Of a DNA stretch of 33,761 nt, positions 1 through 33,761 are shown in pieces. The notes below the pieces were generated by a model, which saw only the letters and a program-made list of their open reading frames with translations, was not told the DNA's origin and searched no databases. Made by a program: the position numbers and the translations under genes. The DNA is from an uncultured Selenomonadales bacterium (GTDB lineage: Bacteria > Bacillota > Negativicutes > Acidaminococcales > Acidaminococcaceae): NCBI GenBank assembly GCA_900315805.1, contig ONAN01000019.1, positions 1-33,761 on the forward strand, in the 5' to 3' direction. Numbering within the stretch: the stretch's first letter is position 1; every line of letters starts with the position of its first letter.

Positions 1-126
1 CACAGCCAAGACATCCCTAGCATTCAGAAGCCCAAACCAGGTTGTAACAGAGTATTTCTCAAATTCAAGAGTGTAACACATGTCTTGACAACCAAGATTT
101 TGCGACGGCAATTCTTCCGGCAGGTC

Positions 127-155
127 TTTTCAACGGCGCTGATTTTGGCTACAAT
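127..155 (+). promoter_or_regulatory. Probable promoter of the CGGC-domain gene
   Basis: A TACAAT -10 box lies at 150-155, preceded by TTTTCA at 127-132 with a 17-base spacer. The -35 matches the consensus poorly, so the call rests mainly on the -10 box and on its position about 115 bases before the chosen start. Nothing else was recognised in bases 1-126. Confidence 0.4.
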
Positions 156-270
156 AGAAGAGAACGGTCTGATTTGTCGGGACCGTCCTTGCTAATTTTT
201 CAATTTGCGGAATGCCGTGCCGGTACATCGTGCCGGAAAGGCGTTCCGAATCAACAGGGAGGTTATGTTC

Positions 271-678
271 ATGTCCAAGCTGGTCGTCATCATTCAATGC
301 AATCAGTCGCTGCAGCATTGCCCGGGGTACTGGTGTACCCGTGATTTTTACCTCAAAGAGGGGTGCTTCAAGGGCTATCCGGCGGACACGCGCTACATGA
401 CCATGTCGTGCGGCGGCTGCTGCGGCCACAATATAAACGTCAAGCTGGCCCGCCTGTCGCAGCTGCTTGAACGGGAAGGCACGCCGAAGGACGACGTGAC
501 CATCCACCTGGCTTCGTGCATCGTGTCGGACAATCATCACCACGGCCCGTGCCCCTTCCGCCATCAGATGGTGACCCTCATCGGACGCTATGGCTTCACG
601 GTCCGCGCCGGTTCGCACGTTTCCAAGCATGCGCAGCAGAAACGGGATGAAAAGGTATACCGCCCCTGGGACCTGTGA
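271..678 (+). CDS. CGGC domain-containing protein, cysteine-rich, probable metal binding
   Basis: This 135-residue protein carries the diagnostic CGGCCGH motif at residues 47-53, and nine cysteines in all (10, 17, 22, 32, 47, 50, 51, 83, 94), together with a histidine cluster near residues 89-91. Proteins of the CGGC family are presumed to bind a metal; their biochemical role is not established. An upstream in-frame ATG at 205 exists, but AGGGAGG at 256-262 stands 8 bases before ATG 271, so the short form (starting MSKLVV) is preferred. There is no signal peptide, so it should be cytosolic. The cfa gene follows about 50 bases later with its own strong ribosome binding site; co-transcription is possible because no terminator lies between them. 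Confidence 0.8.
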   Translation: MSKLVVIIQCNQSLQHCPGYWCTRDFYLKEGCFKGYPADTRYMTMSCGGCCGHNINVKLARLSQLLEREGTPKDDVTIHLASCIVSDNHHHGPCPFRHQMVTLIGRYGFTVRAGSHVSKHAQQKRDEKVYRPWDL

Positions 679-728
679 GGCTGCGGCCTGACGGTTCCGT
701 ACATCGTGCTTGAATGGAGGTTTTAGCA

Positions 729-1895
729 GTGCAATTTCTGGATAATTTTCTGGTTCACTACCTGCAGCGGTTCGACAAGTATCCGTTCGAACTGGACCTG
801 CACGGGAAAAAGTACAACATCGGCGAAGGCGACCCGGTGTTCCGCGTGATCGTCCACAAGGATATTCCGAAGAGCGAGCTGCTGTCTTCGACGTCCCTGT
901 CCCTGGGCGAAGCGTATATGCGCGGCGACCTGGAAATCGAGGGGGACCTGTTCACGGTCATCCGCTGCCTGCTGGAGCAGATGAGCCAGTTCTCCCTGGA
1001 CCGCGAAAAATTCAATTACCTGCTCTATCCGTCGGAAGACAAGAAGACGCAGAAGGAAGAGGTCAGCTCCCATTACGATTTGGGCAACGACTTCTATAAG
1101 CTGTGGCTTGACCCGACGCTGAGCTATTCCTGCGCGTTCTTCAAAAAGGACACGGACACCCTGGAAGAGGCCCAGAAGAACAAGGTCCACCATATTTTGG
1201 ACAAGCTGTATCTGGGCAGGGACATGACGCTCCTCGATATCGGCTGCGGCTGGGGCTACCTGCTGATTGAGGCGGCCAAAAAGTACGGCGTCAAGGGCTT
1301 CGGCTGCACCCTGAGCCAGGAACAGTACGCCATGGGCCAGGAACGCATCAAGAAACTGGGCCTGGAAGGCCAGGTGGAGATCGCCCTCATGGACTACCGC
1401 GACCTGCCCAAGACGGGACGCCGCTTTGACCGCGTCGTGAGCGTGGGCATGCTGGAGCACGTGGGCCGTTCCCAGTACGAGATCTACATGAACGTCGTGG
1501 AAAAGGTACTGAAGAACCAGGGCCTGTTCCTGCTGCACTACATCGACGGCCGCGATGAACGCAACAGCAATCCCTGGATGCGCAAATACATTTTCCCGGG
1601 CGGCACGCTGCCGTCCCTGGCGGAAATCATCAAGCTGGCCTACCTGGGCAGCTTCCAGCTCCTCGACGTGGAAAGCCTGCGCCGTCATTACTACCGCACC
1701 CTCATGTGCTGGTATCACAATTTCGAGAAGGTGCACGCCCAGGTGGCGGCCGACCGCGGCGAAGAGTTCGCCCGCATGTGGGACCTGTACCTGTGCGGCT
1801 GCGCGGCAGCTTTCTTCATCGGCTACATCGATGTCCATCAGCTGCTCTTCACGAAGGGCACGAACAACGACCTGCCCATGACCCGCTGGTTCTGA
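729..1895 (+). CDS. cfa: Cyclopropane-fatty-acyl-phospholipid synthase
   Basis: The 388-residue product matches the Cfa family over its whole length. It transfers a methylene group from S-adenosylmethionine to cis double bonds of membrane phospholipid acyl chains, usually as cells enter stationary phase or meet acid. Visible signatures are SSHYDLGNDFY at residues 113-123, the SAM-binding loop LDIGCGWG at 169-176, and a C-terminal GCAAAF segment corresponding to the ACAGAF active-site cysteine region of the E. coli enzyme. GGAGG at 716-720 sits 8 bases before GTG 729 and would overlap the alternative ATG at 714, so the GTG start is chosen. A strong terminator follows the stop codon. Confidence 0.93.
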   Translation: MQFLDNFLVHYLQRFDKYPFELDLHGKKYNIGEGDPVFRVIVHKDIPKSELLSSTSLSLGEAYMRGDLEIEGDLFTVIRCLLEQMSQFSLDREKFNYLLYPSEDKKTQKEEVSSHYDLGNDFYKLWLDPTLSYSCAFFKKDTDTLEEAQKNKVHHILDKLYLGRDMTLLDIGCGWGYLLIEAAKKYGVKGFGCTLSQEQYAMGQERIKKLGLEGQVEIALMDYRDLPKTGRRFDRVVSVGMLEHVGRSQYEIYMNVVEKVLKNQGLFLLHYIDGRDERNSNPWMRKYIFPGGTLPSLAEIIKLAYLGSFQLLDVESLRRHYYRTLMCWYHNFEKVHAQVAADRGEEFARMWDLYLCGCAAAFFIGYIDVHQLLFTKGTNNDLPMTRWF

Positions 1896-1925
1896 TGCCT
1901 GCGGAACGAAGGTAAGATGTATCCT

Positions 1926-1954
1926 GCAGCCGGCTTTCGGGCCGGCTGCTTTTT
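1926..1954 (+). terminator. Rho-independent terminator after cfa
   Basis: A perfect 9-bp stem (GCAGCCGGC paired with GCCGGCTGC, 1926-1934 and 1941-1949) with a six-base loop is followed directly by TTTTT. It closes the first transcription unit. Confidence 0.9.
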
Positions 1955-2003
1955 GCTGTCCGGAAAATTCCCCGGCCTCTGGGAAAGTGACGGTCCGTTG
2001 GGG

Positions 2004-2009
2004 TATAAT
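2004..2009 (+). promoter_or_regulatory. -10 box upstream of uridine phosphorylase gene
   Basis: A perfect TATAAT lies 34 bases before the chosen udp start and just after the cfa terminator. No convincing -35 hexamer was found at the right distance. Confidence 0.55.
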
Positions 2010-2043
2010 AAGGACAAGTAGGAAAAGAACTGAGGGACTCCGA

Positions 2044-2853
2044 ATGATGCAGAAAAATTACGCGCAGCCCGGCGAGGTCATGTACCACACGGGATTGACG
2101 AAAGAGATGCTCGAAGGGGCGGAATACGCCCTCGTGCCCGGCGATCCGGGCCGTGTGGAAGGCCTGGCGAAGGCCTTGGACCCGGACGCGAAGTTCGTGA
2201 CATCGCACCGGGAATTCACGTCGTGGCTGGCCCGCCTCCAGGGACGGCCGGTGCTGGTCATGTCGACGGGCATGGGCGGCCCGTGCATCACCTTCACGGT
2301 GGAAGAATTGGCGCGGCTGGGCGTCAGGACCTTCATCCGCGTGGGGACGACGGGTTCCCTGCGGGAAGACCTGAACCTGGGCGACGTGGTCATCAGCAAG
2401 GCCGCCGTGCGCATGGACGGCGCGTCCCGCGCCTATGCGCCCATTGAATATCCGGCCGTGCCGGATCTGGACGTGACCCTGGCCCTGCGCCAGGCGGCGG
2501 AAGAACTGCAGGTGCCCTTCCAGCTGGGCGTGACCGTGACGACGGACAGCTTCTGGCCCGGCCAGGAACGGTACGACAGCTTCGGCGGCTACGTGGTGCG
2601 CCGCCTGCAGGGTTCCTTAAAGGAATGGCAGACCCTGGGCTGCAGCAACTACGAGATGGAGGCGGCCACGCTCTTCACCCTGACCAGCGTCCTCGGCCTG
2701 CGGGCCGGGGCGATCTGCGGCGTCGTGGCCAAACGCACGGACAGCGAGTCCGTGGCACCGCCCGATGTCTACCGCACGGCGGAAAAGCGTTTCCAGGTCG
2801 TGGCCAGACGGGCCTTGGAACTGCTTATGGCCCGGGACGGCGCGGCGCGCTGA
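2044..2853 (+). CDS. udp: Uridine phosphorylase
   Basis: The 269-residue protein aligns by eye with E. coli Udp from end to end: VPGDPGRVE phosphate-binding start, SHREFTSW, TGMGGPCITFTVEEL, RVGTTGSL, DSFWPGQERYDS and the ribose/uracil-binding NYEMEAATLF. It cleaves uridine (and often deoxyuridine) with phosphate to uracil and (deoxy)ribose-1-phosphate in the cytosol. An in-frame upstream extension exists, but GAGGGA at 2032-2037 is correctly spaced for ATG 2044 (or the next codon, 2047). The next gene encodes phosphopentomutase, which converts the sugar-1-phosphate product to the 5-phosphate, so the pair forms a salvage route. Confidence 0.93.
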   Translation: MMQKNYAQPGEVMYHTGLTKEMLEGAEYALVPGDPGRVEGLAKALDPDAKFVTSHREFTSWLARLQGRPVLVMSTGMGGPCITFTVEELARLGVRTFIRVGTTGSLREDLNLGDVVISKAAVRMDGASRAYAPIEYPAVPDLDVTLALRQAAEELQVPFQLGVTVTTDSFWPGQERYDSFGGYVVRRLQGSLKEWQTLGCSNYEMEAATLFTLTSVLGLRAGAICGVVAKRTDSESVAPPDVYRTAEKRFQVVARRALELLMARDGAAR

Positions 2854-2935
2854 ATTCAGACTTAGGACACAAACCGCGGCCCGGATTGCGGTACAATGAA
2901 AGTGCAGCAACCGGATAAGAGAACTGGAGAAAGGT

Positions 2936-4207
2936 GTGACAAAACACATGGCGAGAGTCATCATCACGTTATTGGATTCCTTCGGCATCGGCTATGCCCA
3001 CGATGCGGAGGCTTTCGGCGACAAAGGCGCCGACACGCTGGGGCATATTGCGGACTGGATGGCGGCGAACCGCAAACAGGCGGACGGCAAGCCGCAGTAC
3101 CTGGCCCTGCCGCATCTGGCGGCCCTGGGCCTGGAAAAGGCCCATGAACTGAGCACGGGGAAGGCCCTGGTGCATCCCCTGTCCGGCGAACCGGTCCAGG
3201 CGGACCCGCTGGACGGCGGCCGCGTCAAGGCCGCCTACACGTGCGCTGAGGAAATCAGCAAAGGCAAGGACACCCTGAGCGGCCACTGGGAAATCGCCGG
3301 CGTGCCCGTGCGGTTCAACTGGGGGTATTTTCCCGACAAGCCGAAATGCTTCCCCCAGGAACTGATGGACGCCCTCGTGAAGGAAGGAAACCTGCCCGGC
3401 GTGCTCGGGGAAAAACACGCCAGCGGCACCGTGATCATCCAGGAACTGGGCGAGGAACACATGAAGACGGGCAAGCCCATCGTCTATACATCGGCGGACA
3501 GCGTCCTGCAGATCGCCTGCCACGAAGAAACCTTCGGCCTGGAGCGGCTCTACGACTTGTGCCGCCTGGCCTATAAGCTGGTGCAGCCCTACAAGATCGC
3601 CCGCGTCATCGCCCGTCCCTTCGTAGGAACGAAGGCCGGGAACTTCGAACGCGTGGCGGCCCACCGGCACGATTTCGCCGTGCCGGCCCACGAACCGACC
3701 CTGCTGGATAACATGGTGAAGGCCGGCGGCCAGGTCTATGCCATCGGCAAAATCGCCGACATCTTCGCCCACCGGGGCATTTCGAAACATTACCCCGCAG
3801 CGGGCCTGGACCATATCTTCGACGCCACGGTGCAGGCTGTCAAGGACGCACCGGACAACACGCTGGTCTTCAGCAATTTCGTCGATTTCGATTCCAGTTT
3901 CGGTCATCGCCGCGACTCCCTGGGCTACGGCGAGGGACTGGAAATGTATGACCGCCGCCTGCCGGAGCTGCTGGCCCTGCTGCAGCCCGACGATGTGCTG
4001 CTGGTGACGGCGGACCACGGCTGCGATCCGACCTGGAAGGGCACGGACCACACGCGCGAAAAGATTCCCGTCCTGTTCTATGGCGGGAACGTCAAAGCCC
4101 AGCGGCTGGAACCGTTCCATACGTTCTCCGACATCGGCCAGACCCTGGCCTCCTACCTGAAGCTGGATCCGTTGGGGAACGGAAAGGCCGTGGATATCTG
4201 GAGGTGA
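2936..4207 (+). CDS. deoB: Phosphopentomutase
   Basis: The product (423 residues from the GTG start) interconverts ribose- or deoxyribose-1-phosphate and the 5-phosphate, a manganese-dependent cytosolic step of nucleoside catabolism. Family signatures are LLDSFGIG near the N-terminus, [63 protein letters not shown] and [18 protein letters not shown], matching the longer enterobacterial type of DeoB. GTG 2936 stands six bases after GGAG (2926-2929); ATG 2948 is an alternative four codons in. A TACAAT box at 2892-2897 may give it its own promoter, and read-through from udp is also possible. Its last codons contain the ribosome binding site of the next gene. Confidence 0.95.
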
Positions 4208-4212
4208 TTTCC

Positions 4213-4818
4213 ATGAAACAGTTTTCCCTGACGAAAATCCTGTGCCTGATGGCCGTCCTGTTCGGCCTCCTCGGCGTCCTGCCGGCCGGCCTGGCGGACG
4301 GGACTCTTGGGACTGCGAAGGCCTATGCCTTCGAACAGAAACCGGCCGAGTTCGTCATCCTCGACCAGTCGGGCCGCGTGACCCGGAGCGACGTGGCCGG
4401 CTTCACGACCATGGTGAAGATGGACTACAACCGCCCCCGCTACAACCTGCAGATCAACAGCGAAAAGGGCATGACGGCCGTGGAAAACATGTTCCGGAAA
4501 ATCGCCCAGCCCGACAAGGAAATGGTGGCCGCAGCCGCCAAGGAAGCCGGCACGCCTGTCCTGGTCGTGCTCGTTGTGAAGCGCATGGAAACGTGGCGCA
4601 TCAATTACGCTCCCCTGTGGTGGGATGATGACACTGCCGTCCACACCTATGCCTATGCCGACATTTATGCCTACAACGCTGACGGCGACAAATACATCGC
4701 CCGCCATATCCGCAAAAACGAGATCCGGGAAGAAGGCATGGAGGAAGACCCCTACGAAACCATCAAGTACGGTCTGGGCAACGCCCTGAACCGCATGGAA
4801 GGCAAACCGCAGATCTGA
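4213..4818 (+). CDS. Secreted protein of unknown function
   Basis: The 201-residue product starts with a clear signal peptide: basic MKQFSLTK, a hydrophobic stretch at about residues 9-28, and a probable Ala-X-Ala cleavage site (AYA) near residue 39. The mature part is mixed alpha/beta in character with a repetitive tyrosine/alanine stretch (HTYAYADIYAYNADG) and an acidic end; no catalytic motif is recognised. ATG 4213 is preferred because GGAGGTGA (4200-4207, overlapping the deoB stop) is ideally spaced for it. Tight coupling to deoB and a 22-base gap to the HAD phosphatase suggest one operon, but the link to nucleoside metabolism is only positional. The call is limited to an exported hypothetical protein. 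Confidence 0.75.
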   Translation: MKQFSLTKILCLMAVLFGLLGVLPAGLADGTLGTAKAYAFEQKPAEFVILDQSGRVTRSDVAGFTTMVKMDYNRPRYNLQINSEKGMTAVENMFRKIAQPDKEMVAAAAKEAGTPVLVVLVVKRMETWRINYAPLWWDDDTAVHTYAYADIYAYNADGDKYIARHIRKNEIREEGMEEDPYETIKYGLGNALNRMEGKPQI

Positions 4819-4840
4819 GTTGCCCGAAAAGGAGAGGCAG

Positions 4841-5566
4841 ATGCTGAAAAACAAGAAGGTACTGTTATTTGACGTGGACGGCACGCTGATCGAGTCCGTC
4901 GGCGTCTGGAACCAGGTAGACCAGGAACTGATCCGCCGGCTGGGCGGCACGCCGCCGGAAGAGCATGCCGTGCAGCTGCAGCGCGACGCCAAACTGCGGG
5001 AATTTGCCGGCGAGGCGGATGCCTACATCGCGTATTGCCGGTTTCTGGGCCGGCAGTGCGGCAGCGCCATGTCACCGGAAGATATCCACACGCTGCGCTA
5101 CGACATCGCCCAGGATTTCCTCATCCACAAGGTGGACTACAAACCCCGCGCCGAAGAGGCCCTGCGCCTGTTCAAGGAACACGGGTTCCACATGGCCATT
5201 GCCACGACGACGCGGCGCAAGAACCTCGAAGTCTACTGCACCCTGAACCCCAACATCCGTTCCAAAGCGCCGTTCCCGGAGTATTTCGACCCCATCTACA
5301 GCCGCGAAGACGTGCGGGAAATCAAGCCGAACCCCGAAGTCTACCTGAAGGTGATGCACCATTTCGGCGTGGAGCCCGCGGCCTGCCTCGTCTTCGAGGA
5401 TTCCCTCATCGGCATCGAGGCGGCGCACCGGGCGGGCATGGAAGCCGTTGCCATGTACGATCCCTATTCCGACGGCGAACGGGAAGACATCAACCGGCTG
5501 GCGGCCTACACCTTTGCCGATTACGGCGCCCTCCTGGCGGCAGCCCGCCGGGAACTGGGAGACTGA
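4841..5566 (+). CDS. HAD-superfamily hydrolase, beta-phosphoglucomutase/phosphatase-like
   Basis: The 241-residue protein has the four HAD motifs: DVDGT with nucleophile Asp11 and Asp13, a Thr in ATTTRR (motif II), Lys in KPNPEVY (motif III) and FEDSLIGIEAAHRAGM (motif IV). An alpha-helical cap lies between motifs I and II. Such enzymes dephosphorylate small phosphorylated metabolites or isomerise sugar phosphates; the substrate cannot be read from sequence. GGAGAGG at 4831-4837 selects ATG 4841 over an upstream TTG at 4820. It follows the secreted-protein gene closely and is probably the last gene of the deoB operon. Confidence 0.85.
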   Translation: MLKNKKVLLFDVDGTLIESVGVWNQVDQELIRRLGGTPPEEHAVQLQRDAKLREFAGEADAYIAYCRFLGRQCGSAMSPEDIHTLRYDIAQDFLIHKVDYKPRAEEALRLFKEHGFHMAIATTTRRKNLEVYCTLNPNIRSKAPFPEYFDPIYSREDVREIKPNPEVYLKVMHHFGVEPAACLVFEDSLIGIEAAHRAGMEAVAMYDPYSDGEREDINRLAAYTFADYGALLAAARRELGD

Positions 5567-5613
5567 CGCGGCCGTTATGCACCGCGCGTATCGGCAGCTA
5601 TACGTTATAAGTA

Positions 5614-5643
5614 TTGGCATCGTGACACCATTCACGCTAAGAT
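5614..5643 (+). promoter_or_regulatory. Promoter of lipoprotein flavodoxin gene with inverted repeat in spacer
   Basis: TTGGCA (5614-5619) and TAAGAT (5638-5643) are separated by 18 bases. The spacer contains the inverted repeat CGTGA-N6-TCACG (5621-5636), a plausible operator. The gene starts 22 bases after the -10 box. Confidence 0.55.
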
Positions 5644-5665
5644 GTAGTCAGAGGAGGTTTTGAAA

Positions 5666-6307
5666 ATGGACTTCAAGAAATTTCGTAAAATCGCAGGCCT
5701 CGCATTGCTGACGGGCCTGATGATGGTGACGGCTGCCTGCGGCAGCGCCGAACCGAAAAAGGCCGCAGCCCCGGCTCCGGCCCAGAAGACCGAACAGGCC
5801 GCAGCTCCGGCGGCAGGCAAGGGCGACGTGCTCGTCGTCTACTACTCCGCATCGGGCAACACGAAACGCGTCGCCGGCGATATCGCCAAAGCGACGGGCG
5901 GCACCCTGTTCGAAATTCAGCCTGATCCGGCCTATACGGACGCGGATCTGGATTACCGCGACAAGGGCAGCCGTGTCAGCAAGGAACACGACAACGCGTC
6001 CCTGCGCGCCATGAAGCTGAAGAAGGCCGTGCCGGACAACTTCAAGAACTACAAGACCGTCTTCATCGGCTACCCGATCTGGTGGGGCATTGCAGCCTGG
6101 CCGACGGACGCCTTCGTCAAGGCCAATGACTTTACGGGCAAAACGGTCATTCCGTTCTGCACCTCCGTCAGTTCCGGACTCGGCGATTCTGCCAACCTGC
6201 TGAAGAAGGAAGCCAAAGGCGGCAGCTGGCAGGAAGGCGAACGCTTCTCGAGCGGCGCTTCCGCGAAGGAAGTCACCGACTGGGTCAAGACGTTGAAACT
6301 GAACTGA
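5666..6307 (+). CDS. Flavodoxin-domain lipoprotein
   Basis: The 213-residue product begins with a lipoprotein signal peptide: basic MDFKKFRK, a hydrophobic core, and lipobox VTAAC with the cysteine near residue 25. An Ala/Pro/Lys linker of about 30 residues follows, then a flavodoxin fold with FMN phosphate loop SASGNTKR and the conserved GYPIWWGIAAWP segment. It should therefore be an electron carrier or FMN protein tethered outside the cytoplasmic membrane. GGAGG at 5653-5657 stands 8 bases before ATG 5666. The next gene is a close paralogue without the signal and linker. A strong terminator follows, so the two are separate transcription units. The redox partner is unknown. Confidence 0.88.
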   Translation: MDFKKFRKIAGLALLTGLMMVTAACGSAEPKKAAAPAPAQKTEQAAAPAAGKGDVLVVYYSASGNTKRVAGDIAKATGGTLFEIQPDPAYTDADLDYRDKGSRVSKEHDNASLRAMKLKKAVPDNFKNYKTVFIGYPIWWGIAAWPTDAFVKANDFTGKTVIPFCTSVSSGLGDSANLLKKEAKGGSWQEGERFSSGASAKEVTDWVKTLKLN

Positions 6308-6314
6308 ACCCTGC

Positions 6315-6347
6315 ATCTCCCGGGAACCAAGGCCCGGGAGATTTTTT
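6315..6347 (+). terminator. Rho-independent terminator after lipoprotein flavodoxin
   Basis: A perfect 10-bp stem (ATCTCCCGGG with CCCGGGAGAT) encloses an 8-base loop and runs into TTTTTT. Confidence 0.92.
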
Positions 6348-6384
6348 ATGGGCCGGCGGCATGGCATTCGCGCCGCCGGGAGCG

Positions 6385-6390
6385 TATAAT
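6385..6390 (+). promoter_or_regulatory. -10 box of cytosolic flavodoxin gene
   Basis: A perfect TATAAT lies 50 bases before ATG 6441, just after the preceding terminator. The matching -35 region (around 6362-6367, TGGCAT) is weak. Confidence 0.5.
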
Positions 6391-6440
6391 GGAAGAGGAG
6401 CAGCGGCATGCCGCTGCCGCAAGTCAGAGGAGGTTGTATC

Positions 6441-6920
6441 ATGAAGAATGCATTGGTTGCTTATTATTCTGCTTCGGGCTGCACCCGCCGCATTGCCGAA
6501 GCGATTGCCAAAGCCGTGGACGGCACGGTGTTTGAAATTGCCCCGGCCCAGGTCTACACGGACGCGGACCTGAACTACCGCGACCCGGCCAGCCGTGTCT
6601 GCAAGGAACACGACGATGTCAAGCTGCGCAGCGTGGCCCTCAAGACCGTGACGCCCGCTGATTTCGACAAGTATGAGAAAGTCTTCGTCTGCTACCCGAT
6701 TTGGTGGGGCATCGCGGCCTGGCCGGTAGATACCTTCGTCAAGGGCAACGACTTTACGGGCAAGACGGTCCTTCCCGTGGCGACATCCGCTGCTTCGCCG
6801 CTGGCCAAGAGCGGGGAACTGCTGAAGGCAATGGCTAAAGGCGGCGACTGGAAGGCCGGCATCCGTTTCGCCAGTGGTGCTTCGGACAAGGAAGTGGCCG
6901 ACTGGGCGAAGAAGGCATAA
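6441..6920 (+). CDS. Flavodoxin (cytosolic paralogue)
   Basis: This 159-residue flavodoxin is strongly similar to the lipoprotein domain just upstream: YYSASG, YTDADLNYRD, CYPIWWGIAAWP, NDFTGKTVLP and the C-terminal FASGASDKEVADW all recur. It starts directly with the first beta strand and has no export signal. Its phosphate-loop sequence is SASGCTRR, where the paralogue has SASGNTKR, and it has two further cysteines (VCKEHDD and FVCYP). GGAGG at 6429-6433 places the start at ATG 6441; the stretch GTCAGAGGAGGTT before the start is shared with the upstream gene, supporting tandem duplication. The likely role is FMN-dependent electron transfer or quinone/nitro reduction. Confidence 0.88.
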   Translation: MKNALVAYYSASGCTRRIAEAIAKAVDGTVFEIAPAQVYTDADLNYRDPASRVCKEHDDVKLRSVALKTVTPADFDKYEKVFVCYPIWWGIAAWPVDTFVKGNDFTGKTVLPVATSAASPLAKSGELLKAMAKGGDWKAGIRFASGASDKEVADWAKKA

Positions 6921-7048
6921 AAAGATAATTGAAAACCGGCCAGAGGAACTGCTATACGCTCCCTCAGGACCGTTCCGGACCATTCCGTAAAATATATTGT
7001 ATACACGCACTATTCCGGCTCCGGACCCATATCGGACGGGTAAAAATA

Positions 7049-7057
7049 TGTTATAAT
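7049..7057 (+). promoter_or_regulatory. Extended -10 promoter of the symporter gene
   Basis: TGTTATAAT gives a perfect -10 hexamer (7052-7057) with a TGn extension and no good -35. A second weak possibility lies upstream (TTGAAA 6929-6934, TATACG 6953-6958). Bases 6921-7048 also contain short repeated CCGGAC units of unknown meaning. Confidence 0.55.
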
Positions 7058-7072
7058 GTAGTCAAATTTTAC

Positions 7073-7100
7073 AGGCTCCTGGATTGACAGGAGCCTTTGT
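7073..7100 (+). promoter_or_regulatory. Leader hairpin upstream of symporter gene
   Basis: An 8-bp perfect stem (AGGCTCCT with AGGAGCCT) with an 8-base loop lies between the promoter and the ribosome binding site and is followed by TTGTT. It could act as an attenuator; the weak T-tract argues against efficient termination. Confidence 0.45.
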
Positions 7101-7135
7101 TCTGCATGTTACAAGTGGTTCAGAGGGGGTTCATC

Positions 7136-8473
7136 ATGTCCAAAATGAATGAAAACAACAAGCTGGCCATCCGGATGCTCGCGGCCATGGTGCTGGGCAT
7201 CGTGTTCGGCCTGATCTGCATGGCAGCCCGCGAGTCGCTGGGCGCCACGAGCAGCACGTGGCAGACGATCAACAACATCCTGTTCCAGGATATCACGGCG
7301 AAGGGCGCCAACCAGGCCATCGGTATCTTCTATATCGGCGGCCAGCTGTTCATCCGTTCGCTGCAGCTGATCATCGTGCCCATGGTCTTCACATCCATCG
7401 TCATGGCGCTGTGTGAAATCCGCGAAGCGTCGACCCTGGGCCGCGTGGCCGGCAAGACCATCGGCTGGTTCCTCTTCACGAGTGTCCTCGGCCTGATCAT
7501 CGCCGGTGCCGTCGGCTACTTCTTCTACAGCACGGGCGCGTTCTCGTCGCAGATCAGCGGCCTCAAGGCCCATGCCGGTTCGGCAGGCGCCAACCCGCTC
7601 ATCGTCATCCTGAACATCATCCCGGCGAACATCGGCGCCGCCATGAGCGTCAACAACGCCGTCCTCTCCATCGTGTTCCTGGCCATCGGCGTCGGCCTGT
7701 CCATGAATTTCCTGAAAATGGACAAGCAGAGTGCCGTCTACCGCCTGTGCCAGGAAACGAGCGACATCATCGTCGTCTTCCTGAACTACGTCGTCAAAAA
7801 GTTCGGCCCCGTGGCCATCTTCATGCTGCTGAGCCGCACCTTCGCCACCTACGGCATCGCCTATCTGCGTCCGGCCGTGGCCTACGTCGTCATCTGCGTC
7901 GTACTGCTGCTGCTCTACCTGCTGATCGGCTATCCGTCCATGGTAGGCGCCCTGATGCACCTGAACCCCATCACCTTCGTCCGCAAGGTCTTCCGCGTCA
8001 TCGTCTTCGGCTTCTCGACCTCGTCCAGCGCGGCGACGCTGCCCCTGAACATCGATACCAACGTCAACGGCCTCGGCGTCGACCGTCAGATTGCGTCCTT
8101 CGTCCTGCCCCTGGGCATGACGATCAACATGGACGGCACGGCCATCATGCAGGTCATTGCCACGTTCTTCATTGCCGGCAGCTCCGGCTTTGACATCAAT
8201 TTCGTCCAGATCATCGTCATCATGGTCCTGGCCCTCATCGCCAGCGCCGGTACGCCGGCCGCCCCGGGCGCGGGTGCCATCATCCTGTTCACGATCCTGT
8301 CGGGCGTCGGCATCACGAACGATGCGGCCCTGGTCGCCTATTCCCTGATTCTGGCCATCAACCGTCCGATTGAAATGCTCGTCACGGCCCTGAACTGCGT
8401 CGGCGATTCCGTGGCAGCCATCGGCGTGGCCCGCAGCGAAGGCCGGCTGGATGAAAACATCTACAACAGCTGA
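7136..8473 (+). CDS. DAACS-family sodium symporter, probable neutral amino acid transporter
   Basis: The 445-residue membrane protein shows the dicarboxylate/amino acid:cation symporter fold: TSSSAATLP near residues 295-303 (hairpin 1), NMDGT at 331-335 (TM7) and SAGTPAAPGAGAI (hairpin 2). In TM8 it reads INRPIEMLVTALNCVGD. Aligned by eye with GltPh, the Asn and final Asp that hold sodium are kept, but the Arg that binds the acidic side chain (Arg397 in GltPh) is Val416 and the preceding Asp394 is Glu413. In this family, replacement of that Arg accompanies neutral substrates, so glutamate or dicarboxylate transport is doubtful. AGAGGGGG at 7122-7129 selects ATG 7136. A terminator follows. Confidence 0.88.
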   Translation: MSKMNENNKLAIRMLAAMVLGIVFGLICMAARESLGATSSTWQTINNILFQDITAKGANQAIGIFYIGGQLFIRSLQLIIVPMVFTSIVMALCEIREASTLGRVAGKTIGWFLFTSVLGLIIAGAVGYFFYSTGAFSSQISGLKAHAGSAGANPLIVILNIIPANIGAAMSVNNAVLSIVFLAIGVGLSMNFLKMDKQSAVYRLCQETSDIIVVFLNYVVKKFGPVAIFMLLSRTFATYGIAYLRPAVAYVVICVVLLLLYLLIGYPSMVGALMHLNPITFVRKVFRVIVFGFSTSSSAATLPLNIDTNVNGLGVDRQIASFVLPLGMTINMDGTAIMQVIATFFIAGSSGFDINFVQIIVIMVLALIASAGTPAAPGAGAIILFTILSGVGITNDAALVAYSLILAINRPIEMLVTALNCVGDSVAAIGVARSEGRLDENIYNS

Positions 8474-8484
8474 TTCCAGGCAAT

Positions 8485-8520
8485 AAAGGAGCCGCAGCCC
8501 CGAGGGGTTGCGGCCTCTTT
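8485..8520 (+). terminator. Terminator after symporter gene
   Basis: GCCGCAGCCC (8491-8500) pairs with GGGTTGCGGC (8505-8514, one G-U pair) around a four-base loop, followed by CTCTTTGCCTTT. The T-run is interrupted but the stem is strong. Confidence 0.75.
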
Positions 8521-8537
8521 GCCTTTATTGGTACAAT
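8508..8537 (+). promoter_or_regulatory. Promoter of GNAT acetyltransferase gene
   Basis: An extended -10 (TGG followed by TACAAT, 8529-8537) is preceded by TTGCGG at 8508-8513 with an 18-base spacer. The -35 overlaps the preceding terminator stem. Confidence 0.5.
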
Positions 8538-8559
8538 AAGGATTACGGAGGTGTTCTCT

Positions 8560-9159
8560 ATGAAACACGATGTAACGATCCGCATCGCGTCCGCAAAGGA
8601 TGCGGCGGCTCTTCTGGAAATCTACCGGCCGTATGTGGAGAAGACGGCCATTTCGTTTGAATATGATGTCCCGACGGTGGAGGAATTCACGGGCCGGATC
8701 CGCCGCGTGCTGGAAAAATATCCCTACCTGGTGGCGGAAAAGGACGGAAAAATCGTGGGCTACGCCTATGCGGGCGCCTTCATTCCGCGCCGCGCCTACG
8801 ACTGGTCCGTGGAACTGTCCATCTACGTGGACTGGAACCTGCGCAAAGCCGGCGTGGGCGGCAAGCTTTACGGCGCCATGGAAGCCATTTTGAAGGAACA
8901 GGGCGTCCTGAACATGAATGCCTGTATCGGCTATCCGGAACAGGAAGACGAATACCTGACCAAGAACAGCGCTGAATTCCATGCCCACCTGGGATTCCGT
9001 ATGGTCGGACTGTTCCACGACAGCGGCTGCAAATTCGGCCGCTGGTACCACATGGTCTGGATGGAGAAACTGATTGGGGAGCACCGGGAAAACCAGCCGC
9101 CGGTCAAACCCTTCGACGAAGTGCGCGCCGCCGTGGCCGCCAAATACGGGATACGCTGA
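8560..9159 (+). CDS. GNAT-family N-acetyltransferase, phosphinothricin acetyltransferase-like
   Basis: The 199-residue product resembles the Pat/YwnH branch of GNAT enzymes: [20 protein letters not shown] at the start, ISFEYDVPT, a conserved [19 protein letters not shown] strand, and the acetyl-CoA loop region [15 protein letters not shown]. Members acetylate amino groups of amino acid analogues such as phosphinothricin or methionine sulfone; the natural substrate is not known here. The C-terminal half is longer than usual by a tail ending in [22 protein letters not shown] at 8547-8551 sits 8 bases before ATG 8560. It precedes the exonuclease III gene by 43 bases with no terminator between. 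Confidence 0.82.
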
Positions 9160-9202
9160 GGACGGGGACCCGGAGAGGGGAATCCCTGCGGAAAGGAACT
9201 AT

Positions 9203-9955
9203 ATGAAACTGATTTCGTGGAATGTGAATGGGCTGCGGGCCTGCATGAACAAGGGCTTCGCCGACTTTATGAAAGAGGCGGATGCGGACATCTTCTGCGT
9301 CCAGGAAACGAAGATGCAGCGGGAGCAGGCGGATTTCGTCTTCCCGGGCTACCATGAGTACTGGAACAGCGCCGAAAAGAAGGGCTATTCCGGCACGGCG
9401 GTCTTCACGAAGGAGGAACCGCTGCACGTGATGTACGGCCTGGGCATCGAGGAACACGACCACGAGGGCCGCGTCATTACGTGCGAGTACCCGGAGTTCT
9501 TCCTGGTCTGCGTCTACACGCCCAACTCGCAGGACAAGCTGGCCCGTCTGGAGTACCGCATGGCGTGGGACGACGCGTTCCGGGCCTACGTGTGCGGCCT
9601 GGACCAGCGGAAACCGGTGCTCATCTGCGGCGATATGAACGTGGCCAAGGAGAACATCGACCTGAAGAACTGGAAAACGAACCGAGGCAACGCGGGCTTT
9701 ACGGACGAGGAACGGGACAAGATCCGCGAACTGCTCAAGGCGGGCTTTACGGATTCCTTCCGGTACCTGTATCCCGACCGGGAAGGCGTCTATTCCTGGT
9801 GGTCCTACCGGTTCCGCGCCCGCAGCACGAACGCCGGGTGGCGCATCGACTACTGGCTCGTGTCCGACCGCTGGCAGGACCGCATCGCCGACAGCCTCAT
9901 CTACACGGATGTCCTGGGCAGCGACCATTGCCCTGTCGGCCTGATCCTGAAGTGA
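9203..9955 (+). CDS. exoA: Exodeoxyribonuclease III / AP endonuclease
   Basis: The 250-residue protein is a complete ExoA/XthA-type enzyme: [13 protein letters not shown] start, metal-binding Glu35 in QETK, CGDMNVA, the DNA-binding RIDYWLVS segment, and catalytic SDHCP close to the end. It cleaves at abasic sites and degrades 3' ends in base excision repair. GGAAAGGA just upstream selects ATG 9203 rather than the much longer open frame beginning at 9074, which overlaps the GNAT gene. uvrB follows 23 bases after its stop, so the two repair genes are probably co-transcribed. Confidence 0.93.
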
Positions 9956-9978
9956 ATTTTGAGTAACAGAGGCAAGAC

Positions 9979-11997
9979 ATGGAATTCCAAATCAAGGAAC
10001 CTTTCAAACCGTCCGGCGACCAGCCCGAGGCCATCGACAAGCTGGCCGACGGCGTCCGCAAGGGCCTCAAGTCCCAGGTCCTGTTAGGGGCGACGGGGAC
10101 CGGCAAGACCTTCACCGTGGCCGAAGTCATCCAGCGCGTACAGAAGCCGACCCTGGTCATTGCCCACAACAAGACCCTGGCGGCCCAGCTCGCCAGCGAA
10201 CTGAAGGCCTTTTTCCCGGACAACGCCGTGGAATATTTCGTCTCCTATTACGACTACTACCAGCCGGAGGCCTATATTCCCCAGACGGATACATACATCG
10301 AAAAAGACTCGTCCATCAACGACGAAATCGATAAACTGCGCCACAGCGCCACGAGCGCGCTCATGGAACGGAAAGATGTCATCGTCGTCGCGTCCGTCAG
10401 CTGCATCTACGGTCTGGGCGGGCCGCAGGATTACTACGATTCCGTCGTGTCCCTGCGCGTGGGCCAGCAGGTCGACCGCAACGAAATCCTGCGCCGCCTG
10501 GTGGAGAACCAGTATACGCGCAACGACGTCGATTTCAAGCGCGGCACTTTCCGCGTGCGCGGCGACGTCATCGAGGTCATTCCCGCGAGCTACGGCGAAA
10601 AGGCCGTGCGCATCGAGCTCTTCGACGACGAAGTCGACCAGATCATGGAAGTGGACGTGCTCACGGGCGAAGTGCTGGACAAGCGGACCCACGTGGCCAT
10701 TTTCCCGGCGTCCCATTATGTGACGAGCAAGGAAAACATGGAACGGGCCATGAAGGACATCCGCGTGGAGCTGAAGGAACGCCTGGCCCAATTGCGCTCC
10801 GAGGGCAAGCTGCTGGAAGCGCAGCGCCTGGAACAGCGTACCAAGTATGACCTGGAGATGATGGAGGAAATCGGGTACTGCAACGGCATCGAAAACTATT
10901 CCCGCCACATCGACAACCGCAAGGCAGGCCAGCCCCCGTTCACATTGATGAACTACTTTCCCAAGGACTTCTTACTGGTCATCGACGAATCGCATGTGAC
11001 GATTCCCCAGATCCGCGCCATGGCGCACGGCGACCGGGCCCGCAAGGACATGCTCGTCCAGTACGGGTTCCGCCTGCCGTCGGCCATCGACAACCGGCCC
11101 CTCACGTTCGAGGAGTTCCACAACCAGATTAACCAGGTCATCTATATTTCCGCCACGCCGGCGGAGTACGAGCTGCACGAGGCGGACCAGGTGGTGGAGC
11201 AGATCATCCGCCCGACGGGCCTGCTGGACCCGCGGATCGAGGTGCGGCCCATCAAGGGGCAGATTGACGATTTGATGGGCGAAATCCGCAAAACCACGGC
11301 CCGCGGCGAACGGACCCTGGTCACGACGCTGACGAAGCGCATGGCCGAAGACCTGACGGATTACCTGAAACAGAACGACATCCGCGTGCGTTACCTGCAC
11401 TCGGATATCGCGACCATCGACCGGGCGCAGATCATCGACGAACTGCGGTCCGGGGAGTTCGACGTCCTCGTCGGCATCAACCTGCTGCGCGAAGGCCTCG
11501 ACCTGCCGGAAGTGTCCCTGGTCGCCATCCTCGACGCCGACAAGGAAGGTTTCCTGCGCAGCGACACGGCTATGGTGCAGACCATCGGCCGCGCGGCCCG
11601 CAACGCCAACGGGCACGTCGTCATGTACGCCGACCGCCTGACCGATTCCATGAAGCGGGCCATCGACGAGACGAACCGGCGCCGTGACATCCAGGAGGCG
11701 TACAACGAGGAGCACCATATCACGCCGAAGACCATTTACAAGGAACAGCGCCACCTGATCAAGCTGACCAAGGTGGAAGAGGACCCGGACACGGCGGCAG
11801 CCTACGACAGCAAAAAGCTGAAGAAGAGTTCGGCCCAGGCCCTGCGCAAGCTGGCCAAGTCCCTGGAAAAGAAGATGGCCGAGGCCGCCAAGGATCTGGA
11901 TTTCGAGACGGCCGCGGAGCTGCGGGACCGCCTCATCATCGTGAAGGGCCAGCTGGGCGAGAAGCTCCAGCCTGCCAAAAAGAAGAAATTGTTTTAA
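9979..11997 (+). CDS. uvrB: Excinuclease ABC subunit B
   Basis: The 672-residue product is full-length UvrB, the damage-verifying helicase-like subunit of nucleotide excision repair. Walker A is GATGTGKT at residues 37-44; the beta-hairpin that clamps DNA is rich in tyrosines at about 90-114 ([19 protein letters not shown]); DESH is the Walker B; motifs V-VI appear as [19 protein letters not shown] and QTIGRAARN. The C-terminal UVR domain (about 634-662, [13 protein letters not shown]) contacts UvrC. The ATG follows an AACAGAGGCAAG sequence, a modest ribosome binding site. uvrA and uvrC lie 0.7 kb downstream, beyond a bidirectional terminator and a small minus-strand gene. Confidence 0.97.
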
Positions 11998-12013
11998 GGC
12001 GTACACAGACAAA

Positions 12014-12050
12014 AAGAGCGATGGACCAGTGCGGTTCATCGCTCTTCATG
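12014..12050. terminator. Bidirectional terminator between uvrB and the minus-strand gene
   Basis: Bases 12014-12027 pair with 12033-12046 over 14 bp (one G-U pair) around a five-base loop. On the minus strand it is followed by CTTTTTGTC, and on the plus strand by CATGTTTG, so termination is best for the minus-strand gene. Confidence 0.85.
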
Positions 12051-12068
12051 TTTGTTGTAATAGGTGCG

Positions 12069-12475
12069 TCAGGCCTTGTCCGCCGGCGGTTCGTAGCGGA
12101 TGGCTTCTTCCTGCATGTCCATATCGTGGCCGAGGGAGATGATGTCCCGCATATGCTCGAAATGGGTTTCGGACGCATCCGTCCGGGCATTCAGGAATTC
12201 GTAGTCCGTGTGTACGTTGTTGCGGTCCAGCAGGGAATCGATGCCCTCCTTCTGGGCGTCGAAGGAAAAATAGCCAACATCGTAGGAGCCCAAAGCCAGG
12301 ACCTTCTTTTCCCCGATGCGGAAAGCGGGCTTGTATTCCACTTGTCCCTGAAAATATGCGGTGCTCTGATAAAGAGGTAGATGACGGCCACGACCGCGGC
12401 AATGAAGCAGAGCAGGCTGGCAGTACCAAGTACCCGCGAAAAATGGTCGCGGGTGACCTTTTCCTCTTCTTCCAT
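12069..12475 (-). pseudogene. Small membrane-anchored protein gene with a one-base frameshift
   Basis: Read on the minus strand, an acidic N-terminus (MEEEEKVTRDHF) after GAGGAGGA ribosome binding bases leads into one membrane segment (LLCFIAAVVAVIYLF). In that frame it then becomes an unlikely basic, tryptophan-rich tail. In the next frame a sensible soluble domain continues to the stop at 12069: LYQSTAYFQGQVEYKPAF, then GEKKVLALGSYDVGYFSFDA and an acidic His/Met-rich end. Restoring one base around 12360-12373 (the CTCTTTAT stretch) joins both parts into a 135-residue protein, and 407 bases plus one is exactly divisible by three. It is either a decayed gene or a sequencing error. No slippery heptamer is seen. 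The function is unknown. Confidence 0.72.
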
Positions 12476-12562
12476 TTCCAGTTCCTCCTCGTCCGTCCTC
12501 CGGGAAAAACGTCCCCTGTCATTTCCCCCAGCCCGAAGGAACGCGAAAATTCACAAAATTAA

Positions 12563-12588
12563 GAATCTGCGCTTTTCCACGCAGATTC
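12563..12588. other. Intergenic inverted repeat between divergent genes
   Basis: GAATCTGCG and CGCAGATTC form a perfect 9-bp stem with an 8-base loop. It lies between the small minus-strand gene and the uvrA promoter. It is not followed by a clean T-tract on either strand (TTAATTTTG on the minus strand is the nearest), so it may be a leader structure or a protein site. Confidence 0.4.
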
Positions 12589-12639
12589 CATCTACTTTGA
12601 ATGATGCGGCAAAACCATTCTGCCGTCAATGGGAAGTCG

Positions 12640-12648
12640 TGATATAAT
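12640..12648 (+). promoter_or_regulatory. uvrA promoter, extended -10
   Basis: TGATATAAT gives a perfect -10 hexamer (12643-12648) with a TGn extension, 50 bases before the uvrA start. No good -35 and no obvious LexA box were found nearby. Confidence 0.6.
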
Positions 12649-12698
12649 GTAAGCAAACTTTTTTCATACAGTTTCAGTGATCCGAGGAGTCAGAACCA

Positions 12699-15563
12699 AT
12701 GCAAGATAAGATGATCATCCGGGGTGCGCGGCAGCACAACCTGAAAAACATAAACCTGGAAATTCCCCGCAACAAGCTCGTCGTCATTACGGGCGTATCG
12801 GGCAGCGGCAAGTCGTCCCTGGCGTTCGACACCATCTATGCCGAAGGCCAGCGGCGCTACGTGGAAAGCCTGTCGGCCTACGCGCGCCAGTTCCTGGGCA
12901 AAATGGACAAGCCCGACGTGGACTACATCGAAGGCCTGAGCCCGGCCATCTCCATCGACCAGAAGACGGCAGGCCGCAACCCCCGGTCCACCGTGGGCAC
13001 GGTCACGGAAATCTACGACTACCTGCGCCTGCTCTTCGCCCGCGCCGGCGAGCCCCACTGCCCGAAATGCGGCCGCCTCATCGAGCGCCAGACGCCGCAG
13101 CAGATCGTGGACCAGGTGCTGGCCATGCCCGAAGGGACGAAGTTCATCATCATGGCGCCCCTCGTCTACGGCCGCAAGGGCGAACACAAGGACATCTTCG
13201 ACAATATGCGCAGCGCCGGTTACGTGCGCGTCCTCGTGGACGGAACCATCCACACGCTGGACGAGGATATCCGCCTCGATAAAAAGAAGAAGCACAAGAT
13301 TTCCGTCGTCATCGACCGCATGAAGGTCCGCGACGGCATCCAACAGCGCCTGTCCGATTCCGTCGAAACGGCCCTCAAGCTGTCCGACGGCCTGGTGGAA
13401 GTCCTGCTGCCGGACACGGGCAAAAACGGCGGCCCCGACGAAGTGCGGGTCTACAGCGAGAAGTTCGCCTGCCCGGACTGCGGCATCAGCCTGCCCGAAA
13501 TCGAACCGCGCCTGTTCTCGTTCAACGCGCCGTACGGCGCCTGCCCGACCTGCGGCGGCCTGGGCGTGAACATGGAATACGACTGGGACCGCATCATGCC
13601 GGACAAGGACAAGAGCTTCAAGGACGGCGCCATCGAGGCCCTGTCGAGCAATCCCGCCTCGTTCAATATGCGCCACCTGACAGCGGTGCTGCAGAAGTGG
13701 GGGTATACGGTGGACAACTGCTGGAACGACCTGTCGCCGGAAGACCAGGAGATGCTCCAGTACGGCGCCGGCACGCAGACCTTCAGTTTCGAATACACGA
13801 ACCTGAACGGCGAGACGCACACCTATAAACGCACCTGGGACGGCGTCATCCCCATCCTGAAGCAGAAATACCGCGAAGCCTGGGGCGATGCCATGCGCGA
13901 AGACCTGGAAACCTTCATGAGCGGCAACATCTGCCCGTCGTGCCACGGCAGCCGCCTGAAGCCCGAGGTCCTGTCCATCCTCATCGGCGGCAAGAACATT
14001 GACGACGTGACCCGCATGACCGTGCGGGACTGCCGCGATTTTTTCGCGACGGTGCAGCTGACGGAACGGCAGCAGATCATCGCGAAGCAGGTCCTGAAGG
14101 AAATCAACGCCCGCCTCAACTTTCTGAATGACGTGGGCCTCGATTACCTGACCCTGGCGCGGGCAGCGGCCACCCTGAGCGGCGGCGAGGCCCAGCGCAT
14201 CCGCCTGGCCACGCAGATCGGCAGCGGCCTCGTCGGCGTTCTGTACATTCTGGACGAACCGTCCATCGGCCTGCACCAGCGCGACAACGGCCGCCTGCTG
14301 CAGACCTTCTACCACCTGCGCGACCTGGGCAACAGCGTCCTTGTGGTCGAACACGACGAAGAGACCATGCGGGCGGCGGACCAGATCATCGACATCGGCC
14401 CCGGGGCCGGCGAACACGGCGGCGAAGTCGTGGCGCAGGGCACGGCGGAAGAGGTCATGCAGGTACCGGAATCCGTCACGGGCCAGTACCTCAGCGGCGC
14501 CCGCTGCATTCCAGTGCCGAAACACCGCCGTCAGCCCGACGGCCGCTGGATTGAGATCCTCGGCGCGGCAGGCAACAACCTGAAACACATCGACGTGGCG
14601 TTCCCCGTCGGCCTCTTCACGGTCGTGACGGGCGTGTCGGGCAGCGGCAAATCGACGCTGGTCAACGATATCCTGTACGCGGCCCTGGCGGCGAAGCTGA
14701 ACGGCTCGCGCCTGCGCCCCCTGGCCCACGACGCCATCCGCGGCCTCGAGGAAATCGACAAGATCATCAACATCGACCAGTCGCCCATCGGCCGGACGCC
14801 CCGCTCCAACCCGGTCACGTACACGGGCGTCTTCGACTTCATCCGCGATGTCTTCGCGTCCACGAACGAAGCCAAACTGCGGGGTTACAAAAAGGGCCGC
14901 TTCAGCTTCAACATCAAGGGCGGGCGCTGCGAAGCCTGCCAGGGCGAAGGGCTCAACAAAATCGAAATGAACTTCCTGCCCGATGTCTACGTGCCGTGCG
15001 AAGTCTGCCACGGCGCCCGCTACAACCGGGACACCCTGGAAGTGCATTATAAAGGCAAGAACATCGCCCAGGTGCTGGATATGACTGTCACGGAGGCGCT
15101 GGAATTTTTCCAGAACCGGCCGCGCATTGCGGACAAACTGCAGGTTTTGCAGGACGTCGGCCTGGGTTACATCCGCCTGGGGCAGGCCGCCACGACCCTG
15201 AGCGGCGGCGAAGCCCAGCGGATCCGGCTGGCGGCGGAACTGTCGAAACGCGGCACGGGCCGCACCATGTATATTCTGGACGAGCCGACGACAGGCCTCC
15301 ACACGGCGGACGTGCACAAGCTGCTCAACGTGCTGCAGCGCCTCGTCGACGCGGGCAACACGGTCGTCGTCATCGAGCACAACCTGGACGTCATCAAGAC
15401 GGCGGATTACCTGATCGACCTGGGACCCGAAGGAGGCGACCGGGGCGGCACCGTCGTGGGAACGGGCACGCCGGAACAGCTGGCGAAGGTCAAGGCTTCC
15501 TATACGGGCCAGTACCTGAAGCGGCTCCTGGCGGACGCCAAAAAGAACAAGCAATACGAATGA
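12699..15563 (+). CDS. uvrA: Excinuclease ABC subunit A
   Basis: The 954-residue product is full-length UvrA, the ATP-dependent damage sensor that loads UvrB. It has two ABC ATPase modules: Walker A GVSGSGKS at residues 32-39 and again in the second half; signatures [16 protein letters not shown] and [15 protein letters not shown]; Walker [15 protein letters not shown] and [11 protein letters not shown]. Zinc-binding cysteine pairs appear as CPKCG, CPDCG with [14 protein letters not shown] and CEACQGEG with [16 protein letters not shown] at 12684-12689 precedes ATG 12699. It is followed after 54 bases by uvrC with no terminator, indicating a uvrAC operon. Confidence 0.97.
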
Positions 15564-15617
15564 CGGCGCGGTGTCGGCCTCTTGCAGCCCGGCAGCCGTA
15601 CCGCCGGAAAGAACATT

Positions 15618-17456
15618 ATGGTCATCAACGATAAGATTGAAAAAGCCTTGGCCGTGCTCCCGGACAAGCCCGGCGTCTACCTGATGCACGACGCCACGGG
15701 GCGCATCATTTACGTGGGCAAGGCCAAAAACCTGAATAACAGGGTGCACAGCTATTTCCGTGCCTCGGGCCGCCATTCGGCGAAAGTCGTGGCCATGACC
15801 AGTCATGTGGACGATATCGAGACCATCATGACGGACAGCGAGATCGAGGCCCTGATCCTGGAGTGCAACCTCATCAAAAAGTACCGGCCGCGGTACAACA
15901 TCATGCTGCGGGACGATAAAACGTATCCGTACCTGAAGATAACCCTGCAGGACGATTTCCCGCGCATGTATATCACGCGGCGCGTGACCCGGGACGGGGC
16001 GCGCTATTACGGCCCGTACCCGGACGTGGGCGCCCTGCGCTCGACCATGCGCCTGCTGCGGACCCTGTTTCCCATCCGCCAGTGCCGCAACATGAACGTG
16101 GACCGGCCCTGCCTGCAGTACCATATCAAGCGCTGCCTGGCGCCCTGCACGGGCAGCGTCAGCAAAGCGGAATACGGCGAGCTGGTGAAGGCCATCTGCC
16201 TGGTCATGGACGGCAAGACGCAGGAACTGCGCCGCTCCCTGAAGGAGAAGATGCAGGAGGCCGCGGAAAACCTTGCATTCGAAAAGGCGGCGCGCTACCG
16301 GGACCAGCTCAAGGACCTGGTGCGCCTCGACGAAAGCCAGAAGGCCGTCCTCGAAGGCGGCGACATGGATGTCGTGGGCTACGCGGCGGACGACTTCAAC
16401 GTGTGCCTGCAGATTTTCTTTGTGCGCGGCGGCAAACTCGTCGGGCGCAAAGATTTCATGATGCTCAACGACGGCGATGACGAGCGCGATGTAGTGTCCG
16501 CCTTCCTGAAACAATACTACAGTAAGGATGATGTCTTCGTCCCGAAGGAGATCCTCCTGCCGGAGCTGCCCGAAGCGGCGGATCAGGAACTGTTCACGCA
16601 GTGGCTTTCCCAGCGGGCGGAGCACAAGGTGTCCCTCCTGGCGCCCCAGCGCGGCGACAAGGCGAAACTCCTGCAGCTGGCCTGCGACAACGCGCGCAAG
16701 CTGATTGAGGAGAAGGTGCGCAAGGGCAAACTGCAGCTGGAAAGCGACGAAGAGGCCGCCGAAGACCTGCAGCGCGCCATCGGGGCGGAAAAGCCCCTGG
16801 CCCGCATGGACTGCTTCGACATTTCCCACAACCAGGGCAGCGAGACCGTGGCCTCCATGGTCGTCTTCCGCTACGGTTCGCCGAGCAAGAAGGACTACCG
16901 CCATTACAAGCTGCTCTCGACGGAAGGCAAGCCGGACGACTTCAAGTCCATGCAGGAAGTCGTGTACCGCCGCTACAAAGATTACGAGGACCTGCCGGAC
17001 CTGATCATCATCGACGGCGGCAAAGGGCAGCTTTCGTCGTCCCTGAAAGTCATCCGCGGCCTGGGCATCGACGTCCAGGTCATCGGCCTCGCCAAGCGGG
17101 AAGAGGAGATTTTCCTGGAAGGGCGGAGCGACAGCATCCTCCTGGACAAGACCTCGCCGGCCCTGCACGTAATCCAGCATATCCGCGACGAAGCGCACCG
17201 CTTCGCCATCACATACCATCGCAAACGCCTGCGCAAACACAACCTGGTTTCCATCCTGGACCAGATTGAGGGCATCGGCCCCAAACGGCGCCAGGCACTC
17301 TGGAAAGCCTTCGATTCCCTCGACGCCATGCGCAACGCCTCGGAAGAAGAGCTGGCCGCAGTGGACGGCATGACGGCCCCCCTGGCACGCCGGCTCTACG
17401 AATTCCTCCATGGCGACGTGGTGAAGAAGACAGACATGCTGGCGGGAGGGAAATAA
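15618..17456 (+). CDS. uvrC: Excinuclease ABC subunit C
   Basis: The 612-residue protein makes the two incisions flanking DNA damage bound by UvrB. The N-terminal GIY-YIG nuclease is visible (GVYLMHDATGRIIYVGKAKNL, with GVY at 19-21 and YVGK at 32-35), then a cysteine-containing linker (RPCLQYHIKRCLAPC), a UVR motif (LAFEKAARYRDQL), the RNase H-like endonuclease half (DCFDISHNQGSETVASMV and LIIIDGGKGQLSS), and a C-terminal helix-hairpin-helix pair (IEGIGPKRRQALWKAF, VDGMTAPLARRLYEFL). A TTG at 15582 could extend it, but GGAAAG at 15605-15610 spaces correctly for ATG 15618. Confidence 0.96.
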   Translation: MVINDKIEKALAVLPDKPGVYLMHDATGRIIYVGKAKNLNNRVHSYFRASGRHSAKVVAMTSHVDDIETIMTDSEIEALILECNLIKKYRPRYNIMLRDDKTYPYLKITLQDDFPRMYITRRVTRDGARYYGPYPDVGALRSTMRLLRTLFPIRQCRNMNVDRPCLQYHIKRCLAPCTGSVSKAEYGELVKAICLVMDGKTQELRRSLKEKMQEAAENLAFEKAARYRDQLKDLVRLDESQKAVLEGGDMDVVGYAADDFNVCLQIFFVRGGKLVGRKDFMMLNDGDDERDVVSAFLKQYYSKDDVFVPKEILLPELPEAADQELFTQWLSQRAEHKVSLLAPQRGDKAKLLQLACDNARKLIEEKVRKGKLQLESDEEAAEDLQRAIGAEKPLARMDCFDISHNQGSETVASMVVFRYGSPSKKDYRHYKLLSTEGKPDDFKSMQEVVYRRYKDYEDLPDLIIIDGGKGQLSSSLKVIRGLGIDVQVIGLAKREEEIFLEGRSDSILLDKTSPALHVIQHIRDEAHRFAITYHRKRLRKHNLVSILDQIEGIGPKRRQALWKAFDSLDAMRNASEEELAAVDGMTAPLARRLYEFLHGDVVKKTDMLAGGK

Positions 17457-17463
17457 CCTTTTG

Positions 17464-17492
17464 TTGCATTGTAACGCAATTTACGTTACAAT
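17464..17492 (+). promoter_or_regulatory. Antitoxin promoter with embedded operator
   Basis: TTGCAT (17464-17469) and TACAAT (17487-17492) are exactly 17 bases apart. A palindrome TGTAACG-N7-CGTTACA (17470-17490) fills the spacer and enters the -10 box, as expected for a self-repressed antitoxin promoter. Confidence 0.75.
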
Positions 17493-17512
17493 GACAACAG
17501 GAGGCGATAAAA

Positions 17513-17824
17513 ATGGAAAAGACAGCAACCTTGAACCTTCGCATTTCTCCCCAGGTCAAATCAGAAGCAGAAAAAGTTTTGGATCAGTTAGGCATTCCCA
17601 TGTCGGTAGCTGTATCCGTGTATTTGAAACAGATAGCATTGACACGCGGTATTCCGTTTCCCCTGCAGCTGCCAGATCCTCCGGCATCCATTTCTCTCGA
17701 TGCGATGACGCCGGCCCAGATTCAATATGCCGTGGCGGAAGGGTTGGAAGAATATAAGGCAGGGAAGACCGTGCCGGCAGAAGATGCGTTTCGGCAGTTC
17801 AATGCGAAAAAAGCGAAGAAATGA
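17513..17824 (+). CDS. RelB/DinJ-family antitoxin, no partner toxin seen
   Basis: The 103-residue protein has the ribbon-helix-helix N-terminus of the RelB/DinJ family: ATLNLRISPQVKSEAEKVLDQLG followed by MSVAVSVYLKQIALTRGIPFPL. This part dimerises and binds operator DNA; the C-terminal half normally wraps the RelE/YafQ toxin. AGGAGG at 17499-17504 sets ATG 17513. Downstream there is no RelE/YafQ frame, only a membrane protein, and no toxin is found upstream. The coding sequence is visibly poorer in G+C than its neighbours, suggesting acquisition by transfer with later toxin loss. It may still repress itself or other promoters. Confidence 0.85.
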   Translation: MEKTATLNLRISPQVKSEAEKVLDQLGIPMSVAVSVYLKQIALTRGIPFPLQLPDPPASISLDAMTPAQIQYAVAEGLEEYKAGKTVPAEDAFRQFNAKKAKK

Positions 17825-17873
17825 GCAGGACATCGAAGATAAATTTACAAAATAACGGGTAGGGAGAGCTTAT

Positions 17874-18248
17874 ATGGCATTTGATTTTCTGACGGTGTTT
17901 CTCACGGCGGGAGTCGTCCTGTTCCTGGCGGTCTATTTTACGCCCTTTGTGCCTGTCGTAACCCTGGGCGGCACTGTTCTGGGGGCGGCCATTACCGGAC
18001 TGGCAGCGGCCCTCATCGGCCTGTTGGTCCACCGCGTGCAGCCGCACCAGAGGCTGATCCGGGCGGCCATCGAACTGGTGGGCATTACTCTTGTCGTCAC
18101 CGATGTGGCCCGGTACCTGCCGGGCTGGCGCATCACTCACGGCGTCGGTACCATGGTGTTCCTGCTGGCCCTGTGCCTCGTGCTGATGGCTCTGGTGGAG
18201 GTCCTGTACCGGACACCTGCCAAGGACATGACAAAATCCGGCAAATAG
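17874..18248 (+). CDS. Small four-helix integral membrane protein
   Basis: The 124-residue product has about four hydrophobic segments (near residues 5-25, 29-51, 63-80 and 92-112), short polar loops, and a hydrophilic tail ending in KDMTKSGK. The layout resembles small holin-like or DUF membrane proteins, but no family motif was recognised. GGGAGAG just upstream fits ATG 17874. It starts 49 bases after the antitoxin stop with no terminator, so it may be co-transcribed with it; a functional link is not implied. Its 3' end contains the likely promoter of the next gene. Confidence 0.72.
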   Translation: MAFDFLTVFLTAGVVLFLAVYFTPFVPVVTLGGTVLGAAITGLAAALIGLLVHRVQPHQRLIRAAIELVGITLVVTDVARYLPGWRITHGVGTMVFLLALCLVLMALVEVLYRTPAKDMTKSGK

Positions 18249-18256
18249 GGTAAGAT
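18228..18256 (+). promoter_or_regulatory. Probable promoter of the Cof-type phosphatase gene
   Basis: ATGACA (18228-18233, five of six consensus bases) and TAAGAT (18251-18256) are 17 bases apart. The -35 lies in the last codons of the membrane protein gene. Confidence 0.5.
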
Positions 18257-18316
18257 AGAGAAGTGCCTCATCACAGGGACGCACAATTAGAAACCAAAGT
18301 AAGGATGATTGACAGT

Positions 18317-19132
18317 ATGGCCATTAAATTGATTGCAAGCGACATGGACGGTACGCTGCTGAGCAGCGATATCGCCATTTCCGAAAAGAACAAAAATGCC
18401 ATCCACAAGGCCGTGGACAATGGCATCGTATTCCTCATCGCCACAGGCCGCATGTACGTTTCGGCCCAGCCCTACGCCGAAGGCCTCGGCCTCGACGTGC
18501 CGCTCGTCACATACAACGGCGCCCTCGTCGAAGGCAGCCTGTCCCACAAAGTGTACTACCACAATCCCATTCCCCTGGAAACGGCATTGGAAGCGCTGGC
18601 CTACTGCCAGGAAAAGAAGTACCATATCCAGGCGTACGTCAATGACAAACTGTATGTGAAGGAGGCCGATTCCCTGTCGGAAGAGTACCGCCGTCTGTCC
18701 AATGTGCCGCCGATCCCCATCGGCGACAAGCTGTACCATATCACGGGCGCACCGACGAAGATGCTCGTGATGACCGGCGACGACGATTTCAAGGAAATCT
18801 TCAACGACTTGACGGAACGCTTCCGCGGCCGCCTGACCGTGGTCAGCTCCAAAGACCACTTCATCGACTTGATTGCGCCGGGTGTCAATAAATGGAACGC
18901 TGTCAAAGCTGTGGCGGAGATGTACAAGATTCGTCCGGAAGAAATCATGTGCATCGGCGACAGCGGCAACGATGTCGTCATGATCCGCAACGCCGGATTG
19001 GGCGTGGCCGTGGATAATGCCAACGACGCCGCCCGGGAAGCAGCGAAAGTCGTTGTTCCTTCGAATGACGATGACGGCGTGGCGCAGGCCATCGAACTGG
19101 CCCTGACAAAACAGGTCTCCGTGCCGGACTGA
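18317..19132 (+). CDS. Cof-type HAD-IIB phosphatase
   Basis: The 271-residue protein is a Cof/YidA-type hydrolase: motif I SDMDGTLLSS (Asp9 and Asp11), motif II in IATGRMYVSA, a class IIB cap in the middle, a lysine in NKWNAVKAV, and motif IV CIGDSGNDVVMI followed by the diagnostic GLGVAVDNANDAAREAA. These enzymes dephosphorylate sugar phosphates, flavin mononucleotide, pyridoxal phosphate or similar compounds; the substrate cannot be assigned. ATG 18317 is chosen because AAGGATG lies about 10 bases before it and the frame upstream has no family similarity. A strong terminator separates it from the biotin operon. Confidence 0.88.
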   Translation: MAIKLIASDMDGTLLSSDIAISEKNKNAIHKAVDNGIVFLIATGRMYVSAQPYAEGLGLDVPLVTYNGALVEGSLSHKVYYHNPIPLETALEALAYCQEKKYHIQAYVNDKLYVKEADSLSEEYRRLSNVPPIPIGDKLYHITGAPTKMLVMTGDDDFKEIFNDLTERFRGRLTVVSSKDHFIDLIAPGVNKWNAVKAVAEMYKIRPEEIMCIGDSGNDVVMIRNAGLGVAVDNANDAAREAAKVVVPSNDDDGVAQAIELALTKQVSVPD

Positions 19133-19174
19133 CCGGTGAAATAACCGAATAAGAGGCGGAACAACCGCCAACTG

Positions 19175-19226
19175 ATTCCCCAGACGGGTATACAGAATTT
19201 GTATATCTCGTATGGGGAATTTTTTA
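19175..19226 (+). terminator. Terminator after the Cof-type phosphatase gene
   Basis: ATTCCCCA (19175-19182) pairs with TGGGGAAT (19213-19220). An inner stem (GGTATAC with GTATATC, one G-U pair) closes a 7-base loop, and a T-run follows. Confidence 0.88.
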
Positions 19227-19255
19227 ATTTCCGTTAACTTATAGGGAATTTATGG

Positions 19256-19284
19256 TTGACTCTGGAGCAGTCAAGCCGTATAAT
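19256..19284 (+). promoter_or_regulatory. Biotin operon promoter
   Basis: TTGACT (19256-19261) and a perfect TATAAT (19279-19284) are 17 bases apart, the best promoter upstream of bioD. Transcription should start around 19291, inside the BirA box. Confidence 0.85.
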
Positions 19285-19288
19285 CTAA

Positions 19289-19319
19289 TTGTTAACTGAA
19301 TAAATTTTGCGGTTAACCT
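19289..19319 (+). promoter_or_regulatory. BirA operator of the bio operon
   Basis: TTGTTAAC (19289-19296) and GGTTAACC (19311-19318) give the arrangement GTTAAC-N15-GTTAAC, identical in spacing to the Bacillus subtilis biotin operator. It overlaps the expected transcription start, so biotinyl-AMP-loaded BirA should repress bioDAWF. A further GTTAAC at 19233-19238 faces GTTGAC at 19255-19260 at N16, possibly a weak second site over the -35. Confidence 0.85.
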
Positions 19320-19379
19320 TTGCGGCGGGGCGTGCAACCCGCACCGGAAGGCTGGCTGCAGAGGAAAGAAGGCTTTTAA

Positions 19380-20111
19380 GTGACTGCTTTTGGTATTACC
19401 GCAACAGATACGGAAATGGGCAAGACGGTCGTGACGGGCGCGCTGGCGGCGGCCCTGCGCTACCGGGGCATCGTGCCGGGCATCTACAAACCCGTCGCGT
19501 CGGGCTGCATCCGCAAGGAGGGGGGCACCCTGATTTCGACGGACGCGGAATTCCAGATGAAATGCGCTGGTTATCCGGAAGAACAGCGCCTCGACGTCAT
19601 TCCCGTCGTGCTGGAACCGGCCCTGGCGCCGGCGGAAGCGAGCAAACTCGTGGGCGTGCACCTGGACCCGGACAACATGCTCCGGCTGGCCAGAAAATGC
19701 ATCGCCAGCCACAAGGTGACGGTGCTGGAAGGCATCGGCGGCATCACGGCGCCCATTACGGACGACTTTCTGGTCAAGGACTATTTCAAGGCCCTGGGCG
19801 TGCCCGTGGTCATCGTCGTCAAACCGATCCTGGGCAACGTCAACCATGCGGTGCTGACCGCGTTCTACTGCCAGCAGATGGGCATTCCCGTGCTGGGCTT
19901 TCTGGTCAACGGCTGGGACGAAGCCAAGGCCGGCGACCTGGAAAAGAGCAACCTGTACTATTACGAAAAACTGACGGGCCTGCCGATCCTGGGCAAACTG
20001 CCGCAGATGACGGAAGCGCAGCTCGACAATCCGGAAGAAATCGCCAAGCTGGTCGAACAGAATGTGCAGCTGGACCGGATTCTGGAACTGGCGGACAAAG
20101 CCGCAAAATAA
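19380..20111 (+). CDS. bioD: Dethiobiotin synthetase
   Basis: The 243-residue enzyme closes the ureido ring of dethiobiotin from 7,8-diaminopelargonate, CO2 and ATP. The P-loop is TDTEMGKT (residues 9-16), followed by the KPVASG substrate loop, the EGIGGITAPI Walker B/Gly-rich segment and the NHAVLTAFYCQQMGIPVLGFLVNGW C-terminal core typical of BioD. The start is GTG 19380, 7 bases after AAAGAAGG (19365-19372). It is the first gene of the operon, which is unusual as many operons begin with bioW or bioB. An A-rich spacer with a small GCCGCT/AGCGGC hairpin (20133-20147) separates it from bioA. Confidence 0.93.
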   Translation: MTAFGITATDTEMGKTVVTGALAAALRYRGIVPGIYKPVASGCIRKEGGTLISTDAEFQMKCAGYPEEQRLDVIPVVLEPALAPAEASKLVGVHLDPDNMLRLARKCIASHKVTVLEGIGGITAPITDDFLVKDYFKALGVPVVIVVKPILGNVNHAVLTAFYCQQMGIPVLGFLVNGWDEAKAGDLEKSNLYYYEKLTGLPILGKLPQMTEAQLDNPEEIAKLVEQNVQLDRILELADKAAK

Positions 20112-20178
20112 AAAAATAAAAAAGATGTAGAAGCCGCTGCAAGCGGCAAGGAAAAGAAAAACGAGGAGGACGTTACCG

Positions 20179-21570
20179 ATGAATAAATGGGAAGAATTGG
20201 ACAAAAAATATATCTGGCATCCGTTCACGCAGATGAAGGGCTGGGTGGAAAACCCGCAGCTCGTCATCGACCACGGCCAGGGCGTCAAGCTGTACGACAC
20301 GGACGGCAAGGAATACCTGGATGCCATTTCCAGCCTGTGGGTCAATATCCACGGCCATAACCGCAAGGAAATCAACGATGCCATCATCGAACAGCTCGGC
20401 AAAATCGAACACAGCACCCTGCTGGGCCTGATCAACGAACCGTCGGCGGAACTGGCCGAAAAGCTGGTCCAGGTGACCCCCGAAGGCATCAACAAGGTGT
20501 TCTACGTCGACGACGGTGCCACGGCCGTTGAAGCGGCCCTGAAGATCGCCTTCCAGTACTGGCAGTACAAAGGCAAACCGGAAAAACAGACCTTCATCAA
20601 CCTGGGTGACTCCTACCATGGCGACACCATCGGCGCCGTTTCCGTCGGCAACGTCGAAGTCTTCCACAAGGCCTACAGCCCGCTGCTGTTCAAGACACAC
20701 CGCTTCAGCTGCCCGTCCTACTACCACACCACGCTGCCCGTGAAGAACGAAAAGGAATTCGTGGACGCCCTGCTGAAGGAACTGGAAGATTACCTGAAGG
20801 AACACGCGGACACCACGGCCGCCATGATCATCGAACCGCTGTGCCAGTGCGCCGCCGGCATGCTCATGCAGCCGAAAGGCTATATCCGCGGCATCCGCGA
20901 CTTGACGAAGAAATACAATGTCCTCCTCATCGTCGACGAAGTCGCCGTCGGCTTCGGCCGTACGGGCCTCATGTGGGCCTGCGACCACGAAGGCGTGAAA
21001 CCGGACATGATGTGCCTGTCCAAGGGCATCAGCGCCGGCTACCTGCCTCTGGGCGCCACTATGGTGACCGATGAAATCTACAACGCCTTCCTGGGCGAAC
21101 CGACGGAATACAAGACCTTCTACCACGGCCATTCCTACACCGGCAACAACCTGTGCTGCGCTGCCGGCCTGGCAAGCCTGGACATCTTCAAGAAAGACCA
21201 TGTCATCGAGAACCTGCCGCCGAAGATGGAAGTCATCCGCCAGCATTTTGCAAAGATGAACGCCATGGAATTCGTCGGCGACGCCCGCCAGTGCGGCATG
21301 CTCGGCGGTATCGAACTCATGGCCGACAAGGCGAAGAAGGTTCCCTTCGACGCGGCGCTCCAGATGGGCGGCGGCATCTGCCAGAACGCCCGCAAATACG
21401 GCCTCATCATCCGCAACATCGGCGATGTCATCGTCTTCATGCCGCCCCTGTGCTCCACGGTGGACGAGATTGACGCCATGCTGAGCCGTCTGGAACAGTC
21501 CATGGACGAAATCTTCGCGGAAGTGCGGAGCAAGGACATCAAAGTCTTCTCCGACCCCTGCACGTTCTGA
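20179..21570 (+). CDS. bioA: Adenosylmethionine-8-amino-7-oxononanoate aminotransferase
   Basis: The 463-residue PLP enzyme converts 8-amino-7-oxononanoate to 7,8-diaminononanoate. BioA hallmarks are IWHPFTQMK (14-20 region), DAISSLWVNIHGH, GDSYHGDTIGAVSVG, IEPLCQCAAGM, DEVAVGFGRTG (253-263) and the PLP lysine in LSKGISAGYLPLGA, Lys282. The cofactor loop reads DDGATAVE (111-118), where most BioA proteins have a Ser in place of the Ala; whether this matters is unknown. The start is supported by AGGAGG at 20164-20169. A hairpin with a GCAA tetraloop and a T-rich tail follows before bioW. Confidence 0.95.
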   Translation: MNKWEELDKKYIWHPFTQMKGWVENPQLVIDHGQGVKLYDTDGKEYLDAISSLWVNIHGHNRKEINDAIIEQLGKIEHSTLLGLINEPSAELAEKLVQVTPEGINKVFYVDDGATAVEAALKIAFQYWQYKGKPEKQTFINLGDSYHGDTIGAVSVGNVEVFHKAYSPLLFKTHRFSCPSYYHTTLPVKNEKEFVDALLKELEDYLKEHADTTAAMIIEPLCQCAAGMLMQPKGYIRGIRDLTKKYNVLLIVDEVAVGFGRTGLMWACDHEGVKPDMMCLSKGISAGYLPLGATMVTDEIYNAFLGEPTEYKTFYHGHSYTGNNLCCAAGLASLDIFKKDHVIENLPPKMEVIRQHFAKMNAMEFVGDARQCGMLGGIELMADKAKKVPFDAALQMGGGICQNARKYGLIIRNIGDVIVFMPPLCSTVDEIDAMLSRLEQSMDEIFAEVRSKDIKVFSDPCTF

Positions 21571-21583
21571 GTAAACCGGAAGA

Positions 21584-21614
21584 CGCCGGTACGCAAGTGC
21601 CGGCGCCTTTGTTT
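21584..21614 (+). terminator. Terminator-like hairpin between bioA and bioW
   Basis: Bases 21584-21592 pair with 21597-21605 (9 bp, one G-U) around a GCAA tetraloop, followed by CCTTTGTTT. It may terminate part of the transcripts or stabilise a processed bioDA message. Confidence 0.65.
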
Positions 21615-21638
21615 GTATCTGGCAAAGGAGTGGTGATT

Positions 21639-22478
21639 TTGCTGAAAAGCAGCATGCAGTGTACGATGGTACAGGAACAAAGGCCGGAAAAGGCATCCCT
21701 CATCAGCATCAAGATGCGCGCGGCCCAGGGCGGGCCTCATGAACGGGGCGGCCGCCATATTTCGGGCGAAGAGCGCATCGTCCGGGAAGGGGATATCGAG
21801 TCCTGCCTGCACGAAATGCTGGAGCGCGCGACGACGCACCAGCGCGGCAAGGCCGATTTCATGAACCTGAAACTGCAGCTCGTCGACATGGACCGCGTCG
21901 TGTACAAGCCCATGCTCGACTTTTCCGAATGTGTGTCCCATACGGCGGAAGAAGGCCGGGAAGTGGCGGTCCGCGAACTGGTCGCGGCCGGCGTGACGGA
22001 AAAGGCGGCCCGCTCCGGCGTGGCGGCCATCCTGGCCCTGCCGGACAGCATGCGCGGCGCCATGCTCATGGACGCCGTGACGGGTGAACGGGTGGACCAT
22101 CTGGGCAGCCGCGGCGTCCGGGTCAGCAACATGGACGTGGCCGATCCGGAAGAATTCCGCCAGGCCCTGGCCGCCAAGGGACTGAAGGGCGACCATGTGC
22201 GCGAGGCCCTGGTCCTCGCCTCGAAGGTCGCCAGCGGGGAAGGCGTCGTGGCCGAGCTGTGCTGGTCCGACGACCCCTTGTACGTGACGGGTTACGTGGG
22301 CTCTACAAAGAACGGGTACCGCCGCATCCCCGTGCTCAAGCAGATGAACTGCGGCATCGGCGGCCGCGTCTTTTTCGTGAAACCGGGAACGGATCTGGAC
22401 GCGCTGCGGAACTACTACGAGGAACAGGTCGTCTTCATCACGGCAGGAGTAAAAGGCTATGTTACAGAAAAGGATTGA
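21639..22478 (+). CDS. bioW: 6-carboxyhexanoate--CoA ligase (pimeloyl-CoA synthetase)
   Basis: The 279-residue protein is BioW, which activates free pimelate with ATP and CoA to give pimeloyl-CoA for BioF. Signatures are SIKMRAAQGGPHERGGRHIS (residues 23-42), EERIV, the central RGAMLMDAVTGERVDHLGSRGVRVS and the C-terminal GCIGGRVFF-like NCGIGGRVFFV. AAGGAG at 21625-21630 is 8 bases before TTG 21639; GTG 21633 is too close and ATG 21654 too far, so a TTG start is inferred. The 3' end overlaps bioF by 20 bases, so translation is coupled. Its presence means the cell needs a pimelate source, made or imported. Confidence 0.92.
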   Translation: MLKSSMQCTMVQEQRPEKASLISIKMRAAQGGPHERGGRHISGEERIVREGDIESCLHEMLERATTHQRGKADFMNLKLQLVDMDRVVYKPMLDFSECVSHTAEEGREVAVRELVAAGVTEKAARSGVAAILALPDSMRGAMLMDAVTGERVDHLGSRGVRVSNMDVADPEEFRQALAAKGLKGDHVREALVLASKVASGEGVVAELCWSDDPLYVTGYVGSTKNGYRRIPVLKQMNCGIGGRVFFVKPGTDLDALRNYYEEQVVFITAGVKGYVTEKD

Positions 22479-23637
22479 ACGGGAACTGGCCGATGTGCGT
22501 GCCAAAGGCCTCACACGGCGCATCACGGACCTGCAGTACGAAGACGCCGTGACGGCGAGGGATGCCGCGGGAAAGCGGTTCCTTGTCTTTTCGAGCAACA
22601 ACTACCTGGGCCTGACCTTTGACGAACGCGTGCGCCGCGCCGCGTCCGAAGCGGCCCTGCGCTGCGGTTCCGGCTCCACGGGGGCCCGCCTCACGACGGG
22701 CGGCGTGACGGAAGCGTCGGCCCTGGAACGGGACCTGGCGCGTTTCAAGCACGGCGAAGCGGCCCTGCTCTTCAACACGGGCTACATGACGAACCTGGGC
22801 GTCCTGTACGGCCTGGCCCGGCCCGGCGACGTCATTTTCAGCGACGAACTGAACCATGCCAGCATCATCGACGGCTGCCGCATCAGCAAGGCCAAAGTCG
22901 TCGTCTACAAACACAAGGACGCGGCGGATCTGGAAGCGAAACTGCAGTCCGTGCAGGCGGCCCCCGGCGGCGTGCGCTTTATCGTCACGGACGGCGTCTT
23001 CAGCATGGACGGCGACATTTGCGATCTGCCGGCGCTGGTACATCTTAAGGAGCAGTACGGCTGCCTTTTGATGGTCGACGATGCCCACGCCGTGGGCGTC
23101 ATCGGCGCGGACGGGGCCGGCACGGCGTCCTATTACCACCTGCCCGGCACCATCGACCTGCAGGTCGGCACGCTGAGCAAAAGCCTCGCTTCCGTCGGCG
23201 GCTATGTCGTCGCCCGGGCGTCCATCATCGAATACCTGAAAAACAAGTCGCGGCCCTTCATCTTCAGCACCTTCCTCAGCCCGGCCGATGTAGCGGCCGC
23301 CCATGCGGCACTGCAGATCCTGGAACAGGAAGCGCCGCGGCTGATGGCGCGCCTGGCCCGCAACACGCAGATTGTGCGTCAGGGTCTGCAGGATGCCGGC
23401 ATTCCCGTCATTCCCGGAGACACGCCCATCGTTCCCGTCCTTGTAGGCGAAGCGGAACGGGCGACGGCCATCGATTTCAAGCTGCGCGAGGCGGGCATCC
23501 TGCTGTCCGCCATCCGGCCGCCGACGGTCGCGCCCGGCGCCAGCCGCCTGCGCTTCACCGTGACGGCAGGCCATGCGGAGGAGCAGCTGCGCCGCGCCGT
23601 GGCGAAATTGATTGAAGTTTGGAACGAAACCCGTTGA
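22459..23637 (+). CDS. bioF: 8-amino-7-oxononanoate synthase
   Basis: The 392-residue PLP enzyme condenses pimeloyl-CoA (from BioW) with alanine to 8-amino-7-oxononanoate. Recognisable segments are FSSNNYLGLT, GSGSTGARLTTG, HGEAALLFNTGYMTN, SDELNHASIIDGCR, TDGVFSMDGD, VDDAHAVGVIG (207-216) and the PLP-binding TLSKSLASVGGYV with Lys241. ATG 22459 lies within the end of bioW, 9 bases after GGAG. It is the last gene of the operon; bioB is absent from the window. A bidirectional terminator follows. Confidence 0.95.
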   Translation: MLQKRIERELADVRAKGLTRRITDLQYEDAVTARDAAGKRFLVFSSNNYLGLTFDERVRRAASEAALRCGSGSTGARLTTGGVTEASALERDLARFKHGEAALLFNTGYMTNLGVLYGLARPGDVIFSDELNHASIIDGCRISKAKVVVYKHKDAADLEAKLQSVQAAPGGVRFIVTDGVFSMDGDICDLPALVHLKEQYGCLLMVDDAHAVGVIGADGAGTASYYHLPGTIDLQVGTLSKSLASVGGYVVARASIIEYLKNKSRPFIFSTFLSPADVAAAHAALQILEQEAPRLMARLARNTQIVRQGLQDAGIPVIPGDTPIVPVLVGEAERATAIDFKLREAGILLSAIRPPTVAPGASRLRFTVTAGHAEEQLRRAVAKLIEVWNETR

Positions 23638-23653
23638 AACTGCACAAGGCATA

Positions 23654-23690
23654 AAAAAGGGGAATCCCGGATGAGGGGATTCCCTTTTGT
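23654..23690. terminator. Bidirectional terminator between bioF and the ECF-like gene
   Basis: Bases 23656-23668 pair with 23676-23688 (13 bp with one G-U) around a 7-base loop. An A-run precedes it and a T-run follows, so it can stop transcription of both convergent units. Confidence 0.88.
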
Positions 23691-23717
23691 TGCCCTTTGT
23701 TGTTTGTGAGACCGGCG

Positions 23718-24242
23718 TTACCGCGTGTTGTCATGCTGCAGGTGCCGCACGGAGGCCTTTTCCCGTTCGAGGATCACCTTGTGGGCCATGCCCAGGACCT
23801 TGCCGCAGAACCCGGCGGTGAGCAGGGTGAAGACCATGCCCGGCACGGCGGCGGCCACGAGGCCCCACGCCGCTTTTCCGACGACGGCGCTCAGGGCGAT
23901 GCGGGCGAAAAAGGTGCCGATGGGACCGGCGAAGAGGTAAAAGAACCGGTTTGGCCCGGAAAAGAAGAAGACCACGGCCACGGCGACGCGGAAGAGCATT
24001 GAAATGCCGACGTTGAGGATGTTCTGCGTGCCCAGGAGCAGGCCCACGGCGCTGGAAACGAGGCCCGCCAGGATATAGGTCTTGATGCCGAAGACGCCGC
24101 AGATGGCGACGGCAACGGGCGCGGAAATCTGGAATTCCATGCCGGGCAGGAGGCTCGGCAGCTTGAACATGGCGCTGACTGTAATGAGGACGGCCAGCAG
24201 GCCGATTTGGCATAACTCTTTGGCAGTGGATTTCGATTGCAT
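23718..24242 (-). CDS. ECF-transporter S-component-like membrane protein, BirA-regulated
   Basis: The 174-residue protein is almost entirely hydrophobic, with five to six membrane segments and short loops, the size and layout of ECF transporter substrate-binding (S) subunits. The first helix (CQIGLLAVLITVSAMF) carries small-residue spacing of the kind that contacts EcfT. It does not look like BioY: the typical BioY Gly/Pro motifs are absent. Its promoter has a clear BirA box, so expression should follow biotin demand. Inference: uptake of biotin or a precursor, with pimelate attractive because BioW needs it. AAAGGA precedes the ATG by about 10 bases. It may instead be an unrelated small permease. 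Confidence 0.68.
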   Translation of the reverse strand: MQSKSTAKELCQIGLLAVLITVSAMFKLPSLLPGMEFQISAPVAVAICGVFGIKTYILAGLVSSAVGLLLGTQNILNVGISMLFRVAVAVVFFFSGPNRFFYLFAGPIGTFFARIALSAVVGKAAWGLVAAAVPGMVFTLLTAGFCGKVLGMAHKVILEREKASVRHLQHDNTR

Positions 24243-24291
24243 CGGTCACGGTTCCTTTCTGTAAGGGGATGGGGATACTCAGTATGACTTC

Positions 24292-24320
24292 ATTATACGG
24301 GTTCATTCCATTTACGTCAA
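24292..24320 (-). promoter_or_regulatory. Promoter of the ECF-like gene
   Basis: On the minus strand TTGACG (24320-24315) and a perfect TATAAT (24297-24292) are 17 bases apart. The -35 forms part of the BirA operator. Confidence 0.8.
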
Positions 24321-24344
24321 CCTAAAATATAAAATGGTTAACAA
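24313..24344 (-). promoter_or_regulatory. BirA operator of the ECF-like gene
   Basis: Read on the minus strand, TTGTTAACC is followed by GTTGAC in the arrangement GTTAAC-N15-GTTGAC, the same spacing as the bio operon box. It covers the -35 element, a position suited to repression. Confidence 0.82.
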
Positions 24345-24392
24345 AAGGGAACCGCATCAACGGAGCCGGGTATTTCATTCCGCGGGCAGGTA

Positions 24393-24401
24393 TGGTATAA
24401 T
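24393..24401 (+). promoter_or_regulatory. rapZ promoter, extended -10
   Basis: TGGTATAAT has a TGn extension and a perfect -10 (24396-24401). It lies 95 bases before the rapZ start and opens the rapZ-yvcK-whiA unit. Confidence 0.65.
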
Positions 24402-24430
24402 CTTAAGTTATAGAAAACTTTGCGAAGAAC

Positions 24431-24485
24431 GGTCCTGTACATCGTACAGGGCCATGGATATGCTGCCGGCGGGGAAGGCCGCCGG
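24431..24485 (+). other. Two hairpins in the rapZ leader
   Basis: The first stem (24431-24440 with 24444-24453) contains CCTGTAC-ATC-GTACAGG extended by three pairs. The second (CCGGCGG 24466-24472 with CCGCCGG 24479-24485, six-base loop) ends immediately before the GGAGGA ribosome binding site. Neither has a T-tract, so translational or RNA-binding control is more likely than termination. Confidence 0.6.
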
Positions 24486-24495
24486 GGAGGAGCCT

Positions 24496-25359
24496 ATGGA
24501 ACAAGGACGATTTTTGATTGTGACAGGCATGAGCGGTGCCGGCAAGACGCAGGTCCTGCGCACCCTCGAGGACCTGAACTATTTCTGCGTGGACAACCTG
24601 CCCATCGTGCTGCTGCCGAAGTTTGCCGAGCTGTGCCGGCAGACGCCGAACCGTGACGCGGCCATGGTGGTCGACGTGCGGGGCGGTTCGTCGGACCAGT
24701 TCGTGGACATCCTGGAAGAGATGAAGGCCAACGGGTTCCCCTACGAGGTCATCTACATGGATGCCAGCGATGCGACGCTGATCCGCCGCTATAAGGAGAC
24801 CCGGCGGCGCCATCCGCTGGAACAGGGGCACAACAGTCTGGCGGCCAGCGTGGCCCTGGAGCGCAAATCCCTGATGCCCGTGCGCGAGCTGGCGAACCAG
24901 GTCTTCGATACATCGAGTATGTCCGTGGCGGACCTGAAGCTGAAGATCCGCAGCATGTACGGCGGGGAAGAGGCGGCAGGGCATCTGCTCATCGTCGTCC
25001 AGTCTTTCGGCTTCAAGCACGGCCTGCCCCTGGACAGCGATATCGTGCTCGACGTGCGCTTCCTGCCGAATCCGTTCTACGAGGATTCCATGAAGCACCT
25101 GACGGGCAACGACCCGCTGGTGGCGGACTATTTGAGCAAGTTCCCCCAGACCTTCGAGTTTTTGAAGCGGGAGTGCGAAATGCTCGATTTCCTCATCCCG
25201 CAATACGAGTCGGAAGGGAAGAGCCAGCTCGTGATCAGCGTCGGCTGCACGGGCGGGCAGCACCGGTCCGTCTTCATCGCCAACAAGATTTACGATTACC
25301 TGCGGTTGAAATCGTACCATGTGGAACTGAATCACCGCGATCTGAATAAGAAGGCCTGA
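24496..25359 (+). CDS. rapZ: RNase adapter / nucleotide-binding protein RapZ (YvcJ)
   Basis: The 287-residue protein has the RapZ architecture: Walker A GMSGAGKT at residues 11-18, NYFCVDNLP, VVDVRGG, and the C-terminal conserved IGCTGGQHRSV-type segment (VGCTGGQHRSVFIANKI). In E. coli RapZ binds small RNAs and delivers them to RNase E to control glucosamine-6-phosphate synthesis; in B. subtilis the homologue YvcJ binds and hydrolyses nucleotides. A longer open frame extends to 24334, but GGAGGA at 24486-24491 selects ATG 24496. yvcK starts 18 bases after the stop, and the rapZ-yvcK-whiA order is conserved across Firmicutes. Confidence 0.93.
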   Translation: MEQGRFLIVTGMSGAGKTQVLRTLEDLNYFCVDNLPIVLLPKFAELCRQTPNRDAAMVVDVRGGSSDQFVDILEEMKANGFPYEVIYMDASDATLIRRYKETRRRHPLEQGHNSLAASVALERKSLMPVRELANQVFDTSSMSVADLKLKIRSMYGGEEAAGHLLIVVQSFGFKHGLPLDSDIVLDVRFLPNPFYEDSMKHLTGNDPLVADYLSKFPQTFEFLKRECEMLDFLIPQYESEGKSQLVISVGCTGGQHRSVFIANKIYDYLRLKSYHVELNHRDLNKKA

Positions 25360-25377
25360 CGGCCTTACGAGGTTTGT

Positions 25378-26745
25378 ATGAATTGGATTAGCTGGCTTTG
25401 CCCGGGCATGAACCTGAAGCGCTGGCTGCTGCTGTTTTCCGGCGGCGTGCTGTGCTGCGCCTTCTCCCTGGCATTGTTATTCAACGACCAGACCATGGGC
25501 TTTGTGGAGGAAATGCTCTTCCGCATGAGCTACATGACCACGGGCCGCTACAACAACGGCCTCATGATTCTGGCCGGTATCGTCGGAATCGCCGTGGGAC
25601 TCATCATCATGTTCTACGCGACGCGGCGCATCGTGCGCTCCGTCATCGATTCCGTCATGCCCGAAAACAACGGGTCCCTCATGGAGACCATCTTCACGCA
25701 GCGGAAGCTGAGCAACGGGCCTGCCGTCACCGTCGTGGGCGGCGGCACGGGCCTGTCCACCCTGCTGCGCGGCATGAAATACATTACGGGCAACTGCACG
25801 GCCGTCGTGACCGTGGCCGACGACGGCGGTTCTTCGGGCCGCCTGCGCCAGGAACTGGGCATCATTCCGCCCGGGGACCTGCGCAACTGCCTCGTCGCCA
25901 TGGCGGACCGCGAACCCCTGATGGAACGCGTCCTGCAGTACCGCTTCAAGGGTGATTCCGCCCTGGCGGGGCACAACCTGGGCAACCTGTTCCTGGCCGC
26001 CATCGCCGACACGGAAGGCGGCATGGAGGAAGGCCTGAACGCGGCGTCCCAGATCCTGCGGATCCGCGGCCACGTCATTCCCTCGACCCTGGAGAGCATC
26101 CAGATCAAGGCCGACATGACCGACGGCACGTCCGTCCTGGGCGAATCGGAAATTTCCGGAGCCGGCAAGCACATCGCCCGCCTGCACATGGTGCCGCCCG
26201 ACGCCCCGGCGACGAAGAGCGCCGTGAAAGCCATCCGCGACGCCGATGTCCTGATCTTCGGGCCCGGCAGCCTCTACACGAGCGTCCTGCCGAACCTGCT
26301 GGTACCGGGCATCCGCCAGGCCGTGCTGGAAAGCAAGGCCTTCAAGATCTATGTCTGCAACGTCATGACCCAGCCCGGCGAAACCGACGGGTACGGCGCC
26401 TACGAACACGTCAAGGCCCTCATCGACCACGTGGGCAGCCAGTTCCTGGACTATGTCATCGTCAATGACCAGGAGATTTCGGAAGAGCAGAAAAAGATGT
26501 ACCGCGCCAAGGGTCAGGAATATGTGACGCCCGATATCGAAAAGATTGAAAGCCTGGGCATCAAGCCGATTCCGACGCGGCTCATCAGTAAGGAGGACAT
26601 GGTCCGCCACGACCCGCAGAAGCTGGCCATGGTGATCATCTCCCTGATTTACCGCCTGCGCCTCTTCGGCCGCGGCTATGTGTTCTTCGATTACCTGTTC
26701 GTGCGCCTCAGCATGCGGCGCATGAAGAAAAACAAGAAGGCGTGA
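25378..26745 (+). CDS. yvcK: Gluconeogenesis factor YvcK/CofD-like with N-terminal membrane anchor
   Basis: The 455-residue product has two membrane segments (about residues 15-35 and 61-80) followed by the YvcK domain: TVVGGGTGLSTLLRGMK from residue 117, ADDGGSSGRLRQELG, PGDLRNCL, GHNLGNLFL, and FGPGSLYTSVLPNLLV. YvcK binds UDP-sugars and adjusts carbon flow and cell-wall precursor synthesis; the Bacillus protein lacks the membrane part. The anchor should place the domain at the inner face of the cytoplasmic membrane. The ATG follows GAGG and sits 18 bases after rapZ. A basic C-terminus (RRMKKNKKA) could also touch the membrane. Confidence 0.92.
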   Translation: MNWISWLCPGMNLKRWLLLFSGGVLCCAFSLALLFNDQTMGFVEEMLFRMSYMTTGRYNNGLMILAGIVGIAVGLIIMFYATRRIVRSVIDSVMPENNGSLMETIFTQRKLSNGPAVTVVGGGTGLSTLLRGMKYITGNCTAVVTVADDGGSSGRLRQELGIIPPGDLRNCLVAMADREPLMERVLQYRFKGDSALAGHNLGNLFLAAIADTEGGMEEGLNAASQILRIRGHVIPSTLESIQIKADMTDGTSVLGESEISGAGKHIARLHMVPPDAPATKSAVKAIRDADVLIFGPGSLYTSVLPNLLVPGIRQAVLESKAFKIYVCNVMTQPGETDGYGAYEHVKALIDHVGSQFLDYVIVNDQEISEEQKKMYRAKGQEYVTPDIEKIESLGIKPIPTRLISKEDMVRHDPQKLAMVIISLIYRLRLFGRGYVFFDYLFVRLSMRRMKKNKKA

Positions 26746-26809
26746 CCTGCCCCCGGCAGGCGCCTGCGGCGTGCTGCCGACAAGATTGCTGACAAGGAGG
26801 AGGGAAGGC

Positions 26810-27757
26810 ATGTCTTTCTCATCCGATGTAAAAAATGAACTGGCCCGCCTGGAGGGCCTCAAGCCCTGCTGCCAGAAGGCGGAGCTGCTCGGCGTGCTGC
26901 GCATGAGCGGTGCCATCGTCCTGCGCGGCATGAACATGGGCATCCATTTCTCGACGGAGAACGCGGCCCTGGCGCGGCGCGTCCTGCAGATGCTGAAGAG
27001 CAACTACAAGGTGCGCACGGAAATCGTCGTGACGCGCTCCCGGCGCCTGAAAAAGAACAACCGCTACCAAGTCGAGGTCCTGCCCGACCCGGAAGTGGCC
27101 AAAGCCCTGAAGGAACTGCGCATCCTGCCGTCGGAAGAGACGGAAGGGGAGCCGAAGAACGTGCTGCTGCGCAAAAGCTGCTGCCGCCGTTCCTTCCTGC
27201 GCGGCGTCTTCATGGCCGGCGGGTCCATCAGCCGTCCGTCCAGCGACTACCATCTGGAAATCGTGACGGAAAACCAGGACTTCGCCCGCCTCATCCTGAA
27301 AATCATGCACGGCTTCCAGCTGAACGCCCGCATGACGGACCGCAAGAACGATTTCATCGTCTATTTGAAGGACGGGGACCACATCATCGACTTTTTATCC
27401 GTCATCGGGGCCCATCAGGCCTTGATGGAATTCGAAAATGTGCGTATTATAAAGGATATGCGCAACAACGTCAACCGCCAGGTCAACTGCGAGACAGCGA
27501 ACCTGAACAAGGTCATCCGCGCCGCCGTGCTGCAGACAGCCTGCATCCGTTACCTGCAGGAGCACGGGGACTACGACCTGCTGCCGGACCTGCTGAAGGA
27601 AGCGGCGGACCTGCGCCTGGCCCATCCCAACGCCTCGCTCAACGAGCTGACGGACTACATGGATGGAAAAATCGGCAAATCGGGCCTCAACCACCGGTTG
27701 AAGAAAATCCAGCAGATTGCTGAAAGTAAAGGAATGGACATCACCAAATATGCTTAA
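26810..27757 (+). CDS. whiA: DNA-binding protein WhiA
   Basis: The 315-residue protein is WhiA, a two-part DNA-binding protein combining a degenerate LAGLIDADG-type homing endonuclease scaffold with a C-terminal helix-turn-helix. Visible features are FSSDVKNELARL at the start, CCQKAELLGVLRMSG, CCRRSFLRGVFMAGGSIS (repeat of the LAGLIDADG core), NRQVNCETANLNK, and the C-terminal LRLAHPNASLNELTDYM with GLNHRLKKI. It regulates division and chromosome-related genes in Firmicutes and Actinobacteria. AAGGAGG at 26794-26800 sets ATG 26810. The stop overlaps the start of the next gene (ATGCTTAA). Confidence 0.95.
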   Translation: MSFSSDVKNELARLEGLKPCCQKAELLGVLRMSGAIVLRGMNMGIHFSTENAALARRVLQMLKSNYKVRTEIVVTRSRRLKKNNRYQVEVLPDPEVAKALKELRILPSEETEGEPKNVLLRKSCCRRSFLRGVFMAGGSISRPSSDYHLEIVTENQDFARLILKIMHGFQLNARMTDRKNDFIVYLKDGDHIIDFLSVIGAHQALMEFENVRIIKDMRNNVNRQVNCETANLNKVIRAAVLQTACIRYLQEHGDYDLLPDLLKEAADLRLAHPNASLNELTDYMDGKIGKSGLNHRLKKIQQIAESKGMDITKYA

Positions 27758-28670
27758 CCTGTTGAAGAAGCTGGCCGTCGTACTTTTGGTACTCTTTGTC
27801 GCGGCCACTGCGTATTACAAAGTCATCGTGAAGAAGAACGTGGCCGTCTACCGGCATCATGCCGTACCGGCCCTCATGTACCACAGCATCAGCGAAGTCC
27901 CGCCCGGCTGGCCGTCTGAAATGTGCATCAACCCGCAGCTTTTCGAAGCCCAGATGAAATGGCTGAAGGACAACGGCTACAAGGCCGTCACGGTGCAGGA
28001 AGCCCGGGCCGCCCTCATGGCCGGGGAAGACGTGAGCAACCTGATCATGCTCACCTTCGACGACGGCTACAAGAACAACTACACCGCCGCCTTCCCGATC
28101 CTCAAGAAATACGGCTTCAAGGGCAATTTCTACGTGATCGGCAAGGACATCGGCAAATCCTACAAGCAGGACGGCGTCAAGGAATACATGGACAAGCCCA
28201 TGCTGAAGGAAATGCACGAAGCCGGCATGGAGATCGGCTCCCACACCATGAGCCACGATCCCCTGGCCAAGATTGCGCCGCACTACCTGCCCTGGGAAAT
28301 CTACGAACCGCTGAACGTGTTCTCCCGCCGCAACGGCGGCCTGCACTGGTTCATCCACGGCATCGCCTTCCCGAACGGCTCCTATAACGACGCCGTGCTG
28401 GCCGAAGTGAAAAAGTACCCGAAATACGAATACGGCTTCTCGGGCCGCATCGGCGCCAACACGAAGGAGACCTTCGAACAGACGCCCTTCGAACTGCGCC
28501 GCATCGGCGTGTACGACCTGGGGAACGGCCCGGCCGACATGGTCCACGTCATCCGCAAGTCCTACACGGCGGGCTACCTGGAGAGCGTCGGCGTACCGGT
28601 CAACACCATCCAGAACCTGCTGGACAAATGGGTCGAGTTCGAAGCGAAACTGCCGTTCCACAAAAAATGA
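27750..28670 (+). CDS. Membrane-anchored polysaccharide deacetylase (NodB family)
   Basis: The 306-residue protein has an N-terminal signal anchor (residues 5-22, KKLAVVLLVLFVAATAYY) and a NodB homology domain: MYHSI at 43-47, metal-binding TFDDGY at 102-107, and SHTMSHDP with His165 and His169. A YGFSGRIG segment and an NGSYND loop follow. Such enzymes remove acetyl groups from peptidoglycan or surface polysaccharide outside the membrane. The ATG overlaps the whiA stop by 8 bases and its nearest GGA is 16 bases away, so translation probably depends on coupling to whiA. No terminator is obvious after the stop. Confidence 0.9.
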   Translation: MLNLLKKLAVVLLVLFVAATAYYKVIVKKNVAVYRHHAVPALMYHSISEVPPGWPSEMCINPQLFEAQMKWLKDNGYKAVTVQEARAALMAGEDVSNLIMLTFDDGYKNNYTAAFPILKKYGFKGNFYVIGKDIGKSYKQDGVKEYMDKPMLKEMHEAGMEIGSHTMSHDPLAKIAPHYLPWEIYEPLNVFSRRNGGLHWFIHGIAFPNGSYNDAVLAEVKKYPKYEYGFSGRIGANTKETFEQTPFELRRIGVYDLGNGPADMVHVIRKSYTAGYLESVGVPVNTIQNLLDKWVEFEAKLPFHKK

Positions 28671-28700
28671 CACCCCCGGCGGCATCGGGCCGAAATTTAC

Positions 28701-28729
28701 TTGCATAATAGGGGGAAACAGGGTAAAAT
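28701..28729 (+). promoter_or_regulatory. scfA promoter
   Basis: TTGCAT (28701-28706) and TAAAAT (28724-28729) are exactly 17 bases apart, and a very strong AAAGGAGG (28747-28754) follows. This suggests high expression of the precursor peptide. Confidence 0.72.
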
Positions 28730-28762
28730 GAAGTAAGTCATGAACCAAAGGAGGGGTATCGT

Positions 28763-28903
28763 ATGAAACACATCAAGACCGTAAACAAAGCAATGCTGAA
28801 TAAGACGCTGAAGACCGGCGGCTGCGGCGAATGCCCGGCATCCTGCCAGTCTGCCTGCAAAACTTCCTGCACCGTTGGCAACCAGGTTTGCGAACATAAA
28901 TAA
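28763..28903 (+). CDS. scfA: SCIFF ranthipeptide precursor (six cysteines in forty-five residues)
   Basis: The 46-residue peptide starts MKHIKTVNKAMLN and then has six cysteines at 21, 24, 28, 32, 36 and 43, the pattern that names the SCIFF family. The core CGECPASCQSACKTSC is nearly invariant in the family. Its maturase (scfB, next gene) forms thioether links from cysteine sulfur to other residues, giving a ranthipeptide whose biological role is still unclear. The gene is too short to be found by length filters but has a good promoter, a strong ribosome binding site 8 bases before ATG, and a terminator-like hairpin right after it. Confidence 0.93.
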   Translation: MKHIKTVNKAMLNKTLKTGGCGECPASCQSACKTSCTVGNQVCEHK

Positions 28904-28926
28904 TCAGGAAATCAAACCGGCATGTT

Positions 28927-28959
28927 AAACAGCTCCCTGTTTATGCGGGGAGCTGTTTT
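28927..28959 (+). terminator. Terminator-like hairpin between scfA and scfB
   Basis: An 11-bp stem (AAACAGCTCCC with GGGAGCTGTTT) closes a ten-base loop and is followed by a very short T-run. Partial read-through would give abundant precursor and less maturase. Confidence 0.75.
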
Positions 28960-29022
28960 CATGTAAGGATGTCACGGGATGTCCGGCCGGAAACCTAAAC
29001 TCGAAAGGCTGAAAGAACAAGT

Positions 29023-30459
29023 ATGGAAAACAAACTCATCCACCGTATGGAAGTGAACGGCACCATGGCCGTCCTCGACGTCAACAGCGGCGCCGTGCAC
29101 CTGATCGACAAACCGGTCTACGATGTACTGGGCGTCTTTGACGGCACGAACGACGACGAGACCGTGGCTGCCCTGAAAAACACCTATGACGAAGGGGAAC
29201 TGCGCGAAATCCTGGCCGAACTGCACGAGCTCAAGGACCAGGGCCTGCTCTTCTCGCCGGAATTCCCGGTACCGGAAACGTTCGCAACGGAGCCGGTCCT
29301 CAAGTCCCTGTGCCTCCATGTGGCCCACGACTGCAACCTGCGCTGCAAATACTGCTTCGCCGGCACGGGCGACTTCGGCGGCAAACGGGAACTCATGAGT
29401 TCCGAAACGGGCCGCAAGGCCATCGACTTCGCCATCAAGGGCAGCAAAAAGCGCCACAACCTCGAAATCGACCTGTTCGGCGGCGAGCCGCTCGTCAATT
29501 TCGGCGTGGTGAAGGATATCATCAACTACGCCCGCCAGCGCGAAAAGGAAACGGGCAAGAACATCAAGCTGACCCTGACGACGAACGGTACGCTCCTGAA
29601 CGACGAAAACATCAAGTTCCTGAACGACAACCGCGTCATGGTCGTCCTGAGCCTGGACGGCGGCAAGGAAATGCACGACCACATGCGTCCCTTCCCGAAC
29701 CAGACCGGTTCCTACGACGCGGCCGTGCGTGGCTTCAAGAAGATCATCCAGAGCCGCAAAGGCTGGAACTACTATCTGCGCGGCACCTATACGCACTACA
29801 GCACCCATTTCGCGGACGAAGTGCTGAAGATGCTCGACGTGGGCAAGGAAATCTCCATGGAACCCGTCGTGGGCACCACGGAACCCTATGTCCTCACGGA
29901 AGAAGACCTGCCCGTCCTCTACAAGGAATACGACAAGCTGGCGGCGGAATACCTGAAGCGCCGCCGCGGCGAAGGGGAACCCTTCGACTTCTTCCACTTC
30001 AACGTGGCCCTGGACAACGGCCCCTGCGTGGCAAAGCGCCTGGCAGGCTGCGGCGCCGGGCACGAGTATTTTGCCATCACGCCGTCCGGCGACATCTATC
30101 CGTGCCACCAGTTCGTGGGACGGGAACAGTATAAGATGGGCACCCTGGACACGGGCGTCGTGCGCCAGGACCTGGTCAAAAAGTTCCGGAACACGCATGT
30201 CATGACGAAGCCCAAATGCCGCGAATGCTGGGCCCGCTTCTTCTGCAGCGGCGGCTGCCACGCCAACGCGGACCTCGTCAACGGCGACATCACGATTCCC
30301 TACGAGTACGGCTGCAAAATCCAGAAGAAACGCCTGGAATGCGCCATCGTGATCCAGGCCCAGCTCCTGGAAGACAAGAACGAAGGCGCCGAAGATATGC
30401 GGCCCCTTATCGACAACTTCAAGTTCCAGGTCGGCAAGACCGAAGAAAAACGGAAATAA
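29023..30459 (+). CDS. scfB: Thioether cross-link-forming SCIFF peptide maturase, radical SAM/SPASM
   Basis: The 478-residue protein has three parts: an N-terminal peptide-recognition-like domain (about residues 1-80, ending KDQGLLFSPE); a radical SAM core with the 4Fe-4S motif CNLRCKYC (Cys104, Cys108, Cys111), FGGEP and TTNGTLL; and a C-terminal SPASM region with many cysteines (CHQF, KCRECW, FFCSGGCH, EYGCK) for auxiliary clusters. It installs Cys thioether bridges in ScfA. The ribosome binding site is weak (GAAAGAAC), fitting lower expression than scfA. A strong terminator follows. No exporter or protease gene is adjacent, although a MATE exporter lies 0.5 kb away on the other strand. Confidence 0.95.
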   Translation: MENKLIHRMEVNGTMAVLDVNSGAVHLIDKPVYDVLGVFDGTNDDETVAALKNTYDEGELREILAELHELKDQGLLFSPEFPVPETFATEPVLKSLCLHVAHDCNLRCKYCFAGTGDFGGKRELMSSETGRKAIDFAIKGSKKRHNLEIDLFGGEPLVNFGVVKDIINYARQREKETGKNIKLTLTTNGTLLNDENIKFLNDNRVMVVLSLDGGKEMHDHMRPFPNQTGSYDAAVRGFKKIIQSRKGWNYYLRGTYTHYSTHFADEVLKMLDVGKEISMEPVVGTTEPYVLTEEDLPVLYKEYDKLAAEYLKRRRGEGEPFDFFHFNVALDNGPCVAKRLAGCGAGHEYFAITPSGDIYPCHQFVGREQYKMGTLDTGVVRQDLVKKFRNTHVMTKPKCRECWARFFCSGGCHANADLVNGDITIPYEYGCKIQKKRLECAIVIQAQLLEDKNEGAEDMRPLIDNFKFQVGKTEEKRK

Positions 30460-30471
30460 GCGCATAAAAAG

Positions 30472-30506
30472 AAGGAAGACCGTCTGGCGGCGGTCTTCCT
30501 TTTTTC
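30472..30506. terminator. Bidirectional terminator between scfB and the P/Q/N/R-rich gene
   Basis: AAGGAAGACCG (30472-30482) pairs perfectly with CGGTCTTCCTT (30491-30501) around an 8-base loop, with a T-run after it and an A-run before it. Confidence 0.92.
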
Positions 30507-30520
30507 GTGCGGTTTTCAAT

Positions 30521-30910
30521 TCAGCGCTGCGTCTGCCGGCCCTGGTCCGACGGCCGGTTTCCGTTTTCGGGGCGGGGCTGGTTCTGCCGGCCCTGGTCCT
30601 GGGTAGGCTGGACAGGCTGCCGGTTGATTTCCTGCGGCGGCTGCTGCGGCCGGTTGGTGTCATTACGGTTCCCCTGCCGGCGTACGCTTTCCTGGCTCGG
30701 CGTGGACGGACGGCGGCTTTCCGTCTGTCCCGGCGTGTAACCGGGCTGGCGGTTCTGCTGCGTGCCCTGCACTTCGCGCATGGACGGCGTGGGCTGATAG
30801 GTACTGTTGGCCGCGCCTGCCGTCAGGGCGGGCATGCAGAAGGCGGCGGACAGTGCGAGGGCGCCGAGGGCCCGGCACAGATGATGGTATTTGGTGTTGG
30901 TGTATTTCAC
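30521..30910 (-). CDS. Secreted, disordered P/Q/N/R-rich protein
   Basis: The 129-residue product starts with a signal peptide (basic start, hydrophobic ALGALALSAAFCMPALTAGA, cleavage near residue 33-36). The mature part is of low complexity, made mainly of Pro, Gln, Asn, Arg, Thr and Ser, with no Lys, Leu, Ala, Phe, Trp, Cys or His. It should be disordered and basic, perhaps binding cell wall or outer-surface polyanions. AAAGGAG is 8 bases before a GTG start at 30910; a longer frame to 30955 lacks such a site. It has its own promoter inside the end of the MATE gene. No family was recognised. Confidence 0.7.
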   Translation of the reverse strand: MKYTNTKYHHLCRALGALALSAAFCMPALTAGAANSTYQPTPSMREVQGTQQNRQPGYTPGQTESRRPSTPSQESVRRQGNRNDTNRPQQPPQEINRQPVQPTQDQGRQNQPRPENGNRPSDQGRQTQR

Positions 30911-30935
30911 GGGGGTCACTCCTTTCTGAAGTTCC

Positions 30936-30963
30936 TTTATAGCGTACCCCCTCACTGTGGCAA
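30936..30963 (-). promoter_or_regulatory. Promoter of the P/Q/N/R-rich gene
   Basis: On the minus strand TTGCCA (30963-30958) and TATAAA (30941-30936) are 16 bases apart. The -35 overlaps the last codons of the MATE gene. Confidence 0.6.
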
Positions 30964-32346
30964 TACCATGTCTTTTTTGTTATATTTCTGTTTAATCCAG
31001 CCCCAGAACAGGTTGACCCAGATCCAGCCGATGCCCGTAGCGTGGGCGACGGCGGCCAGTCCGGCGTCGGCGATGAAGAGCCACGACAGGATGAGGCGCA
31101 TCGTGATGTGGCTCAGGGCGCCGCAGACGGGGATGTTCACGCGGCCGATGCCGTCGAAATAGCCGGCGAAGGTGTTGCCTGTGAAGCAGAACACGTAATA
31201 GACGGAAACGATCTTCAGGTAGTCGACGGCGTTGGCAAAGGCGTCCGTATAGCCCGGGTCGACGAGAAGGCCGATGGTCTGGCCGGCCGTAAAGTACATG
31301 ATGACGGAGCAGACGAGGCCGAGCACGGTCAGCAGCAGGAAGGAGGCCCGGTACGACGCTTCCACTTTATCGCGGTTCCGGGCACCGTACTGGTGCGCCG
31401 TGACGACGGACGTGGCGGCAGCGCCGCTGTCCCCGAAGGAGTTGGCGAAGCCCTCGATGCGCGTCGTGGCCGTGTAGGCCGCGATGATGGGCGTCCCGGC
31501 TCCGTTGACGACGGCCTGCACCAGCAGCTTGCCGATGTAGAGCCCCGACTGGTGGAAACCGGTGACGAAGGCGAAGTGCGAAGTCTTCTGCAGGAGCGCC
31601 TTGTCGAAATGGCAGTCCTTTTTGCGGAACAAAAGGGCAGGGGACATCGTACGGATGTAGAGGAAACTGAGCAGGGCCGACAGGCACTGGGACACGACGG
31701 TGGCGATGGCGGCGCCGGTCACGCCCAGGTGCAGGTCGCGGATGAACCAGACGTCGAGGACCAGGTTGACCGCGACGGAGACGGACAGGATGAGGAGGAT
31801 TGCGCGGGTGCGGTCCACGGAGCGGAGCACGGCGCTGTAAAGGTTATACAGGAAGGAGGCCGGCATGCCGAGGAAGATGAGGAACAGGTACCGGTACACG
31901 TAGGGGAAGAGGCTGTCCGGAACCTGGACGGCGTGCAGCAGGGGCGCCAGGACGGCAATGGCCGCGGCGGACAGGACCACCGTGCCGCCCAGGCCCAGCA
32001 CGAAGGCCTGGAAGTGCTCGTTGCGGAAGCGGCGGAAATCCTTGCGGCCGTAAAGCTGTGAGAAGAGGACCGAAATGCCCGTGCACGACCCGATGATGGC
32101 GAAGAGGAACAGGTTCATGACCGCCGACGCGATGCCGATGGCGGCGAAGTTTTCCTGGTCGGCGTAATGGCCGAGGACGAAGGCGTCCACGGTGTTGTAG
32201 AACTGCTGTAGGATGTTGCTGAAGATCAGGGGCACGGCAATGGCCAGCATCTCGGACACGATGGCCCGGTCGTAGTGCAGATAGGGCGACAGGGCCTGCT
32301 GCAGCTTTTGCAGGACGGTGCAGCGGCAGGAACGGGACAGGGACAT
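30952..32346 (-). CDS. MATE-family multidrug/cation efflux protein
   Basis: The 464-residue protein has about twelve membrane segments in two related halves typical of MATE exporters: MLAIAVPLIFSNILQQFYNTVDAFVLGHY with the family Gln-Gln/Asp pattern, then GASIA-type ASAVMNLFLF, and in the second half GTPIIAAYTATTRIEGFANSF followed by TSVVTAHQYGARNRDK. Members expel drugs or metabolites using sodium or proton gradients. GGAGG six bases before ATG 32346 sets the start; a longer frame upstream crosses the promoter. It is divergent from a LysR regulator, its probable controller, and precedes the secreted P/Q/N/R-rich gene. Confidence 0.92.
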   Translation of the reverse strand: MSLSRSCRCTVLQKLQQALSPYLHYDRAIVSEMLAIAVPLIFSNILQQFYNTVDAFVLGHYADQENFAAIGIASAVMNLFLFAIIGSCTGISVLFSQLYGRKDFRRFRNEHFQAFVLGLGGTVVLSAAAIAVLAPLLHAVQVPDSLFPYVYRYLFLIFLGMPASFLYNLYSAVLRSVDRTRAILLILSVSVAVNLVLDVWFIRDLHLGVTGAAIATVVSQCLSALLSFLYIRTMSPALLFRKKDCHFDKALLQKTSHFAFVTGFHQSGLYIGKLLVQAVVNGAGTPIIAAYTATTRIEGFANSFGDSGAAATSVVTAHQYGARNRDKVEASYRASFLLLTVLGLVCSVIMYFTAGQTIGLLVDPGYTDAFANAVDYLKIVSVYYVFCFTGNTFAGYFDGIGRVNIPVCGALSHITMRLILSWLFIADAGLAAVAHATGIGWIWVNLFWGWIKQKYNKKDMVLPQ

Positions 32347-32401
32347 GATGGGCCTCCAATCAGATACACAAAGAATCGGGTGATGGTACGGAAACTCGGC
32401 A

Positions 32402-32429
32402 TTGCCAAATTTTCTGGTTTCATTATAAT
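32402..32429 (+). promoter_or_regulatory. Divergent promoter region of the LysR and MATE genes
   Basis: For the plus strand, TTGCCA (32402-32407) and TATAAT (32424-32429) are 16 bases apart. The palindromic ATTATAAT also gives a minus-strand TATAAT (32427-32422), so the two -10 boxes overlap. GGCATTGCC (32398-32406) is a short palindrome over the plus-strand -35. Confidence 0.65.
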
Positions 32430-32499
32430 GGGAAGTGAACATTGAGAAAAGCGAAAGAAAATCAAGTTATCGTTGAGTAAATAGCAAGGAGGGAGCCCT

Positions 32500-33372
32500 A
32501 TGAACCTGACGCGTCTCAAGGTACTGGTGGCCGTGCTGGACAGCGGCAGCATCACGGCCGCGGCGGAACAGCTGGGGTACACGCCGTCCGGCGTGAGCCG
32601 TATGATGGCCGCCCTGGAAGAGGAGACGGGCTTCCCGCTCCTGGTGCGGGGCCACGGCGGCGTGGCGCCGACGGAGAACTGCCGGCTGCTGCTGCCCCAG
32701 TTCCGGCAGCTCCTATATTATGAAGACAACTGCCGCCAGCTGATCCGCAGCATTCAAGGCATCCATACAGGGTCCGTGCGCATCGGCATCAACTACCCCT
32801 GCCTGTTCCGGCCGGCGGAGCAGCAGATCCGCCGCTTCCGGAAACGGTTCCCCGGCATCACCTTTCATTTAAAGGGGGGATTTGCCACGGACCTGGTGCA
32901 GGACCTGTGCGACCATAAGCTGGACCTGTACGTGGGGAGCCGCCGCGAGGGGCCCTTTGAATGGCATTCCCTGCAGACGGACGAAATGATGGCCTGGGTG
33001 CCCGCGGAGTCCGCCTACGCGCAGGGGCCCGTGCCGCTGGAGGCCTTCCGGACGGAACCGTATATCGACATCAACCCCGGCCGCGACGTGGACAACGCCC
33101 GCGTCCTGGCGCGGGCGGGAATCCGGCCGAACCGGCAGATGGAGGCCCAGGAGAGTTTCGAGGCCTTTTCCATGGTGGAGGCAGGCCTGGGCATTGCCAT
33201 GAACAACGGCCTCAACTGCCAGTTCCACAGCGACCTGGTGAAGATACTGCCCCTGGACCCGCCGCAGTATGTGGAAGTCGGACTGGCCGTTTTACCCGAT
33301 GCCGCTCCGGCAACGAAGGTGTTTTTACAGGATTTTTTGACGAAAAATAAAGGCCGGTCCGGCCGTAAATGA
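32500..33372 (+). CDS. LysR-family transcriptional regulator
   Basis: The 290-residue protein has a LysR N-terminal winged helix-turn-helix (residues about 1-60: LKVLVAVLDSGSITAAAEQL and YTPSGVSRMMAALEEETGFPLLVR) and a substrate-binding domain from about residue 90 (GSVRIGINYP). The effector is unknown. AGGAGG lies close upstream of ATG 32500. Divergent arrangement with the MATE exporter and overlapping promoters suggest it controls that gene and itself. The stop is followed by the rRNA promoter region, with no clear terminator between; GGCCGGTCCGGCC at its end lacks a T-tract. Confidence 0.9.
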   Translation: MNLTRLKVLVAVLDSGSITAAAEQLGYTPSGVSRMMAALEEETGFPLLVRGHGGVAPTENCRLLLPQFRQLLYYEDNCRQLIRSIQGIHTGSVRIGINYPCLFRPAEQQIRRFRKRFPGITFHLKGGFATDLVQDLCDHKLDLYVGSRREGPFEWHSLQTDEMMAWVPAESAYAQGPVPLEAFRTEPYIDINPGRDVDNARVLARAGIRPNRQMEAQESFEAFSMVEAGLGIAMNNGLNCQFHSDLVKILPLDPPQYVEVGLAVLPDAAPATKVFLQDFLTKNKGRSGRK

Positions 33373-33430
33373 CGCGAAAATCCTTGTCCACCAGGCCGTG
33401 CGTTTCTTTTGAAAATTAACGGGAAAGTGC

Positions 33431-33459
33431 TTGACAACCCGGTTTTCGAATGATAATAT
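33431..33459 (+). promoter_or_regulatory. rRNA promoter P1
   Basis: A perfect TTGACA (33431-33436) is followed by TAATAT (33454-33459) at 17 bases; GATAAT at 33452 is an alternative -10 at 15 bases. Bases 33373-33727 hold no gene, only rRNA control elements. Confidence 0.75.
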
Positions 33460-33548
33460 CATATTGCTGCTGTGAGGCGGCACCCAGGTTTTTCCATTTT
33501 TGACAAGCTCTTCGGGAGCGAAAAAAATAAAAAAACCTAAAAAAACAG

Positions 33549-33577
33549 TTGACATCGACGCCGAGTTGATGTAAACT
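33549..33577 (+). promoter_or_regulatory. rRNA promoter P2
   Basis: A perfect TTGACA (33549-33554) and TAAACT (33572-33577) are 17 bases apart, preceded by an A-rich tract (33521-33546) that looks like an UP element. Confidence 0.82.
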
Positions 33578-33583
33578 AAACAA

Positions 33584-33718
33584 GCTGTCGCAAGACAGCA
33601 GGAACCTTGAAAACTGAATAACAACGAACCAGATAAATGTGCGGGTCACGTTTCTGGAAACAGAAACAGACCAAGTCATATAATTTCGAAACAACAAGAA
33701 GAGCCAAATCGGCTTTTC
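33584..33718 (+). other. Structured 16S rRNA leader
   Basis: Three hairpins occur in order: GCTGTC-GCAA-GACAGC (33584-33599), GTTTCTG-GAAA-CAGAAAC (33650-33667), and an 8-bp stem with an AAATC loop (33698-33718). The first two have GNRA tetraloops. Between them lies CCTTGAAAACTGAATA (33605-33620), a stretch common before Firmicute rRNA genes and probably involved in antitermination or processing. Confidence 0.7.
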
Positions 33719-33727
33719 CATAAAACT

Positions 33728-33761
33728 TTTATGGAGAGTTTGATCCTGGCTCAGGACGAAC
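33728..33761 (+). rRNA. rrs: 16S ribosomal RNA, 5' end only
   Basis: GGAGAGTTTGATCCTGGCTC and the bases after it are the universal 16S start (27F primer site region). The mature 5' end is placed at 33728 by comparison with Bacillus (TTTATCGGAGAG). The gene runs off the right edge, and the 34 bases visible are too conserved to identify the species. Confidence 0.97.

Follow-up and report, generated by a model that had tools for sequence, protein, structure and literature searches.

BioX, a small membrane protein that accompanies BioW under predicted BirA control, is a probable ECF S component and candidate pimelate importer

Introduction

From where does a bacterium that makes biotin through the pimelate-consuming enzyme BioW obtain its free pimelate, and could a small membrane protein encoded beside the biotin genes be part of the answer? 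The question is raised by the window analyzed here, a stretch of 33,761 nucleotides from an uncultured Selenomonadales bacterium (contig ONAN01000019.1; genome of 2.0 Mb, 98% complete), which carries a bioDAWF operon and, next to it, a gene for a hydrophobic protein preceded by a BirA-type box. How BioW is supplied with free pimelate has been described as unknown (PMC11089781). Free pimelate has been measured in the feces of gnotobiotic mice, and cultures of Bacteroides caccae that were given pimelate accumulated more biotin (PMC4552000). A large reconstruction of gut genomes counts those encoding BioF-A-B-D-W as biotin prototrophs and recognizes BioY and YigM as the only biotin transporters (PMC6593275). 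In the open-access literature we found no pimelate transporter named; subscription papers fall outside this scope and may hold an earlier proposal. Pimelate uptake in B. sphaericus was reportedly the subject of a study in 1992.

Results

The locus, its promoter and its BirA box

The features of the window on which the analysis turns are the following:

19233..19317, + strand, BirA box array before bioD, two sites (N16 and N15)
19380..20111, + strand, bioD (TIGR00347 above cut-off)
20179..21570, + strand, bioA (TIGR00508 above cut-off)
21597..22478, + strand, bioW, pimeloyl-CoA synthetase (PF03744 and TIGR01204 above cut-off)
22459..23637, + strand, bioF (TIGR00858 with 424.6 bits, just under the cut-off of 426.45; PF00155)
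23718..24242, - strand, open reading frame of the bioX-like gene, predicted ECF S component for pimelate
24292..24320, - strand, sigma-70-like promoter TTGACG-N17-TATAAT, a consensus match only, read from the sequence
24316..24342, - strand, BirA box of the bioX-like gene, GTTAAC-N15-GTTGAC, sharing bases with its -35 (sequence match; conserved in homologues)

The bioX-like gene encodes a membrane protein of 174 amino acids, of which 33 homologues were aligned, and is convergent with the bioDAWF operon (+ strand, 19380-23637), in which the true start of bioW probably lies downstream of 21597. Upstream of the bioX-like gene, GTTAACCATTTTATATTTTAGGTTGAC at 24342-24316 matches GTTRAC-N15-GTTRAC with no mismatches. 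The first-pass annotation had placed the -35 of the gene inside a BirA box and had given the facing operon a box of the same spacing, and both statements are borne out: the -35 TTGACG (24320-24315) lies inside the right half of the exact site, 17 bp from a perfect -10 TATAAT (24297-24292), and the proximal site before bioD reads GTTAAC-N15-GTTAAC (19291-19317). The distal site before bioD is GTTAAC-N16-GTTGAC (19233-19260). At least two adjacent BirA-type sites (19233-19317) thus precede bioD, and one precedes the bioX-like gene. Elsewhere in the window, a RelB/DinJ-like antitoxin was recognized by eye on the + strand (17513-17824), with no obvious toxin gene adjoining it.

Identity of the protein as BioX

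The window protein has no family match in Pfam or NCBIfam. A tblastn search found proteins with 40% identity to it on three staphylococcal plasmids, directly after bioW; on those of Mammaliicoccus sciuri and S. equorum the order is bioD-A-B-F-W-S, where S is the bioX-like gene, and a BirA box is found at the bio genes of one staphylococcal plasmid. The profile of the window family matches the staphylococcal proteins with 134-141 bits (E 5e-45 to 6e-43), and all of the family-invariant residues (K27, P29, G34, S40, A41, P42, G52, Y56, G60, S64, G71, F84, R85, R114, P134, G135, and T139) are present in them. The biotin operon of S. aureus is bioDABFWX, and its BioX, it has been suggested, may act as an acyl carrier protein (PMC12642757). 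Sequence comparison makes the window protein orthologous to the staphylococcal protein encoded at the bioX position, and the name BioX is therefore not new, the link to S. aureus BioX resting on operon position in the plasmids of related species. Of the novelty claimed for the protein in the first-pass annotation, the role in supply of a biotin precursor is supported, but a gene name already exists. On the S. xylosus plasmid NZ_CP066722.1 (L191, 5099-7477), which is conjugative, IS257 lies beside a truncated bioF, and bioW and bioX remain; in the public annotation of this plasmid, BioX goes under the name "QueT transporter family protein."

Relationship to ECF S components

The staphylococcal orthologues match the QueT family (PF06177) over their full length with an E value of about 5e-6, at 27 bits against a gathering cut-off of 33.7, and no match to PF06177 was obtained from the Negativicutes members or from ten homologues outside the class. 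In profile-profile comparisons, the BioX family scored 35.3 with BioY (first helix only), 29.2 with ThiW-like proteins (162 columns, full length), and 19.6 with RibU, whereas 14 unrelated membrane families used as controls scored at most 19.4, so that the margin of RibU over the controls is small (19.6 versus 19.4); a fifteenth control family, formed automatically, turned out to be BioY (29.5). For the ThiW-like proteins, family scans returned a single weak match (TIGR02359, E 0.028), a profile search of the PDB gave a chance match only, and an AlphaFold model built from two sequences only, the window protein and one relative, reached a pLDDT of 44 and was unusable. The protein had been described beforehand as resembling an S component without being recognizably BioY. 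The second half of this description agrees with the lack of any PF02632 match at E<=1 and with the two clear BioY genes found elsewhere in the genome, and the first half gains support from the sub-threshold QueT match of the staphylococcal orthologues and from the profile-profile ranking. The BioX family is probably an ECF S component family, the members of which would dock on EcfT.

A putative BirA regulon

The window genome contains six exact GTTRAC-N15-GTTRAC sites, five of them upstream of the bioX-like gene, bioD, bioB, one bioY, and ecfA, and the sixth on contig C11. In front of the other bioY stands an N16 box with 0 mismatches in one orientation, and the ecfA site is the BirA box of the ecfA-ecfA'-ecfT module, on contig C6; the EcfT family is present in 30 of the 30 genomes tested. 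The candidate for BirA is the single PF03099 protein of the genome (ORF 704-1702 of L189), the N terminus of which, as read from the sequence, is helix-turn-helix-like. Because boxes precede them all, the biotin genes, the biotin importers, the shared ECF module, and the bioX-like gene appear to form one regulon. Comparison of the box across relatives had been set beforehand as a refuting test, and the box proved widespread: with at most 1 mismatch and within 250 bp upstream, it precedes 23 of 39 bioX homologues against 22 of 413 genes in a control set that itself includes some other bio genes (Fisher p = 3e-16). Some of the boxless homologues apparently lie inside an operon behind bioB. Predicted control of the bioX-like gene by BirA, which would bind at these putative boxes, is well supported.

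Co-occurrence with BioW

In our main sample of 120 related genomes, the bioX-like protein is present in 55 and BioW in 59, and the two coincide closely, the protein being found in 55 of the 59 genomes with BioW and in none of the 61 without it (Fisher p = 7e-30, kinship ignored). In 41 of the 55, the gene is followed immediately by bioW or a bioW-bioF fusion, usually within 90 bp, and in five it lies within 3 kb of bioW; among these five is the window genome, where bioF separates bioW from the convergent bioX-like gene. In the other nine, it lies far from bioW or on another contig, and BioW is still encoded in all nine. Operon linkage accounts for part of this co-occurrence, but the association exceeds it because the six distant genes examined among these nine (L038-L041, L045, and L046) all retain a box of their own. 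The coordinates of search matches served to establish adjacency, ORF lists built greedily by length being unreliable at some loci of high GC content, where shadow ORFs displace real genes (G009, window genome). BioY, on the other hand, occurs in 112 of the 120 genomes and in 53 of the 55 with bioX and shows no association (p = 0.29).

The same pattern extends to a phylum sample of 348 genomes, in which all 13 full-length bioX homologues belong to BioW genomes; outside the class, the homologue lies directly before bioW in 10 of 10 cases examined. A weak match in one genome of this sample without BioW (G171, E 1.6e-4) was taken for another S component. A bioX remnant with a stop codon, apparently decaying in place, was seen between bioF and bioW in G284 (L131, about 4180-4340). 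The contig search gave one close relative, uncultured Selenomonadales RUG237, and no match among the viral contigs searched.

BioW genomes without BioX

BioC was counted only above its cut-off, lower-scoring profile matches being taken as generic methyltransferases, and by this count the window genome has none. Among the 59 BioW genomes, BioX is present in 48 of the 49 without BioC versus 7 of the 10 with it (Fisher p = 0.013). Four relatives have BioW but lack BioX, three of which (G075, G077, and G109) encode BioC above cut-off, in G075 inside the bio cluster; for the fourth (G040), no alternative pimelate source was identified. BioW genomes of the phylum sample that lack BioX include two in which a P450 gene occupies the place of bioI (G309 and G424), one with a broken bioC-like frame before bioB-bioW (G234), and two with fab genes within the bio operon (G121 and G453). 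BioW genomes without BioX thus often have another pimelate source; absence of BioX is left unexplained in G176, G215, G238, G350, and G428.

Several of these loci have features of their own. The operon of G121 carries fabG- and fabF-like genes after bioW-bioA-bioF-bioD (L115, 1884-4236), which suggests dedicated pimelate synthesis of the fatty acid type. The bio operon of G453 (L125, 3045-11228) has fabZ-, fabG-, and fabF-like genes, and a TrpX-like binding protein, a permease, and an ATPase are encoded directly before bioW. Directly before bioB-bioW in G123 and G169 (L116, 7764-12442, and L117), where BioX is absent, stands a BMP-family ABC transporter composed of a binding protein (PF02608), a double ATPase, and two permeases; it may import pimelate without being related to BioX, or its position there may be due to chance. 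A methyltransferase that is by score no true BioC precedes bioB-bioF-bioW in G215, again with BioX absent (L119, 11270-11962).

Discussion

Our analyses make it reasonably probable that the window protein is BioX, a group II ECF S component with free pimelate as its most likely substrate, co-regulated by BirA with the shared EcfAA'T module. It is the constant company of pimelate-consuming BioW that makes BioX most likely the S component of a pimelate importer, and strict co-occurrence together with adjacency narrows the substrate to pimelate. When biotin is scarce, BirA would leave its boxes, and BioX, the bioDAWF products, BioB, both BioY proteins, and EcfA-EcfA'-EcfT would be made together. 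BioX would then bind pimelate outside the cell, dock on the shared EcfA-EcfA'-EcfT, and import its ligand, which BioW would convert to pimeloyl-CoA for BioF, BioA, BioD, and BioB. The invariant basic residues K27, R85, and R114 could be suited to a dicarboxylate.

The first-pass annotation had left the choice of substrate between pimelate, 8-amino-7-oxononanoate (KAPA), and biotin; pimelate is now favored by BioW co-occurrence and adjacency. That BioX instead duplicates BioY as a second type of importer, for biotin or for one of the later intermediates KAPA, DAPA, and dethiobiotin, seems improbable to us. Such a protein would also be expected under BirA control and among the relatives of ECF S components, and BioY is indeed one of the best profile-profile matches, in the first helix only; however, an importer of a later precursor should be useful exactly where BioW or BioF is absent, and BioX is found in none of the 61 genomes without BioW. 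Biotin and KAPA fit poorly as substrates because BioX never occurs without BioW among the 120 relatives and has no link to BioY (112 of 120 genomes, p = 0.29). The idea of BioX as a substitute for BioY was rejected on the same lack of association. It is likewise unlikely that BioX is no transporter and works in the membrane alongside BioW or a pimelate-making route, for example by channeling pimelate from fatty acid synthesis, although tight linkage to bioW would be expected of such a partner, published work treats the origin of free pimelate in BioW organisms as unknown (PMC11089781), and S. aureus, which has BioX, is reported to be prototrophic (PMC12642757). Against a partner role speak the distant but full-length similarity to QueT, the BirA control common to BioX and ecfAA'T, and the absence of BioX from several BioW genomes with BioC or a bio-operon P450. 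The role of acyl carrier protein in pimeloyl-CoA synthesis, proposed for S. aureus BioX (PMC12642757), is barely credible: it fits poorly because the family members are all hydrophobic membrane proteins, and none matches an acyl-carrier family.

Import of pimelate nevertheless has evidence against it. S. aureus (bioDABFWX) grows in streptavidin-treated medium with no pimelate added, the 1% casamino acids of which may bring traces of it (PMC12642757), and deletion of bioI in B. subtilis yields a bradytroph only (PMC6505512). Other sources of pimelate therefore exist, which counts against a strict need for import, as does the presence of BioC in seven genomes with BioX against the pimelate import reading itself.

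From an ecological point of view, we suggest only tentatively, at somewhat less than even chances, that BioX serves as a dedicated importer of pimelate with high affinity, that many anaerobic Bacillota in which the BioW pathway is complete are conditional auxotrophs, and that pimelate is a vitamin precursor shared within gut and rumen communities. Conditional auxotrophy, if true, would mean that biotin is made only when free pimelate is provided by neighbors or by the diet. Should BioX be a pimelate importer, many listed biotin makers may depend on an outside supply of it, and the S. aureus gene for a "possible acyl carrier protein" would gain a testable role.

Among known systems, staphylococcal BioX is close to the window protein in its 40% identity, in the operon position of the orthologues, and in the invariant residues, but it follows bioW, whereas the gene precedes bioW in Negativicutes, and an acyl carrier function has been suggested for it (PMC12642757). 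The bioXWF order of Bacillus sphaericus (PMC11089781), compared by order alone, matches that of bioX, bioW, and bioF in relatives of the window. QueT (PF06177), the S component for a queuosine precursor, is matched over the full length by the staphylococcal orthologues below threshold; the BioX family differs from it in biotin regulation and linkage to bioW. BioY, the biotin S component, has the BirA box in common with BioX and a weak profile likeness confined to the first helix, but BioX does not match PF02632 and co-occurs with BioW, which BioY does not. The ThiW-like S components (within the PF12822 matches) align with the BioX profile over the full length (29.2), whereas their motifs and genomic context differ from those of BioX.
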